A DNA stretch of 64,000 bases from Halorhabdus sp. CBA1104. GTDB taxonomy: Archaea; Halobacteriota; Halobacteria; Halobacteriales; Haloarculaceae. Numbering within the stretch: the first letter of the stretch is position 1; the number at the start of each line of letters is the position of its first letter. Positions 1 to 64,000 of this stretch are shown in pieces. The stretch covers positions 2,046,001-2,110,000 of the forward strand of contig NZ_CP033878.1 in the NCBI RefSeq assembly GCF_009690625.1. The letters are read 5' to 3'. Below the pieces are notes generated by a model that saw only the letters and a list, made by a program, of their open reading frames with translations, did not search any database and had not been told where the DNA came from. Position numbers and translations under genes: made by a program.

Positions 1-2
1 AC

Positions 3-1355
3 GTCTCGGAAAACGTCGAGGCGGTGTTTGGGTACGCGCCCGAGAAACTCCAGACGGGAAACGTCCGCTTCAGCGACCTCCTCCACGACGGCGATCGCGA
101 GCGGGTCGCCAAAGAGGTTGCCGAGCAACGCTCAAACGGGAGCAACCGCCTCAGTCCGGACCCGTATCGAATCAGGACCGCGGACGGGGCTGTTCGATGG
201 GTGATGGAGCATACGAAAATCGTCGACGAACCGGCAGCGCAGGGCTACTTGCTGGGCTATCTCGTCGACGTCACGGAACGGAAAGAACACGAGCGCGAGT
301 TGGAAGCGCGTGAGCGGAAGTACCGAAATCTGTTCGAAGACACCCGTGACGCGCTCATGGTTCTCGACCGGGACGGCTACATCGACTGCAACGAACGGAC
401 CCTCGAGTTGTTCGGCCTCGATTCGGTCGGGGCGTTCGTCGACCGCGCACCCTGGGAACTGGCCCCACAGACACAGCCCGACGGCACACCTTCGAAGGAC
501 GATGCCTTCGAACACATCGAGCGGGCCTTCGAGACGGGCGAAGCGTTCTTCGAGTGGACCCACCAGCGGGCCGACGGCACGACGTTTCCCGCCGAGGTGA
601 AGCTCAGTCGCTTCGAGTACGAGAACGAGCCCGCCCTCCACGCCCTGGTCCGGGACATAACCGAACGCAAAGAGTACGAACAGCGCCTCCAAACCCAACG
701 GGACAACCTCGACGTGCTCAATCGCGTGTTGCGCCACGATATCCGGAACGATCTGCAACTGGTCACCGCCTACGCCGAGCTCGTCGCCGAAGAATCCGAC
801 GACGAATCGACCGGAGAGTACATCGAAACGGTGCTGGAAAGTGCCGAACACGCGATCGAACTCACGCAGACGGCCCGAGAGATGGCCGACGTGATGCTCT
901 CGGCGGACGACGACATCGAGCACGTCGACCTCGAAGGAGTCCTCGAACGCGAACTCGACGAGGTTCGCTCGGCCTATCCCGACGCCGTCTTCACCGTCGA
1001 CACCGAGATTCCGGCCGAAACAGTCCGGGCCAGCAGCATGCTCGCGTCGGTCTTCCGAAACCTGTTGAAAAACGCCGTCCAGCACAACGATAAAGACGTC
1101 CCGGAAGTCACCGTTTCGGCGACGGCCCAAGAAGCGTCAGTTGTCGTTCGCATCGCGGACAACGGCCCCGGGGTCCCGCCCGCACAGCAAGACGCGATCT
1201 TCGGCAAGGGCGAGACGGGACTGGAAAGTTCGGGGACCGGTATCGGACTGTATCTGGTCGAGACACTGGTCGAAAGCTACGGCGGCGCGGTCGACATCGA
1301 GGACACCGATCCCGCGGGCGCGGTGTTCGTCGTAGAACTCCCGAGAGTGACCTGA
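3..1355 (+). CDS. PAS-domain sensor histidine kinase (5' partial)
   Basis: The frame is open at the left edge, so the true start lies outside the window. The visible part has the end of one PAS domain, a second full PAS domain (about codons 95-215 counted from position 24), then a kinase core. The H-box HDIRNDL carries the phospho-acceptor His near codon 238. An N-box (LLKNAVQHN), G1 (IADNGPGVP) and G2 (GTGIGLYLVE) follow. It would autophosphorylate and pass phosphate to a response regulator. No membrane segment is visible in this part, and neither signal nor partner can be read from the neighbours. Confidence 0.93.
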   Translation, partial: VSENVEAVFGYAPEKLQTGNVRFSDLLHDGDRERVAKEVAEQRSNGSNRLSPDPYRIRTADGAVRWVMEHTKIVDEPAAQGYLLGYLVDVTERKEHERELEARERKYRNLFEDTRDALMVLDRDGYIDCNERTLELFGLDSVGAFVDRAPWELAPQTQPDGTPSKDDAFEHIERAFETGEAFFEWTHQRADGTTFPAEVKLSRFEYENEPALHALVRDITERKEYEQRLQTQRDNLDVLNRVLRHDIRNDLQLVTAYAELVAEESDDESTGEYIETVLESAEHAIELTQTAREMADVMLSADDDIEHVDLEGVLERELDEVRSAYPDAVFTVDTEIPAETVRASSMLASVFRNLLKNAVQHNDKDVPEVTVSATAQEASVVVRIADNGPGVPPAQQDAIFGKGETGLESSGTGIGLYLVETLVESYGGAVDIEDTDPAGAVFVVELPRVT

Positions 1356-1392
1356 GCGTGTGACACAGCAGGCGTGCAACGTGGCAGAAACG

Positions 1393-3123
1393 TCACTCCC
1401 TCCGGCCGCGGGCCTTCGACGACGAGTCGCCAGCGGTAGTCCCCTGGTCTGTAGCGTCCTCGACGGCCGCGCGATACGCTGGCGACCGGTGGATATCGAG
1501 TTCACGACGCAGACCGAGGAAGATCGTATAGACCATCAGCAGCATGATCGCGCCGAAGGGCAGGCCAGCCGCAATCACCGCCGTCTGGAGGCCGTTCAGG
1601 CCGTTCCCGACGAGCAGTGCCACCGCGGTGGCACCGATCAGGAGTGGCCACAGTACCCGCTGGCGGGCGAGAGTGTCTTGCTTGCCGCCAGCAGCCAGAT
1701 AGCTCGTCACTAACGCCCCCGAATCGGTCGAGGTGACGATAAACGTGAGCAGATTCGCAGTGACGACGACGCTCGTGAGGAAGGTAAGCGGATAGGACGA
1801 CAGCAGTTCGAACAACGCGACCGCTCGCCCGTGTTCTTGCAGCGGGCCGAGGATGCCACCACTGAGGACGTTGAGTTCGACGAACAGCGCCGAGCCGTTG
1901 AACACCGCCATCCAGAGCAGCGAAAACAGCGTCGGGACGAGTAACACGCCGCCCACGAACTGGCGGATCGTCCGCCCCTTCGAGATCCGAGCGATGAACA
2001 TGCCGACGAACGGCGCCCACGCGATCCAAAAGCCCCAGTAGAAGATCGTCCAGTCGTGTTGCCAGCCGGCATCAGCCCCAGCGAACGCTTCCGCGTAGAA
2101 GCTCAACGCCAAGAAGTTCCCCAAGTACACACCGAGACCGCTGGCGAAGCCATCGAGTAGATAGACCGTCGGCCCAGCGACGAGCGTGAACCCGAGCAGC
2201 CCGACCATGAGCACTACGTTCACCGTCGACAGCCGTTTGATCCCGCCTTCGAGCCCGGCCACGACCGAGAGCGTGGTGAGGCCGATGATGACCGCGACGA
2301 TCGCAGTCGTCACCCAGGTCGCACTTGGCAAGCCAGTGGCGAGGTAGTTCCGGCCCAAGAAGTCGAGGCCGGCATGGATCTGGAGTGCGCCCAGCCCCAC
2401 CGTGGTCGCCAGTCCGAACACCGTCGCGAGAACGGCTGCGAGGTCGACGATGTGGCCGGGCCAGCCGTAAATCCGTTCACCGAGCAGGGGGTAAAAAACC
2501 GATCGCACGGTGATCGGCAGGCCACGGTTGAACGAGAAGAAGGCGAGTCCGAGGCCAACGATCCCGTAAATCGCCCACGGGTGCAGCCCCCAGTGGAACA
2601 TCGACAGGGCCGTCGCCGACCGCGCCGCGGCCGGTGAGCGAGCCGGCACGTCGAAAAACGATCCACCGCCCGACAGGAAGTGGTACATCGGTTCGGCCAC
2701 ACCGAAAAACAGGAGCCCGATCCCCATGCCGGCGCTGAACAACATTGCCAGCCAGGCAACGGTAGAAAACGCGGGGTCGGCATCGGGACCGCCGAGCCTG
2801 ATCGTGCCGTACTCACTCAGCCCGAACGCAACCAGCGCGATGAGGAAGACGTTGACCGACAGCACGTAAAACCAGCCGAAGTTTGCAGTGACGGCATCGA
2901 AGACCGTTTCGTACGCGGTGGCGGCACCGTCACCGAATCCGACCGTCAGCGCGACGAATCCGACGATGAACGCCAACGCGAGCGGGAACACGACCGGGTG
3001 GACCTCGATACCCCAGTGGCGGACGTTGGTATCGCCAGGCTCCCGCGCCACGTCCGCATAGAACAGGCGTTCCCGGATCGTCTCTTCACCATCTGTCACC
3101 GTCTCTTCGGTGGGATCGGTCAC
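1393..3123 (-). CDS. BCCT family betaine/choline/carnitine transporter
   Basis: A 576-residue membrane protein with about 12 hydrophobic segments. Family hallmarks include the glycine-rich stretch SAGMGIGLLFFGVAEP, the segment WGLHPWAIYGIVGLG, and the late motif FIVTSTDSGALVTSYLA. BCCT carriers take up compatible solutes such as glycine betaine, which suits a halophile. The GTG at 3123 was chosen because the sequence upstream of it in the same frame is arginine-rich and non-homologous. The short acidic N-tail (VTDPTEETVTDGEE) is typical. The gene is convergent with the histidine kinase. Substrate is inferred from the family only. Confidence 0.93.
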   Translation of the reverse strand: MTDPTEETVTDGEETIRERLFYADVAREPGDTNVRHWGIEVHPVVFPLALAFIVGFVALTVGFGDGAATAYETVFDAVTANFGWFYVLSVNVFLIALVAFGLSEYGTIRLGGPDADPAFSTVAWLAMLFSAGMGIGLLFFGVAEPMYHFLSGGGSFFDVPARSPAAARSATALSMFHWGLHPWAIYGIVGLGLAFFSFNRGLPITVRSVFYPLLGERIYGWPGHIVDLAAVLATVFGLATTVGLGALQIHAGLDFLGRNYLATGLPSATWVTTAIVAVIIGLTTLSVVAGLEGGIKRLSTVNVVLMVGLLGFTLVAGPTVYLLDGFASGLGVYLGNFLALSFYAEAFAGADAGWQHDWTIFYWGFWIAWAPFVGMFIARISKGRTIRQFVGGVLLVPTLFSLLWMAVFNGSALFVELNVLSGGILGPLQEHGRAVALFELLSSYPLTFLTSVVVTANLLTFIVTSTDSGALVTSYLAAGGKQDTLARQRVLWPLLIGATAVALLVGNGLNGLQTAVIAAGLPFGAIMLLMVYTIFLGLRRELDIHRSPAYRAAVEDATDQGTTAGDSSSKARGRRE

Positions 3124-3333
3124 CGGGCACCACCGACGCTGACACGGCGAGAGGTCCGATCGCGGTGCCGAAGCGACGAGTCGGCGAGGCCGCGAACGCG
3201 CCCGAACGCCAGCACACCGGCGTCGAGACGAGACATACACGAGCAATCACAGTCCGCCATCAAATAAGTAAGCCGCGTCGGCAGGCAATGGCACGAACGC
3301 CGCGAGACGTTCGGCTACAGTCCGTACGCTCAT

Positions 3334-3570
3334 ATGCGTGAGGCCCTAACACGACGTATGTCACGTCGACGCATCGGACGCGTGGTGTACCTGTTCGCGT
3401 TCATCGTCGTCCAGCAGTTCACAGGCGTGTTCACAACGTATCCAACACTCGAGTTGCTCGGGATCGTCGGCGTCGCCATCGTGGGCCTTGACTCACTGGT
3501 GTGTGCCGTCCGCGGGTGGCGGTCGATGGACACCTCGCTGGTGGGTGAGGACGCATCAACCGGGGACTGA
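3334..3570 (+). CDS. Small hypothetical membrane protein
   Basis: A 78-residue protein. A basic N-terminus (TRRMSRRRIGR) precedes two hydrophobic stretches (VVYLFAFIVVQQF and LELLGIVGVAIVGLDSLV), then a short polar tail. The basic start predicts the N-terminus inside. A second in-frame ATG at 3358 would give 70 residues and may be the real start. The gene is divergent from the BCCT gene. No family is recognised. Confidence 0.5.
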   Translation: MREALTRRMSRRRIGRVVYLFAFIVVQQFTGVFTTYPTLELLGIVGVAIVGLDSLVCAVRGWRSMDTSLVGEDASTGD

Positions 3571-3676
3571 CAGACCACGAGGGTAACAGCCAGTCCGCCG
3601 CTTTCACGGCCTGAGAGAGCGGCTTCGCCCGTCGCTCGTCCGCCAGCTGCGACGTGGCCCTGGCCCGTGCACAGAC

Positions 3677-4876
3677 TTACTCGTCGTCGAGTGTCTCGGC
3701 CTGCGTGGGGGCGTCGTCTGGATCGTTGACCGGACTGCTCGGGTGATAGTCGGTGTCGTACTCGCCGGGCCGGTCGTCGAGTCGGTCGGGATTGAGGCGG
3801 CCACCCAGCAGCATGAAGTCGAGCACTGTACAGTACAGCAGGGACTCGACGACGGGGACCGCACGGGGTGGCAAAACGGGATCGTGGCGGCCGACGACCT
3901 GAACCTCCTTACGTTGGCCCGTCTCCCAGTCGACGGTCTCCTGGGCTTTCGGGATCGAAACCGGCGGATGCCAGGAAATCTCGCCGTAGATGGGATCGCC
4001 GGTCGTGATCCCACCCTGGATCCCGCCGTGGTCGTTGCCGACGGGCGTGGGATCACCGTTCTCGTCGAACTCCCAGTCCTCGTTGTACTCAGTGCCGGCC
4101 ATCGTGCGAGCGTCGCGGCCGACCCCGTACTCGAAGTCGTTGACCGCCGGAATCGAGTAGATGAGCTGGCCCAGCCGCGACGGGATGGAGTCAAAGCGGG
4201 GCGCACCCAGCCCGCGCGGGACACCGCGGGCCTCGAAGTAGACCGAGCCGCCGATGGAGTCGCCCTCCTGCTGGTACTGCTCGGCGAGATCGCGCATCGC
4301 CGCGGCCGTCTCGGGATGGGCACACCTGATGTCGTTGTCCTCGGTGTGTTCGAGCATCTCCTCGAAGGAGACCTCTGGGGCCTCTATGTCACCGATCTGG
4401 TTGACGTGGGCCTTGATCTGGACGTCGTACTCGCTCTGGTCTAAGACCTGCTTGGCGATGGCCCCCGCGGCGACCCAGTTGACGGTCTCTCGGGCCGAAG
4501 AGCGCCCGCCCCCGCCCCAGTTGCGCGTGCCGAACTTCGCCGAGTAGGTGAAATCGCCGTGGGACGGACGGGGAGCCGTGACGAACGGCTCGTACTTGCC
4601 CGACCGGGAGTCTTTGTTCTGGATGACCATCCCGATCGGCGTGCCCGTCGTGTAGCCGTCCTGCAGGCCAGACTTGATCGAGACGGCGTCGGGTTCGTCC
4701 CGCGAGGTGGTGATCATCGACTGGCCGGGCTTGCGCCGGTCGAGGTCCTGCTGGATGTCGTCCTCGCTCAACTCGACACCGGCGGGGACACCCGAAACGG
4801 TACACCCCATCGCCTCGCCGTGGCTCTCCCCGAACGTGGTGACGTCGAAGAGTCGACCGAAACTGTTGCCGTTCAT
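3677..4876 (-). CDS. aroC: Chorismate synthase
   Basis: This 399-residue protein converts 5-enolpyruvylshikimate-3-phosphate to chorismate, the last shikimate step, using reduced FMN. Typical features are NSFGRLFDVTTFGESHG at the N-terminus, the segment RRKPGQSMITTSRDEPD, RPSHGDFTYSAKFG and the GGGGRSSARETVNWVAAGA region. The ATG at 4876 starts exactly at the conserved MNGNSFG; the longer open frame upstream has no homologous character. It stands alone, divergent from the lactonase-family gene. Confidence 0.97.
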   Translation of the reverse strand: MNGNSFGRLFDVTTFGESHGEAMGCTVSGVPAGVELSEDDIQQDLDRRKPGQSMITTSRDEPDAVSIKSGLQDGYTTGTPIGMVIQNKDSRSGKYEPFVTAPRPSHGDFTYSAKFGTRNWGGGGRSSARETVNWVAAGAIAKQVLDQSEYDVQIKAHVNQIGDIEAPEVSFEEMLEHTEDNDIRCAHPETAAAMRDLAEQYQQEGDSIGGSVYFEARGVPRGLGAPRFDSIPSRLGQLIYSIPAVNDFEYGVGRDARTMAGTEYNEDWEFDENGDPTPVGNDHGGIQGGITTGDPIYGEISWHPPVSIPKAQETVDWETGQRKEVQVVGRHDPVLPPRAVPVVESLLYCTVLDFMLLGGRLNPDRLDDRPGEYDTDYHPSSPVNDPDDAPTQAETLDDE

Positions 4877-4993
4877 TGTCCCGGTGTGGGGTGTGGGGCC
4901 ATTTAGTTGTTGAGAATGGCCGGGTCCCTGGCCGGTGACCGGCAGGTCCTCACCGCCGACACGCTCATGGGCCGGCCGGACGACAGGCCAGCA

Positions 4994-6016
4994 ATGCCTA
5001 CCGCCCACACGTACGTCGGCACGTGCACCGACGGCGACAGCGAGGGGATCTACCGCGTCGATACCGACGGTGGACAGCGTGGCGAGGCACGGCTAGGTGC
5101 CGACGCGACGGATCCGTCGTATCTGACCGTTCATCCGTCCGGTGACTATCTCTACGCCGTCAACGAAGTCGAGGACGGTGGGGCAACCGCGTTTGCGATC
5201 GAGGCCAACGGCGACCTCCGCCGACTCAACCGCCGGGCGATCGGTCCGGCCGATCCCTGCCACTGCAGCGTCGATCCGACGGGCCAGTACCTACTGGTCG
5301 CCCACTACACCGGCGGGGCACTCTCGGTGGTGCCGATCGACGACGACGGTCGCCTGGGTGAACCGACGGTTCAGGAACGTGCAGGCTCGAGTGTCGATCC
5401 GGAGCGACAGACCGGTCCCCATCCGCACACGATCAAACCAGGCCCTGACGGTCGCTTCGTCTACGTCGCCGATCTCGGGACGGACGAGATCGTCCGCTAC
5501 GTGCTTGAGGCCGAGACGGGAACACTCGATACGAAGGGGGCTGTCTCTGTGCACGACGGTGCCGGGCCGCGCCAGTTCGAGTACGCTCCCGACGGAAGGA
5601 TCTACTGCGTCAACGAACTCGATTCGACGCTTTCGGTCTTCGATCGGGCGACCGACGGCACGCTGACGGTCCGCGAGACTGTCGAGACGATCCCGCCCGA
5701 CTACGACGGCGAGAACGCACCCGGTGCTGTCGCCATCCATCCCTCGGGCTGGTTCGTCTACGCGTCCAACCGGGGCCACGACAGCATCACGACGTTCGAA
5801 GTCACTGCGACCGGCCTGGATGTCGTCGACACCGTTTCGACCCGCGGCGAGTGGCCCCGCGATTTCGCGCTCGATCGCGACGGCGAGCAGCTGCTCGTCG
5901 CAAACGCTGAGACGGATACACTCGTCCCGTTCGCCATCGACGACGCGACCGGGCGCCTGGCGGCAACAGACCAGCCGATTGCTGTCCCGGCCCCCGTGTG
6001 TGTTCGCCCGCGGTAG
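4994..6016 (+). CDS. Lactonase family beta-propeller protein
   Basis: A 340-residue protein of the 6-phosphogluconolactonase/YbhE-like beta-propeller family. Repeating blade signatures are visible, for example YLTVHPSGDYLYAVNE, CHCSVDPTGQYLLVAHYTGG, GPHPHTIKPGPDGRFVYVADLG and AIHPSGWFVYASNRGHDSI. The His and Glu residues in these strands match the family. The ATG at 4994 (MPTAHTYVGT) fits the family start; the earlier TTG at 4907 would add unrelated sequence. It probably hydrolyses a sugar lactone, but the substrate is not proven. Confidence 0.85.
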   Translation: MPTAHTYVGTCTDGDSEGIYRVDTDGGQRGEARLGADATDPSYLTVHPSGDYLYAVNEVEDGGATAFAIEANGDLRRLNRRAIGPADPCHCSVDPTGQYLLVAHYTGGALSVVPIDDDGRLGEPTVQERAGSSVDPERQTGPHPHTIKPGPDGRFVYVADLGTDEIVRYVLEAETGTLDTKGAVSVHDGAGPRQFEYAPDGRIYCVNELDSTLSVFDRATDGTLTVRETVETIPPDYDGENAPGAVAIHPSGWFVYASNRGHDSITTFEVTATGLDVVDTVSTRGEWPRDFALDRDGEQLLVANAETDTLVPFAIDDATGRLAATDQPIAVPAPVCVRPR

Positions 6017-6027
6017 TACCCAGCACC

Positions 6028-6234
6028 TCACTCGGCGGAACGGTCCGTGACTTTCTCGGCCATGTCACCCAAGTCGACGCGTTTCTCGCCGATCGTCGCA
6101 CCGACGAGTGCGCCCACGCCCGCGCCCGTGCTGGCGGCATTGCGGCTGATCACGGCACCGGCGGCGGCACCGATCGCTCCACCGGCCGCGGCGAACTTCG
6201 CTCGACTCAGGGCTTTCTGCATTCGTTTTCCCAT
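6028..6234 (-). CDS. Small glycine-zipper protein
   Basis: A 68-residue protein with a basic N-terminus (MGKRMQKALSRAKFA) and a long Gly/Ala run (AAAGGAIGAAAGAVI, then GAGVGALVGATIGE) that looks like a glycine-zipper hairpin, ending in an acidic amphipathic tail. It is probably membrane-associated. Other starts at 6261 or 6351 are possible; 6234 leaves the most compact protein. It is convergent with the lactonase-family gene. No function can be given. Confidence 0.6.
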   Translation of the reverse strand: MGKRMQKALSRAKFAAAGGAIGAAAGAVISRNAASTGAGVGALVGATIGEKRVDLGDMAEKVTDRSAE

Positions 6235-6412
6235 ACGGAAACGAACGAGTGAAAGCATCATAAAGGTACGCGAGGCGTGAGCAAACGACGGGCGAGGAAA
6301 GACCCAGCCAATCGCCGGCCCTCGCCACTGGAACCGATCTGTTTCGCCCACGGCTACAAGTGCTGACAGAGGGGAAACGAATTAGTGGCACTGGACGACT
6401 ACAAGACATAAC

Positions 6413-6958
6413 GTGTTCTCCGAATCATCGCGGGCGGCGACACCGGTCGTCGGGAATATTTTGCTGGTCGCGATCGTGGTGGTACTCGCCGCGACGGCCG
6501 CCACGTTTGCACTCGGGGTTGCCGAGGACGGGACCCAACCCGGCCCGATCGTCGGCCAGTCGAGCGGGGAACTTCTAATCCAAGACGGATACGACGGTGG
6601 CAAAGTGAATATTACGCATGTTGCCGGAGACACACTGTCGGCTTCCGATCTCGAAATTGCCGTCGATGCACAGGCAGCCTGTGGGAAGTCCGGACGGTTG
6701 GTGAACTTACCTGCGGATGGTGGCGATCCGCAACCGGAGAGCGAGTACGTGCGTGGTGAGGATATTTTCGATAACTCTGCTAATGCAGTGGGTGGGCCGA
6801 TTGGTGAAGCAGGCGGACAGTGGACAGCAGGCGAGACTGCAACATTCCGGATCGCCGGGACACCATGCCAACTCAACAGCGGTGAGACGATCACTGTCCG
6901 CGTCGTCCATACGCCGACAAACGCGGTCGTAATCGAACAAACGTTGTCCGCAACCTAA
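6413..6958 (+). CDS. Archaeal type IV pilin-like protein
   Basis: A 181-residue protein with a class III (prepilin) signal. A short polar N-terminus (MFSESSRAATP) is followed by VVGNILLVAIVVVLAATAA, the hydrophobic helix found in haloarchaeal pilins (Pilin_N/DUF1628 type). Prepilin peptidase would cut just before this helix. The rest is a polar extracellular domain with two cysteines. It starts at a GTG close to a likely promoter, as expected for a short-leader transcript. It probably forms an adhesion pilus or other surface filament; no pilus assembly genes are nearby. Confidence 0.82.
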   Translation: MFSESSRAATPVVGNILLVAIVVVLAATAATFALGVAEDGTQPGPIVGQSSGELLIQDGYDGGKVNITHVAGDTLSASDLEIAVDAQAACGKSGRLVNLPADGGDPQPESEYVRGEDIFDNSANAVGGPIGEAGGQWTAGETATFRIAGTPCQLNSGETITVRVVHTPTNAVVIEQTLSAT

Positions 6959-7121
6959 GCGAGCACGGATCCCGACAGGACGGTGTACACAACGGCGTTG
7001 CAGAGACGCCACCGAAGCCGATGGAGACGTGTGAACGCCGCCGAGACGACGCGCTTGGCTACGCGTCTCGTCTCGCTCAAATCGCTATGACTTTCGCTGG
7101 GCAGGTTCGTTCACAGCAGAA

Positions 7122-7184
7122 AGCCGGTGGGGGAGATTGTGAACCACGGTCGTTGCGCTCTACTCTCTGGTTCAAATCCACGCC
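7122..7184. other. tRNA 3'-end-like fragment in the 6959-7221 gap
   Basis: The gap between the pilin and tRNA genes has no convincing gene. Bases 7122-7134 repeat 13 bases of the adjacent tRNA 3' end (7222-7234), displaced by exactly 100 bp, and are followed by a degenerate T-arm-like stretch (gaacc). A second T-arm-like string, ggttcaaatcc, lies at about 7169. This looks like a decayed duplicate of the tRNA end, as can be left by an integrase, but it could be chance. Confidence 0.3.
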
Positions 7185-7221
7185 GTCTCACACCGGGCTC
7201 ACGTTTGTTCGCCCGTAGAAG

Positions 7222-7295
7222 AGCCGGTGGGGGATTTGAACCCCCGGCCTAATCCTTACGAAGGATTCGCTCTAGCCAGTCTGAGCTACACCGGC
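7222..7295 (-). tRNA. tRNA-Thr (anticodon CGU)
   Basis: On the minus strand the acceptor begins GCCGGTG and is followed by TA and a D-arm GCTC...GAGC. The anticodon stem AATCC/GGATT carries the loop TTCGTAA, giving anticodon CGU (reads ACG, Thr). The T-arm is GGGGG-TTCAAAT-CCCCC, and the 3' acceptor side is ACCGGC with a T discriminator; CCA is not encoded. Counted strictly, the 3' half is one base short of the canonical fold, so either the T-stem has four pairs or the acceptor has six. There is no intron. Confidence 0.9.
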
Positions 7296-7412
7296 GCGCT
7301 CGTCACTCCGTTCCTCGCGCCCCGAGCCTTGCCTCGCTGCGTTCGGCGAGACACCGGCGCGTACCACAACGTAGGTCTGATTACCACAATAAGGATTGCG
7401 AATCCGAATCCC

Positions 7413-8393
7413 TTAGCGAGTCAGTGCCACGTCCAGAACCACGTTCAACTCGTGGGGGGCGTACGACCGGACGGTTCGTCGAGTCTGGACGTCGACGTCG
7501 TACTCATCGCCGGCCGCCTCGCGGATCGCGCGCTCGCCCGGGCCAAAGGGGTCGTCCTCGTGTTGAATGTCGTAGTAGTGGATCACGGCCTCGTCACCGG
7601 CCAGTTCGGTCGCCGTGTCGAGAAACTCCCCGGCACTGTGGGGCAGATTCATGACGATCCGGTCGGCCCAGTTTGCGTACTCGGGGACGATCTCCCGAAC
7701 GTCGCCCTCGATTGCTGTGACGCGTTCCTCGACACCGTTGTGCCGGGCGTTTGCCTGCAGGTACTCGATCGCATCGGGATTGACGTCGACGCCAACACAG
7801 GTCACACCGCGGTCGGCGAAGGGAATCACGAAGGGACCGACGCCGGCGAACATGTCCAGAGCCTGCTCGCCGGCCGTGACCTGCTCGGTGACGCGGTGGC
7901 GCTCGGTGGCCAGACGCGGCGAGAAATACACCTTCGCGAGGTCGACCGCGAATTCACAGCCGTACTCCCGGTGGAGGGCTTCGGTGCCATCGCCGGCCAG
8001 GACGTCCCACTCGCGGACGCGCTGTTCGCCTTTGACTTTCGAGGCACGGTTGAGCACCGTCTCGGCCGGCAGATCCGAGGCCATGATCGCCTCGGCGATT
8101 TCCCGGGCGCGGTCGGGATCATCTTCGTCGAGGATGACGACCTCACCCAACCGCTCGTAGCTGGGCTCGAACCCCAGAATATCTTCGGGCATCGTCTGCG
8201 TGTTCCGTACGGGCACCGCTCGCTCGACGACGGTGTATGCCGACGGAACTGTGTCAGGGTTTGTCACAGGAATGAAAAGCGATCCGTCCTCGACGGTGAT
8301 CTGGTAGTCTTCGGCGATGACGTCCCGGTCGGCAAGGGCCGCTCTGGTTTCCTCGCCGTCTGCACGCGGGACGCGAACGCACGGGACGGTCAT
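7413..8393 (-). CDS. trm5: tRNA (guanine(37)-N1)-methyltransferase Trm5
   Basis: A 326-residue class I SAM methyltransferase that methylates G37 next to the anticodon. The Trm5 pattern is clear: YGCEFAVDLAKVYFSPRLATE, SAM motif I DMFAGVGPFVIPFA, motif II VGVDVNPDA, and the catalytic-loop NLPHSAGEFLD. The N-terminal 100 or so residues form the archaeal D1/D2 tRNA-binding part. ATG at 8393 gives MTVPCVRVPR. It lies head-to-head with the HalX gene and next to a tRNA gene. Confidence 0.94.
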   Translation of the reverse strand: MTVPCVRVPRADGEETRAALADRDVIAEDYQITVEDGSLFIPVTNPDTVPSAYTVVERAVPVRNTQTMPEDILGFEPSYERLGEVVILDEDDPDRAREIAEAIMASDLPAETVLNRASKVKGEQRVREWDVLAGDGTEALHREYGCEFAVDLAKVYFSPRLATERHRVTEQVTAGEQALDMFAGVGPFVIPFADRGVTCVGVDVNPDAIEYLQANARHNGVEERVTAIEGDVREIVPEYANWADRIVMNLPHSAGEFLDTATELAGDEAVIHYYDIQHEDDPFGPGERAIREAAGDEYDVDVQTRRTVRSYAPHELNVVLDVALTR

Positions 8394-8632
8394 ACGTCGA
8401 GTCAGTCCCTGCTCGCGGTAAGCCTAACGTTTCACCGACAGACCGGTGGGACGGCGCGAAGACGACTCCGCTGTAACTGGCTGCGAACCACCCGAAACAG
8501 TGGGCCAGACCGCTATCACAGCCGAGCGTGTCGAAAGTGCCCACAGGAGACTGTCGGAGCCGATGCGTGCCCAGAATCGACAAACGAACAATGATTTATT
8601 AGGAATGGCAACAATACACACAGCAACGGCGG

Positions 8633-9469
8633 ATGAAACAGTCCAATCAGCAAGACGAACTATTCGAAGCGACCGCTGGAGACGAGATCGAAGGGAGGGC
8701 ACCGGAACTCCGGGCCGAGATCTTCTTGTTCGCCCGGGATCGAGCCCGGAAGCGGTCGATTCAGGAGGCAATTCCGGAGGCAATTTCCGTGCGAACCTAC
8801 GAAGACGCGGACACGCTCACAGAGGGACTGGCCGGAAACGTTGCAGTGGTGTTGCTCTCGATGGGGCTCCCCGAAACCGAGTTACTGACAGCGAGTCTCA
8901 GCACGGTCCAGGAAACGAAATACGCGAGAATTGGACTCCTGACGGGCGACCGGGACCGAATCAGGGAGAAGCCGATCCCACACGACGAAATTTTCTACAA
9001 GTCGGCCGACCGCAAGACGTTTCAAAATCGGCTCAAGCGGCTCTACATTCGGGCATACTACGAAACGGCACTACAACGGTACTACTCGCTGTGTATCGCC
9101 AGGCAAAACCGACTCGCCAAGCTGGAAGAGGAACACGATGACGAACGACTCCGGAAACTCACGGCGTCGCGAGATCTGATGGAATCACACCTCACGTACT
9201 TCAACCAGTATCTCCAACCCGGCGATCTCGACAATATACGGGATCGCCGAGAGGAAATGAAACGGATGATCAACGATGTTCGCGAGGATAACGATCCGAC
9301 AATGAGTGGCCTGCCAAAGCAGTGTCCGGATTGTAGCCTCAGTTGGGGCACGTGGCACGGCCCCGACCTCGAATCCGGCTACGAGAAAGTCGGGGCGAAC
9401 GCCTGGCGCTGTAGCGGCTGTGGCACCGTTATCGGCGGCAACGATCCCGACAACTACTGGATCGGCTGA
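8633..9469 (+). CDS. HalX-domain protein with degenerate receiver and C-terminal zinc ribbon
   Basis: This 278-residue protein has a receiver-like N-half (about residues 26-125), a HalX-type helical segment (LKRLYIRAYYETALQRYY, about 135-152) with a charged coil, and a C-terminal CPDC...CSGC zinc ribbon (about 230-262). At the strand where a receiver has its phospho-Asp, the sequence reads VVLLSMGLP, with Ser in place of Asp, so classical phosphorylation looks impossible. It is probably a signalling or regulatory protein. An AT-rich promoter (gatttattagg) lies just upstream. Confidence 0.75.
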   Translation: MKQSNQQDELFEATAGDEIEGRAPELRAEIFLFARDRARKRSIQEAIPEAISVRTYEDADTLTEGLAGNVAVVLLSMGLPETELLTASLSTVQETKYARIGLLTGDRDRIREKPIPHDEIFYKSADRKTFQNRLKRLYIRAYYETALQRYYSLCIARQNRLAKLEEEHDDERLRKLTASRDLMESHLTYFNQYLQPGDLDNIRDRREEMKRMINDVREDNDPTMSGLPKQCPDCSLSWGTWHGPDLESGYEKVGANAWRCSGCGTVIGGNDPDNYWIG

Positions 9470-9567
9470 GACCGGCGTTCTCACGCGGCCACGGGAAGGG
9501 GCTTCGCCGGTCGATACTATCGATAGCGGATCCGGGCGCTTTTCCCGCCAGCACGCCGAGAAACAGT

Positions 9568-10359
9568 ATGCTCACGTTCGTCGGGCTCGGGCTCTACGAC
9601 GAGCGCTCGATCACGCTCGCCGGCCGGGACGCCATCGCCAACGCTGACCGTATCTTTGCGGAGTTTTACACCAGTCGCCTCGTCGACGCGACCGTCGCTG
9701 ACCTCGAAGTGTTCCACGATGTCGACATCGAGGTTCGCGACCGAGCGGGCGTCGAGCAAGCGCCGGACCCGATTCTCGACGCTGCAGCAGCAGGCGACGC
9801 GGTCTTCCTGACGGCCGGGGATACGATGATCTCGACGACGCACGTCGACCTCCGCCTGCGGGCCGAACAGCGAGGCATCGAGACCCGCCTCATCCACGGG
9901 ACGACTGCCCAGGCGGCCGCCAGTTCGCTGACTGGCTTGCAAAACTACCGGTTTGGCAAGGCAACGACCCTCCCCTTCGAGCGCTCACACGGCGGCGACG
10001 GGGTGCCAGCGAGCGTTATCGAGACGATCGAAGCAAACGCCGAGCGTGATCTGCACACGCTGGTCTTTCTGGACATCGACGTCGACGACGACCGAGAGGC
10101 CTACATGGCCGGTGACACCGCTGGCGAACTGCTCGCCGAACACTGGCGTCCAGATGCCCTCGGGGTCGTCGTCGCTCGGGCCGGGAGTCCCGATCCCGTC
10201 GTCCGGGCCGACCGCCTCGACGCACTCGCTGAGATGGACTTTGGCGAGCCGCTTCACTTGCTTTTGCTCCCGAGTTCACTCCACTACATCGAGCGGGATG
10301 CACTGGCGACGATCGCCGACGCTCCCGAGTCACTGCTCGAAGACTCCCTCGCCGAGTGA
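9568..10359 (+). CDS. dph5: Diphthine synthase
   Basis: A 263-residue SAM methyltransferase that trimethylates the modified histidine of elongation factor 2 during diphthamide synthesis. The start MLTFVGLGLYDERSIT, the central AAGDAVFLTAGDTMISTTH and the stretch IHGTTAQAAASSLTGLQNYRFG are diagnostic of DphB/Dph5 (tetrapyrrole methylase fold). Its length is normal. It converges with artA, which ends only 5 bp further on. Confidence 0.96.
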   Translation: MLTFVGLGLYDERSITLAGRDAIANADRIFAEFYTSRLVDATVADLEVFHDVDIEVRDRAGVEQAPDPILDAAAAGDAVFLTAGDTMISTTHVDLRLRAEQRGIETRLIHGTTAQAAASSLTGLQNYRFGKATTLPFERSHGGDGVPASVIETIEANAERDLHTLVFLDIDVDDDREAYMAGDTAGELLAEHWRPDALGVVVARAGSPDPVVRADRLDALAEMDFGEPLHLLLLPSSLHYIERDALATIADAPESLLEDSLAE

Positions 10360-10364
10360 ATCGG

Positions 10365-11360
10365 CTATTCAGTCGTTTCGACGCCCAGTGCCCCTTTGAG
10401 GTCGTACTCGCGGCGGGTGAGGAGGTACATTCCCTCCTCGACGACGCGGAGGACGTCCGGTACCCAGCGGACGACGAGCCACGTGATGGCGAGGAGCGCG
10501 ATCACGGAGCCAAACTGGGCGATGATGCGATCACCGATGAAGTACGACACCAGATACGGATCGGTCGCGGAGAACAGCGACAGGATCACGTCGGGGAAGA
10601 TGTGGAGCCGCTGGTTGCCCATCGTGTAGGCGATAAAGACGTTCCGAACGATGTTGAGGACGTAGATGACGCCGATCGAAGCCGCAAGTGCCGTGGCTTT
10701 TTTCCGAAGTGTGCCCCGGACCGCACCGATCAGACCGACGAAAATGGACATACTACCGATGCCAGTACAGGCCATCCGGATCGTGTACGTGACTGCATGC
10801 CCGTCGGGCGCATAGAGGAACGTGTTCCGATACGGGAAGTTCTTGTCCGGGAGCGTGCTCTCGGTGCCCAGCGTCGACCCGCCGGGGAGTTCGAGACCAG
10901 CCGGGAGTGCCGGATACCAGTCTCCGAGTTGATAGTTGTTCCCCAGCAGCGACAGGACGAAATCGGTGTGAGCAGTCGTCAGCTCGATCAGTGGCCGGCG
11001 GACGAACGCCAGTGCCGACAACGGGAGGAAGAACACCCAGGCAAAGGTCACGGCTCGTGAGACAACCAGCAGACGATGGCGCCCGTCGACGATCAAGTAG
11101 GCGACGTACAGCGAGAGCGGGATACCGATGATGACGCCGGCGCTCTCGGTGATCGACTTCTGAGCGAATACGAAGTAGTGGACGTACGCGAGCCAGTACC
11201 CGGAGAGGACCACCCACCCGGCAGCGTAGACGCGAGCGCCCAACTCCTCGTCGTACCGTTCGAGGAGAGTCCCGGCGAGGAACACCCCGAGCACGAGCCA
11301 GGCGATCGAACCCGCATAGCCGTGTAGCGCCGCCAGGGCGTCGATGATCGGCTCTACCAT
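10365..11360 (-). CDS. artA: Archaeosortase A
   Basis: A 331-residue protein with about eight membrane segments. The exosortase/archaeosortase catalytic pattern is present: Cys in TIRMACTGIGS, Arg in VLNIVRNVFIAY, then a conserved HIFPD block. ArtA processes PGF-CTERM surface proteins, including the S-layer glycoprotein, by removing the C-terminal anchor and joining the protein to lipid. No PGF-CTERM substrate is visible in this window. The ATG at 11360 fits the family N-terminus. Confidence 0.95.
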   Translation of the reverse strand: MVEPIIDALAALHGYAGSIAWLVLGVFLAGTLLERYDEELGARVYAAGWVVLSGYWLAYVHYFVFAQKSITESAGVIIGIPLSLYVAYLIVDGRHRLLVVSRAVTFAWVFFLPLSALAFVRRPLIELTTAHTDFVLSLLGNNYQLGDWYPALPAGLELPGGSTLGTESTLPDKNFPYRNTFLYAPDGHAVTYTIRMACTGIGSMSIFVGLIGAVRGTLRKKATALAASIGVIYVLNIVRNVFIAYTMGNQRLHIFPDVILSLFSATDPYLVSYFIGDRIIAQFGSVIALLAITWLVVRWVPDVLRVVEEGMYLLTRREYDLKGALGVETTE

Positions 11361-11471
11361 TGAGTCTGTCTATCCTTTCGTCAGTCCGAATAAAGGGCTT
11401 GTCGTTGTCGACTGCTCGGCGATTGCTGTCGGACCGACGTACCCCACACGAGATCAGTCCACACCGGCCGA

Positions 11472-12395
11472 TCACCCGGCGACGATGCGGATATCCTGCT
11501 CCAGCCGATCGCCGATCAAAGCGAGGTTGTAGGTCATATCGGGTTCGCCATCGCCGATTTGTTCATCTCCGCCGGGTGCCCGAATATCGTAGGTGTCGGT
11601 CAGAGACCAGGAGACGGTCTCACCAGCCGGGATCGACTTGCTGATCCCTGCCACGGGCATGGACACGATCCCGCCGCCAGTTCGGTTGAGTGCCGCCACG
11701 AACCGCCCCGGTCGGTCGCTCTCGTTTGTCACGGTGAACTCGATGGGCGGCTGGTCGCCCACAGTAACGGTGTCGGGGGCCGACCACTCGACGGATAGCG
11801 ATGGGGCCTGTGAGGAAAGGCGTTGGCGGATGTCAGCCCCTGGTTGCCACTCGCCGCCGGGCCAGACCAGCGTTGGATCGCTTGCATCGTCGAGGTCGGG
11901 GAGTTCGAAGAGAACCCAGCCAGAGCCGCGTTCGGCATCGTAGCACTTCTCGCTGTGGTTGTACGCCCGCCAGAGCCCAAGCGTGTGCTCGGACGGCCGG
12001 AGCGCGTGGCGCTCGCCCCCGAGGCGAAATGTCAGATCGTCCCGTGCCGGCGCTTTCCCTGCCGCCACCTCGATCCAGAGATAGAGGTACTGTGTTTCTT
12101 CGCCGCCGGTCACTGTGAGGCTATCTGGCGTCCCCATCTCCACGACGGCCGGCTGGAGACGCTCGATAGAGACTGACAACTGAGAACTCTCTCCAATCGT
12201 GGTGGTCTCCGTCGGTGTCTCCGTGTTCGTCTCGGTCGGCGTGGTCGTCCCAATTACGGTCGATGTGTTCGTGTCTGTTGGTGTCGATGGCTCTGTTTCG
12301 GTCTGGTCGTCACCGCTGGTCCCGGAGTTGTCGAGACAGCCGGCGAGACCGGCGAGAGCGAGTCCGCCGAGTGTCAGAAGCTCGCGTCGGTGCAT
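11472..12395 (-). CDS. Tat-exported lipoprotein of unknown function
   Basis: A 307-residue protein. The N-terminus MHRRELLTLGGLALAGLAGC combines a twin-arginine signal with a lipobox (LAGC). A Thr/Ser/Pro-rich linker (about residues 25-70) then leads to a folded extracellular region with immunoglobulin-like beta strands (DTVTVGDQPPIEFTVTNES, ETVSWSLTDTYDI). ATG at 12395 is preferred because it places the RR motif correctly; the ORF opens three codons earlier. It is probably an outer-surface lipid-anchored protein; its ligand is unknown. Confidence 0.8.
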   Translation of the reverse strand: MHRRELLTLGGLALAGLAGCLDNSGTSGDDQTETEPSTPTDTNTSTVIGTTTPTETNTETPTETTTIGESSQLSVSIERLQPAVVEMGTPDSLTVTGGEETQYLYLWIEVAAGKAPARDDLTFRLGGERHALRPSEHTLGLWRAYNHSEKCYDAERGSGWVLFELPDLDDASDPTLVWPGGEWQPGADIRQRLSSQAPSLSVEWSAPDTVTVGDQPPIEFTVTNESDRPGRFVAALNRTGGGIVSMPVAGISKSIPAGETVSWSLTDTYDIRAPGGDEQIGDGEPDMTYNLALIGDRLEQDIRIVAG

Positions 12396-12499
12396 AGCTG
12401 TCATTTGGAAATCTCGTGTAAAGGGGCTTGAGATGACTACAACAGGCGTTTGAGTTATCGGGAAGACCGTGGAGAGTAAAGGGTGGAAAAGTATACAGA

Positions 12500-12510
12500 G
12501 TAGTAACTAC
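12500..12510. promoter_or_regulatory. Palindrome upstream of the VapBC-type operon
   Basis: GTAGTAACTAC is a perfect 11-nt palindrome 12 bp before the antitoxin ATG, just after a TATA-like gtatac at 12491. The position suits an autoregulatory operator bound by the antitoxin-toxin complex. This is an inference from position and symmetry. Confidence 0.45.
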
Positions 12511-12521
12511 TACGGGTAATC

Positions 12522-12815
12522 ATGACGACGTCTGTGAAGATCGCGACGAACACGAAGGACAAGCTCGAGCAGCTACAGGCCGAGATCAAGCTCGAAACGG
12601 GGCGGAAGGTGACCCAACAGGAGTTGCTCGATCGGCTCGTCAGACACGGGTTCGACTCGAAGGGGGCGCTGATCGACTCCTTCCGGGACGACTTCGAGGG
12701 ACTCTCGGAGGCGGAGATCGAACAGTTCCTCTCGGGGACGAGCGACTGGGGAGTGGAAACGAGTGAGGCAGAGGTCGACCGAATCCTCTACGAGGAGGAG
12801 CCACTGGACGAATGA
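12522..12815 (+). CDS. VapB-type antitoxin (ribbon-helix-helix-like)
   Basis: A 97-residue acidic protein. The N-terminus (MTTSVKIATNTKDKLEQLQA) resembles a ribbon-helix-helix DNA-binding strand and helix; the C-terminal half is acidic and probably wraps the toxin. It overlaps the PIN gene by four bases (ATGA), which implies translational coupling. The pairing with a PIN-domain protein gives the role; sequence alone would not. Confidence 0.75.
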   Translation: MTTSVKIATNTKDKLEQLQAEIKLETGRKVTQQELLDRLVRHGFDSKGALIDSFRDDFEGLSEAEIEQFLSGTSDWGVETSEAEVDRILYEEEPLDE

Positions 12816-13246
12816 GCGTGTTTCTCGATACCGGGCTGTTCTACGCGCTCCAGAACGAACGGGCAACCCGTCACGAGGTAGCAAAAGCCGCGTTCGAGAC
12901 TGTTCTCAGCTCGGAGTGTGGCCTGATTTTCACAAGCGATTACGTGTTCGATGAGACAGTAACGCTCGTCCGGGCTCGGACCGACTCTTACGACGAAGCA
13001 CAACAAGTCGCGGACAGAATTCTCGGGCGTGGAGCGTTTCCATCGGCCATCGACTGCCTCGTAACCGACCAAGCGGACTTCGAACGCGCCGTCGACACGT
13101 TCGAGCGCTACGACGACCACGATCTGAGTTTCACCGATGCGACGACGATTGCACTCGTCGAGGATCGTGACATCGACCACGTACTGGCGTTCGACGACGA
13201 TTTCGACGGGATCGTCGACCGTCTCGATCCGGGCGAGATATCCTGA
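12812..13246 (+). CDS. VapC-type PIN-domain ribonuclease toxin
   Basis: A 144-residue PIN domain. Acidic metal ligands are visible: Asp in MSVFLDTGLFYAL, Glu in YVFDETVTL, and Asp in SFTDATTIALVEDRDIDHVLAFDDDF. Such enzymes cleave RNA (often tRNA or rRNA) when freed from the antitoxin. The gene overlaps the antitoxin stop and ends nine bases before the convergent pgi stop. Confidence 0.88.
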   Translation: MSVFLDTGLFYALQNERATRHEVAKAAFETVLSSECGLIFTSDYVFDETVTLVRARTDSYDEAQQVADRILGRGAFPSAIDCLVTDQADFERAVDTFERYDDHDLSFTDATTIALVEDRDIDHVLAFDDDFDGIVDRLDPGEIS

Positions 13247-13254
13247 GAGGAGGC

Positions 13255-14547
13255 CTACTCGATCGTGAGCTCGGTCTTTTCGGCCACTTCGTCGGCTTCC
13301 TCGAAGTCGCCACCGCCCAGCAACCCGCGGGTCGCTTTCTTGCCCCACTCGACGGCCGGCTGGACGAACGCGTCGACGTTGTACAACTCGCCGGCCATGA
13401 CCGTCGCGGCCTCCATGCTGTAGAGGAGTTCGCCGATCCCGTGCTCGTCGACACGGTCGATCTCGACGCGGACGTTCGGGAGTCCGGCGTTGGCGAGGCT
13501 GGCCTCGGTGGCCTCGAATTCGGCGTCGATCAACTCACCCAGCGTCGAGCCGCCCAGATACGAGAGACCCTCCAGATCGGTCTCGGGAATCGCCGTGTCC
13601 TCACGCTCGGTCGGGCGGATGAACGTCACCATCTTGTTATGGGGGCCAGCCCGGTACAGTTGCAGTTGGGAGTGCTGGTCGGTCGCGCCCATCGCCCGGA
13701 CGGGTGTCTGGCCGAGCCCGTCTTTGCCGACGCTTTCTGCCCACAGCTGGGAGTACCACTCGGCGAGCGTCTCTAAGGATTCGGCATACGGCAAGAGTGC
13801 GTTGATGCCCGCACCGCGCTGGTCGAGGGCGTAGGCGACCGCGCCGTAGGCGTAGGCCGGCGAGTCAAAGAGCGACGGGCCGAGGTCCTCGTCGGCAGCC
13901 CGCGCGCCGTCGAGAATGGCCTCGATATCGTGGCCCTGGAGGGCCGCCGCCGCCAGCCCGACCGTCGAGAGGACCGAGAAGCGGCCGGGCACGCCGTCAG
14001 GGACCCGGAGCGAGGGCAGATCGTGTTTCTCGGCGAGGTCCCGAAGGTTGCCCTCGGGACCGGTCGTGACCCACGTCCGTTCGGTCCAGTCGACGCCAGC
14101 CTCGTCCATGGCGTCCCGGACGACCAGGAAGTTCGAGAGCGTCTCGGCAGTCGTCCCGGATTTCGAGACGACGTTCAACGCCGTCTTCGAGAGGTCGATC
14201 TCGTCGACGTGATCGGCCACCCACTTCGGGTCGACGTTGTCGAGGTAGTAGGCCTCGACGTCGCTATCGAGGGCAGCCGAAATCGTCGCCGCACCCAGCG
14301 CACTGCCGCCGATGCCGACGTTGATGAGCGTCTCACAGTCCTCGAACGGTTCGACGGCCTCCTGAATGGCCGCGACGTCGACGTTGTCGGGCTGGTTGAG
14401 CGCTTCGTACCCGTGTTCGTTGTTGGCTCGCCCGTCCTCGATGCGTTCGTGGGCCGTCCCAACCCGGTCGTCGAGTCGGTCGAGTGCGTCACGGGGAATA
14501 CCCGGCGAAGCGACTTCCGCAAGTGCGTTGCCGATGTCTACCTGCAT
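13255..14547 (-). CDS. pgi: Glucose-6-phosphate isomerase
   Basis: A 430-residue protein interconverting glucose-6-P and fructose-6-P. The SIS-fold signature VVSKSGTTAETLSNFLVV, the segment NVGIGGSALGAATISAAL, the active-site GATDQHSQLQLYRAGPHNK and a late Lys in VEWGKKATRGLLGG all fit. ATG at 14547 (MQVDIGNALAEVASPG) is the natural start; the open frame upstream of it is arginine/serine-rich shadow. It is divergent from the hydrolase gene at 14652. Confidence 0.95.
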   Translation of the reverse strand: MQVDIGNALAEVASPGIPRDALDRLDDRVGTAHERIEDGRANNEHGYEALNQPDNVDVAAIQEAVEPFEDCETLINVGIGGSALGAATISAALDSDVEAYYLDNVDPKWVADHVDEIDLSKTALNVVSKSGTTAETLSNFLVVRDAMDEAGVDWTERTWVTTGPEGNLRDLAEKHDLPSLRVPDGVPGRFSVLSTVGLAAAALQGHDIEAILDGARAADEDLGPSLFDSPAYAYGAVAYALDQRGAGINALLPYAESLETLAEWYSQLWAESVGKDGLGQTPVRAMGATDQHSQLQLYRAGPHNKMVTFIRPTEREDTAIPETDLEGLSYLGGSTLGELIDAEFEATEASLANAGLPNVRVEIDRVDEHGIGELLYSMEAATVMAGELYNVDAFVQPAVEWGKKATRGLLGGGDFEEADEVAEKTELTIE

Positions 14548-14651
14548 ACGACAGGGATCTGTCGGCACCCACGTACCTCTATCGATCCCGAGCGAGCGTC
14601 GAACGGGAATCGACCGGAGCCTTTTGATCGCGTCCGGTGAATACCCGATCG

Positions 14652-15497
14652 ATGAGCGACGAGACGCCCGGACTGGCGGCGGATTGGACGAGCGCGACGG
14701 TGCAGGCAAACGGCATCGAGCTGCACTACGTCAGAACAGGGACCGACGGCCCGCCGCTCGTGATCGCCCACGGGGCCTTCGACGACGCGCTATGTCGAGA
14801 GCCGTTGATAGCGGCACTCTCCGGGGAGTACGACGTGATCGCCTACGACGGCCGCGGGCACGGTCGTTCCTCGGCTCCACAGTCGGGATACGCGATGGCC
14901 GATCGTGTCGCCGACCTCGTGGGCCTGCTGGACGCCTTGGAGATCGAGACAGCAACACTTGTCGGTCACTCCATGGGCGGGGATACCGTCGCGGCGACCG
15001 CTGGGACCCACCCCGACCGCGTTCGTGCCCTCGCGCTGATCGATCCTGCCGGACTGCTCGACAGCGGAAGAGACGACGATCCCGAACGGGACCACGACGA
15101 GATCGTCGCGGCGGTCCGCGAACAGATCGCCGAGTGGCACGACCACACGACCGAGGAGCTCATCGAAGCCGATCCGGAACTCCAGGCACACGTCGAGGCC
15201 GGGGAAAAGCGGTTGGCAAAGCGACTTGCGGCCGCCCGTCGACGCGTCGATCCGGCGATCGTGGCCGTCTTCGAGGACGGGTGGCTGGATCCACGCGAAA
15301 CCTACCCCGACATCACGGCACCGACGCTGCTCATCAAGGCCGACGCCGACAAAGCGGCACGGAACCAGCATCGATCGATCGCCTCACAGCTCCCTGACGG
15401 CCAACTCGTTCACGTCGACGGTGCCGGCCACACGGTCTTCCGGGACGAGCGCGAACGGGCGACGAGCGAACTCCAGGCGTTTCTCGATTCAGTCTGA
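14652..15497 (+). CDS. Alpha/beta hydrolase
   Basis: A 281-residue alpha/beta hydrolase. Visible parts are the oxyanion HGAFDD, the strand YDGRGHGRSSAPQ, the nucleophile elbow GHSMGGD (Ser near residue 101), and the catalytic His in VDGAGHTVFRDE. The acid is probably in the strand APTLLIKADAD. ATG at 14652 (MSDETPG) was preferred to an upstream GTG. Substrate is unknown. Confidence 0.85.
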   Translation: MSDETPGLAADWTSATVQANGIELHYVRTGTDGPPLVIAHGAFDDALCREPLIAALSGEYDVIAYDGRGHGRSSAPQSGYAMADRVADLVGLLDALEIETATLVGHSMGGDTVAATAGTHPDRVRALALIDPAGLLDSGRDDDPERDHDEIVAAVREQIAEWHDHTTEELIEADPELQAHVEAGEKRLAKRLAAARRRVDPAIVAVFEDGWLDPRETYPDITAPTLLIKADADKAARNQHRSIASQLPDGQLVHVDGAGHTVFRDERERATSELQAFLDSV

Positions 15498-15523
15498 CAG
15501 GCGGCCGTCGAAGCGACTGTCGC

Positions 15524-15955
15524 TTACTTCCCGAGAATTGAGCCATCCGAGAACTGCTCGTCGTATTCGGCTTCGTCTGCGACGAGCATGAGAATCCCCT
15601 CGATCAATCCCAGCAAGGAAGGGATCGCAGTCCAGAAGAAACAGAGGTAGAGCACGCCATTGCGTGTGTTCCCCTGGTAGAACTTGTGGACGCCGAGGCC
15701 GCCAAGCAGGATCGCGAGGATGCCCGCGGCAACCTGGTCGGTGTCGCCGGAGCCAGTCGACGGTTGGTCGACGCCACAGGCCGGACAGATGGCGGCTTGT
15801 TTGTAAATCAGTTCGCCACAGGCGAGACAGTACCGCTCGTCCGGTTCGCGATCGCCGTACGAACCGTCGAGTTCGGTCGACTGGTCGACGCCACACTCCG
15901 TACAGACGTCGGCTTGCTCGGCGATCTCGACGCCACAGTTGATGCAATGTTTCAT
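15524..15955 (-). CDS. Double zinc-ribbon TM2-domain membrane protein
   Basis: A 143-residue protein. Two CxxC pairs form zinc ribbons (CINCGVEI...CTECGVD and CLACGEL...CPACGVD), followed by a TM2 domain with two helices (AAGILAILLGGLGVHKFYQG and GVLYLCFFWTAIPSLLGLIE). TM2 proteins are small membrane proteins of unclear function. A short acidic C-tail follows. Confidence 0.75.
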   Translation of the reverse strand: MKHCINCGVEIAEQADVCTECGVDQSTELDGSYGDREPDERYCLACGELIYKQAAICPACGVDQPSTGSGDTDQVAAGILAILLGGLGVHKFYQGNTRNGVLYLCFFWTAIPSLLGLIEGILMLVADEAEYDEQFSDGSILGK

Positions 15956-15991
15956 CTCGATGGGTAGTATTCGGCCACGACAAACAAATAA

Positions 15992-16471
15992 CTACGCCGA
16001 CCAGCGGGCGCGCTCGACGCCCAGAAGGACCGCCGCGATCGCGGCGTAGCCAACCCCGATACCGAGGACACGAAGGTCGCCATCGAGAAACAGCGTGGCC
16101 AGTCCGAGGCCGTACGCGTAGCCCAACAACGCACCGGTCGCCGTCCGGATCACGTTGGATCCGCGACGATCACGCACCGACGTCACGACCCAATCACAGA
16201 GCGCCGGTGCCGGAAGTAACGCGATCAGTACCAGGCCGACAAACGGCGGGCCAGCGAGAAAGAACGCGATGAGTCCGACCGCGACACCCGGGTAAAGGCC
16301 CGAACACCGCGCACAAAGGGCGATCCGGGAGCCAAAGAGAGACACTCGATAGCAGCGATAGCGCCGCTCGGGGCGGTGATGGGCGAGGAGGTACGGACGG
16401 GCTCGGGCGAGGCCCCGTCGCAGTTCGATCCACAGACCCATATCGATAGCGTGGGCCGACCCGGACATCAA
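15992..16471 (-). CDS. DUF2085-like membrane protein
   Basis: An up to 159-residue protein with four hydrophobic segments and a Cys-containing motif, SRIALCARCSGLYPG, characteristic of DUF2085-type proteins. Starts at 16471 or 16441 (MGLWIELRRG) are both possible; the second removes a short tail. Function of the family is unknown. Confidence 0.65.
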   Translation of the reverse strand: MMSGSAHAIDMGLWIELRRGLARARPYLLAHHRPERRYRCYRVSLFGSRIALCARCSGLYPGVAVGLIAFFLAGPPFVGLVLIALLPAPALCDWVVTSVRDRRGSNVIRTATGALLGYAYGLGLATLFLDGDLRVLGIGVGYAAIAAVLLGVERARWSA

Positions 16472-16496
16472 TCCCCGCCATCAGGGGCCCGAGCGG

Positions 16497-17015
16497 TCAC
16501 TGCAACTCGATTTTGATGACGAAGGGTAACGCGCGAATCTCGTTGATGAACTCGCCGGGGAGTTGCTCGTCGGTGATGACGTACAGCCGCGGCTGGTCGG
16601 TGAACTCCGGATCCTCGGTCATGACCTGCCGGATCGGAATCTCCCGCTCGGCGAGCATGTTCGTGACCCGGGCGACGATCCCCGACTCGTCGGCCTCGCG
16701 AACGGTGACGGTCATCGCCGCCAAGTCGAGGACGGGAGCCAAATCGAGGAGACTCGGAATCGAGGAGATATTCTGAAAGATCCGACGGAGTTGTGGATCC
16801 GCCAGAATCGCGTCGGTCGTGGCGTCGACCACCCGACGATCGACATCGATCTCGCGGGCGATGCCCGTATTGGGGATCTCGATGCCGCCCGAGACGACCC
16901 GCCCTTCGTCGTTGACCGAGAACCCGCGTGCAAGCAAGAGCCGGATGACCCGCTGCTGGCTGGGGCTGTCTGCGAACTTCTCCATGATCGCCTCGAAAGA
17001 GGCCGACTCGGCCAT
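16497..17015 (-). CDS. ACT-domain regulator next to hisB
   Basis: A 172-residue protein with a helical N-half (QRVIRLLLARGFSVNDEGRVV, helix-turn-helix-like) and a C-terminal ACT domain (MTVTVREADESGIVARVTNM ... RLYVITDEQLPGEF). It matches archaeal proteins called regulators of amino-acid metabolism. ATG at 17015 lies two bases past the hisB stop, so the two genes are very likely one transcript. The ACT domain may bind an amino acid, but which one is unknown. Confidence 0.8.
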   Translation of the reverse strand: MAESASFEAIMEKFADSPSQQRVIRLLLARGFSVNDEGRVVSGGIEIPNTGIAREIDVDRRVVDATTDAILADPQLRRIFQNISSIPSLLDLAPVLDLAAMTVTVREADESGIVARVTNMLAEREIPIRQVMTEDPEFTDQPRLYVITDEQLPGEFINEIRALPFVIKIELQ

Positions 17016-17017
17016 GG

Positions 17018-17605
17018 TCACAGCTCGCCCTTCGTCGAAGGCGTGTCGGTCCGGCGGTCGTCGATTCGGGTTGCATCATCGAGCGCCCTGGCCAGACCCT
17101 TAAACAGCGCTTCGATCTCGTGGTGGGCGTTCTGGCCGTTGACACTCGCGTGTAGCGTTAAACCGGCGTTGGTCGCCAGCGAGCGCAGGAAGTGTTCGGC
17201 CATGACACTCGTGAGATCCCCGACCTCGCCCTGAGAGAACTCCCCGTCGAAGGCAAAGAACGGGCGACCGGACACGTCCAAGACGATCTCGGCGACGGCC
17301 TCATCGAGGGGAACGCGTCGGTCGGCAAAGCGGACGATGCCCGTTCGGTCACCCAGCGCCGCGTCGATCGCTTCTCCGAGCGTGATCGCGACGTCCTCGG
17401 TCGTGTGGTGGTCGTCGACAGCGAGGTCGCCGTCACACTCGATGGCCAGGTCGAACAGGCCGTGGGTGGCAAACGAGTCGAGCATGTGATCGAGGAACCC
17501 GATCCCCGTCGCGACGGTCGCCTCGCCGCTGCCGTCGAGATCGAGGGTCACCTCGATCGACGTCTCGCCCGTCTCGCGGGAGACTACGGCGGTTCGATCG
17601 GTCAT
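17018..17605 (-). CDS. hisB: Imidazoleglycerol-phosphate dehydratase
   Basis: A 195-residue enzyme of histidine synthesis. The paired metal-binding motifs are visible: [14 protein letters not shown] and [14 protein letters not shown] in the first half, [19 protein letters not shown] in the second. ATG at 17605 ([12 protein letters not shown]) is the family start. hisA lies about 2.3 kb away on the same strand, separated by the TauE/SafE and MFS genes, so the his genes here are not contiguous. Confidence 0.96.
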
Positions 17606-17766
17606 ATCCTGGAACACGTCGCCATGGGTTAAGTGTCTACCTCACTGGAGGTCCCGCTTGCGGCCACCACTCTCAAGATGCCGTCAGCGACCGGGATGCA
17701 AGATCACTCACACGGGCGAGTTCGAACCCGCGATCAGAAATACCGGCGAGCGCTATCACCGGCTGC

Positions 17767-18546
17767 ATGGAATTGCTTGTCGTCTTGCTCGCTGGTATCG
17801 GTGCCGGCGTCGTCACCGGGCTGATCGGCGCGTCCGCGGTAGTGGTCGTCACGCCGGTACTCGTCACAGTCCTGGGATACGACCCCTACACGGCGATCGG
17901 CATCAGTCTCGCGACGGACGTCTTTGCCTCTACTGTGTCCGCAGCGACCTACTGGCGGAACGGGAACGTCCGACTCCGGAGCGGCCTGGGGATCGCGATA
18001 GCGGCGGTTCTCGCGGCGATCGTCGGGAGCTGGGCGTCAGGGGGCGTCGATTCGACGACGCTCGGCGGGCTATCCGGGATCGTCATTTTGCTCATGGGCG
18101 TCTCGTTCATGCGGAAGTCACTCGACGAGCGGATAGCGGCCTTCAGAGAGCGGGCCGACCTCTCGACTGTCCGGGCCCACAAGACAGGCGTCTCGGTGCT
18201 CGCTGGCGCGTTCATCGGAACGATGACCGGCGTCTTCGGCGCTGGCGGGGGCGTGATGATCCTCATCGCCCTCACGTTCGTCCTCGAATATCCGGTCCAC
18301 ACCGCCGTCGGGACGTCCGTCCTCATCATGATCTTTACCGCGCTGTTCGGTGGCGTAAGCCACTTCGTCGTCGAGTCGTCCGTCCCGTTCGTTGCCGTGG
18401 GTGTCAGCGGGATCGGTGGGATCGCCGGGGCCTTCCTCGCCGCGCGGTACGCGAATCTAGTCTCCGAGGAACGCCTCTCGACAGTCATCGGTCTCGCGTT
18501 CGTCGGCCTCGGTGGGTTCGTCGTCTTCCAGCAACTCGTGCTGTGA
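17767..18546 (+). CDS. TauE/SafE family sulfite exporter-like protein
   Basis: A 259-residue protein with about eight hydrophobic segments. Two repeated halves are seen: GIGAGVVTGLIGASAVVVV and FIGTMTGVFGAGGGVMILI, the family's G-rich duplicated motifs. Members export sulfite, sulfonates or related anions. It is flanked by hisB and an MFS gene that point the other way, so there is no operon evidence for a substrate. Confidence 0.88.
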   Translation: MELLVVLLAGIGAGVVTGLIGASAVVVVTPVLVTVLGYDPYTAIGISLATDVFASTVSAATYWRNGNVRLRSGLGIAIAAVLAAIVGSWASGGVDSTTLGGLSGIVILLMGVSFMRKSLDERIAAFRERADLSTVRAHKTGVSVLAGAFIGTMTGVFGAGGGVMILIALTFVLEYPVHTAVGTSVLIMIFTALFGGVSHFVVESSVPFVAVGVSGIGGIAGAFLAARYANLVSEERLSTVIGLAFVGLGGFVVFQQLVL

Positions 18547-18677
18547 GAGGGGCGAAAGCGTTGGACTCGAAAGGCGGGAACCGTGCGTTGAACAGGACAG
18601 TCGAGGACTCGGACCGTCGGTGAACAACCCGACCTGTGTGGGAACCGAAACGACGATGAAAGCGAGACTGGAAGGGG

Positions 18678-19901
18678 TTACGTTCCGACCCCGTCCCGAA
18701 TCGAGATCGACCGCCGGGCGGCCAGAATCGTCGGCAACACGCCGACTGTCAGGGCAAGCGGAATCCACATCGCCGGCCGGATACCCTGGGCTTCCGCAAC
18801 GAACCCCATCGCCATCGGAACGAGCGCGAAACTGATCGACGAGGAGACCGCGGCGATGGCGTTGATCGGGGCGCTGTACTCTGGGGCGGCGTCGGTCCCG
18901 AACGCGACCAGCAAGGGATAGACCCCAGAGACAAGCATCCCCAAGGCGAACACCATCGGGAACGTGGCGACCCCGCCCACGACGAAAAACGAGGCGAAGA
19001 AGGTCGGAACCAGTAACAGTTCGATCCCGACCAGCAACAGGCTGTAGTCGTAGCGCTCGACGATGGCCGTCGCGATGAGTCGACCGGGAACATAGGCGAT
19101 GGTAAAGGTCGACAACAACAGGTTTGCATTCGACTGGGAGAGTCCAGCGGCCTCGATGCCGAAGGTGGGCAACCAGAGGAACAGGCCGCCCTCCAGACCG
19201 GTGTGAAAGAACATCGCCAGCGCCATCGCGACGATCTCACTGGTCCGGAACAGTTCGCCCAGCGCTTCGCGGTCGAGGATCGCCTCTCGCCCCGCCTCGA
19301 AGGGGAGATCGAGACGCCAGACGAACGCGACTAGCGGGACGAGCGCTGCCGCCAGTCCGAAGTAGGCCAGCCGCCAGTCGCCAAGCGCGATGGCGCCAGT
19401 CATCACCAGCGGGCCGGCGGCCGAGCCGACTGCCCACGCCAGGTCGTAGATCCCGAAGGCTCGACCCCTGTCGTCGGGATAGAGGTGACTGAGTATCGGA
19501 CGGTCGAGCCCGCGAATGATGCCGTCACCCAGGCCGCGAACGACGAGGACCGCGAGGAAGGTCAACAGCGTCGGGGCAAGTCCCAGCCCGGCAATCGAGA
19601 GAGTCGTCACCGCGAGGCCGACTGTGTACCAGCGAACGAGATGGAGCCGTCCGGCGATTGCGCCGACGACCGCGATCGAAAGGACATAGCCGAGGGTGCC
19701 AGCGGGTCCGACGAAGCCGAGCAGGTCCTTGCCCACGACGAACTCGATTTCGAGTTCCGGAACGACGGCACCCCGCATCTGGAGGCCGAGCCCCGACAGG
19801 ACGACCGCCAGCAGGATCGCTCCCGTCCAGAACCGCCGGGTCAGAGCCTGCCCGTTGTCGGTCACGCTCTCGGCGTAGGCCCAGAGGCGAGTTGAGTCCA
19901 C
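18678..19901 (-). CDS. MFS transporter
   Basis: About 407 residues with 12 predicted membrane segments. The interhelical segment RGLGDGIIRGLDRPILSHLYPDDRGRAFGIYD resembles the MFS loop 2-3 and helix 4 region. The GTG at 19901 (VDSTRLWAYAES) is chosen; GTG at 19865 is an alternative. The large in-frame extension to 20123 overlaps hisA in another frame and is not coding. The substrate is unknown. Confidence 0.85.
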   Translation of the reverse strand: MDSTRLWAYAESVTDNGQALTRRFWTGAILLAVVLSGLGLQMRGAVVPELEIEFVVGKDLLGFVGPAGTLGYVLSIAVVGAIAGRLHLVRWYTVGLAVTTLSIAGLGLAPTLLTFLAVLVVRGLGDGIIRGLDRPILSHLYPDDRGRAFGIYDLAWAVGSAAGPLVMTGAIALGDWRLAYFGLAAALVPLVAFVWRLDLPFEAGREAILDREALGELFRTSEIVAMALAMFFHTGLEGGLFLWLPTFGIEAAGLSQSNANLLLSTFTIAYVPGRLIATAIVERYDYSLLLVGIELLLVPTFFASFFVVGGVATFPMVFALGMLVSGVYPLLVAFGTDAAPEYSAPINAIAAVSSSISFALVPMAMGFVAEAQGIRPAMWIPLALTVGVLPTILAARRSISIRDGVGT

Positions 19902-19932
19902 CGATGTCGACCGGGCGTCGAGCGACAGGTGC

Positions 19933-20655
19933 TCACCGGAGCGTCTCGATCGCCTCGCCGAGTGTGAACGAGCCCTCGTAGAGTGCGCTACCGACGACGA
20001 CTGCGGCCGCGCCGGCCCCTTCCAGGGCGCGAACGTCCGCGATCGAAGCGACGCCGCCGCTTGCAATGACGGGGAGATCGACGGCCTCGACAACGCGCTC
20101 GACCGGGCCGGTGCGGACCCCATCCAGTTTCCCCTCGACGTCGACGTCGGTGAACAAAATTCCCCCGGCCCCGAGATCCGCGTACCGTTGGGCGGCTTCG
20201 GCGGGATCGAGTCCCGTGCCCTCCGTCCAGCCCGAGACGACGACCTCGCCGTCGCTGGCGTCTAAACTGACGAGGACGCTGCCCGGATGGGTCTCGCTGA
20301 TTCCGGCGACGATCTCGGGATTCTCGACGGCAGCCGTCCCCAGGATGACCCGATCGACGCCGGTATCGAGCAGGGCGCGGGCGTCCTCTGCCGTACGGAT
20401 GCCACCGCCGAGCTGGATATCGACATCCACAGCGTCGATGATGGCTTCGATCGCCGGGGCGTTGTGGCGTTCGCCCTCGAAGGCACCGTCCAGATCGACT
20501 ACGTGGAGCGTGTCCGCGCCGGCCTCGACCCATCGCTTTGCCGCCGCCACTGGCTCGCCGTAGGTCTTTCCGGTCCCACGTTCACCACCGACCAGCTGGA
20601 CGACCTCGCCGTCCTGCATGTCGACCGCGGGGATGATCTCGAACTCCGGGAACAT
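19933..20655 (-). CDS. hisA: HisA: ProFAR isomerase of histidine synthesis
   Basis: A 240-residue TIM barrel. Typical elements are IIPAVDMQDGEVVQLVGGE with the first catalytic Asp, LHVVDLDGAFEG, VDIQLGGGIRTAEDA, and the second half TDVDVEGKLDG and VIASGGVASIADV. The two phosphate-binding half-barrels are intact. ATG at 20655 is the natural start; the upstream in-frame extension is not homologous. It probably shares a transcript with the MFS gene 31 bp downstream. Confidence 0.96.
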   Translation of the reverse strand: MFPEFEIIPAVDMQDGEVVQLVGGERGTGKTYGEPVAAAKRWVEAGADTLHVVDLDGAFEGERHNAPAIEAIIDAVDVDIQLGGGIRTAEDARALLDTGVDRVILGTAAVENPEIVAGISETHPGSVLVSLDASDGEVVVSGWTEGTGLDPAEAAQRYADLGAGGILFTDVDVEGKLDGVRTGPVERVVEAVDLPVIASGGVASIADVRALEGAGAAAVVVGSALYEGSFTLGEAIETLR

Positions 20656-20846
20656 ACCTCTCTGGCCGTCAGCCACCCCATAAAGGGTGTCGATCGAGGC
20701 GAGACCACGGTGGCGAATCTGGCAGCGATCCTCGAGCAAGGCGGGACGATCGCCCAAGCAGTCGCCAAGGTCGCTGCCGGGAACGAAGTACAGACAGCCA
20801 ACGGAGACCAGATCCAAGAGGCAGTCGGGCGATTGAACCGGGACGG

Positions 20847-22670
20847 TTAGGAGCCGGTCGCGTTCCCGACCGAACAGGCCCCGGTCCGTTCGAAGACGAT
20901 CGCGTACTGGTCGACACCGAAGTCCTGCGGATCACCGTATTGGATCGAACGCGGGTTGACGCCAGCCTGGAGGAGATCCCACGTCGAATCGCGAGGCGCG
21001 CCAGTCGACCGGAAGATCGGTGCTGGGCCGAACCGGCCGCCGATCTCGTAAGGGTAGGTGTCGGTAGCGAGGAGGTCCCGGAGGTACGCTTCGACGATCG
21101 GATCCTCGTAACGTGCCGCGAGAGCGCTGTGGTTCGAAGGGGCAAGATACAGCAGCGCCTGCTGGTGGTTGAGAACAATGAACTCCGGACACCGCGCTGG
21201 CAGATCACGCATCCACTCGCCGATCGACTGGCCTGGATCAGTGCGGTTCGACCAGCGATAGGTCTCGACCCCGTGCGGGACGGCTGCTTCCTGTGGATCC
21301 CACGGGTAGGTTTCGACCGTGGCGTTCGGGCCGGCATTGTTCGAAACGTACGAGACAGCCTGGTCACGGGGCTGTGTAGCGTAGCCGACCGTGCCGATCC
21401 CGGTATAGACGGCCGTCGACACCACCAGGGCAACGGCCAGCACGCGGGCGAGGCGCTGGCGGCGCTCGGCCAGTCGTCTGAGCGCGATCGAAAGCAGGAC
21501 GACGAGCAGCGGAATCGTCGGCAAGAGGTGGTGGGTCCGGAGGTACGACCACATCGAGAACACCGCGAGTGCGACGAACAGTCCCGAGAGGACGACGAGC
21601 AGGCCATCTGTCTCTCGCGTTCGGTCACGGAGTCGCCCGAGAGAGACGGCGACGCCGCCGAGGACACCGACGAACAGCGGCCAGCCGAGGCCGTTGAGGT
21701 AGCTTCTGGTGAGCCACCACCACGAGGGGTGATCGTACAGCCAGCCGTGGGGCGAGGACTTCGCGGACACACCGCGACCGATCCGTTCGAGCACGACCAT
21801 CGGCCCCTCGGCGAAGACACTCGGGAACGAGAGGAAAAACACCACCAAGCCGAGTAGCACCGAGCGCTTGATCACCGTCGGTCGGTACACCGACCCCCAG
21901 AAATCAGCCGACCGTCGGGCCCGAAGCAGGTACGCGACCCCAAAGAAGATCACGCCGATCCCGGCGGTGAGCTTGAACGCCATCGCCAGTCCAGTCAGCC
22001 CGGCCCCAGCGACCACGAGGTTCCCGTCGCCAGTTTCCAGAAACCGGAGCGAGAGATAGAGGACCAAGAGTAAACAAAACAGCATGGGGATGTCCTCGCC
22101 GGCTTCGTGGGCCAGCGAGACCAGCGCCCAGGTCAGTGCCAACAACAGCGCGGCCAGTCGACCGGTTGCCCGGTCCCGTAACTGGGTTCCGATCCGATAG
22201 ACGAGATAGACACAACCGACGGCCAAGAGCACCGTCACGAGTCGCGCGGCGATGATACTCCCCGTCCAGACCCACCCTGGGAGCGCGTGCCAGTTGGCAA
22301 AGAGATCCTTCGTCGCCGTCGCCCGGATATTGGCGAAAGTCTCGAAGTCTCCCGTAAACGCCGTCGCGGCGATGACGGGCAAGGCCGTCAGTCCGTAGAG
22401 GTACATCGTCGGACCGTAGGCCCGCCAGTGAGACAGGCCGTCCCGGATCCCCTGGATGCTTGGATCGTCGAGATAAAAGCCCAGCACTTCGAGCGGATCC
22501 ACGACGCGCCAGCGCTCGTCTCGGGTCGCGAAGTTGGGCACGCGGTGCCAGATCCAAAACAGCGACAGGACCGCCGACAACAGCAGGATATACCGGAGTT
22601 TCCGGTCTACCGCCAGGTCGGTTTTGACCTGTCTGCGTGCACGACCGACCCACTCACGGAGGGCGCCCAT
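20847..22670 (-). CDS. Multi-TM glycosyltransferase-like protein (PMT/GT39 type)
   Basis: A 607-residue protein. The N-terminal two thirds have about 10-12 membrane segments and the last 190 residues form an extracellular domain. Features fitting the PMT_2/GT39 superfamily are an acidic pair in the first external loop (NFATRDERWRV), LLALTWALVSLAHEAGEDIPM, and GWLYDHPSWWWLTRSYLN. It probably transfers sugar from a lipid carrier on the outer face. It opens the glycan group at 20.8-27 kb. ATG at 22670 (MGALREWVGRAR) is preferred. The acceptor is unknown. Confidence 0.75.
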   Translation of the reverse strand: MGALREWVGRARRQVKTDLAVDRKLRYILLLSAVLSLFWIWHRVPNFATRDERWRVVDPLEVLGFYLDDPSIQGIRDGLSHWRAYGPTMYLYGLTALPVIAATAFTGDFETFANIRATATKDLFANWHALPGWVWTGSIIAARLVTVLLAVGCVYLVYRIGTQLRDRATGRLAALLLALTWALVSLAHEAGEDIPMLFCLLLVLYLSLRFLETGDGNLVVAGAGLTGLAMAFKLTAGIGVIFFGVAYLLRARRSADFWGSVYRPTVIKRSVLLGLVVFFLSFPSVFAEGPMVVLERIGRGVSAKSSPHGWLYDHPSWWWLTRSYLNGLGWPLFVGVLGGVAVSLGRLRDRTRETDGLLVVLSGLFVALAVFSMWSYLRTHHLLPTIPLLVVLLSIALRRLAERRQRLARVLAVALVVSTAVYTGIGTVGYATQPRDQAVSYVSNNAGPNATVETYPWDPQEAAVPHGVETYRWSNRTDPGQSIGEWMRDLPARCPEFIVLNHQQALLYLAPSNHSALAARYEDPIVEAYLRDLLATDTYPYEIGGRFGPAPIFRSTGAPRDSTWDLLQAGVNPRSIQYGDPQDFGVDQYAIVFERTGACSVGNATGS

Positions 22671-22750
22671 CGGGGGATCATCCGGCGCTCGCCCGAATAA
22701 ACCTGCCGAGAGCGACCGAGCAGCGGGCCAGCGTGGGCCAGACAGAACGC

Positions 22751-23839
22751 CTACCGCAGCCAAGTAACGAAAATCGTCCGCGTCAGGCCGAACGCGTAGC
22801 CAAGCGTCGGTTTCTTGCTCTCGCCGTCGTCTCGCTGCCGGATCGTCACCGGCACCTCCTCGATCCGGAGCGCGTTCTTCCGGGCCTCGATGAGGAGTTC
22901 GGGGGCGCTGAATCGCTCTTCGGTCAGGGTCAACGCGGAGAGAGTAGACCCACGTATCGCCCGGTACCCGTTGGTACAGTCGGTGACGTCGAGTTTCGCG
23001 ACCAGATTGATCAGTGCGGTGAACACCCGGATGCCAGCCTGTCTGGCCGGCCCGTTGTCCGAACGGTCGGTGCCGACGTACCGCGACCCGACCACGAAGT
23101 CGGCCTGGTCGGTCGCGATCAACTCCAACAACTCTCCGAGGTACTCGACGGGGTGTTGGCCATCAGCATCCATCGTCACGACCGCGTCGGCACCGTTGCG
23201 CTGGGCGATCGCGAAGCCAGTCTGGAGGGCGCCACCCTGGCCCTGGTTGATCGGATGTTCGGCGACGATCGCGCGCGTGTCGGCGACCACGCTCGCGGTG
23301 TCGTCCGTCGAGCCATCCGAGACGACGACCGGCTGGATGGCGTAGCCACCGGCACGCTCGGGCAGCGAGGCGACCACATCGGCGACTGCCCCACCCTCGT
23401 TGTAGGCCGGAATGACGACGAACGCGACCTGGCCCTCCGGCGTCTCGACCGTCGGGGCGCGTTCGACCGTCAGCGAGCGGGTGAGGTCACCGATCGTGAG
23501 CTGATTCGAGCGTGTCCGGGCGAACAGCCAGAGGACAAGCACCGTCAGCGTCACGTTCGACAACAACGCGATGACCAGCGGGCGCTGTTCGATGTTGAGC
23601 AGGGTCCCAATCCGATTGAACAGCGTCGGCGCGACGGCCATGAGCGCGATCCCACCGGAGAGAGCCAGCGAGACCAGTAGCTCCGCCTTCGAGAAGGTCG
23701 TCCGGTAGCGCTCCAGGCCCCACAGGAAGACGATAACGGCCAACACACCCAACACAGCCGTCAGTTCTGGCCCTCCCAGCGCGGGCGTCTGGAGGACCGT
23801 CGCTCCCAAATCGAACGGCTTGAGGGGCAATACTCCCAT
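22751..23839 (-). CDS. DUF2304 and GT2 glycosyltransferase fusion
   Basis: A 362-residue protein. Residues about 20-115 form three hydrophobic helices and a short linker typical of DUF2304 (ALMAVAPTLFNRIGTLLNIE). Residues about 140-362 are a GT2 domain: VVIPAYNEGGAVADVV, VVVSDGSTDDTASVV and the metal-binding DADGQHPVEYLGEL. GT2 enzymes of this type put sugars on dolichyl phosphate. Helices joined to the transferase would hold it at the membrane. ATG at 23839. It ends 80 bp before the GT39-like gene start, on the same strand. Confidence 0.85.
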   Translation of the reverse strand: MGVLPLKPFDLGATVLQTPALGGPELTAVLGVLAVIVFLWGLERYRTTFSKAELLVSLALSGGIALMAVAPTLFNRIGTLLNIEQRPLVIALLSNVTLTVLVLWLFARTRSNQLTIGDLTRSLTVERAPTVETPEGQVAFVVIPAYNEGGAVADVVASLPERAGGYAIQPVVVSDGSTDDTASVVADTRAIVAEHPINQGQGGALQTGFAIAQRNGADAVVTMDADGQHPVEYLGELLELIATDQADFVVGSRYVGTDRSDNGPARQAGIRVFTALINLVAKLDVTDCTNGYRAIRGSTLSALTLTEERFSAPELLIEARKNALRIEEVPVTIRQRDDGESKKPTLGYAFGLTRTIFVTWLR

Positions 23840-23936
23840 TGGATAGACGATCGGCGATGCGGATATTAGGCCTTGTGCATCGGGCCCCGACACCGACAGG
23901 CGTAGGTGGGCCGGGCGAGAACTCCCGGGCCGACCC

Positions 23937-24797
23937 ATGGCGTCACCACCGCGGGCCGTCCTCACGATCGACGCCGAGAGCTTCGCCCACACGCCCGCCT
24001 ACCGGACGGCCGGTGGCACCGTCGCCGATCCGGATGTCGGCCCCGAACAGATCGACCGACTCGTCGAGACGATGGCCGAGTACGACGCCCGAGGGACCTG
24101 GTTCGTCGTCGGCGAGTTGGCACGCGATCACCCCGATCGGATCGAGGAGGTCGCCGCGAACGGCCACGAGATCGGGTCCCACACGGTGACTCACCGTCAC
24201 CTCACGGATCTGGCTGCCGACACACGCCAAGCGGAACTGCGGGACTCCCGGGAATCGCTCGAAACCATCACGGGCCAGTCGGTGACTGGCTTCCGTGCCC
24301 CATCCTTCGATATTGGGGCCGATCACTTCGAGATGCTCGCCGAGACGGGCTACCAGTACGACTCCAGTACTGTCCCGTGCCGGTCGATTCCGGGCTGGTA
24401 CGGCGGCGAGTGGTCGATCCAGCGGCCGACGACCGCCGACACAATCCAGTCGGGCGCGAACGCGTCGATCGGTGAACTCCCGGTCGCCGTGATGCCCGGA
24501 CTTCGACTGCCACTGACGGGGTCGTGGCTGCGCTTTTTCGGCGTCCGCTATACGATCGCCGGCATGCGATGGCTGGCACGGCGCGGGATTGCGCCGGTGC
24601 TGTACGTCCACCCCTGGGAGTTCGCCGACCTGCCACGCGTCGAAGGGGTGCCCCGTCGGGTGTACGTCCGGACCGGCGCGTGGATGTGGCGAGCGCTCGA
24701 ACGCATCTTGGAGGCCGACTTCGAGTTCGTGACTGCCCGTTCGGTACTTGAGAGCGAGACCGACACCTTCGAACCGGGCGCGGCGCCGGACAACTAG
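23937..24797 (+). CDS. Polysaccharide deacetylase family protein
   Basis: A 286-residue NodB-fold protein. The metal and catalytic motifs are present: LTIDAESFAH (acidic pair), EIGSHTVTHRHL (the H-x3-H metal site), and GFRAPSFDIG. A late His (VLYVHPWEF) completes the site. There is no signal peptide, so it acts in the cytoplasm, probably on a sugar precursor. It is divergent from the GT2 gene and runs with the sulfatase-fold gene downstream. Confidence 0.88.
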   Translation: MASPPRAVLTIDAESFAHTPAYRTAGGTVADPDVGPEQIDRLVETMAEYDARGTWFVVGELARDHPDRIEEVAANGHEIGSHTVTHRHLTDLAADTRQAELRDSRESLETITGQSVTGFRAPSFDIGADHFEMLAETGYQYDSSTVPCRSIPGWYGGEWSIQRPTTADTIQSGANASIGELPVAVMPGLRLPLTGSWLRFFGVRYTIAGMRWLARRGIAPVLYVHPWEFADLPRVEGVPRRVYVRTGAWMWRALERILEADFEFVTARSVLESETDTFEPGAAPDN

Positions 24798-24869
24798 GGT
24801 ACCCGACCAAGCCCATCGCCAGACCGAAGCTATTGTATTCGCCCGGGGGGAGGTTGACCCAAGATCGAC

Positions 24870-26018
24870 ATGACCGACGACATCGTTCTCGTGACGGCCG
24901 ACTCCGTGCGACGCGACTTCGTCGACGCGATGTCGTTTCTCGACGGCCACGACGTCCTCACCGGGGTGACCGCCGGCCACTACACGCGCCCGAGCCTGGC
25001 GGCACTGCAATCTTCCCGGGTGCGCGCTGCCGTCGAGTCGAAAGTCATCGGGCCGACGCTTGCGGAGGTGCTCGGCGAGGCGGGCTACACCACCATCGGT
25101 CTCGTGCCATCCGCCCAGGCCGATCCAACCTTCGATTTCGACGCCGGCTTCGAGTACTACGACAACTTCATGTCCGGGGCAGGCAACCCCGCGAAGAACC
25201 GACGCAGCCGGTTCCGGGAGTACCTGGGCTCGTTCGATCTCGTCCGGCAGGTCTACCGGCGCGTCTACCCGATGGCCGCCAATATGGACGACCTGCCCGA
25301 CGACGAGGAAGTCCTCGAAACCGCGATCGAGCAGTTCAACGACGCCGATGGGCCGCGGTTTCTGTGGGTCCACCTCATGGGCACCCACCGCCCGTACGGC
25401 TCGGGCGACGACGCGATCCCGAACGCCCTCGATCGAACGGCCGAGGCCGCGGGCGGGCGCCACTGGTTTGGCTCGAACGAAGTGAGCGACGCGGGCCACG
25501 AACGGATCGTCTCGGCCTATCGGGACGCTCTCGGGCGGGCCGACGAGCGGATCGAACAGTTGCTCGACGCACTCGACAGCGATCCCATCTTCGCGTTCGC
25601 GGCCGATCACGGCGAAGAACTCGGCGAAGAGGGCTACTACTACCACCAGGGCTATCGCCGCCGGGTAGCCGACTCGTTGATACAGGTGCCGGTGGTCCTC
25701 GACGGCATCGAGACGCTTGGCGAGCGGCTGAGTCTGCTCGATATCGCGCCGACGCTGGTCGCGGGCGTCGGCCTGGAGACCCCTAACGCCTGGCAGGGGA
25801 CAGATCTCACGAGTGGACGGACCGAGCAGACACTAACGGTTGCGCCGTGGCACGAGCAGGCGACGGTCTGCTGGCAGGACTTCGAGCGGAAACTGATCGC
25901 TCGCGACGCCGAGGTATCGTTCCAGCGCGGCGAGGAGACGGCGGCCGTCAGTTCGAGTGACGTCTCGGCGGACGTCGAGCAACAACTCAAGGATCTGGGG
26001 TATGCTGACGCTGGCTAG
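24870..26018 (+). CDS. Sulfatase / alkaline-phosphatase-fold hydrolase
   Basis: A 382-residue protein with the alkaline phosphatase-like fold. The first metal motif reads VTADSVRRDF and the second AADHGEELGEEGYYYH. The usual activation site (C/S-x-P-x-R) is not present: the equivalent stretch is GHYTRPSLAAL, with Thr next to Arg-Pro. A formylglycine sulfatase role is therefore doubtful; a phosphohydrolase or phosphotransferase role on a glycan is possible. No signal peptide is seen. Confidence 0.8.
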   Translation: MTDDIVLVTADSVRRDFVDAMSFLDGHDVLTGVTAGHYTRPSLAALQSSRVRAAVESKVIGPTLAEVLGEAGYTTIGLVPSAQADPTFDFDAGFEYYDNFMSGAGNPAKNRRSRFREYLGSFDLVRQVYRRVYPMAANMDDLPDDEEVLETAIEQFNDADGPRFLWVHLMGTHRPYGSGDDAIPNALDRTAEAAGGRHWFGSNEVSDAGHERIVSAYRDALGRADERIEQLLDALDSDPIFAFAADHGEELGEEGYYYHQGYRRRVADSLIQVPVVLDGIETLGERLSLLDIAPTLVAGVGLETPNAWQGTDLTSGRTEQTLTVAPWHEQATVCWQDFERKLIARDAEVSFQRGEETAAVSSSDVSADVEQQLKDLGYADAG

Positions 26019-26044
26019 TCAGCGCCCAAGCGAGGCGCGAGACG

Positions 26045-27070
26045 ATGAGTGAGAGCCGACAGCGCCTGGTGACCGCTGCCCGCTACGCGATCGGGCTGGC
26101 GGTGTTGGCGTGGCTGGTGAGCCAGACCGACTGGGGGAAAGTCGCCGGCACTCTCGGGCAGATCGATCCGCTGGTCGTCGTGGCGATCCTCGGCCTCTCT
26201 ATCGTGGGACTGTTGGCCCGCTTTTGGACCTGGCACGTCCTGCTCAATCGACTCGCCCGGACGCCGTTTCGCGTGGCTGCGGGCACGACCCTGTCGGTCG
26301 CGTTCGTCAATCACCTCAGCCCGACCCAGGCCGTCGGGCGGTCGCTCGCTCCCGTCGTCCTCAGACAGTACACCGGCCGATCGTGGGGGACACTCGTTGC
26401 TGTCGCCGCACTCCACACCGCGCTGTACGCGACGCTGTACGGGCTGGTCGCTACCGTCGGTCTACTCGTGTTCGGGTTGTCGATGGCGCCGTGGCTGTTG
26501 GCCGCGCTGGCGGTCTCGGCGGCGGTCTACCTCGTTGTCGGAGTGACGGTGATCGTCGCTGGGACACGCCTCGACGGGGTAGGCACACTCGCCAGCGGGC
26601 TCGAACGACGGCTCCCGACTGATCGCATTCCGCTCGCGGGCGAGGCAATCGAGCGGTTTCTGGGAGCGCTGCCGGACCTGGGCGCCGATGCCGCCGAGAC
26701 GTTTTCCACGCTGCTTGGCTCTCCCCGGACGCCAATCGCGTACGCTGCCGGGTGGATCGTCGCGCTCATGGCCGTCCCCGCCGCACGGAGTTGGTTGCTC
26801 TTAGACGCCGTCGGCGAGCCGTTTACCCCCGCGATCCTCCTCCCACTGGCGTTGGTGACCGCCTACGCCGTCACGTTCGTGCCGGTCACGCCCGGCGGTG
26901 TCGGCGTCGCCGAAGCCTCGGGAACGCTCGTCCTGGCCGCGCTGGGCGTCCCACCGGCGGTCGGTGCGCCGACGATCCTGGTCGATCGATTCCTGGGAGT
27001 CTACCTGCCGGCGTTGGCGGGTTGGTACCCCACGATCCAGCTCGATCTCTCCCGGACGAGCGGCGAGTGA
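26045..27070 (+). CDS. UPF0104 / AglD-type lysylphosphatidylglycerol synthase-TM flippase-like protein
   Basis: A 341-residue protein with about eight membrane helices. The conserved segment FVNHLSPTQAVGRSLAPVVLR and the C-terminal TFVPVTPGGVGVAEASGTLV are signatures of the UPF0104/YbhN family (lysylphosphatidylglycerol synthase TM region). Members include proteins linked to lipid-carried sugar handling. It starts 26 bases after the sulfatase-fold stop, so it belongs to the same transcript. Confidence 0.85.
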   Translation: MSESRQRLVTAARYAIGLAVLAWLVSQTDWGKVAGTLGQIDPLVVVAILGLSIVGLLARFWTWHVLLNRLARTPFRVAAGTTLSVAFVNHLSPTQAVGRSLAPVVLRQYTGRSWGTLVAVAALHTALYATLYGLVATVGLLVFGLSMAPWLLAALAVSAAVYLVVGVTVIVAGTRLDGVGTLASGLERRLPTDRIPLAGEAIERFLGALPDLGADAAETFSTLLGSPRTPIAYAAGWIVALMAVPAARSWLLLDAVGEPFTPAILLPLALVTAYAVTFVPVTPGGVGVAEASGTLVLAALGVPPAVGAPTILVDRFLGVYLPALAGWYPTIQLDLSRTSGE

Positions 27071-27085
27071 GCAAGCGTCATACTG

Positions 27086-27094
27086 TATATAAAT
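27086..27094 (+). promoter_or_regulatory. Strong TATA box in the flippase-thermosome gap
   Basis: A near-consensus box (tatataaat) lies 15 bp after the flippase stop and about 190 bp before the thermosome ATG. A second, closer TATA serves the thermosome, so this one is not needed for it. Transcription would begin near 27116. Confidence 0.6.
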
Positions 27095-27115
27095 ACCGCA
27101 TCGGAGACGATGCAT

Positions 27116-27220
27116 GGCCCCAGGCCAGTCGTATGCCATTCCATGGCACGATAGTCGATTTCTGCCCGCTGTACGGCGATTATCGGGCAAACTGTGAGCC
27201 GTGAGCGCCCTCGCGGGCGG
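27116..27220 (+). ncRNA. Candidate small RNA between flippase and thermosome genes
   Basis: The stretch downstream of the TATA box at 27086 contains no credible ORF. It has a perfect hairpin TGCCAT-tcc-ATGGCA (27134-27148) and ends in a GC hairpin CGCCC-tcgc-GGGCG (27206-27219) that could stop transcription. The length would be about 105 nt. It is inferred from promoter and fold only; no known family is recognised. Confidence 0.35.
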
Positions 27221-27237
27221 AGACAGAAACCCGTACA

Positions 27238-27246
27238 TTTATATAG
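27238..27246 (+). promoter_or_regulatory. Thermosome promoter (TATA box)
   Basis: A consensus-like box (tttatatag) lies about 30 bp before the thermosome ATG at 27274. Initiation some 25 bp downstream gives a very short leader. Heat-shock control is expected from the gene type, but no separate operator is evident. Confidence 0.65.
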
Positions 27247-27273
27247 AACCACAGACAAACTTTCGATCGACAC

Positions 27274-28920
27274 ATGAGCCAGCAAATGCAGGGCCAACCG
27301 ATGGTCATTCTCGACGACGAGGCCCAGCGGATGAAAGACGACGACGCCCAGAGTCACAATATTTCGGCGGCTCGGGCGGTCGCACAGTCGGTCCGGTCGA
27401 CACTCGGACCGAAAGGAATGGACAAGATGCTCGTCTCCCAGATCGGGGACGTCACCGTCACCAACGACGGCGTCACCATCCTCCAGGAGATGGACATCGA
27501 CAACCCGACGGCAGAGATGGTCGTCGAGGTCGCCGAGGCCCAGGAGGACGAGGCCGGCGACGGCACGACGACGGCAGTCGCGACGGCCGGCGAGCTCCTG
27601 AAAAACGCCGAGGACCTGCTCGAACAGGACATTCATCCGACGGCGATCATTCGTGGGTTCGACATGGCCGTCAAGCAGGCCCGCGAGGAGATCGACGACA
27701 TCGCCGAGGCTGTCGACCCTGACGACGAGGCGATTCTCAAGTCCGTCGCCGAGACGAGTATGACGGGCAAGGGGGCCGAACTCAACCTCGACCTCCTCTC
27801 GGATCTGGTCGTCAACGCGATCCAGGCTGTCACCGTCGACGCCGAGGACGGCTCGACGATCGTCGACCTGGAGTTCGTCGACATCGAGTCCAAGCCGGGC
27901 CGTCCCGCAAGCGACTCCACGCTCGTCGAGGGCGCGGTCGTCGACGAGGATCCCGTCCACGAGGACATGCCGACAGACCTCACGGACGCGAACGCTCTCT
28001 TGCTGGATACGGCACTCGAACTCGACGAGACCGAAGCCGACGCCCAGCTCAGCGTCGACGATCCCGAGCAGCTCCAGCAGTTCATCGAGCAAGAAGAGGC
28101 CCAGCTCCGGGAGATGGTCGAGACGATCGATGCGGCCGGCGCTGACGTCGTCTTCTGCCAGAAGGGCATCGACGACATGGTCGAGCATCTCCTGGCCAAG
28201 CGAGACATTTTGGCCGTCGAACGCACCAAGAAATCCGACATCGAATTCCTGACCGAAGTGCTTGGCGCACGGATCGTCTCGGACCTGGAATCGCTGACCG
28301 AGGCCGACCTCGGCACCGGCGACATCACCCGGGAGGAAGACGATGGCTGGTTCGTCGTCGAAAGCGACGGCCACGGCGTGACGCTGTTGATCCGTGGCTC
28401 GACCGAGCACGTCAGCGACGAACTCGAACGCGGGATCAACGACGCCCTGGACGTCGTTGCCTCGACAGTCAGCGACGGGCGAGTGCTTGCCGGTGGCGGC
28501 GCGACAGAAGTCGAACTCGCGGGCCGGATCCGCGATTACGCCGACAGCGTCAGTGGCCGCGAACAGCTCGCCGTCGAAGCCTTCGCCGATGCGCTGGAAC
28601 TCGTCCCGCGCGTCCTGGCCGAGAACGCCGGCCTCGATTCGATCGACACGCTGGTCGAACTCCGCTCGGCCCACGAGAGCGGCGACAAGCGCGCCGGTCT
28701 GAACGTCTTCAGCGGTGACGTCGTCGACACGTACGACGACGGCGTCGTCGAACCGGCCCACGCCAAGACCCAGGCCCTCTCCAGTGCGGCAGAAGCCGCC
28801 AACCTGGTCCTGAAGATCGACGACATCATCCAGGCCGAGCAGACGGAAGGCGAAGGCGGTCCGGGCGGCGCCCCCGGCGGCATGGGCGGCATGGGCGGCG
28901 GTATGGGCGGCATGATGTAG
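27274..28920 (+). CDS. Thermosome subunit (group II chaperonin)
   Basis: A 548-residue CCT/TRiC-type chaperonin that folds proteins in a double-ring complex using ATP. Signatures are [24 protein letters not shown], the ATPase stretch [15 protein letters not shown], and [13 protein letters not shown]. The C-terminus is the Gly-Met tail ([14 protein letters not shown]) that projects into the cavity, typical of haloarchaeal subunits. A paralogous subunit is expected elsewhere in the genome. Confidence 0.97.
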
Positions 28921-28945
28921 GAGAGCCGAGGAACTGAGACTCTCC
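28920..28945 (+). terminator. Possible hairpin after the thermosome gene
   Basis: GGAGAG at 28920 and CTCTCC at 28940 can pair around a 14-nt loop, starting at the last base of the stop codon. No strong T-run follows, so this is a weak call. The remaining bases to 29120 show nothing else. Confidence 0.3.
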
Positions 28946-29120
28946 GGACAGCCGAGCGGGCCATCGGCCCCCAGCCCAGCCGGCGTCTCCCCCGAATCGC
29001 TCTCGACGCAAAGCAACGCGATTCTGTCCGTTCGATACGTAGGTTTTGACCAAAGAGTACAGCTACCTGCTTCGAAGTGCCAGATAGAAACTTTGAGGGC
29101 GACGGAATCGAGTCAGTCGT

Positions 29121-30479
29121 TCAGTCCCGGTCGCCGGCACCGAGGGCACTTTCGCCGACTTTCTCCGAGCCTTCGATGCGTGCTTGGCCGTCCATGTACG
29201 GGCGTAACGCCTCGGGGACGGTCACGGTGCCGTCGTCGTTCTGATAGTACTCCAGAATCGCCACCAAGACGCGGGGCAGCGCGACCCCGGAGGCGTTCAG
29301 CGTGTGGAGATACTCGGCCGATTCGTGCCGTTCTGGCCGGTAGCGTAGCCCGGCCCGGCGGGCCTGGAAGTCCTCGAAGTTCGACGCCGAAGAGACCTCG
29401 AGCCAGCGACCGCCCTCCGCCGGACCCTCCGCCATGTCGTCGCCGGGGGCCCAGACCTCGATATCGTAGGTTTTGGCCGACGCAAATGTCAAATCACCAG
29501 TACAGAGATCGAGTACGCGATAGGGGAGGCCCAACCGCTGGAGGACTGCTTCGGCTTCATCGAGCAATCCGTCGAGACGTGCGTCGCTGTCGTCGGGTTC
29601 GACGAAGTTGACCAACTCCACCTTGTTGAACTGGTGGACACGAACGATCCCACGGGTCTCGGTGCCGTGCTCGCCGGCTTCCTGGCGGAAGTTCGGGGTG
29701 TAAGCCTGGTGTTTCAACGGCAGATCCTCAGAGAGGAGGATCTCGTCGCGATACATGTTCGTCACCGGCACCTCGGCGGTCGGACACAACCAGAGGTCCT
29801 CGTCTTCGAGTTTGTAGGCGTCGTCGGCGAATTTGGGGAGTTGACCCGTCCCTGTCATCGACTCACTCGAAACAGGGATCGGCGGAAACACCTCTTCGTA
29901 CCCCTGCTCGCGGTGGATATCACGCATGAACTGGATGAGGGCGTGTTCCAGCCGGGCAGCCTCGCCCTTCAAGAAGTAGAAGCCGCCGCCCGAGACTTTC
30001 GCGCCGCGTTCGAAGTCTAAGATGTCAAGTTCCTCGCCAAGGTCGTAGTGTGGGGCCACGTTCTCGGGGAGATCTCGGCGCTCATCGAAGCCCCAGCGGC
30101 GGACTTCGACGTTATCGCTCTCGTCGTCACCCTCGGGAACGTCGTCCTGTGGGATATTCGGAATTTCGAGGAGGCGCTGTTCCAGCTCGCGCTCGAGTTC
30201 GTCGGCGCGTTCCTCGACGTCTTGAAGTTCGGTCTTGAGTTCCTGGGAGCGCTCGATAGCGTCCTGGGCAGCCTCGTCGTCGCCGTCCTGTTTGAGCTGG
30301 CCGATCTTCGAAGAGACTTCGTTGCGCTCGTGTCTGAGGTCGTCGCCGCGGGCCTTCAACTCGCGCCACTCCTCGTCGATCTCCAGGATGGCATCGAGAT
30401 CGACGTCAGTGACGCCGCGGGCCGCGAGCATCTTCCGGACGTCTTCAGGGTGCTCGCGAATGTACTGGCGTGGTAACAT
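29121..30479 (-). CDS. serS: Serine-tRNA ligase
   Basis: A 452-residue class II synthetase. The N-terminal coiled-coil arm (about residues 30-105, KARGDDLRHERNEVSSKIGQ and on) binds tRNA-Ser. The core has motif 2 FRQEAGEHGTETRGIVRVHQF, KVELVNF, and motif 3 GVALPRVLVAILEYYQ. ATG at 30479 (MLPRQYIREHPEDVRKML) is the correct start. A long untranslated leader of about 90 nt precedes it, beginning from a promoter block shared with the gene at 33243. Confidence 0.97.
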   Translation of the reverse strand: MLPRQYIREHPEDVRKMLAARGVTDVDLDAILEIDEEWRELKARGDDLRHERNEVSSKIGQLKQDGDDEAAQDAIERSQELKTELQDVEERADELERELEQRLLEIPNIPQDDVPEGDDESDNVEVRRWGFDERRDLPENVAPHYDLGEELDILDFERGAKVSGGGFYFLKGEAARLEHALIQFMRDIHREQGYEEVFPPIPVSSESMTGTGQLPKFADDAYKLEDEDLWLCPTAEVPVTNMYRDEILLSEDLPLKHQAYTPNFRQEAGEHGTETRGIVRVHQFNKVELVNFVEPDDSDARLDGLLDEAEAVLQRLGLPYRVLDLCTGDLTFASAKTYDIEVWAPGDDMAEGPAEGGRWLEVSSASNFEDFQARRAGLRYRPERHESAEYLHTLNASGVALPRVLVAILEYYQNDDGTVTVPEALRPYMDGQARIEGSEKVGESALGAGDRD

Positions 30480-30858
30480 GGACGCGGATTCTCGGTGGCG
30501 TCCCAAAACCGTATCGTTCTGGCCGTCGCCACGGCTGCTGACTGACGGCACAGCCGCTTTCAGCGAAGTGTCCCGGAGAAACCCCGTCTACATCTTCACC
30601 TTGTAACCAGAACCACTTAAAGGAAACCGCGATCGTCATCCAGGGCCGATTGGGCTGCCGTCAGGTGGCCTGTACCGGGTTGTGGACGAACGGAATCCAG
30701 CGGTATCAGAGGCGCTCGCCGTCCCACGACGTGGACCATGGAGCCGCGATGACGCTGCGATTCGACCACGCCTGGCGTCACCTTGGGTGACAGGTGGTGG
30801 CAGTTACACGCGCGAACCTCCGTCGAGTCCAGCCGAGGCGTCGTTGCTCGGGATGGAG
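30480..30858. other. Intergenic region upstream of serS
   Basis: Holds the serS leader (30480-30570), the repeated promoter block (30571-30622) and about 235 bp with no supportable gene. An inverted pair GTCACC/GGTGAC (about 30777-30791) could form a small hairpin near the uracil-DNA glycosylase 3' end and might act as its terminator. Confidence 0.4.
30571..30622 (-). repeat. 52-nt promoter repeat, copy A (serS side)
   Basis: Read on the minus strand this block starts CTTTAAGTGG and ends TTTCTCCGGGA. It matches 33124-33175 on the plus strand at 51 of 52 positions. It contains a TATA-like CTTTAAG and extends into the presumed transcript start. The identical part stops sharply at both ends. 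Confidence 0.9.
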
Positions 30859-31443
30859 TCAAAAGTCGCCCAGTTCCGCTTGCCCGCCGTCGCCGGCCAG
30901 GTCGCTCGCTTGCTGGATGGTCGCGTCGAAGGTTTCGCGCTGACTCCGATCGTACAGCGTCGCGGCAGGATGAACACACACCAGCACACGCCGGGTCGTC
31001 CCTCTGATCTCGACGTCTTCTATCGAGCCGGCTTCGTTGGTGACGGCAACGTCTCGCCCGAGCAGGTGCTCGCCGGGTACTTTTCCCAGCGTGACGATCA
31101 CTTCGGGGTCGACGATCTCGATCTCGCGTTCGAGGTACTGTCGACAATGCTCCAGTTCTTCGGTCGTCGGATCGCGATTCTCCGGTGGCCGACACCGCAG
31201 ACAGTTAGTGATGCGTACGTCCGCGCGGGCGAGTCCCGCGTCCCGCAATCCCTCGTCCAGTACGCCCCCGCTCCGGCCGACAAAGGGTTCGCCCCCCTGA
31301 TCTTCCTGCTCGCCCGGGGCCTCACCGACCAACAGCAAGTCGGCGTCGGCGGGGCCAACGCCGTCGACGATCCGCGAGCGCGACTCGACGAGCGCCTCGC
31401 AGCGTCGACACCCCCTCACGGAGAGGCCGTCCATGTGTTCCAT
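30859..31443 (-). CDS. Uracil-DNA glycosylase, family 4/5 type
   Basis: A 194-residue protein that removes uracil from DNA. Motif A (LLVGEAPGEQEDQGGEPFVG) and motif B (VHPAATLYDRSQRETF) are clear. Four Cys (CRRC near the N-terminus and TNCLRCRPP at mid-protein) can hold a 4Fe-4S cluster. ATG at 31443 or 31434 are both possible. The longer frame upstream overlaps the DUF99 gene in another frame and is not coding. Confidence 0.92.
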   Translation of the reverse strand: MEHMDGLSVRGCRRCEALVESRSRIVDGVGPADADLLLVGEAPGEQEDQGGEPFVGRSGGVLDEGLRDAGLARADVRITNCLRCRPPENRDPTTEELEHCRQYLEREIEIVDPEVIVTLGKVPGEHLLGRDVAVTNEAGSIEDVEIRGTTRRVLVCVHPAATLYDRSQRETFDATIQQASDLAGDGGQAELGDF

Positions 31444-31501
31444 AGCCGGGTCTGGGGCGCGGGGCGGCAAAAGCGTCGCTATCGCTCCCGAGCCGTGTGC
31501 T

Positions 31502-32080
31502 CTAGTCTCTCGATCGACTCCCGCTGTCGTCTTCGAACCGTTCGTCGGCAGCTCTGGCGGCCAGTCGAGCCACTCGGAGTGGTTCGGGTCGCCCGCCGTC
31601 GGGCGTAAACGCGGCGAGGAGTTCTCGGGCCTCCGCGTGATCACAGCCGACCTGCCGGACGAAGACCGTCTCGCCGTTGACACTGACGGACTCTCGTGTC
31701 GGTTGTGCCCGGTAGGTGGCCAGCCGCCAGGCGAGTGCTTCGCCGTCGAATTCCTCACGGAGCGTCGCTTCGAGGCCCGAACTGTCCTCGAAGGTGACGG
31801 CAACGACAGGCAGCCCCGTCTCCTCGTGGAGCCGCGGCAGGTCGAAGAAGTTGAACCACGCGGGCGCGATCCCCGCGAGCAAAAGCGAGCGGACGTCCGC
31901 TCGGTCTAAGCGATCGACCATCCCGAGGACGGCCGCGGTCGCGTCACGCCCGCCGACGGTACACCGCCCGAAGACGAAACCGTCGGCGACACGACTCGCA
32001 CGGACCACTGCGCCACAGAGCGTCGACTGCTCGTCGACGAAGGATTCGGCGATCCCGAGGACACGGACGCCGGATTTCAC
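31502..32080 (-). CDS. DUF99 / UPF0215 family protein
   Basis: A 192-residue protein of the archaeal DUF99 family, sometimes called endonuclease dU. Visible hallmarks are VRVLGIAESFV, DGFVFGRCTVGGRDATAAV, LLLAGIAPAWFNFFDL and VVAVTFEDSSGLEA. It lies next to and in line with uracil-DNA glycosylase, which suits a role in DNA repair. The activity claim rests on family annotation, not on motifs I can prove here. Confidence 0.85.
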   Translation of the reverse strand: MKSGVRVLGIAESFVDEQSTLCGAVVRASRVADGFVFGRCTVGGRDATAAVLGMVDRLDRADVRSLLLAGIAPAWFNFFDLPRLHEETGLPVVAVTFEDSSGLEATLREEFDGEALAWRLATYRAQPTRESVSVNGETVFVRQVGCDHAEARELLAAFTPDGGRPEPLRVARLAARAADERFEDDSGSRSRD

Positions 32081-32152
32081 GACAGGAACTGTCCCGAGTA
32101 GTCGACAAGGTGCCTCTCGAAGGCGGTCCCGGAGACGGCGACGCTGCTCACG

Positions 32153-32332
32153 TTACGTGTTCTCCTTGATGTCGGATAACTTATCGAGCAGTTCGTCGTT
32201 CGAGGCGGTAAACTCGAATTCGACGTCACCGTTGTGTGTGTTTTCCGCGGCGTTAACCCCTTCATCATCGTCGAAATCGGCATCGAGGTCCTGGTTCTCC
32301 TGTTCGGATTCGTCGTAACTCCCGAACCCCAT
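32153..32332 (-). CDS. Small acidic haloarchaeal protein (DUF5786-like)
   Basis: A 59-residue protein too short for most gene finders. It begins MGFGSYDESEQENQDLDADF and ends in a short amphipathic helix (ELLDKLSDIKENT). The MGFGSYDESEQE start is strongly conserved in small haloarchaeal proteins I associate with DUF5786. It is almost entirely acidic. Function is unknown. It precedes the DUF99 gene on the same strand. Confidence 0.75.
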   Translation of the reverse strand: MGFGSYDESEQENQDLDADFDDDEGVNAAENTHNGDVEFEFTASNDELLDKLSDIKENT

Positions 32333-32461
32333 ATCGTGTGATGCTATGACGTTCGTGGTGAAAAATCACACGCACACTCCACGTTCCATGCTAACGCGAC
32401 ACGACAGAGCGCATCGTAGACCACCGTCAGACTCAACAGCGCGCTGGCCCCACGCTCGTCT

Positions 32462-33067
32462 ATGGACGTGTACAATGTCACAGCCGACGCGGAGACGTTC
32501 ACCGCCAACGCCTACCTGGCGACCGGCGAGCGTCCGACGCTCGTCGATGCCGGTGCGATGGCTGGTGTCGTCGACGTGATCCGGAACGATACCGACACAG
32601 TGGACGCCGTCGTGCTCACTCACCAGCACGGCGATCACGTTGCCGAACTCGATGCGGTCCTCGATGCCTTCGACGCGGATCTGTACGCCGAGGCTGGGCA
32701 TCCACGCCGGACGGACGCGCTCGCAGACGGCGACACGCTCCAGATCGGCGACGAGTCGTTCGAGGTCATCGCCACGCCCGGGCACGCCGACGATCACGTC
32801 TCGCTGGTCAGTGAGTCGGCGCTGTTCTCGGGTGACGTCGTGGTCCACGACGACGGTGCCTTCGAGAACGGCAGTTTCGGGCGGACGGACAAGCCGGGCC
32901 AGTCCCGTGAGCGACTTATCGAGAGCATTCGCGAGATCCTCGATCGGCTACCAGCGGGAGTCGAACACATGTATAGCGGTCACGGCGGTGTCTTCCACGG
33001 TGACGTCCGGGATGTCGTCCAGACGGCACTACAACGAGCCGAGCGACGAGAGCCCAAATACGACTGA
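32462..33067 (+). CDS. MBL-fold metallo-hydrolase
   Basis: A 201-residue metallo-beta-lactamase-fold enzyme. The zinc motif is LTHQHGDHVAEL (H-x-H-x-D-H), then ATPGHADDH, SGDVVVHDD and the final YSGHGGVF His. The family includes glyoxalase II-like thioesterases. ATG at 32462 has MDVYNVTADAETFTANAYL. It is divergent from the DUF5786-like gene. Confidence 0.9.
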   Translation: MDVYNVTADAETFTANAYLATGERPTLVDAGAMAGVVDVIRNDTDTVDAVVLTHQHGDHVAELDAVLDAFDADLYAEAGHPRRTDALADGDTLQIGDESFEVIATPGHADDHVSLVSESALFSGDVVVHDDGAFENGSFGRTDKPGQSRERLIESIREILDRLPAGVEHMYSGHGGVFHGDVRDVVQTALQRAERREPKYD

Positions 33068-33123
33068 ATACCTGGACAATCCGCTCTCCCGACCGAGCTT
33101 CACCCGAGTTGTTGCCCGCATCT

Positions 33124-33175
33124 CTTTAAGTGGTTCTGGTTACAAGGTGAAGATATAGACGGGGTTTCTCCGGGA
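33124..33175 (+). repeat. 52-nt promoter repeat, copy B
   Basis: This is the plus-strand partner of 30571-30622, with a single base difference near its middle (G in copy A, A in copy B). It sits 68 bp before the ATG at 33243 and includes a TATA-like CTTTAAG. Flanking sequences of the two copies do not match. Confidence 0.9.
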
Positions 33176-33242
33176 GCAATACTCGTGAGTGGTGGGCCCA
33201 AAGCCCGTGGATTCAACTGTTCGTAGCGACGACTAGGTGACG

Positions 33243-33983
33243 ATGAACGGCGAGGGCGTCGATAGCAGTGGGCAGGTCGCCGAACCGGCCGAGCGTGAGC
33301 GTCGCGAGTGGCGAAAGCAACGAGACGTCTCCGCCGAGCCGGGCGACGGGGCACTGTCGCGAGCGGAAGCCCGACGGGACGAACTGATCCGGCAATGGGA
33401 CATGGTGACGCCCAGTGCGACCACGATCGGTCGCCCGGATCGCCCCGGTGACGACCTCGATGACTCACTGCGGCGACTCCACAACGAGCAACATCCCGCC
33501 ATGGCCGGCCACGCCGAACGGATGCACCGCCTCGATAAGGCCCGGATCACCCACGCGCTGTGTAACGCCCTGGATCTGACGCCCTGGGAACGCGATCGCG
33601 TGCTTGGCATCGTGACCGAGATCGACCTCACGGCGTTTGGCAGCCAGCGAGCGATCCCCAAGGTCGCTCTAGTGGTCATCCAGCACGTCGTCGACAGCGA
33701 GCGCCAGGGGGCACTCGGCCTGGACGACCCCGAGCGACTCGCCGCACTGACGCCCGACGAGATGGCCTCGCTGTACGATCACTTCCAGTCGATCACCGAC
33801 GACGAGCGATACCGGCAGTTGATCGACAGCTACGGGCTGGACATGACCAGCGTCAACCGACTCGATCGGGTTTTAGACGAGCAACTCGACGAGCAGGGGC
33901 TTCGAGACGCCGTCTTCGGTCGCTCCGGTCAAAACGTCAAGCGGTGGGCAATTGCCGAGGAAAGCGACGCGGACACTGCCTAG
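33243..33983 (+). CDS. Conserved haloarchaeal protein, annotated in relatives as RNA polymerase subunit epsilon
   Basis: A 246-residue soluble protein. The conserved core is HAERMHRLDKARITHALCNA, LDLTPWERDRVLGIV and DLTAFGSQRAIPKVALVVI, followed by a charged C-terminal part. I recall this family being annotated in haloarchaea as DNA-directed RNA polymerase subunit epsilon; I see no catalytic motif that proves it. ATG at 33243 is preferred to the GTG at 33237. Its promoter is the repeat shared with serS, hinting at common control with translation genes. Confidence 0.6.
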   Translation: MNGEGVDSSGQVAEPAERERREWRKQRDVSAEPGDGALSRAEARRDELIRQWDMVTPSATTIGRPDRPGDDLDDSLRRLHNEQHPAMAGHAERMHRLDKARITHALCNALDLTPWERDRVLGIVTEIDLTAFGSQRAIPKVALVVIQHVVDSERQGALGLDDPERLAALTPDEMASLYDHFQSITDDERYRQLIDSYGLDMTSVNRLDRVLDEQLDEQGLRDAVFGRSGQNVKRWAIAEESDADTA

Positions 33984-34130
33984 GCGGTTGCACCACGACG
34001 CCGGAGACACGCAACCGACACCGGCTCGTCGGGACTGCCGACGGATGTCACAGTCAGTGCTTGGCGGCCGGTCGCTGTTCAGAGGGAATCGCCATCGGTA
34101 TATCGCTCAGTGCCCCAGAGAAGACAAGAA

Positions 34131-34901
34131 ATGGTTCACGTGAGCGTCATCGGCTGTGGCCACATGGGCGGGGCGATCGTCCGTGGGCTCGCCGACAGCG
34201 AGCACCGGGTGACGGCCTGCGACGTCGAGGAATCGGCGCTTGAAGAGCTAGCCGGAGTCGCCGAGGAGACGACGACCGACCTCACGGAGGCGGCCGAGGC
34301 TCCGGTCGTCGTCCTCGCCATCGAGCCGGATATCGTTGGGGCTCTCCTGGGGGACCTGTCTCTCGGTACCGACCAGACCGTCGTCTCGGTGGCAGCAGGG
34401 ATTTCGACGGCGTTCCTCGACGCACGAACGGAGGCCACAGTCGTCCGGATGATGCCCAATGTGGCGGCCGAGTACGGCGAGATGGCCGCAGCAGTCTCGC
34501 CCGAGCCGGGAGCGAACGTCGCCACGTTGCTCGATGACCTGGGGACGTGGGTGCCCATCGACGAGGCCCACATGGATCTCGCGACGGCGATCAACGGCAG
34601 CGGGCCGGCCTTCGTCTTCTACCTGATCGGTGCGATGGCCGAGGCGGGCATCGACGGTGGGCTCGATCCTGACGCCGCCCACGCCCTCGCGGCACAGACG
34701 TTCAAAGGGGCCGCCGAGACCGTCCTCCAGAGCGAGACGGGCGTCGACGAGTTGATCGACGCCGTCGCGACGGAAGGCGGCACGACGATCGAGGGCATGG
34801 AGGTGCTGTGGGACAGCGACGTCGAAGCCGTCCTCGGCGAGACGGTGGCCGCCACCAAAGAGCGATCGGCGGAGATCACCAGCGAGGTCGGCGATGAGTG
34901 A
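34131..34901 (+). CDS. proC: Pyrroline-5-carboxylate reductase
   Basis: A 256-residue NAD(P)-dependent enzyme that makes proline. The N-terminal Rossmann motif is VIGCGHMGGAIVRGLA; downstream are VRMMPNVAAEYGEM, INGSGPAFVFYLIGAM and GTTIEGMEVL. ATG at 34131. The last 36 bases, including the stop, recur at 35621-35656 directly before and across the proB start. This suggests proC once ran straight into proB. Confidence 0.95.
   Translation: MVHVSVIGCGHMGGAIVRGLADSEHRVTACDVEESALEELAGVAEETTTDLTEAAEAPVVVLAIEPDIVGALLGDLSLGTDQTVVSVAAGISTAFLDARTEATVVRMMPNVAAEYGEMAAAVSPEPGANVATLLDDLGTWVPIDEAHMDLATAINGSGPAFVFYLIGAMAEAGIDGGLDPDAAHALAAQTFKGAAETVLQSETGVDELIDAVATEGGTTIEGMEVLWDSDVEAVLGETVAATKERSAEITSEVGDE
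34866..34901 (+). repeat. Direct repeat, copy 1 (end of proC)
   Basis: 36 bases beginning TCGGCGGAGATCACC and ending in the proC stop. Copy 2 at 35621-35656 has 34 of 36 identical bases. The repeat flanks a segment of about 720 bp that carries one small membrane-protein gene. Confidence 0.9.
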
Positions 34902-35104
34902 GTTGATGGGGGCCACAGGTTCACTCGAATCGCTACTCACCAGCGGAACTTGACCCCCGTCGTGGAGAGAGACTGCGTTGGAATGACGCTTCGCTTGGGT
35001 GTAGAAGATGAACTGAAACCAGTTCTGGGTGGATGGGTCTCGGTGGGCCACATTCTCGGACGCGTTCGCAGAGGGGCATGGACAGCCTCAAATACCGATA
35101 TTCG

Positions 35105-35380
35105 TCATAGTGACCACGCTGCGTAAACAATTGCCGCTATTGTGACCGATCCGACGATGAGGCGTAGATTGCTTGTCCAAGCAGCGACCGCAATCAAACT
35201 CCAGAGGGCCACGAGTAAACCTGCCTCCGCGGGTTTTTGTTGTCGCCACCTGGTATATGTCGTTGTCAAACCGGCGACGACCACAACCCCGAATAGTAGT
35301 TGGCCAAGCCACAGGAGGCTCCATCCCATAACGCCCACGGAGAGTACAGTGACGACACTATTTGATACTCTATAATCCAT
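35105..35380 (-). CDS. Small membrane protein inside the proC-proB insert
   Basis: A 91-residue protein with about three to four hydrophobic stretches: VVTVLSVGVMGWSLLWL, LLFGVVVVAGLTTTYT, LLVALWSLIAVAAW and LIVGSVTIAAIVYAAW. It is antisense to the pro genes and the surrounding DNA is more AT-rich than its neighbours. No family is recognised. The rest of the insert (34902-35104 and 35381-35620) shows no convincing gene. Confidence 0.55.
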   Translation of the reverse strand: MDYRVSNSVVTVLSVGVMGWSLLWLGQLLFGVVVVAGLTTTYTRWRQQKPAEAGLLVALWSLIAVAAWTSNLRLIVGSVTIAAIVYAAWSL

Positions 35381-35620
35381 ACTCGGTATCTATTCTCTGA
35401 TTGTATTATTCTCCATATGAATCTGCGCGTGAGCGATATACGAAATCCACGTTGGAGATGGTTGTAGTGTACCGACCGAACTCGTTACGGATCGTAGTAG
35501 GTTTGTCCGTCGCCCATTTGGCACACTACAATGAGACACGCCACTCTGATCGATCACCAAAGTGGGCAGACATCCTACACACGGGACGGCACTGACGATT
35601 GCGCAACCGCCGAGCGCTGG

Positions 35621-35656
35621 TCGGCGGAGATCACCAGCGAGGTCGACGATGACTGA
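35621..35656 (+). repeat. Direct repeat, copy 2 (relic of proC end at proB start)
   Basis: Copies the last 36 bases of proC with two changes. The copied proC frame would read EITSEVDDD and stop, overlapping the proB ATG at 35649 by eight bases (ATGACTGA). The same ATGACTGA overlap joins proB to proA, so this is probably the ancestral proC-proB junction. Confidence 0.88.
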
Positions 35657-36488
35657 AACGGAACCCCTTGCAGCAGAGACGATCGAACGTGCCCGCGAGC
35701 AGGCCGCGGGTGCAAAACGCGTGGTCGTCAAGGCCGGAACCAACTCCCTGACGGACGACAACTCGAACCTCGACGACGCCAAACTCGACAAACTGGTCGA
35801 CGACGTGGTGGACCTCCTCGAACACGACAAAGAGGCCATCCTCGTCTCCTCGGGAGCGATCGGGGCCGGCCAGGGGCGAGTCGAATCCGAGACCGATACC
35901 GTCGAGGCCTCCCAGGCACTCTCGACGGTCGGCCAGAGCCACCTGATGCGCCGGTACACGGAGAGTTTCGAGCGCTACGACCGCAAGGTTGCCCAGATCC
36001 TGGTCACGCAGGCCGATCTCGACGATCCCGAGCGGTTCACCAACTTCCACAACACGATCGAGACCCTCCTTGATTGGGGTGTCGTCCCGATCGTCAACGA
36101 GAACGACGCCATCGCTATCGAGGAAATCCAGATCGGCGACAACGACATGCTTTCGTCGTCGATCGCGGTCGGCATCGACGCGGACCTGCTGGTGACGCTG
36201 ACGGACGTCGATGGAGTCTACACGGGCAACCCGAAAGACGATCCGGAAGCACAGAAGATCGAGGCCGTGGGGACAAATTACGGCGCGATCCAGCAGATCG
36301 TCCAGCAGAGTTCCAGTGATGGCTTTGGCGGGATCACGACCAAAGTCGAGGGCGCGCGGTCGGTCAACGAACACGGCAGCCCGGCCGTGATCGCGGGATC
36401 GGCCGAGCCAAACGTCCTCGAACGGATCGCCGAAGGTGAACCGGTGGGCACAATATTCCTGCCTGTCAACGGGGCCTACGATGACTGA
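35649..36488 (+). CDS. proB: Glutamate 5-kinase
   Basis: A 279-residue amino-acid kinase that phosphorylates glutamate at the start of proline synthesis. Visible motifs are [36 protein letters not shown], and [12 protein letters not shown]. It lacks the C-terminal PUA domain found in many bacterial enzymes. ATG at 35649 follows the duplicated proC end. It overlaps proA by eight bases. Confidence 0.95.
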
Positions 36489-37806
36489 CGGAGACACCGA
36501 ACGCAAGGTCGAGGCCGCCGAAAAAGCGGCACTCGAACTCGCAAACGTCGACGACGCCGACCGCAACGCCGCCCTGGCGGCGATCGCCGACGCCATCGAC
36601 GAGCACCGCGAAGCGGTCATCGCGGTCAACGACGAAGACGTCACGACCGCCGAGGAACTGCTCGAAGCCGGCGAGTACACCCAGGCGTTGGTCGATCGAC
36701 TGAAAGTCGACGACGCCAAGGTCGACTCCATCGTCGAGATGGTCGACAGCGTCGCCGCGATGGACGACCCGCTGGGCGAGACCCTCGAAGCGCGCCATCT
36801 CGACGACGATCTGGACCTCTACAAGGTGGCAGTCCCGATCGGGGTCATCGGCACCGTCTTCGAGTCTCGACCGGACGCACTGGTCCAGATCGCCGCCCTC
36901 GCACTGAAGTCGGGCAACGCAGTCATCCTCAAGGGCGGCAGCGAGGCCAGCCACTCCAACCGCGAACTGTTCGAGATCATCCGCGAAGCCGCCCAGGAAG
37001 TCGAGGCCATCCCGGACGGCTGGGTTCAGTTGATCGAGGCCCGCGAGGCTGTCGATACCGTTCTCGAAATGGACGACCATATCGACCTGCTGATGCCCCG
37101 GGGTTCCTCGGATTTCGTCAGTTACGTCCAGGACAACACGCAGATTCCCGTCCTGGGCCACACCGAGGGCGTCTGTCACGTCTTCGTCGACAACGAGGCC
37201 GACTTAGCGGAGGCCGTCGAGGTCGCCTACGACGCGAAGGTCCAGTATCCTGCCGTCTGTAACGCCGTCGAGACGCTGCTGGTCCACGAGGACGTCGCCA
37301 GGGAGTTCCTGCCCGCGGTCGCTGATCGCTACGCCGAGGCCGGTGTCGAACTGCGGGGCGACAAGCGCACGCGGGAGATCCTTGCCGGCTTCGATGTTGA
37401 GGAAGCCACCGACGAGGACTGGCGAACCGAGTACGGCGACCTGATCCTCGCGATCAAGGTCGTCGACTCCCTGACGGCGGCGATCGATCACATCAACGCG
37501 AACGGCTCGAAACACACCGAGTCGATTCTGACCGAGGACCAGAAAGCGGCTCGAAAATTCATGACCGCAATCGACGCCGCCAGCGTCTTCCACAACGCCT
37601 CGACGCGCTTTGCCGACGGGTATCGCTACGGCCTCGGCGCCGAAGTCGGTATCTCGACGGGCAAAATCCACGCTCGCGGCCCTGTCGGCCTGGAAGGGCT
37701 GACAACCTACAAGTACTACCTCGAAGGCGACGGTCACCTGGTCGCCAGCTACGCCGGCGAGGATGCCCTGCCGTTCACTCACGAGGAATTCGACGGGCAG
37801 TGGTGA
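36481..37806 (+). CDS. proA: Gamma-glutamyl phosphate reductase
   Basis: A 441-residue NADPH-dependent reductase of the aldehyde dehydrogenase fold, giving glutamate semialdehyde. Motifs include [26 protein letters not shown], the catalytic-Cys region [26 protein letters not shown] and [14 protein letters not shown]. The ATG at 36481 overlaps the proB stop (ATGACTGA). A diverged copy of its 3' end lies at 38697-38747. Confidence 0.95.
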
Positions 37807-37851
37807 CACGTCGCGAGTATACGCCCACTTGCTCGCCTGCTTCGCGATCGG

Positions 37852-38061
37852 TCACTCTCGACCGTTCGCATCCTCTCGGTCGACTCGTGCTGTCGAAGCG
37901 TGACGTGCGGATTCTAGCTGAGCGTCGACGAGCGTGTTGACCTGTCTGCCCCAGTCTTCGTCGGGATGGGTTCGAACGTACGCAGCCCAGCGCTTGATCT
38001 GTTCGTAGCGACGCTCACGATTGCGCTCGTGTTTGTCTTTAAGCGTCTCTGAGTCGGTCAT
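37852..38061 (-). CDS. Small partner of the nucleotidyltransferase-like gene
   Basis: A 69-residue charged helical protein (KDKHERNRERRYEQIKRWAAYV, then DWGRQVNTLVDAQLESARH, quoted in part). Its start lies inside the end of the upstream nucleotidyltransferase gene (23-base overlap), so the two are translated together. It could be an antitoxin or a regulatory partner; no family is recognised. Confidence 0.55.
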   Translation of the reverse strand: MTDSETLKDKHERNRERRYEQIKRWAAYVRTHPDEDWGRQVNTLVDAQLESARHASTARVDREDANGRE

Positions 38062-38632
38062 ATGCGTTTTCGACGTCTAAGTCTTCGACGTGTTCTTCGA
38101 GACGGCGGATGTTAAGGCTGCCCTTGGTCGTCTCGTAGAGATGCAACGCGTCCTCGAAGTCTTTCTCCGTGCCGAGCCGGAGTTTGTAGGCAATCTGTAG
38201 TTCGAGCGCACCGATCGTCAGCGTATCGTCCTCGAACTCGACCGTGACAGTTTCAGCGATCGACGTTCGGTCGTACTGGTCCGTGGCGAATTTCAGTTCG
38301 ACGTTCGGCACGAGGTCGCCGTCTCGAGCGATCCGTACCGGCAACTCGTCGGCGAGCGTGCTGTACATCGCCGCCAGCGGCGTGTTCGGTCCCCAAAAGC
38401 CCGCATCGAGGAGTCGATCCGCCAGTTCTCCGGCGGTCGGCTCGTCAAACGGTGACACGATCACGTCGATGTCTTCTGTCGCCCTCGAACGACCCAGCAA
38501 CACTGTGACGTAGCCGCTGACAACAGCGTACTCCACTCCACAGTCCTCGAGAACGTCAGTCACCTCGAGAACAAGCCGGTCGAGATCGTTCGGTGGCTTA
38601 TCGATAACGAGGACATCGTCACGGAACTCCAT
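38039..38632 (-). CDS. Nucleotidyltransferase-like protein (MNT/AbiEii-like)
   Basis: A 197-residue protein with a nucleotidyltransferase core: YAVVSGYVTVLLGRSR, then TEDIDVIVSPFDE, giving the G-x-x-D-x-D metal pattern. A helical C-terminus contains the conserved LQIAYKLRLGTEKDFEDAL, as in AbiEii/DUF6036-like enzymes. ATG at 38632; a start three codons earlier is also open. It forms a two-gene unit with the small downstream gene, typical of toxin-antitoxin modules, inserted directly after proA. Confidence 0.7.
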   Translation of the reverse strand: MEFRDDVLVIDKPPNDLDRLVLEVTDVLEDCGVEYAVVSGYVTVLLGRSRATEDIDVIVSPFDEPTAGELADRLLDAGFWGPNTPLAAMYSTLADELPVRIARDGDLVPNVELKFATDQYDRTSIAETVTVEFEDDTLTIGALELQIAYKLRLGTEKDFEDALHLYETTKGSLNIRRLEEHVEDLDVENAYDRLRDA

Positions 38633-38696
38633 GATCCACATTTCGCTGCCGGGACAGAAATAACGCTGCCATCACGGAGTCGACGTTCCAGGCACT

Positions 38697-38747
38697 GGTG
38701 AAGACGCTCTGCCGTTCACTCACGAGGATTTCGAGGGGTCCTTCTAG
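38697..38747 (+). pseudogene. Relic of a second proA 3' end
   Basis: Read in frame, this gives [16 protein letters not shown] and stop, against [16 protein letters not shown] at the end of proA. Several codons differ only at silent positions, so this is a diverged allele rather than a recent copy. Nothing further upstream matches proA. Bases 38748-38898 show no gene. Confidence 0.8.
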
Positions 38748-38898
38748 AGACGAGCACCCGGAAGGTCCCACCTGGAGAAGCTATGGGTGCGACAGGAGAG
38801 AGCCTCTTGCTGTTCAATCCCGAAATATTCGGCTGTTGACCGAGCTCACCCCACTCTTGTCTGGCCTGCCGAACGGCAGTCGCTGTCCCCGAGGCGGT

Positions 38899-40500
38899 TC
38901 ACCGATAGGCGGCTTTGAGTCCGTCTGCCAGCACCGTGGGGTCGCGGTAGTGTTTGCTGATCGGCGGGATTTCGTCTTCGTCCAGGTCGAGGAACTCGTA
39001 GACGGCAGTCATCGCCGAACGAACCGAGTACTCGACGGTGAACACCACGTCACGGTCCATCTCAGCGTATTGTCCGAGAAAGGCGAGGTTGTTCGAGCCG
39101 TCGGGGACGACCTTCGGCCGGTCGCCAGGGGTCCGGGGCTGGAAGTGTGCCGTGATGAACGGCATCATACAGGGGATACAGTTGACGTCCTCGAGGATCT
39201 CCGGGAGTCGGTCCTCGCAGTCGAGGTGGTAGCATAGTTCTTCGAGGATCTCCCGGCCGGTACACTCGGACATCTTCTTCTCGACGTAGTTGCCCTTCCG
39301 GTCGGGGAACAACGCGTAGCCCCAGAAGACCGTCACGTCGTCGGGCTGGTTCGCGAAGTGCGGTTGGGCGGCGACGACGGTCGACAGGAGCCAGTTCGAG
39401 TCGACGTAGGTCACCAGCCCGTTGCCGGGCTCTTCCTGTGTGAACTCCACGATATGATCAAACAGGTCGGTGTTGTGCAACGTGACCGTAAACGACTCCC
39501 ACTTGGTCTCCTGAACGTTGCCGGCGAACACCTCGGGATTCCCGAACTGTGGATTGTCCTCGGCGAGATTTCGCCAGAGCTCCCAGGACGCCCCGGTCTG
39601 GTTGGTTTCGGGGGCCTCGTCCATCGCCCCGAGGTCGGACCCGTCGGTCATCGAGCCGTTCGTGACGAACACCATGTCCGTCGGATCGACGCCGACGGTT
39701 TCGTGGCCGTCGTCGGTCTCCACGTGGATGCGCTCTACCGTCCGGCCCTCACGCGAGGTGACGATGTCCATGTCGGTCACCTCGGTGTCGTAGTGGAAGT
39801 TCACGTCGTGGTCGTCGAGCCACCGCCGGAGCGGGAGGATCATCGAGTCGTACTGGTTGTACTTCGTCCGGTCGATGCCCTCCATGGTGTGCAGGCGGGG
39901 GAACTCGTGGAAGAAGCGGTACATGTACCGGCGCACCTCGGCGACGCTGTGCCAGGGCTGGAAGGCGAAGATAGTCGCCCAGACGTACCAGAAGTTCGTC
40001 TCGAAGAACTCCTCGCGGAACCACTCCTCGATCCGGGTGTCGCCCAAGCGCTCCTCGGGCGTCGCAAGCAGGCGGGCCAACGCGAGTCGATCCCGCGTGT
40101 CAAGTTCGTACCGGGAGGCGTCGATCCGGCGACTGCCCGACATCAGCCGCGTCTCGGCGTAGGACTCGTGGATCCGGTTGAACTCGTTCATCTCCTCTTT
40201 GACGGAGCGATCGGGGTCTTCCAGGGAGGGAATCGTCCGGAAGAGGTCCCAAGTGCACTCGTAGGCGGGGAAGTTGAACATCCGCCCGCCCCGGATGACG
40301 TACCCCTCCTCGGGATCGCCAGCACCGTCCATCGCGCCGCCCATCACGTCGAGTGTCTCGTAGACGTGAATGTTCTCGCCAGGGACGTTGCCGTCCCGGA
40401 TCAGGAAGGCGGCCCCGGCGAGTCCAGCGATACCGCCGCCCGCGAAGTGGGCCACACGCTCGCTGGCCCGGGGCTTGCGGGGACGTTTCCGGACGGTCAT
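38899..40500 (-). CDS. ohyA: Oleate hydratase family protein
   Basis: A 533-residue FAD enzyme of the myosin-cross-reactive antigen family, which adds water to unsaturated fatty acids. The FAD-binding start is HFAGGGIAGLAGAAFLI; then YETLDVMGGAMDGAG, RGGRMFNFPAYECTWDLF, WATIFAFQPWHSVAEVRRY, and LPLRRWLDDHDV. C-terminal QYAEMDRDVVFTVEYSVR also fits. Archaeal membranes lack such fatty acids, so the natural substrate here is an open question. Confidence 0.93.
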   Translation of the reverse strand: MTVRKRPRKPRASERVAHFAGGGIAGLAGAAFLIRDGNVPGENIHVYETLDVMGGAMDGAGDPEEGYVIRGGRMFNFPAYECTWDLFRTIPSLEDPDRSVKEEMNEFNRIHESYAETRLMSGSRRIDASRYELDTRDRLALARLLATPEERLGDTRIEEWFREEFFETNFWYVWATIFAFQPWHSVAEVRRYMYRFFHEFPRLHTMEGIDRTKYNQYDSMILPLRRWLDDHDVNFHYDTEVTDMDIVTSREGRTVERIHVETDDGHETVGVDPTDMVFVTNGSMTDGSDLGAMDEAPETNQTGASWELWRNLAEDNPQFGNPEVFAGNVQETKWESFTVTLHNTDLFDHIVEFTQEEPGNGLVTYVDSNWLLSTVVAAQPHFANQPDDVTVFWGYALFPDRKGNYVEKKMSECTGREILEELCYHLDCEDRLPEILEDVNCIPCMMPFITAHFQPRTPGDRPKVVPDGSNNLAFLGQYAEMDRDVVFTVEYSVRSAMTAVYEFLDLDEDEIPPISKHYRDPTVLADGLKAAYR

Positions 40501-40712
40501 CGGTCTCCCTCCAGCACGTCACTCGCGGTTCTGCGTGCGATGCTCGGGTCGATCCTCAGTAGTGCGATCATAGCTGGTCCCTCGTGTTCGATGGCGACGG
40601 ATCACAACTCGCATCGTCCGTCGGCTCTACACACATGGTACTACGACCGCCCCGGTGCTAACAGTTTGCAGGATATATCCTGCTGCTTATCCATCGGATC
40701 TCTCGTCGATTC

Positions 40713-41357
40713 TCAGGCAGACCCGGCGATCGTCCGTTCGACCAACTGGCGTTGTCCCCGCCGTAGCCGCTCTGAAAGGGCCGATGTCGTCGAATCGAGT
40801 TCGTCGGCGAGATCCGAGAGCGTCGCGTTTCGCGGCACGTCGAAGTAGCCCATCCGAGCGGCAACGAGAAGCGCCTCGTGTTGGGGCCTGGTCAGGCCGT
40901 AGTCGTCGGCCGGATCGGCCTCGGTCTCGAAGAGACGTAACGGACGAAACTCGACATCGCTTCCGCCACAGGCGTTGCGGAACGCATCGAGGTCGCTTCG
41001 GTCCGCGAAACGGGCACTGACTTTCCACCCGCGTCCGGTTACCACCGCCCCGATCGGATGGGTCCTGAGGTCGACGAGTTGGGTGTAGACGCCAGTCGGA
41101 TCCTCGTCGAGCCTGACCCGGTATCTGGATTCGACGTACGCTGACTCGAGGGCGACGTACTCACGGATTAGTGCCCGCTCATCCAGGCGCTCCTCGAGGC
41201 GGTCGGGGTCGACACCCGTCACCGAGAACACCAACGCGGGGACCGCCTTCGTCCCAGAGATCACGTCGTCGACGTGAAGCACGGTTTCGAGGTCGCTGGC
41301 GACCGCTGTGAGGGGGAGGGTCGACGAGAGTAGTTCGAACTCACAAACGAGGCTCAT
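40713..41357 (-). CDS. HTH-10 (bacterio-opsin activator type) regulator
   Basis: A 214-residue transcription regulator. The N-terminal 140 residues resemble the GAF/HTH-associated domain of Bat-like proteins. The C-terminus is a HTH_10 domain with the family phrase LTRPQHEALLVAARMGYFDV and ATLSDLADELDSTTSALSERLR. Targets are unknown; the nearest gene, oleate hydratase, lies downstream on the same strand. Confidence 0.85.
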   Translation of the reverse strand: MSLVCEFELLSSTLPLTAVASDLETVLHVDDVISGTKAVPALVFSVTGVDPDRLEERLDERALIREYVALESAYVESRYRVRLDEDPTGVYTQLVDLRTHPIGAVVTGRGWKVSARFADRSDLDAFRNACGGSDVEFRPLRLFETEADPADDYGLTRPQHEALLVAARMGYFDVPRNATLSDLADELDSTTSALSERLRRGQRQLVERTIAGSA

Positions 41358-41544
41358 AGTTGCTGATTTGGCACGTGCCGAGTTAATGCCGACGCATAAT
41401 TCTGTTGAGAGGAACTGCTACTGGGAAAGCAAACCACGTGTATCGCATCGGCCAATCGAAGGCGGACGGTGAGAGCGAACGTGATAGACGACAACTCGCC
41501 GGCTAAGCGTCACGGCTTTGGCCCCGAGACGGCTACGATAGCCC

Positions 41545-42525
41545 ATGAATCAGTCTGCTCGGCCACGCCGCCTCCGAACCGACGGGATCAGACCCCTCCT
41601 CAGCGAGACCGACCTGGAGGCGTCGGATCTGATCGCCCCCATCTTCGTGGACGCGACGACCGACGAACGCCGCCCCATCGAGACGATGCCCGGCCACGAG
41701 CGCGTGCCCGTCAGTGCGGCCGCCGAGCGCGTCGCAGAAATCCGCGAGACGGGCGTCGAGGCCGTCATCGTCTTTGGCGTGCCCGAATCGAAAGACGACG
41801 AGGGATCCCGTGCCTGGGTCGAGGACGGCGTGGTCCAGAAGGCAGTCCGAAAGATTTCCCGGGAGACGGATGCTTACGTCATCACCGACGTCTGTCTCTG
41901 TGAGTACACCGACCACGGCCACTGTGGGATCCTCGAAGCAGACGCTCGCGGGGAGCCGACGCTGACGGTCGACAATGACGCGAGCCTCGACGTGCTGGCC
42001 CGGACAGCCGTCTCACACGCCAAAGCGGGCGCGGACATGGTTGCCCCATCCGCGATGATGGACGGCATGGTCGGGGCGATCCGCGAGGAACTGGACGAGG
42101 CCGGCCACACCGAGGTCCCGATCATGAGCTACGCCGCCAAGTACGAGTCGGCCTTCTACGGCCCATTCAGGGATGCCGCCGACGGCGCACCCGCCTTCGG
42201 CGACCGCCGCCACTACCAGATGGATCCCGCCAACGCCCGCGAGGCCATGCGCGAGGTCGAACTGGACGTCGAGGAGGGTGCCGACGTGTTGATGGTCAAA
42301 CCCGCACTGCCGTACCTCGATATCGTCAGAGACGTCCGGGAGCGCTTCGACCATCCCGTGGCGGCCTACAACGTCAGCGGCGAGTACGCAATGGTACACG
42401 CCGCGAGCGAGCAGGGCTGGCTCGATCTGGAGGCAACGGCCTATGAGTCGCTGCTGTCGATCAAGCGTGCGGGTGCTGATCTCATTCTCACGTATTTCGC
42501 GGAGGACCTGGCCGAGCGGCTGTGA
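41545..42525 (+). CDS. hemB: Porphobilinogen synthase (delta-aminolevulinate dehydratase)
   Basis: A 326-residue enzyme joining two aminolevulinate molecules in tetrapyrrole synthesis. The zinc-binding segment is [16 protein letters not shown], with Cys ligands. Schiff-base lysines lie in [18 protein letters not shown] and [15 protein letters not shown] at 41545. hemL is about 6 kb downstream. Confidence 0.97.
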
Positions 42526-42620
42526 TGCCAGGGACCGATTCTCGATCGGCCGTCGACCGAGCGTGACGTTCGTTCACGATAATCGATGTTTTAATGTAGA
42601 CACGTTTGGAGCTACGACGT

Positions 42621-43400
42621 ATGGGTGGACGGCTACTGGGGCGTGCGTACTCGATCAGCGTTCCCACCCGAACTGCTCGGGCCCCCGGTCCGAACCACGA
42701 TGACCTGGGGACGCAAGTGGACTCCGGATCGAATTCCCATTCGGGGACGACCCGTTTCGACGGGGAGGGAGACGACGGGAGCGGCCCGGCCGAACGGTTC
42801 GGCATGCTGGTCGGGGCCGTCCTGGGCATCGTCCTCGCCGGCTGGGCGTTTTTCGGTCCGGGACACATCCTCGAGTTGTTCCGGTACGAGCTTCCGGTCG
42901 TCGCGTCGTTCAGACAACCGGTACCGCTCGCGTTTTTCGGCTACGCAGGTGCGCTGACGTTCGCGTTCGCATTCGTGGGTGCGATCGCGTTCCCGATCGT
43001 GCGGCCGAACGAGGCGAACGCGTACGGTGGCCACGATGAGATCGCGGGGTACGAGTGGGCATTTGCGAAAGGGCTCGTCGGTGCAATCGTCGCGATCGCA
43101 CTCGCGATCGCGCTCCTTGGGGTCCTGGTCCCGGCGGGCTATCACGTCGTCACTGGACGCTACAGTCAGGCGCTCATCATGGGACTCGTCGCGGGAGCGA
43201 TGGTCGCCGGTGGGTATTGGCTGTGGTGGGTCGCGACCGTCGGTTTCCGCGTGGCGACGGTACCTATCCTCGTCCCCGCCTACGTCGGGGCACGCCTCGG
43301 AAGCGTCGTTCGCGAGCGCGGTGGGATCGGTCCGGATCCGTCACCGACTGAAGACCGCTATACTATCCCCGAGGGAAACTGGGGGTCGGAGCGTGATTGA
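42621..43400 (+). CDS. Hypothetical multi-TM membrane protein
   Basis: A 259-residue protein with a polar N-tail, then about five hydrophobic segments (FGMLVGAVLGIVLAGWAFFG, LAFFGYAGALTFAFAFVGAI, GLVGAIVAIALAIALLGVLV, and two later ones). ATG at 42621 is chosen over one at 42606. The stop is only two bases before the start of the lipoprotein gene, so they are probably co-transcribed. No family is recognised. Confidence 0.65.
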   Translation: MGGRLLGRAYSISVPTRTARAPGPNHDDLGTQVDSGSNSHSGTTRFDGEGDDGSGPAERFGMLVGAVLGIVLAGWAFFGPGHILELFRYELPVVASFRQPVPLAFFGYAGALTFAFAFVGAIAFPIVRPNEANAYGGHDEIAGYEWAFAKGLVGAIVAIALAIALLGVLVPAGYHVVTGRYSQALIMGLVAGAMVAGGYWLWWVATVGFRVATVPILVPAYVGARLGSVVRERGGIGPDPSPTEDRYTIPEGNWGSERD

Positions 43401-43401
43401 C

Positions 43402-43833
43402 ATGGCTGCTGGGCAATTCGAGTGCGGTATCGGGTCCAGACGTGCTGTGGTCGCTCTCGGAACGGTCGTGCTGTTTTCGGCGGTTGCCGGCTGCGCGGCC
43501 TATCCGTTCGTGGAACCGACGTGTGGGCCAGGCGAGCACGATATCGGGACGCTGTCAGCCGGCGAGGAATCCGTCCAGATCAAGGGGACCGTGACGGCCG
43601 TCGGAAACGCGACCGTCACCGTCGATGACGGTACCGGAAGCGCACAAGTGAGGCTCTCCGAGGACGTCCCAAGATTACTCAGAGATGGGAAGTGTGTGAT
43701 CGTCAGGGCCGAGACCGTCAGCGACGCGAACGGGACGGACGACGCCGTACTGGCGTCCGTCCAACTGTTCGACGATGACATGAGTACGATCCAGCGGTTT
43801 GACGACAACCTGACCACAGTCGAGATCTCGTGA
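43402..43833 (+). CDS. Small lipoprotein with OB-fold-like domain
   Basis: A 143-residue protein. The N-terminus has a basic pair and a hydrophobic core ending in a lipobox (AVVALGTVVLFSAVAGC). The mature part has alternating strands (QIKGTVTAVGNATVTVDDGTG, SAQVRLSED) like a small OB-fold. A GTG at 43393 is also in frame. Exact role is unknown. Confidence 0.65.
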   Translation: MAAGQFECGIGSRRAVVALGTVVLFSAVAGCAAYPFVEPTCGPGEHDIGTLSAGEESVQIKGTVTAVGNATVTVDDGTGSAQVRLSEDVPRLLRDGKCVIVRAETVSDANGTDDAVLASVQLFDDDMSTIQRFDDNLTTVEIS

Positions 43834-43855
43834 GCTCGGATAGCGTGGATTCGCG

Positions 43856-43903
43856 TGCGAGGATGCCTGACACCGACGTCCTCCGCTGGCAGTCATCCTC
43901 GCA
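43856..43903. repeat. Inverted repeat upstream of glnK
   Basis: TGCGAGGATG (43856-43865) and CATCCTCGCA (43894-43903) form a perfect 10-bp inverted pair around a 28-nt loop. It lies 66 bp before the glnK1 ATG, upstream of its TATA box. It could be the terminator of the lipoprotein gene or an operator for glnK. Confidence 0.55.
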
Positions 43904-43937
43904 CCGGGAGATCCGGTCGGTTCGTCGTTCGGAGGGA

Positions 43938-43947
43938 GATTTATACG
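43938..43947 (+). promoter_or_regulatory. glnK1 promoter (TATA box)
   Basis: The box gatttatacg lies about 25 bp before the ATG at 43969, implying an almost leaderless transcript. Confidence 0.6.
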
Positions 43948-43968
43948 CGCCCGCCCGGGATTTGGGAT

Positions 43969-44334
43969 ATGGCAGCTGAGAATGCCGACGCCGACCTCGA
44001 ACTGGTGATGGCGATCGTCCGGCCGGAGAAGTTGAGCGAGGTCAAAGCCGCGCTGGCGGCAGCCGGCGCGCCGTCGCTGACGGTCACCCAGGTTTCCGGT
44101 CGCGGTTCCCAGCCAGCCAAGACGAGCCAGTGGCGCGGCGAAGAGTACGTCGTCGACCTCCATCAGAAGATCAAAGTCGAGTGTGTCGTCGAGAGCGACC
44201 AGACCGAGACCGTCGTCGAAGCGATCGAAGAGGGTGCCCACACGGGCGAGAAAGGCGACGGCAAGATCTTCGTGTTCCCGGTCAGCAACGCGATTCAAGT
44301 CCGGACCGGCGACCGCGGCGTCGACGCGCTCTGA
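43969..44334 (+). CDS. Nitrogen regulatory protein P-II (GlnK), first copy
   Basis: A 121-residue P-II protein. The start after a short acidic tag reads [18 protein letters not shown]; the T-loop region is [20 protein letters not shown], and [14 protein letters not shown] is the second P-II signature. Trimeric P-II senses ATP/ADP and 2-oxoglutarate and controls ammonium transporters. A second P-II follows amt. ATG at 43969 matches the leaderless promoter. Confidence 0.94.
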
Positions 44335-44564
44335 TCGCCGACCCCGACGCTCGGCCCCCACATTTTCGATTGGATCCGGCGCGCGCGCCGTTTCGACCCG
44401 CTTGAACGCGACAGCGATGGCTCCCCCACTCGACGATCGTCCAGTTCGCCGGAGTACTCGATGGGACCACTTGACGAACAACAACCTTATACAGATAATA
44501 TTCTATTGCAGTTTGGACACTTGTCCTATTATGCCTCCGAAATAAAAACGCGTTCACCCAAGGA

Positions 44565-44572
44565 ATTATATA
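44565..44572 (+). promoter_or_regulatory. amt operon promoter (TATA box)
   Basis: An AT-rich stretch ends in attatata about 30 bp before the leader-peptide ATG at 44599, so the transcript starts close to that ATG rather than to amt itself. Another TATA-like ttatacag lies near 44485. Confidence 0.6.
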
Positions 44573-44598
44573 CCATCTGTTCCTGGGGCCGAACCGAG

Positions 44599-44685
44599 AT
44601 GGCAACCACGAACGTTGCTGAATACGGCAGAAAAGCAGACGGAATAGCAGAAATGGCGTCGAACGCTGAAATGGAGGTGTCGTAG
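44599..44685 (+). CDS. 28-residue leader peptide before amt
   Basis: An ORF of 28 codons (MATTNVAEYGRKADGIAEMA and eight more) whose TAG stop directly touches the amt ATG. Given the promoter at 44565, it would be the first ORF on the message and near-leaderless. Immediate abutment suggests translational coupling with amt. It has no membrane segment. Reality as a peptide is inferred from position and spacing. Confidence 0.45.
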   Translation: MATTNVAEYGRKADGIAEMASNAEMEVS

Positions 44686-46041
44686 ATGGCAGTCGGTGGT
44701 GAGATAGCCAGCGGCATCAACATGGTGTGGGCGTTGACGGTGGCGTTTCTCATCTTCTTCATGCAGCCCGGGTTCGCGCTGCTTGAGGCCGGACAGGTGC
44801 GGGCCAAAAACGTCGGGAACGTCCTGATGAAGAACATGACCGACTGGACGCTGGGCGTGATCGCGTACTTCCTGTTGGGGTACGGGATCGCCGGGATCGT
44901 CGGCCCGGCGACCAGCGGCGGCGGCATCGACGTCGGTGCCGCCTTCGCCTACTGGGGCAGCCCCGGCGGCTGGGTCACCTGGCTGGTCGGTGCCGTCTTC
45001 GCGATGACGGCGGCGACGATCGTCTCCGGCGCGGTCGCCGAGCGGATGGACTTCAGGGCCTACGTCGTCGTCGCCTTCGTGATGACCGCGTTCATCTACC
45101 CCGTCAGCGAGGCGTTCGCGTGGTGGGATGGCTTGCTGGCCTCGGGCGGGTTCCTCGGTGAAGCGATCGGCGCCGGCTACCAGGACTTCGCCGGTGCAAC
45201 GGTCGTTCACATGCTCGGCGGGATCGCCGGGCTCGTGGGCGCGTACATGGTCGGTCCCCGCAAGGGCCGCTACGATGAGCACGGCAACAGCCAGCCGATC
45301 CCCGGCCACTCGATGCTGCTTGCCGTTCTCGGGACGCTGATCCTGGCCTTTGGCTGGTACGGGTTCAACGTCGGGACGTCGTCGATCTTCAACGCCAGCG
45401 GCGAACTGCTGAGTGCCAAACTCGGCCGCGTCGCGCTGAACACCACGCTCGGCATGGGCGGCGGTGGAATCGCTGCGATGGCAGTCTCGTCGTACTGGCA
45501 GGGCAAGCCGGATCCGCTGTGGACCGCAAACGGGCTGCTGGCCGGACTCGTCGCCGTCACCGGCGCGGTCCCCCACGTCGAGTGGTGGGGCGGCCTCATC
45601 CTCGGCCTGCTGGCCGGGGCACTCGTGCTGCCGACGTTCCGGTTCACCGTCGACACGCTCAAGATCGACGACGTGTGTGGCGTCTTCGCCGTCCACGGCA
45701 TGGCCGGCGGCCTCGGCACGGCGCTGATCCCGGTCTTTGCGACGGCCGGGTTCTCGGGCACGCAGCTCGTGATGCAGATCGTTGGCGTGGTCGTGATCGG
45801 CCTCTGGGCCGTGATCGGCAGCGTGATCGCCTTCGGCCTCGCCGACCTGCTGTTCGGCCTTCGAGTCACCGACGAAGAGGAGACCGTCGGCCTCGACGAG
45901 GGCGAACACGGCGTCACGGTCTACCCAGAGTTCGTCGGCGGCGAACCCGGTTCGATCGGGAGCGGCCCGACTGTCAGTCCCGACGGGGGCAAAGTCCGGA
46001 CCGACGGCGGTCGCTCGCCCAACGGAGGTGAACACGAATGA
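44686..46041 (+). CDS. amt: Ammonium transporter
   Basis: A 451-residue channel with 11 membrane helices. Hallmarks are [19 protein letters not shown], the pore histidines in [18 protein letters not shown] and [16 protein letters not shown]. The cytoplasmic C-tail (about 60 residues, acidic) is where P-II binds. Starts at ATG 44686, immediately after the leader peptide, and overlaps the second glnK by four bases. Confidence 0.96.
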
Positions 46042-46391
46042 GTGACGACGACATCAAGCTGATTATGGCGATGATACGGCCCGATCGCCTGGGGGCCGTC
46101 AAACAGGCCTTAGCGGAGATCGGAGCCCCCTCGCTGACGGTAACCCAGGTGTCTGGCCGGGGCTCCCAGGCCGCAAAGAAGGGCCAGTGGCGCGGCGAAG
46201 AGTACGTGGTCGACCTGCTCCAGAAGGTCAAAATCGAGTGTGTCGTCTCCGAAGTCCCTGCCGAGGACGTGGTTGAGGCGATCCGGGAGGCGGCCCACAC
46301 CGGCGAGAAAGGCGACGGGAAGATATTCGTCCTCCCCGTCGAGGACGCCGTGCAGGTCCGCACCGGCGAGAGCGGCCCCGAAGCAGTCTGA
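46038..46391 (+). CDS. Nitrogen regulatory protein P-II (GlnK), second copy
   Basis: A 117-residue P-II protein ([18 protein letters not shown] ... [20 protein letters not shown] ... [14 protein letters not shown]). The start overlaps the amt stop (ATGA), the classic coupled amt-glnK arrangement, so this is the likely partner of Amt. It is clearly paralogous to the first copy. Confidence 0.95.
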
Positions 46392-46406
46392 GAACACGGG
46401 GACGAC

Positions 46407-46865
46407 ATGGACATAGACGACACCGATCGCGCGCTCGTCGATGCCCTCATGGCGGACGGTCGGGCGTCGATCCAGGCACTCGCCAGCGAGGCGGGTGTCG
46501 CCGTCGAGACGGCCGATCGTCGGATCGAAGCCCTCGAAGACGCCGGCGTCATCGAAGGCTACACTGCCCAGGTCGATTACGACGAACTCGGGTACGACGT
46601 GACCGCCGTCGTCCGACTACGGGTCGGCGAGTCGACCGAAACCGTCGGCGAGACGCTCGGGGACTATCCCTGGGTTCGTTCGGCATACGAAGTGACCGGC
46701 GAGGACGACTGCATCCTGGTCGGGACCGTCCGCGATACCGACGACATGCACGGGAAGGTGGCCGAACTGCTGACCGATCCCACGGTCCGGTCGGTCACCG
46801 TCGACGTGGTGCTGGACACCGTTCGGGCGGGCGAGCCGATTCGATTGGGCGACTCGGCCGATTGA
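46407..46865 (+). CDS. Lrp/AsnC family transcription regulator
   Basis: A 152-residue protein with an N-terminal winged helix-turn-helix (RALVDALMADGRASIQALA) and a C-terminal ligand-binding domain of the AsnC/RAM type. It starts 15 bases after glnK, so it is almost certainly in the amt-glnK transcript and may control nitrogen genes. The effector is unknown. Confidence 0.9.
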   Translation: MDIDDTDRALVDALMADGRASIQALASEAGVAVETADRRIEALEDAGVIEGYTAQVDYDELGYDVTAVVRLRVGESTETVGETLGDYPWVRSAYEVTGEDDCILVGTVRDTDDMHGKVAELLTDPTVRSVTVDVVLDTVRAGEPIRLGDSAD

Positions 46866-46949
46866 ATCACCCAGTCGATCCGGGTGGGCGCTTGGCCGTG
46901 GCCGTCGAACGGTCGACGATATTTTGGCAGTTGATCATACACGTCAAAT

Positions 46950-47603
46950 ATGGGCCGACATCGTTGGGCCGTGGCATTGCTTTCCGGATTAGACGGCGCT
47001 GGCCGTCGTCGACTGGCTGGTGAAGCGCTGGCTGTCGCGGGGACGCTCATCACGGTCGGCATCGTGGTTGCTGGAGCGCTGTATCCCGACTACTCGATCC
47101 ACACCCAGACGATCAGCGAACTCGGGGCGACCGGGCCGTCGGGGGAACGGTTCCAGCCTGCCGCGGCGGTGTTTACGCTGGCGATGGCACTTTCCGGCGT
47201 GCTTGTGGTTTTGGCCGGTACCGTGGCTCGATCGGAACTCGGCCGACGGCTGGCGAGTGCACTCGTGATAACGGGGACCGGTGTCGTCGGGGTCGCCGTG
47301 TTTCCGTTGGACGTCGGTGGTCCACACGCCATCGCCGCACTGGTTGCCTTCGCCGGTGGCGGTCTGACGGCCCTCTTTGCGGCCTGGGAGACACGAGGCG
47401 CGATTCGCTGGCTATCGGTCCTGTTCGGTGCGAGCGCGCTGGTGGCACTGCTGGCCTTTCTGGTACTCGGTGGGGAGACGCCACTCGGACGCGGCGGGCT
47501 CGAACGGGTGGTGAGTCTCCCGATTCAGTGCTGGACGATCGTCTTCGGTGGGTGGCTCATCGGAACCGCACACGAGCATGCCGATCGTGACCCACGGACG
47601 TGA
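46950..47603 (+). CDS. DUF998 family membrane protein
   Basis: A 217-residue protein with six hydrophobic segments. The family phrase is TQTISELGATGPSGERFQPA following YPDYSIH. A TATA-like gatattttgg lies about 30 bp before the ATG. Function unknown. Confidence 0.8.
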   Translation: MGRHRWAVALLSGLDGAGRRRLAGEALAVAGTLITVGIVVAGALYPDYSIHTQTISELGATGPSGERFQPAAAVFTLAMALSGVLVVLAGTVARSELGRRLASALVITGTGVVGVAVFPLDVGGPHAIAALVAFAGGGLTALFAAWETRGAIRWLSVLFGASALVALLAFLVLGGETPLGRGGLERVVSLPIQCWTIVFGGWLIGTAHEHADRDPRT

Positions 47604-47624
47604 GATGCCGCTGATTTCTCCCGA

Positions 47625-48266
47625 TCAGGAGCGATCGACTCCGACAGCCCGAACGGGCGCGCCATCGCCGTCGATTTTGAGCGGAAGCGCCCGGAGTTCG
47701 AACCGCGTGTCGACGGCCCCGAGGTTCCGCAAATTCTCGAAGAGCAACAGCCCCGATCCCAGCAGTGCGTGATGGGCCGGGAAACCCTCGGGCTCGGCAT
47801 CGCTGGCCCCGTCGCTGGGTGTCGGATCGGGATTGAGCGTATCGAGTGCGACCGCCAGGTCCTGGTCGGCACAGCGTTCGGCGGCCGCTGGCGAGAGAGA
47901 CGGGTGATCGAGGTAGCGGTCGGTGTTCCAGTGGTCGTCCCAGCCGGTCCAGAAGACGAGACAGTCGACTGCCGATTCGACTTTCGGCACGCGATCGGCC
48001 GGGATCGCCCCGCGGGCCTCGACATCCCGGCAGTCGACCCGGCGGGCGGTCCGGACGAACGATTGGGGGTCGAATTCGTCGAGCGTGCGACCGCCGGGGA
48101 CGATGTGGGCCGGGGCGTCGACGTGCGTGCCAGTGTGTGAGCCCAAAGAGAGACCGGACTCGCGGTAGCCATCTTCCTCGTGGGTGGCGACCGGCTCGAC
48201 GCTGACGGGTGGATCGCCGGGATAGGTCTGCATTCCGGTCTCGATCGGGTGGGTGAGATCGTGCAT
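47625..48266 (-). CDS. Cyclase family protein (kynurenine formamidase-like)
   Basis: A 213-residue metal-dependent hydrolase. The metal motif is GSHTGTHVDAPAHIVPGG (HxGTHxDxPxH) preceded by DLTHPIETGMQTYPGDPP. ATG at 48266 fits the family; the longer ORF is not coding. Such enzymes hydrolyse N-formylkynurenine or open cyclic amides; the exact substrate is unknown. It is divergent from hemL. Confidence 0.88.
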   Translation of the reverse strand: MHDLTHPIETGMQTYPGDPPVSVEPVATHEEDGYRESGLSLGSHTGTHVDAPAHIVPGGRTLDEFDPQSFVRTARRVDCRDVEARGAIPADRVPKVESAVDCLVFWTGWDDHWNTDRYLDHPSLSPAAAERCADQDLAVALDTLNPDPTPSDGASDAEPEGFPAHHALLGSGLLLFENLRNLGAVDTRFELRALPLKIDGDGAPVRAVGVDRS

Positions 48267-48369
48267 ACGTGAACGGCGACGGCAGGCACAGTAAAGCCAC
48301 GGGCACCCCGCGAACGATCGGTGCGCGTTCGTCGTCAAGTACTTTCGACTGCCGGCCGAACCGCCGCCC

Positions 48370-49704
48370 ATGAACCACGATCGCTCACGGGACCTGTACG
48401 ATCGCGCGCTGTCGGTCGCCCCGGGCGGGGTCAACTCCTCGGTCCGGGCGATCCAGCCCTATCCGTTCTTCGTCGAGCGCGGCGACGGCGGCCACGTCAT
48501 CGACGCCGACGGCAATCGCTATCTCGACTTCGTGATGGGATATGGCCCGCTCCTGCTGGGCCACGACCTGCCAGAACCAGTCCAGTCGGCCATCCAGCAG
48601 CGGGCCGCCGAAGGGCCGATGTACGGCGCGCCCACCGAGGTCGAGGTCGAACTCGCCGAATTCGTCGCTCGCCACGTTCCCAGCGTCGAAATGGTCCGGT
48701 TCGTCAACAGCGGGACCGAGGCCACTGTCTCGGCGGTCCGGCTGGCCCGCGGGTACACTGGCCGGGACAAGATCGTCATCATGCAAGGCTCCTACCACGG
48801 GGCTCAGGAGTCGACCCTCGTCGAGGGCGAGGGCTGTCACACCCAACCGTCGAGTCCCGGGATTCCCGAGAGCTTCGCCGAACACACGATCACGGTCCCG
48901 TTCAACGACGAGGAATACGTCGAGGCCGTCTTCGAGAACCACGGCGACGAGATCGCAGCCGTCCTGACCGAACCGATCCTGGGAAATCACGGCATCGTTC
49001 ATCCCGTCGAGGGATACCACGACACACTCCGGGACCTCTGTGATGACTACGGCTCCCTGCTTATCTTCGACGAAGTGATCACGGGCTTCCGCGTGGGTGG
49101 GCCCCAATGTGCCCAGGGCAAGTTCGGGATCGAACCCGACGTGACCACGTTCGGGAAGATCGTCGGCGGCGGGTTCCCCGTCGGCGCGATCGGCGGGAAG
49201 GCGGAGATCATCGAACAGTTCACCCCCGCGGGCGATGTCTTCCAGTCCGGGACGTTCTCGGGCCACCCAGTCACGATGGCCGCTGGCCTGGAGACGCTCC
49301 GGTACGCCGCCGAGAACGACGTCTGGGAGCACGTCAACGACCTCGGCCAGCAGATGCGCGAGGGGCTGACCGAGATCGTCGCCGATCGCGCGCCGGAGTA
49401 CACCGTCGTCGGGTCGGACTCGATGTTCAAGGTGATCTTCACCCGGGACGGCGAGAATGGCGAGAATCACTGCGGGTCGGGCTGTCGCCAGCGCGAATCC
49501 TGTCCGAGCTACGGGACCTGTCCGAAAGACGGCGCGGACGTTGATCGCGCCGAGGACGAGCGCTGGGAACGGTTGTTCTGGCCCGCGATGAAGGAGGAGG
49601 GCGTGTTCCTGACCCCGAATCAGTTTGAATCACAGTTCGTCTCTGCCGCTCATACTGAGGACGACATCGAGGAGGCGCTTGAGGCGTACCGGGAAGCGCT
49701 GTAG
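48370..49704 (+). CDS. hemL: Glutamate-1-semialdehyde 2,1-aminomutase
   Basis: A 444-residue PLP enzyme making 5-aminolevulinate. Motifs are [49 protein letters not shown], the PLP-lysine in [17 protein letters not shown], and [15 protein letters not shown] Cys-rich insert ([17 protein letters not shown]) sits in the small C-terminal domain; I recall similar inserts in other haloarchaeal HemL proteins. hemB lies about 6 kb upstream. Confidence 0.96.
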
Positions 49705-49731
49705 CGCTGTGTCAGTCTGAGGAGCGAGGCC

Positions 49732-49760
49732 CTTACCGAAGACAGCGAAACAGCAGTATT
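49732..49760 (+). repeat. Imperfect direct repeat, copy 1
   Basis: 29 bases (cttaccgaagacagcg...) matching 51030-51058 at 24 of 29 positions. Both copies translate to the same pattern L-(T/A)-E-D-S-(E/D)-T-A-V. The pair flanks the MNT-HEPN genes. Confidence 0.55.
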
Positions 49761-49866
49761 TGTCGAAATTTTGGATCGAGCTGGATCTTGTGGATTTCAA
49801 TACGGCCGAAATTCTCGGTCAGGACAAGTACGGGTTTTATGCCGACACATTCTTAATAGGAATAGT

Positions 49867-50538
49867 ATGGCCAATGAGAAAGAGAAGACCACGATTGCGC
49901 TGGAGTATCCATTTCCCGAGGAGCGTGTCTTTCGATACCAGGCGATGCAAGATGTTCTCGCGCTCCTGATCGAGGAACCATACGAGGAATTCACCGTAAG
50001 CCAACTCGCACAGATGATTGATGGGAATCAAGCATCTGTCTCGAAGGCGATCGCCCTGCTCGGAGAACTTGGCCCAATCCAGACTCGCCGAGATGGGCGA
50101 AAACAGTACGTCAGTATCGACCGAGACCGGCTGAGGAAATCAGATCCGGTACTATCGATTCCGCAACCCGAGTTTCACAAACCTGTTCGCGCATTCGTCG
50201 ATCACGTAACGGAAGCAGTCGAGGAGTTAGTTGGAATCGTTCTCTTCGGGAGCGTTGCTCGCGGTGAGGCCGATCGATCGAGTGACATTGATCTCCTCGT
50301 CTTCGTTGATGATGACCGGACGCAGGCACGACGGACCGTCCAGGCGATCGTGAGCGACCTCGAAGAGACGAAGTTCGATGGCGACCGCTATGAGTTCGAG
50401 ATACTGGTCGAATCGAGAGACAGCGCAAACCGGATCGGTGACCGGCTTCGGCAGCAGTTTGATGACGGTATCACTATCGTCGGATCGGACGAACTATCCG
50501 ACATTCGTACAGGGGTGTTTGCGAATGAAGAACAGTGA
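49867..50538 (+). CDS. MNT nucleotidyltransferase antitoxin with N-terminal HTH
   Basis: A 223-residue protein. Residues about 25-85 form a MarR/ArsR-like winged helix (FTVSQLAQMIDGNQASVSKA). A minimal nucleotidyltransferase domain follows with VGIVLFGSVARGEADRSSD and IDLLVF, the GS...DxD catalytic core. In HEPN-MNT systems the MNT protein AMPylates and silences the HEPN toxin. ATG at 49867; the extra codons upstream in frame are non-homologous. It overlaps the HEPN start by 14 bases. Confidence 0.85.
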   Translation: MANEKEKTTIALEYPFPEERVFRYQAMQDVLALLIEEPYEEFTVSQLAQMIDGNQASVSKAIALLGELGPIQTRRDGRKQYVSIDRDRLRKSDPVLSIPQPEFHKPVRAFVDHVTEAVEELVGIVLFGSVARGEADRSSDIDLLVFVDDDRTQARRTVQAIVSDLEETKFDGDRYEFEILVESRDSANRIGDRLRQQFDDGITIVGSDELSDIRTGVFANEEQ

Positions 50539-51010
50539 TGTCGTGGACGCGCTGGATGCAGCCGAGCAAAGCTTCGAACAAGCACCGGAGAACATCGAAG
50601 CGGGCCTCGATGTCGAAGACGCCGAGTTAGTCCAACTCAGACGGGCGTGTCGGTTGCTGTCGGCTGCGTCTCGCCTGCGCAACGATGGCTACTACACGGT
50701 CGTCATCGAGTCGTCGTTCGTCGCAATAGAACGGACGATTCAGTTCCGTCTGATTCACGATGGTGCAATGGAAACTTCCGAGGTCATCAGCAGTCACCGG
50801 CGACTGTACCAGCGGGGTGCCGAGGTCGGACTCTACGACGAAGCGTTTGGGGAGCGCCTCGCCGAACTGTGGACCCAGAACCGGACAAAGACCTACTATC
50901 GGCTCGGAATTGCCACCGAAGCACAAGCAACGGCGATGCACGATCTCGCCACCGAGCTTCATAACGAGCTCGTCAATGCGAGTCGAGTCCAACACGAGTG
51001 TCTCTGTTGA
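50525..51010 (+). CDS. HEPN-domain toxin (RNase-like)
   Basis: A 161-residue helical protein translated from inside the MNT gene end (ATG at 50525). The first half has RACRLLSAASRLRNDGYYT and the active region is ELWTQNRTKTYYRLGIATEA. The classic R-x4-6-H motif is not present: Arg is followed by TKTYY, so Tyr stands where His is expected. Tyr here could be the residue AMPylated by MNT. Pairing with MNT gives the role. Confidence 0.75.
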   Translation: MKNSDVVDALDAAEQSFEQAPENIEAGLDVEDAELVQLRRACRLLSAASRLRNDGYYTVVIESSFVAIERTIQFRLIHDGAMETSEVISSHRRLYQRGAEVGLYDEAFGERLAELWTQNRTKTYYRLGIATEAQATAMHDLATELHNELVNASRVQHECLC

Positions 51011-51029
51011 TCGATGGTCTCCGCAAGCT

Positions 51030-51058
51030 CTTGCCGAAGATAGTGACACAGCAGTATC
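51030..51058 (+). repeat. Imperfect direct repeat, copy 2
   Basis: Partner of 49732-49760, immediately after the HEPN stop. The matching frame continues (SISELVGMAVTHTES), probably part of a lost gene. Confidence 0.5.
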
Positions 51059-51193
51059 TATTTCAGAGTTGGTAGGCATGGCCGTGACACATACAGAGTC
51101 TCTATTTAAGCATGGTTCCCGAAGATATCTTCAATTATAGTTATTAGTAGATATATAAGTGTGGACGTAACGTGGTACTCTCCCTAGCACGGA

Positions 51194-51337
51194 ATGACGA
51201 CTCATGAAGCAAATCACGTCGGGCCGGACCACACCAAAGAACCACTTCGCTACCAGAATGTGACGACGGCATTAAAGTACATGCACTTAGATTCGGAAAC
51301 ACAGTCTTCGGCCGTGGATCATATCTGGGAATATTAA
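51194..51337 (+). pseudogene. Relic of a tyrosine recombinase C-terminus
   Basis: An ORF of 47 codons ending YQNVTTALKYMHLDSETQSS then AVDHIWEY. The phrase resembles the integrase C-terminal strand and tail (x-x-V-T-T-x-x-Y-x-H-L), with its last residues intact. The upstream frame is stopped, so only the tail remains. It sits at the left edge of the AT-rich island. Confidence 0.45.
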
Positions 51338-51345
51338 ATAATTTA

Positions 51346-52155
51346 TTACTCTTGGGAATTATAATTCTCAGGAAGTAGCTCATTAGGGAGTTCGATTACG
51401 GTTGCCCCGTGAGGCATATTTCCGGTAAGTCGTGGTTCAGAGATAACAGAACGGATTAACAATTCGAACTCATCTTCTCCCTCATCTTCATCAAATTCCT
51501 CTCCCAAATAGATCATTAGACGATCATCAGATTTTGCCCCATTAAATCCTTCTACAGAATCAATATATTCTGGATGATCTGCGTCAGAGTATCTTTTTTG
51601 TGCGACATTTATATTATCTCGGTTGAAGAGCAGCATATCGTCTATACCCCACTTTGATGGCATCCACCTTACTTCAATATCTGACGCTCCTGCGATGTAT
51701 AATCTATTCTCTTTGTATTTTATACGACCTTCATTACGCCATTCGTGGAGTTTCATCCGAAAATCCCTGCTATTTGGAATATATATAACATCGGGCTCAT
51801 AGACATGATCGAACGAATTTACAATTATCGAATCATATGAAAAATCAGAAACCTCAAACGAGTCGATCTCTCCCTGTTCAGCGGCGGTTCTAATTGATGA
51901 TAATATACTAATCACTTCGCCAGTGGTTATTGAATCTACAAATTGCGGAATCAGAGGTTTGAGAACAACACTCTCATCTCGAAAGAATCGCTTAGGTAAG
52001 TTAATTCGCTTCCCGAGTTGTACGAACTCCCGATGAGAGTGTTTCCGATCATCATATTCCTCGAGGTCTGAGATTTCCTCTAATTCTGTGGAATCCTCGT
52101 AGTTATCTACGAGTTTCCGTGAAAATGAGTTGACCTCTTCTATTTCGAAAGTCAT
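51346..52155 (-). CDS. Unknown soluble protein of the AT-rich two-gene module
   Basis: A 269-residue acidic protein without membrane segments. The N-terminus is helical and charged; the middle has PDVIYIPNSRDFRMKLHEW and the C-terminal half has hydrophobic strands with an acidic stretch (GEEFDEDEGEDEFELL). ATG at 52155 overlaps the stop of the upstream membrane gene (ATGA), so the two are coupled. The codon use is AT-rich, unlike the host genes. I do not recognise a family. Confidence 0.65.
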   Translation of the reverse strand: MTFEIEEVNSFSRKLVDNYEDSTELEEISDLEEYDDRKHSHREFVQLGKRINLPKRFFRDESVVLKPLIPQFVDSITTGEVISILSSIRTAAEQGEIDSFEVSDFSYDSIIVNSFDHVYEPDVIYIPNSRDFRMKLHEWRNEGRIKYKENRLYIAGASDIEVRWMPSKWGIDDMLLFNRDNINVAQKRYSDADHPEYIDSVEGFNGAKSDDRLMIYLGEEFDEDEGEDEFELLIRSVISEPRLTGNMPHGATVIELPNELLPENYNSQE

Positions 52156-52550
52156 AACCAATCCTCCATATGAATGTCAGACCCACCAATCGAAAGGTTA
52201 TCGCTCATCGCTTTCTCTGCTCTATCCTCCAGTAACTTTGCTTGTGATTCTGCCATCGATCTCGTCGCCCTCTTTTCTCGTAACTCCTCTTCCCGGAACT
52301 CGTCTTTTCGGTCGTGTTCGTCCTTCCAAACTAAGAGACCATAGATACCCATCACAATGCCGATAACGGAAGGTGATATTAAAAACAAAACATGATATAG
52401 ATTGGACTCGCCTGCAAAAGAGAACGTGGCCGTTAAATACCCAAAAACGCCCAAATAGGAGAGGATGAGCAACGAAGTCCCCGTAGATGTGAAATATTTG
52501 TGATATTCACTATAATTGATTTGGGCGATACCATTTAACGCCTTACTCAT
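52152..52550 (-). CDS. Two-TM membrane protein of the AT-rich module
   Basis: A 132-residue protein. Two hydrophobic segments (LLILSYLGVFGYLTATFSFA and VLFLISPSVIGIVMGIYGLL) are followed by a highly charged, probably coiled cytoplasmic tail (KDEFREEELREKRATRSMA and on). It is the first gene of the pair. The layout (membrane hairpin plus coil, with a soluble partner) recalls SLATT-like or other effector proteins, but no motif confirms this. Confidence 0.6.
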   Translation of the reverse strand: MSKALNGIAQINYSEYHKYFTSTGTSLLILSYLGVFGYLTATFSFAGESNLYHVLFLISPSVIGIVMGIYGLLVWKDEHDRKDEFREEELREKRATRSMAESQAKLLEDRAEKAMSDNLSIGGSDIHMEDWL

Positions 52551-52807
52551 ACTACGTGAAACAAGATAGCGAATTCACTTTATATTTTGCTCCAGCTCTT
52601 GCCTACATTGGTGAAACAACTTCTCGGAATCTGATCCGTGGAGATCAAAGTGATGTATTTCGGTTATATTAGTTGGCATAGTTTAAAAATAACTCTACCC
52701 ATATATTTACTATACTATTACTTGTCACTTGGACAATCGGAAATCTGAATTCACCAAATCATTTGACGATAAGAATATGTAATCATAGAACTAAACACCA
52801 CTAAGAA
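52551..52807. other. AT-rich intergenic region
   Basis: About 257 bp of AT-rich sequence between the divergent two-TM genes. Several TATA-like strings are present (ttatattttg near 52580, cccatatatttac near 52700). No ORF or repeat was found. It is probably the shared promoter region. Confidence 0.5.
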
Positions 52808-53008
52808 ATGACTGGCCCTATAAAATTTGTAATTGGATCCGTCATTGCTGGAATTTTGGGATTGGTGGGGATCTTAATATTCTCTTCGCTTAAGCCAATG
52901 ACAACTTTACAAATGAATATTGCAATCAGTACGATTGATACGCTCATATTCGCAGGGGCGGCCTCAATTCTTGGTCTGATACTGTATGTTGTTGGATTGA
53001 TTGATTAG
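52808..53008 (+). CDS. Small two-TM protein
   Basis: A 66-residue protein, almost entirely two membrane helices (FVIGSVIAGILGLVGILIFS and IFAGAASILGLILYVVGLID) with a short polar loop. It is AT-rich like the neighbouring module but on the other strand. No family is recognised. Confidence 0.5.
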   Translation: MTGPIKFVIGSVIAGILGLVGILIFSSLKPMTTLQMNIAISTIDTLIFAGAASILGLILYVVGLID

Positions 53009-53218
53009 GCTACTTGGAGATTTGATTTGTATAGTATATGCGTCCTGTATTCAGAACCTGCCGAGAGAGCTACCGAGTTGCTGGGATTGTTGTATTCGCG
53101 CCCTCCATCTTGCACGGCAACCAGTAACAATTTCAATATTCTGACCGTTGTTTCGCTCAGTCAAGGAATGGCCCGGGCCAATTGTGCAGCCCCCCACTCC
53201 GCGAACTCCAAAACTCGC

Positions 53219-53499
53219 TCACGTGAGCGCTTCGACGACATCCTCACTACTGAACAGTTTCAGATCGTCGCGTTCGTCAGCCGCTGCTTCGACTGTCGAG
53301 GTGAACCCACTCCGGGAAAAGAGCGCGTACGTCTCGACCCGATCGCTCCCGTCTTCGGGCGTCCATCGGAGTTCCTCGACGTGATCCTGGAGCGTCGAGA
53401 ACGCGTCGTACCGAGCGGAGCCTACGTGAGCTTGCACTCGCCGACGATCAGCGTCTCGCCCGTCGTCAAGCCGACCACGTCGATCTCGTGAATAATCAT
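53219..53499 (-). pseudogene. Truncated, frameshifted archaeal ATPase / DUF234-type C-terminus
   Basis: One frame starts MIIHEIDVVGLTTGETLIVG then ECKLT and stops; the next frame continues DAFSTLQDHVEELRW ... ALFSRSGFTSTVEAA to the stop at 53219. Together they match the C-terminal nuclease-like domain of DUF234 ATPases (EIDVVGL...GECKLT...YALFSRSGFT). A frameshift near 53430 separates them, and the ATPase N-terminal part is absent. Confidence 0.75.
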
Positions 53500-53546
53500 A
53501 CTTCGAAGTATGATACTCTGAAGTATGATACTTGAAAGTATCATTA
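53495..53546. promoter_or_regulatory. Palindrome cluster with GTAT-type repeats
   Basis: A perfect 20-nt palindrome spans 53495-53514 (core CATACTTCGAAGTATG). Two further copies of AGTAT half-sites follow by 53546 (gaagtatgatac, gaaagtatcat). The spacing looks like a multi-site operator or a decayed element end. The DUF234 relic starts inside the first palindrome. Confidence 0.5.
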
Positions 53547-53644
53547 TGACCCCCGCGAATGCTAACGTCCTGAGAGACGGCCATCATCGCGACAACCGAT
53601 CCGTCGGCCTTTTTGCTCTTATCCCACTACCCCCAGTAACTCGC

Positions 53645-54265
53645 ATGGACCCAGACGAAAACCGCCGGGACTGGGCCGAGCGCTCTGAGGACTACTCCCC
53701 GGAATACTACGCCGAGATCGGCCACAACGAGGTCAGCGAGACCATCGTGGAGGTCCTGGAGTACTACGCGCCCGAGGATGCGGGTGTTCTCGAAGTCGGC
53801 TGTGGCTCGGGCCGTCACCTTGACGCACTCCGCGAGGCGGGGTACCGGGACCTCGCCGGGATCGACATCAACGAAGAATCCTTCGAGGTGATGGCCAAGG
53901 AGTACCCGCGACTCGCCGATACCGGGACCTTCCTCAGCGGCGCGATGGAGGATCACCTGCCGGAGTTTCCCGATGACGCCTACGACGTCGTCTACTCGGT
54001 CGAGACCCTCCAGCACGTCCACCCCGACGACACCTGGGTGTTCGAGGAGCTAGTCCGAATCACCGACGATCTGCTGATCACGGCCGAGAACGAGGGCAAT
54101 CGACCCAATCGGGGACCGGACACCGAGGACGTCAGCTACGTCGAGGATGACTTCCCGCTCTATCATCGCGACTGGAAGGCTGTTTTCACGGATCTGGGGC
54201 TGGCCCAGATCGTCTGCGAGCGGACGAACCGGGACACGATCCGGGTCTTTCGGTCCCCCGAGTAG
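53645..54265 (+). CDS. SAM-dependent methyltransferase
   Basis: A 206-residue class I methyltransferase: motif I is GVLEVGCGSGRHLDAL, then LAGIDINEESFEV and a later YDVVYSVETLQHVHPDD. ATG at 53645 (MDPDENRRDWAER) follows an apparent promoter. Small-molecule or other substrate is unknown. Confidence 0.88.
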   Translation: MDPDENRRDWAERSEDYSPEYYAEIGHNEVSETIVEVLEYYAPEDAGVLEVGCGSGRHLDALREAGYRDLAGIDINEESFEVMAKEYPRLADTGTFLSGAMEDHLPEFPDDAYDVVYSVETLQHVHPDDTWVFEELVRITDDLLITAENEGNRPNRGPDTEDVSYVEDDFPLYHRDWKAVFTDLGLAQIVCERTNRDTIRVFRSPE

Positions 54266-54292
54266 TGACCTCCCGGACGCCGAGGAGGCGAT

Positions 54293-54625
54293 CTATCGAA
54301 CCATCGTCAACAGCATCTTGAACCGCTCGTCCGCCGCGACCGCGTGAGGTGTATCCGCGGGAAAGACGATCGATTCGCCCGCCGTCAGTTCGTGGTCGGT
54401 CCCGTCGATGGTGACGCGTGCCGTGCCATCAAGCACCTGCAGGAGTGCCTCGTGGGGAGCCGTATGCTCGCTGATCGTCTGGCCCTCGTCACAGGCAAAG
54501 ACCGTCAGCGTCGCGGCCTCCCGGTCGACTAAGGTTCGGCTGACGATCGCCCCGTCCTGATAGTCCAGCAAGTCCGCAACTTCGAGTGCCGATCCGGCCA
54601 AGTCCGCGAGTTGATTGTCGCTCAT
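54293..54625 (-). CDS. Cupin-domain protein
   Basis: A 110-residue single cupin. Typical strands are SEHTAPHEALLQVLDGTARV and AGESIVFPADTPHAVAAD with the paired His/Glu metal ligands. ATG at 54625. The longer ORF overlaps the divergent SLOG-type gene and is not coding. Role unknown. Confidence 0.85.
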   Translation of the reverse strand: MSDNQLADLAGSALEVADLLDYQDGAIVSRTLVDREAATLTVFACDEGQTISEHTAPHEALLQVLDGTARVTIDGTDHELTAGESIVFPADTPHAVAADERFKMLLTMVR

Positions 54626-54724
54626 ACCCGTCGTTCGGCCGGCCCACGCTTGGGGCTGCTGGTGAACATATTCGGCAACCGGAGCGACCGATAGGGCTAC
54701 GGAACTGGGCAGTGAGCTCCCACT

Positions 54725-55171
54725 ATGCGCGTCAGCGTCATCGGCGGGAGCACAGTCGGCCCGGAACTGGCCGAACAGGCTCGTGCTGTCGGCCGACTGT
54801 TGGCCGAGCGCGACCACGAGATCGTCTGTGGTGGGCGCGGTGGCGTGATGAAGGCAACCTGTCGCGGGGCCAGCGAGGCCGGCGGCCATACGATCGGCAT
54901 CCTTCCGGGGGACGATCGATCCGCGGCCAACGAGTACGTCGAGACGGCGATCGCCACGGGACTGGGCAATGCCCGCAACGCACTGGTCGTCATGAACGGG
55001 GACGCCGCCATCGCGATCGACGGGGGAACGGGCACGCTCTCGGAGATCGCACTGGCACTGGACGCTGGCAAGCCGGTTGCGGGTCTACAGACCCACGACG
55101 TTGCTGGCGTCGAGGCGGTCACGTCGCCGCGAGCGGCCGTCGAATACGTCGAACAGGGAAGACAGGAGTGA
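54725..55171 (+). CDS. SLOG/TIGR00725-type nucleotide-binding protein
   Basis: A 148-residue Rossmann-like protein. The start is RVSVIGGSTVGPELAEQA, with EIVCGGRGGVMKATCRGA and AAIAIDGGTGTLSEIALAL. The GGRGGVM and GGTGTLSEI segments are the nucleotide-binding and family motifs. Relatives include LOG phosphoribohydrolases, but the exact activity of this subfamily is uncertain. Confidence 0.85.
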   Translation: MRVSVIGGSTVGPELAEQARAVGRLLAERDHEIVCGGRGGVMKATCRGASEAGGHTIGILPGDDRSAANEYVETAIATGLGNARNALVVMNGDAAIAIDGGTGTLSEIALALDAGKPVAGLQTHDVAGVEAVTSPRAAVEYVEQGRQE

Positions 55172-55184
55172 CGAGACGGCGGCG

Positions 55185-55553
55185 TCACTCGCCGGTCGCC
55201 ACGAGCGCGAAGACCCACAGCAGCACGAACGGATACGTAAGGAGCTGAACGACCGAGAGGTCACTCCAGACGGGCGGGACGAAGAGGGCGACACCGATAC
55301 CCAAGAGCGCGCCACCGACCGCGATCGGGCCTTGCCGTTGGTGTCGTGCCGATCGATCGACCGTCGAGAGGAAGAACAGGGCCGCAACGAAAAAGACCGC
55401 GAGGGTGAAGACGATCTCAGTGACGGGTGTGGCATCGCCCGCAAGCGCTTGCCAGGTCCCGACGAGAAACGCCCCGAACAGTGCCGTTGTCACGCCCAGT
55501 CCGCCGCTGACGGCGATCCGTCGGGGATCGACGCCGAACCGTGCCGTGTCCAT
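55185..55553 (-). CDS. Hypothetical four-TM membrane protein
   Basis: A 122-residue protein with four hydrophobic segments (GLGVTTALFGAFLVGTW, IVFTLAVFFVAALFFL, IAVGGALLGIGVALFV, LLTYPFVLLWVFALVA). No motif is recognised. It is convergent with the SLOG gene, 13 bp apart. Confidence 0.65.
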   Translation of the reverse strand: MDTARFGVDPRRIAVSGGLGVTTALFGAFLVGTWQALAGDATPVTEIVFTLAVFFVAALFFLSTVDRSARHQRQGPIAVGGALLGIGVALFVPPVWSDLSVVQLLTYPFVLLWVFALVATGE

Positions 55554-55609
55554 ACCCTAGTGCCGTAAGGCGACGGCAAGTGCGTTTCCCCTTCGATCAG
55601 TTCCACTGA

Positions 55610-55828
55610 TTTCGACAGTACCACTGCAATGGGCACACCAAACCAACAAAAGTTGATAATATCACACCTATCTTTGGACATTACAAGCACACAGAGGCCC
55701 TTGATCCGTCGGGAACAATCGAGAGTATAACAGTCGATAAAGGAGCAATTGAAGTCGAATTATCAGGATTAGAGTCGAAGGTTCTATGCGAGAAGGGAGA
55801 ATTTAGCGACCCAGCGGAATACATTTGA
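55610..55828 (+). pseudogene. Orphan coding frame without start
   Basis: A 72-codon open frame reading FRQYHCNGHTKPTKVDNITP and later ESITVDKGAIEVELSGLESK, then a stop. The lack of a start codon, the AT-rich composition and the protein-like sequence suggest the tail of a lost gene, perhaps bounded by a deletion. Family is unknown. Confidence 0.4.
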
Positions 55829-55850
55829 TTGCGTAGTTACAGGTTTTCAC

Positions 55851-56078
55851 ATGGACCGAATCGAGTTCCTGTTCCAGGCAACGACGCTGTGGTTCGTCTC
55901 CATCCTGACGTGGCGAGAGCTGTATCCGGCACTGAATGGGACAGTGTGGCTCACCGTTCCATTTATCATCGCTTTCGCCGCCTACTATGTCATCCCCGCA
56001 TACGCCGTCTGGCGGTGCACCGAAGACCTTCGAGAACGCGTCTGGCAGCGCTGGCTAGCGTTCGTCAGACGTCGATAA
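55851..56078 (+). CDS. Small membrane protein
   Basis: A 75-residue protein with two hydrophobic segments (FQATTLWFVSILTW and WLTVPFIIAFAAYYVIPAYA) and a basic C-terminus. It ends six bases before the convergent ligase gene. No family is recognised. Confidence 0.55.
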   Translation: MDRIEFLFQATTLWFVSILTWRELYPALNGTVWLTVPFIIAFAAYYVIPAYAVWRCTEDLRERVWQRWLAFVRRR

Positions 56079-56084
56079 CAGCTC

Positions 56085-57605
56085 TCAGGCCAGCCAGTCG
56101 GCAAAAGTTCCGTCGAGTAGCGTTTCGCGCTGCCGGTCGATATACTGAGACTGCATGCCCCAGATCGCCTCACCCAGCGGCACCCCCGCCCGCACCTGCT
56201 GGCTGACGATGTCGTGTTTGTACCGGGCAGGTGTCAACCGCCGGTCGAGGCGTTCGCGGAGTGGCTCGATGTATCGTTGGGCCTGCTCGGTCGAGAGACC
56301 CCGGAGTTCGAGTCCGTCCCGGGCGTATTCGAAGAGGTCGGCGTACAGTTCCTCGATGGCCGTCGTCTCGCCGTCGTCCGTGAGCCAAGTCAACTCCGCT
56401 TCGAGCCCATCACGGGCCGCCGCATAGAAGTTCTCCCGTGCCGTCTCCCAGTCGAGATCCCGTACGGGGTGATCCCGGCGTGGCAGGCTCTCCAACAGGC
56501 CGCCGAAGACCGCTTCGAAGGCCACCGCGTCCCTGATCGTCGGCTGGCCGGGCAGGGGGCGAAATTCGATGCGGGCGTTGGCGTCCGACCGCGTTGCCCC
56601 GTCGAAGACCGGCCGGATCCAGCGCCAGTAACTGCCGTGTTTGTGTCGGACGTGAGCAAAGCGATCGTCGAAGCGTTGGCCGGTCTCGACGTCCATCGGG
56701 ACGATCAACGGATCGGCGACGATGCGATCGATAGCTTCCTCGACGGATTCGAGGTCCCGGGGGAAGGTGACTTTCGGCTGGACGTCACTGCCGTCGGGCG
56801 GGTTGAGGACGGACTCGAAGACACCGATCCGGTGTTCCATGTGGGCGTCGGCGACAATCTCGCGATCGCGGGCGTCTCCGTCGTAACACTCCGGTGGAAA
56901 GAACGGGGAATTCACACCCAGGGCGAGCAGCGGGCCAGCGATCCGCAGGGCGTACTGGAAATACGTCGGGAGGTCGGGGGCGTGAGGGATCTGGTAATGG
57001 GGCTGGATCGACGTGATCAGACTCTCGGGCATCACGGTGTCTGCCTGCACCGAGACGTGTGGGGCATCGAGTTCGAACGCACACGGGTAGTCGGTGTTGG
57101 CGATTGCGTGATACCGGACGCTGTCAGACATGTTCGTCCCGATGCGGATGCCGTCCTCTGCAACGGAGTCACAGAGATACGCGGTGGCTGTCTCGCCGTT
57201 TGGCGGCACCGTCCACAGGCCGTCACTGACCAGGCGGATGTCCTCGGTGTTGGCCCGTTCGAGGGCCGGCGCGAGGTTGGCCTGTAACTCCCGCTGTTGG
57301 GCGTCGAGCCCGTAGTCGTTCAACGGCTGAGGACTGGTCTGCATCTCGGCGTTGTGCAGGCCGAGTTCCTTCTCGAAGCCGATGCGTTCGAGCAACTGCC
57401 GCGGGACCCGCCGGAGGGCGTCGGTCTGTTCGTCGGCCGCGTACAGTTCGAACTCCAAGCCGACGATCGCCTGGTTGTTGTCGAACGTCCCTGCCCTGAC
57501 CTCCGCTTTGAGGTCGTGGGCCTCCTGGTCGGCTCTGGCCAGGAACGCCTCGTGATCGACCGATAGCGCCTCACAGACCGCAGCGGCGAGCGCCGAGGCT
57601 GACAT
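56085..57605 (-). CDS. Glutamate-cysteine ligase-like (GCS2) family protein
   Basis: A 506-residue protein. The GCS2-type N-region has VGLEFELYAADEQTDALRRV and ELGLHNAEMQTSPQPL; the middle has PHYQIPHAPDLPTYFQYAL and YWRWIRPVFDG, and RIEFRPLPGQPTIRDAVAF is a strong family segment. Haloarchaea use gamma-glutamylcysteine as a major thiol, and this family is a candidate for its synthesis. The exact reaction of this member is inferred. Confidence 0.8.
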   Translation of the reverse strand: MSASALAAAVCEALSVDHEAFLARADQEAHDLKAEVRAGTFDNNQAIVGLEFELYAADEQTDALRRVPRQLLERIGFEKELGLHNAEMQTSPQPLNDYGLDAQQRELQANLAPALERANTEDIRLVSDGLWTVPPNGETATAYLCDSVAEDGIRIGTNMSDSVRYHAIANTDYPCAFELDAPHVSVQADTVMPESLITSIQPHYQIPHAPDLPTYFQYALRIAGPLLALGVNSPFFPPECYDGDARDREIVADAHMEHRIGVFESVLNPPDGSDVQPKVTFPRDLESVEEAIDRIVADPLIVPMDVETGQRFDDRFAHVRHKHGSYWRWIRPVFDGATRSDANARIEFRPLPGQPTIRDAVAFEAVFGGLLESLPRRDHPVRDLDWETARENFYAAARDGLEAELTWLTDDGETTAIEELYADLFEYARDGLELRGLSTEQAQRYIEPLRERLDRRLTPARYKHDIVSQQVRAGVPLGEAIWGMQSQYIDRQRETLLDGTFADWLA

Positions 57606-57733
57606 GCCCGCGGCTTGTTTGTCGGCTCCCTTGAACGTGGTGGGTCGACCAGTAGCGCGCCGGCCACCACACCACGCCGTGTTCCGCTACCGGTCCCAGG
57701 CCACCACGGCCACTGTGTTTTTAGTACGTTTCA

Positions 57734-57757
57734 ATATATAAAGAAAACATTTATTTG
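57734..57757 (+). promoter_or_regulatory. Promoter of the inositol monophosphatase-like gene
   Basis: Two TATA-like boxes (atatataaa at 57734 and catttatttgg at 57748) lie in an AT-rich stretch before the ATG at 57781. Either would give a short leader. Confidence 0.55.
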
Positions 57758-57780
57758 GCCTGAATAGGTAAAATCGGCCG

Positions 57781-58749
57781 ATGGTCCGCTCACTTAACCG
57801 GAGATCGTATATTAAAGGGATCGTAGCGAGCGGGGCGGGCATCGGGCTCGCTGGTTGTTCCTCGGGCCAGGAGACAACCGAATCCCTCCAGACGGAGCAA
57901 CGGGAGACCAACACAGCGACCGAAACCCAACCGACACCCATGCCAACCGATACCGACTACGCGCCAGTCGTCGAACAGGCAGCAGTAACCGGCAGCGCCG
58001 TCGCAGCCAATCTCTTCCGCCGAGATATTGAGGTCGAATACAAAGACGACACGAAGGCAAACGTCGTGACGAAAGCAGACCGCGGGGCGCAGGCGGCGAT
58101 CATGGACACGCTCGAACGACTACAGCCCGATGCGACGATCGTCGGAGAAGAAGGTGACGCAGCGAAGGAAGTGCCTGACTCGGGACTGTCGTTCGTCGTC
58201 GATCCACTGGATGGCTCGTACAACTTCACCCGGGGCAACCGTCTCTGGTGTGCCAGTGTCGCTGCAGTCGAAGAGGGCGAGCCGGTCGCAGCCGCCTCGG
58301 TCGCCCCAGCGCTGGACGACGCCTACGTCGGCACTCCAGAAGGCGTTCGCCGGAACGGCGAACCCGTCAGTGTGAGCGACCGCACCGACCCGAGCGGGTT
58401 CATGGTCGCACCGACGTACTTCTGGGGCTTCGACAGCCGTGAGCAGTTCGCCGTCGCGGCGCGTGCCGTCGTCGAGCGCTTCAGTGATCTCCGGCGGGTC
58501 GGCTCGACACAACTGGCACTCGCACTCGTCGCTGCCGGCGAGATCGAAGCCGCGATCACGAATCTCGAAACGAACCCGTGGGACACGATCGCCGGTGCAG
58601 CGATGGTCGAATGGGCCGGCGGGACGGTGACAGACCTGAACGGCGACGCCTGGGGACCGGACAGCACGGGCCTGGTCGCTTCGAACGGTGGTGCACACGA
58701 TCTCGTCCTCGAAGCAACCCAAGAGATCGAAGCCGCCAAAGAGAACTAG
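57781..58749 (+). CDS. Tat-exported inositol monophosphatase family lipoprotein
   Basis: A 322-residue protein. Its N-terminus, LNRRSYIKGIVASGAGIGLA followed by GC, is a twin-arginine signal ending in a lipobox Cys. A Thr/Gln-rich linker (about residues 27-57) leads to the inositol monophosphatase domain. Metal and active-site motifs are intact: VGEEGD, FVVDPLDGSYNFTRGN, and the late NPWDTIAGAAMVEWAGG. Most family members work in the cytoplasm on inositol phosphate or similar sugars; this one should sit on the outer face. The neighbouring CRISPR array is unrelated. Confidence 0.85.
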   Translation: MVRSLNRRSYIKGIVASGAGIGLAGCSSGQETTESLQTEQRETNTATETQPTPMPTDTDYAPVVEQAAVTGSAVAANLFRRDIEVEYKDDTKANVVTKADRGAQAAIMDTLERLQPDATIVGEEGDAAKEVPDSGLSFVVDPLDGSYNFTRGNRLWCASVAAVEEGEPVAAASVAPALDDAYVGTPEGVRRNGEPVSVSDRTDPSGFMVAPTYFWGFDSREQFAVAARAVVERFSDLRRVGSTQLALALVAAGEIEAAITNLETNPWDTIAGAAMVEWAGGTVTDLNGDAWGPDSTGLVASNGGAHDLVLEATQEIEAAKEN

Positions 58750-58884
58750 ACGACTCACTTTTAAGGAATATTAGTATTTGAACGTGGCTCGGGGCAGCAC
58801 CAGGAACAGTAGGCCTGGACGAAGACACGAGTTCGTTTCAGCACCCTCGACCGCTCAGTGGCCCGCACAAACACGACGTGTGAA

Positions 58885-59905
58885 GGTGCAATCCCACAAG
58901 GGTCCGTCTGAAACCCATACCGAATGTCGGATGAAGTGACTGAAACGGTGAGCTTCAACCCCACAAGGGTCCGTCTGAAACTCGTCAACTGCAATCATAT
59001 GATCGAGTACTCCCGACGCTTCAACCCCACAAGGGTCCGTCTGAAACGTGGCTCCGGTGCAAACGATGGGATCGGTCGGTCGTGCTTCAACCCCACAAGG
59101 GTCCGTCTGAAACACGGGACCATGCTATTCGATCTCGACGACCTCGACGAGGCTTCAACCCCACAAGGGTCCGTCTGAAACAGCGACAAAAGCGGGAGTG
59201 TGACACTCGGCCCGGCGCTTCAACCCCACAAGGGTCCGTCTGAAACCATGAACATGGTTTCGCCGTCCATATCCATACTATGCTTCAACCCCACAAGGGT
59301 CCGTCTGAAACCCGGGTCAGGTGTCAATAGAACAACTTGCGTGAAGTCGCTTCAACCCCACAAGGGTCCGTCTGAAACTAAGATGTCGCCGACGAACTCG
59401 TGGATGTCTGGGTCGCTTCAACCCCACAAGGGTCCGTCTGAAACGACCGAACAGGTCGTCATGAGACCGCTGAAAACTATCCTGCTTCAACCCCACAAGG
59501 GTCCGTCTGAAACCGAAACCAGAGAATCTATCGGCACGGCACAAGTCGCTTCAACCCCACAAGGGTCCGTCTGAAACCAGTCTTGGACTCCAGTTTGTAG
59601 CGGTCTGCCCACGGCTTCAACCCCACAAGGGTCCGTCTGAAACCTTCAGAATAATTAGATATGTGGTACTGTTGCGTTGCTTCAACCCCACAAGGGTCCG
59701 TCTGAAACAATGAGCCTGGGTGGCTGGGCGACGACCAACCGCCGGCTTCAACCCCACAAGGGTCCGTCTGAAACCCGGGCCACCACTTTGTCGCTGCCGT
59801 CCTCGGTGTGCTTCAACCCCACAAGGGTCCGTCTGAAACATCGTTGCGAGCGATGAACGAGAGGACGTCCCAGGAGCTTCAACCCCACAAGGGTCCGTCT
59901 GAAAC
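58885..59905 (-). CRISPR. CRISPR array, 16 repeats and 15 spacers
   Basis: The 30-nt repeat reads on the minus strand from GTTTCAGACGG to GGGTTGAAGC, like haloarchaeal type I-B repeats. Repeats start at 58885 (degenerate, 27 of 30), 58952, 59018, 59084, 59152, 59217, 59282, 59349, 59415, 59484, 59548, 59614, 59679, 59745, 59810 and 59876. Spacers are 34-39 nt. The degenerate repeat is leader-distal, so the leader and newest spacers are near 59905. Spacer targets cannot be found without a search. Confidence 0.98.
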
Positions 59906-60007
59906 CATGGCCGAAATCGACCATATAGAGCGTCATACCTGCGCCTGGGAGTTAGTATTTTCGTCGACCCGCAATGGCCCCTCAAACCCGGGGGGTCGAT
60001 GACGACA
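59906..60007 (-). promoter_or_regulatory. CRISPR leader
   Basis: The 102-bp gap between the last perfect repeat and the cas2 stop. On the minus strand it contains ATCGACCCCCCGGG and, further in, GCGGGTCGAC, an inverted CGACCC/GGGTCG pair, then an AT-rich actaactccc stretch next to the first repeat. As the leader it would carry the array promoter and the spacer-integration signals. Confidence 0.75.
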
Positions 60008-60271
60008 CTATAGAAAGTGACTGTCGTCCGTCGGGTCTTCGCCATAGACCGTCCGCGAGACGTACTGTTCGGAGCTCATCCGGTAGACGATTACGGATTC
60101 ACCGGCCTCCAACATCGAATCGAGTTCTCGCTTGATCTCTTCGAGATCGCCTTCCGTGATCTCTCCCTCGAACACCGAATTCTGGACGTGAGTCAGATAC
60201 CGGCGCAGGAAATTCAAGAAGAGGCGCGTTCGATCCGCCTCGACATCGTAGACGGCGACGACGTACACCAC
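60008..60271 (-). CDS. cas2: CRISPR-associated endonuclease Cas2
   Basis: An 87-residue Cas2. The beginning VYVVAVYDVEADRTRLFLNF carries the conserved Asp in its first strand; LTHVQNSVFEGEIT follows. It pairs with Cas1 in the spacer-integration complex. The gene is next to the array leader and one base past the cas1 stop. Confidence 0.97.
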   Translation of the reverse strand: MVYVVAVYDVEADRTRLFLNFLRRYLTHVQNSVFEGEITEGDLEEIKRELDSMLEAGESVIVYRMSSEQYVSRTVYGEDPTDDSHFL

Positions 60272-60272
60272 G

Positions 60273-61265
60273 TTACCACCACCGCTCGAAGGATTCGTAG
60301 GGTTCGCCGGTCAGCAGGTGTTTCTTGAGTTTGTATGCCTCGACTCGAAGGAGATACTGGTAGCTCACCTTTCGGTTAAGGCGAGGGTGTTCGATCGTCC
60401 GATCGAGTGTCTGTTCGAACTCCTTGGAGAACGTCTCTCGCCCGGTCTCGGTGAGTAGACACGCGTTCATCTCCGAATCGAAGTCGTCATCGGACAGTTG
60501 TCCCCGATTCACGAGGCGAAACACCACGCGATCGGTCAGTACCGGCTTGAACAGGTCCGCGAGATCGAGCGCCAGTGAGTACCGTCGCTCGCCGGGTTCG
60601 TGGAGATAACTGATCGTCGGATCGAGTGCCGTGGCCCGGATCGCCGAGACGATGTTCGCGTAGACCAGGCTGTTCCCAAAGGAGATCAGACTGTTCACCT
60701 TGTTGTTCGGCGGGTTGTACTTTCGACCCCCGAAGACGAAGCCTTCCGGCAGGATCTGATCGAAGATCCCGTAGTAGGCCCGTCGAGCACTTGCTTCGAC
60801 ACCCATGGCCTCCTCGACGGACTCGGCGGACTGTATCTCTTCACGACGACGGTCGAGTGCATCGAGCGTCGAATCGAGGTCGTAGTCCCGGTTGTCGTAA
60901 TAGGTGACGTTCGCCCGCATGTTGTGAATGCTCCCGTCGACGATCTCGCGAGCGATTTTACCCCGGTGGGCTTCGTCGTCGTAGGCCCGAACCTGCTCGA
61001 CGACGGTTTGACCTGACGTTTGACCGCGCTCGGGCATGATCGACCCCGAGTAGTAGTCGTTCCAGCCGAAGACGTGCATCGCCACGCCGTGATCGTCGAG
61101 AAACGAGATCACTCGCGTGTTGAAGTCGATCTGCCCGTGGAGAAACAGCGCTTCGGCGTTCTCGATTGGAAGGTACTTCTTCTCGTCGTCATCGGTGACG
61201 AGCCGTACGGTGTCGTTATGCCGCTCGACCCGTCCGTCCGAGAAAATGTGATAGTTGTCGTTCAT
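60273..61265 (-). CDS. cas1: CRISPR-associated endonuclease Cas1
   Basis: A 330-residue integrase. The catalytic Glu lies in GVEASARRAYYG, and the His and Asp in SYLHEPGERRYSLALDLADL. The N-terminal beta domain begins NYHIFSDGRVERHND. It is the universal adaptation protein. The order cas4-cas1-cas2 is standard for type I-B loci. Confidence 0.97.
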   Translation of the reverse strand: MNDNYHIFSDGRVERHNDTVRLVTDDDEKKYLPIENAEALFLHGQIDFNTRVISFLDDHGVAMHVFGWNDYYSGSIMPERGQTSGQTVVEQVRAYDDEAHRGKIAREIVDGSIHNMRANVTYYDNRDYDLDSTLDALDRRREEIQSAESVEEAMGVEASARRAYYGIFDQILPEGFVFGGRKYNPPNNKVNSLISFGNSLVYANIVSAIRATALDPTISYLHEPGERRYSLALDLADLFKPVLTDRVVFRLVNRGQLSDDDFDSEMNACLLTETGRETFSKEFEQTLDRTIEHPRLNRKVSYQYLLRVEAYKLKKHLLTGEPYESFERWW

Positions 61266-61268
61266 GGG

Positions 61269-61847
61269 TCAACAGCTCCAGCAGAAGTCGTGGTACGCAC
61301 ACGACTCACAGAACGGCTTTTCTTTTGCAGGCGGTGGCGTGTCGCTCCGAACAACGTCGTAGATTCCACGAATCGCGTCTTCGACTTGCTGTTCATTTTC
61401 GTCTGTCAACTCGACTGATTCACGCTTCCGTTCGGTTGGATGAGCCAGCACCCCCTCCTTTTCGACACCGACGACCCGATCGAGATACCAGAGATAGTAC
61501 AGCAACTGGAGGCGGGCGGGTTCGACCAACGTTGAGGACGGTTTCACCTCGACGACGCGACCGTCGTCGAGTAAATCGGGCGCGATCCGGCCGTCGATAC
61601 TCAGGTTCCGTCGTTTCTCGTCGTAGGCCGTCTCGTCGACGTGCGTGCCACGGACAACGTTCGGGTTCTCTCGGTCGATCTCGACATCCCTACTTTCGAA
61701 CCAGAGTTCACGCTTACAGACTTCATAATACTGCATCATCACGCCGGTGACGTGAAACGGCGACTCGACGGCCTCGTCGCGGGCCGATTCAAGAAGGAGA
61801 TTGACAGGGTCGGTTTCGCCGGTCCGCTCGTCAGCGTGTCCACTCAT
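61269..61847 (-). CDS. cas4: CRISPR-associated exonuclease Cas4
   Basis: A 192-residue RecB-like nuclease. Iron-sulfur cysteines are in YYEVCKRELWFE and in the C-terminal CESCAYHDFCWSC; nuclease residues lie in IDGRIAPDLL and VVEVKPSS. It trims pre-spacers and selects the PAM end. It overlaps the cas3 stop by four bases. Confidence 0.96.
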   Translation of the reverse strand: MSGHADERTGETDPVNLLLESARDEAVESPFHVTGVMMQYYEVCKRELWFESRDVEIDRENPNVVRGTHVDETAYDEKRRNLSIDGRIAPDLLDDGRVVEVKPSSTLVEPARLQLLYYLWYLDRVVGVEKEGVLAHPTERKRESVELTDENEQQVEDAIRGIYDVVRSDTPPPAKEKPFCESCAYHDFCWSC

Positions 61848-64000
61848 AGGAACTGGTGATCGACGCTCGCCTCGGGAACCACGAAGCCCGTCGTTCGATC
61901 GAAGTGCGACGGATTTTGCTGTACGTCGAGTTCGTATATGCCTTCGTCCTCGACGAGTGGGGGAAGATCCGTGATCGCGTCGGCGGTCTCGCTATCTTCG
62001 GAGTGATACGGAACCGAGATACGCAGCGGTTTCGTCTCGTCGAGCAACTGGCGCAGTTCCTCGAATTCGAAATTGTGTTGGGCGTTCCGTATCGCTTCCG
62101 CCCGCTCCCGTTCAGCAGGCGTGCGACTGACGACGATCTCTGCCGAAAGCTGTTCGTCGATGAGCGAAACGGTCCCGAGTTCTTTCGCTTTCGCGTCGTC
62201 AACCCAGTCGGCGTACGTTTGCTTCCCGACATCCTTGTCCTCTCGTAACCGTTCGAAATACCGCTCGACGCCTCTTCGAGCCACGTCAGTCTCGGAAAGC
62301 GACCCGGATTCGTCCCGGATCTGACGGAGCGTATCTGCGACGGTGGGAAGCAGCGTCGTCCCGCGATTGTAGACGGCTTCGGCCGGCGTCTTCGACTGCT
62401 CGTCGGGCACGTCGAGCCACCAGACAGTGACGACTCCCTGTTCGCGCTCGAACGAACGGTTACACCGGCCGGCTGCCTGAACGATACTGTCGATCGGAGC
62501 GAGGTCGCGAAACACGCGATCGAAGCTGATGTCGACGCCGGCCTCGACGAGTTGCGTCGAGATCGTAAGCGTTGGATGGCCCCGTTCGGTGAGCGCTTTC
62601 GCCGTCTCGATCAACGTGAGGCGATCTGCTGGTCGAAGTCGAGTCGACAGGTGAAGGAGTGCATTGTCGTCGGTCGCTGCAACGTTTTTCGCGATCTCTA
62701 CAGGATCAACATCCTCAACTGTCCCCTGGTTCTGTAGTTCGTCGTCGTAAAGGCGACCAACATCGACAAAGCCATCGTCGCCGACCTGCTCTGTGAGTTC
62801 TCGCGCACTGTCGATGGTGTTGCAAACGGCGAGCGTAGTTTGTCCCGATTCGACGACTTCACGGAGTTCGTTGGCAGCTGCTGCGTAGGGTTTCGGCTCG
62901 CTCTGAGACTCGATATACCGCTCGGTCGATTCGTCGAGAGCGTAGGAGACGCGACGAACGACTTCGAAATATCGGTCCGGGTCGTCCACGAGTTCGAATT
63001 CGTCCTCGAACAGTCGTGGCTGTGTGGCGGTCATCGCAATCACCGTCGCGTCGTACTGCTCGGTGAGGACATCCACGAGCCGTGGAACGAGTTTCCACCA
63101 GTCCAGCGGGAGGCTCTGTGGCTCGTCGAGGACGACGACGGCGTCCCGGAGTGCCGGGAGTTTCATCGACTGCCTGTTTTGCGGTCCGGCCAGACTCTCG
63201 AACAACTGGACGAACGTCGTGACAGTTAGGCCCGCCCGCCAGCTTTCACCGAGCATCCCTGCGATGTCGTCGTTCCGATCGGCATCGTCGGCGGACTGAT
63301 CGTCGATATCGCGAATCGTCGTCTCGGCGAGATGGTGATGGGCAGTGAAGAGTCGTCCTGCCGTGTCGGTCTCATAGATCTCTTCGATCTCGTCGACGAC
63401 CTGATCGATGATGCTCGTAAACGGAAGCGCATACACCACGCGATCGCCATCAAGGGCGTCCCTGAGTGCGAATGCGGCCGACAATCCGGTCAGCGTCTTG
63501 CCCATTCCTGTCGGGAGCGTGAGTGTCCCAATGCCCCCACCACTCTCGGCGAACGACGCCACGTTGTCGAGTACATCTTTCCGGGCTTCCGATCGATGGA
63601 AGTTCAGGCGCTCGGTTTTCGTCCCGTCCGTGTCGGCTGTAACGCCAGCCTCCAGATCCTCGATATACTCGGACAGCGTCTCGAATCCCGGTTGTCTGGG
63701 TGCGTACGTCTCCGATTCGTTCGCTGCACCGGCGGCACTGGTTTTGTCTGCGAGTACGAGTGCACTCCAGCACTGCAAGACGAGCCCGTAGCACGACGAG
63801 GAGAGTGTATCCGGGTCGACGCCGCGACCGGCCGTCTCCGTTCCCACCGTTTCTTCGATCTCACTCAGTAGCGACCCCGACTGATATTTTCGTACGAACG
63901 ATTCCCAGCCCTCGGCACTACCAGTCGCGCTCTCGAACACCTTCTTTGCGAGATCCGGGACATTGTCGTAGATGTCCTTGATCTGTTTGAGTACCACCGT
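61844..64000 (-). CDS. cas3: CRISPR-associated helicase Cas3 (5' partial)
   Basis: The frame is open at the right edge, so the start and most or all of the N-terminal HD nuclease domain are outside the window. The visible 717 or so residues carry the helicase core: motif I TLPTGMGKTLTGL, motif II VVLDEPQSL, motif III AMTATQP, and late motifs ISTQLVEAGVDISFD and VQAAGRCNRSFE. Cas3 unwinds and degrades target DNA after Cascade binds. Cas5, Cas7, Cas8b and Cas6 are expected beyond the edge. Confidence 0.95.
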   Translation of the reverse strand, partial: TVVLKQIKDIYDNVPDLAKKVFESATGSAEGWESFVRKYQSGSLLSEIEETVGTETAGRGVDPDTLSSSCYGLVLQCWSALVLADKTSAAGAANESETYAPRQPGFETLSEYIEDLEAGVTADTDGTKTERLNFHRSEARKDVLDNVASFAESGGGIGTLTLPTGMGKTLTGLSAAFALRDALDGDRVVYALPFTSIIDQVVDEIEEIYETDTAGRLFTAHHHLAETTIRDIDDQSADDADRNDDIAGMLGESWRAGLTVTTFVQLFESLAGPQNRQSMKLPALRDAVVVLDEPQSLPLDWWKLVPRLVDVLTEQYDATVIAMTATQPRLFEDEFELVDDPDRYFEVVRRVSYALDESTERYIESQSEPKPYAAAANELREVVESGQTTLAVCNTIDSARELTEQVGDDGFVDVGRLYDDELQNQGTVEDVDPVEIAKNVAATDDNALLHLSTRLRPADRLTLIETAKALTERGHPTLTISTQLVEAGVDISFDRVFRDLAPIDSIVQAAGRCNRSFEREQGVVTVWWLDVPDEQSKTPAEAVYNRGTTLLPTVADTLRQIRDESGSLSETDVARRGVERYFERLREDKDVGKQTYADWVDDAKAKELGTVSLIDEQLSAEIVVSRTPAERERAEAIRNAQHNFEFEELRQLLDETKPLRISVPYHSEDSETADAITDLPPLVEDEGIYELDVQQNPSHFDRTTGFVVPEASVDHQFL

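Follow-up and report, generated by a model that had tools for sequence, protein, structure and literature searches.

The locus and its inverted repeat

The window, by which we mean the whole stretch of 64,000 nucleotides from Halorhabdus sp. CBA1104, contains two 52-nt blocks in opposite orientations, 2501 nt apart, that are complementary at 51 of 52 positions. Both begin with CTTTAAG and both face outward, the one toward serS on the minus strand, the other toward the gene that begins at 33243 on the plus strand. A sequence-only reading of this DNA had drawn attention to the pair, and the inverted match of 30571–30622 with 33124–33175 that it described is reproduced here, as is its claim about the surroundings: the sequence directly outside one block is unrelated to that outside the other. 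The features of the locus, in order of position, are these:

29121..30479, minus strand: serS, seryl-tRNA synthetase, 3' of copy 1 (TIGR00414, 490 bits)
30571..30622, minus strand: element copy 1, serS side, with the TATA-like box CTTTAAG at 30622–30616
30623..33123, no strand assigned: segment flipped relative to six Halorhabdus congeners, with breakpoints inside the two element copies
30859..31443, minus strand: family-4 uracil-DNA glycosylase (UDG), within the inverted segment (domain search and gene call)
31502..32080, minus strand: endonuclease dU (Endo_dU, formerly DUF99), within the inverted segment (domain search and gene call)
32153..32332, minus strand: small acidic DUF5786-like ORF, within the inverted segment (gene call; conserved in congeners)
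32462..33067, plus strand: MBL-fold hydrolase, within the inverted segment (domain search and gene call)
33124..33175, plus strand: element copy 2, epsilon side, with CTTTAAG at 33124–33130
33243..33983, plus strand: epsilon homologue, 3' of copy 2, candidate element-acting factor (similarity to annotated epsilons)

The genes first proposed for the enclosed segment hold up: UDG, DUF99 and MBL are confirmed by domain search, and the DUF5786-like ORF is a called gene, the label being the name that the earlier reading gave it. Between 30000 and 34000, the interval examined, no other near-perfect inverted repeat comes close in length to the 52-nt arms, and the chance expectation for such a repeat, judged from shuffled windows, is zero. 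The 2.63-Mb single-contig genome holds two copies of the block and no third; the next match is 14 nt long (E 1.7).

The segment between the blocks has flipped. In all six Halorhabdus congeners the genes are arranged serS−, MBL−, DUF5786+, dU+, UDG+, epsilon+, whereas in the window they are arranged serS−, UDG−, dU−, DUF5786−, MBL+, epsilon+. Against H. salina, the collinear and the inverted alignment overlap across both copies of the element, and so the breakpoints lie in or at the repeat. The suggestion that the enclosed 2.5 kb could in principle invert is thus borne out, the segment being inverted with respect to six of six congeners and the breakpoints falling inside the 52-nt copies. Where the two H. 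salina copies disagree, the window copies also have letters in common, a pattern that recombination or conversion would produce; the near-identity of the last few bases of the window copies looks recent and is best explained in the same way. Recombination between the copies had been one of the origins put forward for the pair; recent duplication, another, is not supported, because the element is old and present in many genera, and each of the two genes has its own copy in all congeners.

We see the inversion best as a by-product of homologous recombination between two promoter copies. Because two equivalent copies face outward, neither gene is left without a promoter whichever way the segment lies, and for that reason the inversion does not act as an on/off switch. 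The inverted state of the segment relative to the congeners would suit a repeat that serves as an invertible switch, turning serS or epsilon on and off, but we regard this as extremely unlikely: in addition to the promoter that each gene retains, the enclosed segment (UDG, Endo_dU, the small acidic ORF and MBL) contains no identifiable recombinase gene, and flipping appears rare, all six congeners sharing the other orientation.

Nor do we attach more than the faintest probability to the repeat being a neutral product of recent duplication or inversion, devoid of regulatory meaning. The 51/52 identity takes in end positions that are weakly conserved elsewhere, and the segment between the copies has inverted, both in keeping with such an origin; against it, the element accompanies the same two genes in six of six congeners, the flanks being independent, and it is found in over 100 genomes outside the genus. 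As a full explanation, neutrality is refuted by this conservation.

A conserved element upstream of genes

When 38 relatives were searched by BLAST, the block was found in all six genomes of the same genus and in other genera and families. Searches of this and other haloarchaeal genomes revealed, not the frequent repeat unrelated to promoters that had been considered at the outset, but two copies here of a class that is widespread in haloarchaea. In all seven Halorhabdus genomes, the element precedes both serS and the 33243 gene, sometimes as two tandem copies ~110–120 nt apart, and this constancy supports the proposal that the blocks are outward promoters of serS and of an RNA polymerase-associated gene. 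The original observation is real, then, and more general than one locus. In other genera, too, the 33243 orthologue is preceded by the element, in nearly every relative; serS, on the other hand, was rejected as a general target, since the element lies before it in Halorhabdus only.

The core of the element is ~45 nt in length (TTTAAGTnnYTCTGGYnAYAAGGTG...). It comprises the TATA-like TTTAAGT, then a conserved nnYTCYSGYnAYAA, and then letters specific to the lineage, for example GGTGAAGATATAGACGG. In 29 aligned copies, TTTAAGT is for the most part invariant, as are several positions of the stretch that follows; across aligned copies TTTAAG is nearly invariant, the columns upstream, where a BRE would lie, are weakly conserved, and those further downstream fade fast. 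Two types of element can be distinguished, A (...AAGGTGAAGATA) and B (...AACGGTTCGTAGTGAG), and a variant is found in four genomes (G183, G196, G254 and G281), for example TTTAAGTGCTTCTCGTCGCAATGGCTGATAGTGAG. A candidate second motif downstream, GTCGTTCTCGAG, was rejected as a separate entity; it belongs to the element, which is longer in one family.

The conserved part of the element opens with the TATA-like TTTAAGT, takes in the likely start site and extends 20–30 nt beyond it. Because the repeat promoters of halovirus HF2 have their TATA from −26 (PMC8707807), transcription would be expected to start near 30596 (minus strand) and 33150 (plus strand), which would place the invariant letters between TATA and start, in the DNA that is contacted and melted by polymerase and initiation factors, and would give predicted leaders of ~117 nt for serS and ~93 nt for epsilon.

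The loci that we fetched hold 299 elements in 181 arrays, 80 of them tandem, with tandem spacings mostly of 97–175 nt. In this sample, which is descriptive and biased, the loci having been selected by element match, not one of the 181 arrays falls within a called gene; 140 run in the same direction as the gene that follows, generally 45–250 nt ahead of it, 38 (~21%) face a convergent gene from its 3' side, no gene lying behind them, and three are without a gene in range. Such placement argues for promoter function, though not universally for coding genes, given the fraction that faces convergent 3' ends. In three Halorhabdus (L088–L090), convergent genes flank copies that are followed by ~100 nt of conserved sequence.

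Might the block act instead as RNA, either as a leader element or as the start of a small RNA gene? Conservation past the likely start would suit such a role, as would the conserved DNA behind the copies in those three Halorhabdus. We consider it very unlikely, nonetheless: no consensus RNA structure is predicted for the element (0 pairs), Rfam yields no match either in the block or close to it, and the invariant letters fall after TATA and ahead of the expected start, in DNA that would go untranscribed.

The element occurs upstream of epsilon, within 450 nt, in 84 of 92 distinct regions, all in the sense orientation and none antisense; at the other eight loci, epsilon is without an upstream element of its own. 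One genome (G009) has no element before epsilon and ~9–10 elsewhere, and one genus (g3) has none before epsilon at any of five loci examined, but variant copies elsewhere. Because these keep copies elsewhere, the element is not merely epsilon's own promoter carried along. RlaP, of a nucleotidyltransferase family of RNA-repair pathways, is a target beside epsilon in many genomes of family f7, which the named plasmid records identify as Natrialbaceae, and other targets include ribose-phosphate pyrophosphokinase, a GNAT acetyltransferase, an AAA ATPase, an M50 protease, a cupin and a TehB-like methyltransferase. On plasmids, examples of the element lie before the genes of an M48 protease and of a pyrimidine-dimer glycosylase. 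Neither epsilon nor the element was found in viral contigs or phages, and plasmid matches in Lactiplantibacillus were rejected as chance matches to coding sequence.

Epsilon as a possible reader of the element

The 33243 protein is 57–60% identical, over ~81% of its length, to four plasmid-borne genes annotated as epsilon (E 1e-60 to 6e-68). Its annotated relatives, in Halorussus, Halocatena and Halococcus, bear the name ‘DNA-directed RNA polymerase subunit epsilon’, and the protein is, by similarity to proteins so annotated, an RNA polymerase epsilon homologue; the first description of it as RNA polymerase-associated agrees with the annotation of its family. Halobacterium salinarum and some other haloarchaea have epsilon as an additional RNA polymerase subunit (PMC8305020). 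Epsilon came to light four decades ago, when Halobacterium RNA polymerase was purified (OE_1279R, rpoeps; Madon and Zillig 1983 and Leffers et al. 1989, as cited in PMC8305020), and the Halobacterium enzyme that contains it transcribes native DNA efficiently, whereas the enzyme without it does not (PMC8305020). Its relevance was still called enigmatic in a 2021 review (PMC8305020), and the literature that we found ties no promoter class or target to it.

The protein itself discloses little. The 33243 product matches no Pfam or NCBIfam family, and Pfam recognizes no DNA-binding domain in epsilon. Structure prediction gives an all-helical fold, confident for residues ~90 to 220 and of modest confidence overall (pLDDT 67, pTM 0.55), and Foldseek finds no solved fold that matches it meaningfully (best E 0.66). 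TFIIB and cyclin entries recur at E 2–5 among the weak Foldseek matches, and these, together with inspection by eye, suggested homology to TFB; that idea was rejected, since hhalign against TFBs returned a probability of 0.1%, and none of 35 epsilon members has a TFIIB match in Pfam. Kinship with bacterial sigma factors was rejected likewise: one of the 35 members matches Sigma70_r4 (E 0.029), with no significant profile, and no sigma factor appears among the 50 Foldseek matches listed. Near the C-terminus, at ~185–217, is a stretch of the form ...YGLDxTSxNRLxRVLxxQL, in which N205, R206, L207, R209, L211 and Q214 are invariant in the 35 sequences. By eye this looks like a helix-turn-helix, a lead that may be worth following.

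The element is found in ~42% of 292 sampled haloarchaea, at 1–14 copies per genome and often in tandem arrays. Searched with R1, an element model built from sequence only and applied at a cut-off of E<=0.01, 118 of the 292 genomes match, with 1–14 matches each. Canonical epsilon, identified by protein search with the 33243 product, is encoded by 122, and 117 of these 122 have an R1 match. The exceptions are instructive. G183, G196, G254 and G281, the genomes with the variant element, have epsilon and lack an R1 match, yet contain the exact core pattern (TTTAAGTNNNTCYBGYNRYAA), a stricter and universal form, which occurs in 123 genomes altogether; as a control, the reversed pattern has a single match in total. 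Three genomes have the element without canonical epsilon: G094, which R1 had already picked out, and G284 and G243, which the core pattern brought in. In G094, the gene of a divergent epsilon (E 3e-22) lies ~130 nt from the element. Because the element letters of G284 resemble those of G094, a divergent epsilon was expected there as well, and a profile search then found one (E 3e-22), ~140 nt from the element. In G243, the profile search found no epsilon despite the element. Conversely, G198 has an epsilon, at 42% identity, and no element, and is the sole epsilon-only genome. These two, G094 and G284, were the only positives among the 32 canonical-epsilon-negative genomes that the sensitive epsilon profile covered, so that divergent epsilons without elements may be under-counted in the final tally of the 292: both in 123, element only in one (G243), epsilon only in one (G198), and neither in 167.

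Before the exceptions were resolved, the Fisher p-value of this association was 2e-74 by genome and 2e-18 by genus, values that overstate independence, since the species are related. For the same reason we give more weight to contrasts within genera. In one genus (g30), both are present in G212 and G241, and neither in G035, G156, G217 and G232; in another (g51), both in G072 and G224, and neither in G096 and G124; in a third (g60), both in G094, and neither in G169 and G298; and in a fourth (g5), both in G284, and neither in seven others. The element and epsilon thus co-occur almost perfectly, down to species within four genera. The type of element, moreover, goes with epsilon clade and not with taxonomic family, type B being common to epsilon relatives from several families. 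Types change three times on the epsilon tree, against a mean of 14 after shuffling (0 of 500 shuffles were as low as three); the simple typing rule mis-scored some Halosimplex copies, which tends to raise the count of changes.

Co-occurrence would suit control in either direction: another factor could read the element and control epsilon. This is the main rival to an epsilon-dependent class, and it would make epsilon merely the most conserved target of a sequence-specific regulator, or of a particular TFB or TBP. Candidates abound, as each haloarchaeal genome has 13–27 TFIIB domain matches, epsilon is the element's commonest target, and its lack of a recognized DNA-binding domain would find a ready explanation. 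We think it unlikely, all the same. G009 and genus g3 keep many elements even though none precedes epsilon in the loci examined; element type follows the epsilon clade; element and epsilon have been gained or lost together within four genera; and no constant neighbour of epsilon fit to be the regulator was seen.

A further possibility is that epsilon does read the element, but as a classical DNA-binding regulator, activator or autorepressor, and not as a specificity subunit of RNA polymerase. Repressors act in the space from TATA to start, which is where the conserved stretch is found; the C-terminus of epsilon (~185–217) reads like a helix-turn-helix; and single weak matches to Trp_repressor and Sigma70_r4 (E 0.02–0.03) point the same way. 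Set against these are the isolation of epsilon as a component of RNA polymerase (PMC8305020) and the fact that the helix-turn-helix was discerned by eye, with no significant profile match, and we lean away from this possibility without dismissing it.

The reading we prefer, and which comparison of genomes makes probable, is that both blocks function as members of an epsilon-linked class of haloarchaeal promoters, one apparently undescribed before, and that epsilon acts both on the class and on its own gene. Epsilon would allow RNA polymerase, or the TBP/TFB complex, to use element promoters, supplying specificity between TATA and start. It would drive its own gene through the upstream element, an instance of autoregulation, and with it a small set of further targets, to which Halorhabdus would add serS. 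That transcription starts at the element, that epsilon rather than another factor is its reader, and that epsilon serves as activator or specificity subunit, we infer from the patterns described above. More tentatively, epsilon could be a dedicated promoter-recognition subunit, unrelated to sigma and TFB, that reads the DNA from TATA to start and commands an autoregulated regulon in around two fifths of haloarchaea.

With one copy of the element before its own gene, epsilon may thus have the task, long unexplained, of turning these promoters on. The multiplicity of TBP and TFB in archaea is already known; if the class does depend on epsilon, sigma-like switching of gene sets, by way of an accessory polymerase subunit, would be another capability of theirs. 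A promoter class that is present or absent along with epsilon makes this enigmatic subunit directly testable, and the window, for its part, shows recombination between promoter copies inverting DNA without breaking the control of either gene.

Comparison with known systems

Several systems resemble the element, or epsilon, in part. The Class I intergenic repeats of halovirus HF2, 56–58 bp in length, contain CTTTAAGT and are proven promoters (PMC8707807). Like the element, they hold CTTTAAGT and are conserved through the start site; unlike it, they continue downstream with CGTCTNNTAGAG, are viral, and are active in Haloferax volcanii (PMC8707807), and the element has no match in the phage collection. 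Haloarchaeal rRNA operon promoters also pair a TTAAGT box with a conserved stretch, often in several copies before 16S rRNA, but their conserved stretch is CTTAAGTGTAACAGGGCACTTCGGATTGAA..., and since the sequences differ, the element was rejected as an rRNA promoter.

Invertible promoters of the fim type resemble the window in that inverted repeats flank an inverted segment; they differ in that the window has no dedicated recombinase that we could find and no on/off consequence. Bacterial ECF-type sigma regulons differ from epsilon in other ways, the archaeal promoter being TATA-based, the function of epsilon putative, and no relation in sequence or fold having been found, yet they are alike in outline: a dispensable polymerase-associated protein, a promoter type of its own, and an autoregulated gene. 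The epsilon of Halobacterium (OE_1279R), finally, is like the 33243 family in bearing the same annotated name and in its patchy spread, among ‘a subset of other haloarchaea’.

Element copies facing convergent genes

At several of the fetched loci, namely those of three Halorhabdus genomes (L088-L090) and L187, L202, L213 and L221, copies of the promoter-like element face a convergent gene's 3' end, and the sites of these copies are kept across related species. In L088-L090 a stretch of about 100 nt following the element is conserved as well, so the convergent-facing copies may serve as start points of small or antisense RNAs.

Arrays and plasmid-borne copies

Large tandem arrays of the element, with a maximum of seven copies per array, lie upstream of one gene at L171 (genome G262) and L176 (G109). 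For some plasmid-borne copies (L271-L274), no annotated gene of the same direction lies nearer than several hundred bases. The window also contains an array of another kind:

58952-59905, minus strand, CRISPR array with 15 or more repeats (match to Rfam CRISPR-DR24)

Epsilon-like proteins and the RlaP-family neighbor

Divergent, shorter proteins resembling the RNA polymerase subunit epsilon are encoded on plasmids (protein-search matches H5-H12) and on some chromosomes (L294, L295 and L297 among the loci); for two such proteins, the element lies downstream of the gene, at a distance of some 130-140 nt. Many family f7 genomes (Natrialbaceae by the named plasmid records) have a gene for an RlaP-family nucleotidyltransferase adjoining that for epsilon (L092, L176-L186, L199, L224 and others), and this neighbor has an element array of its own.
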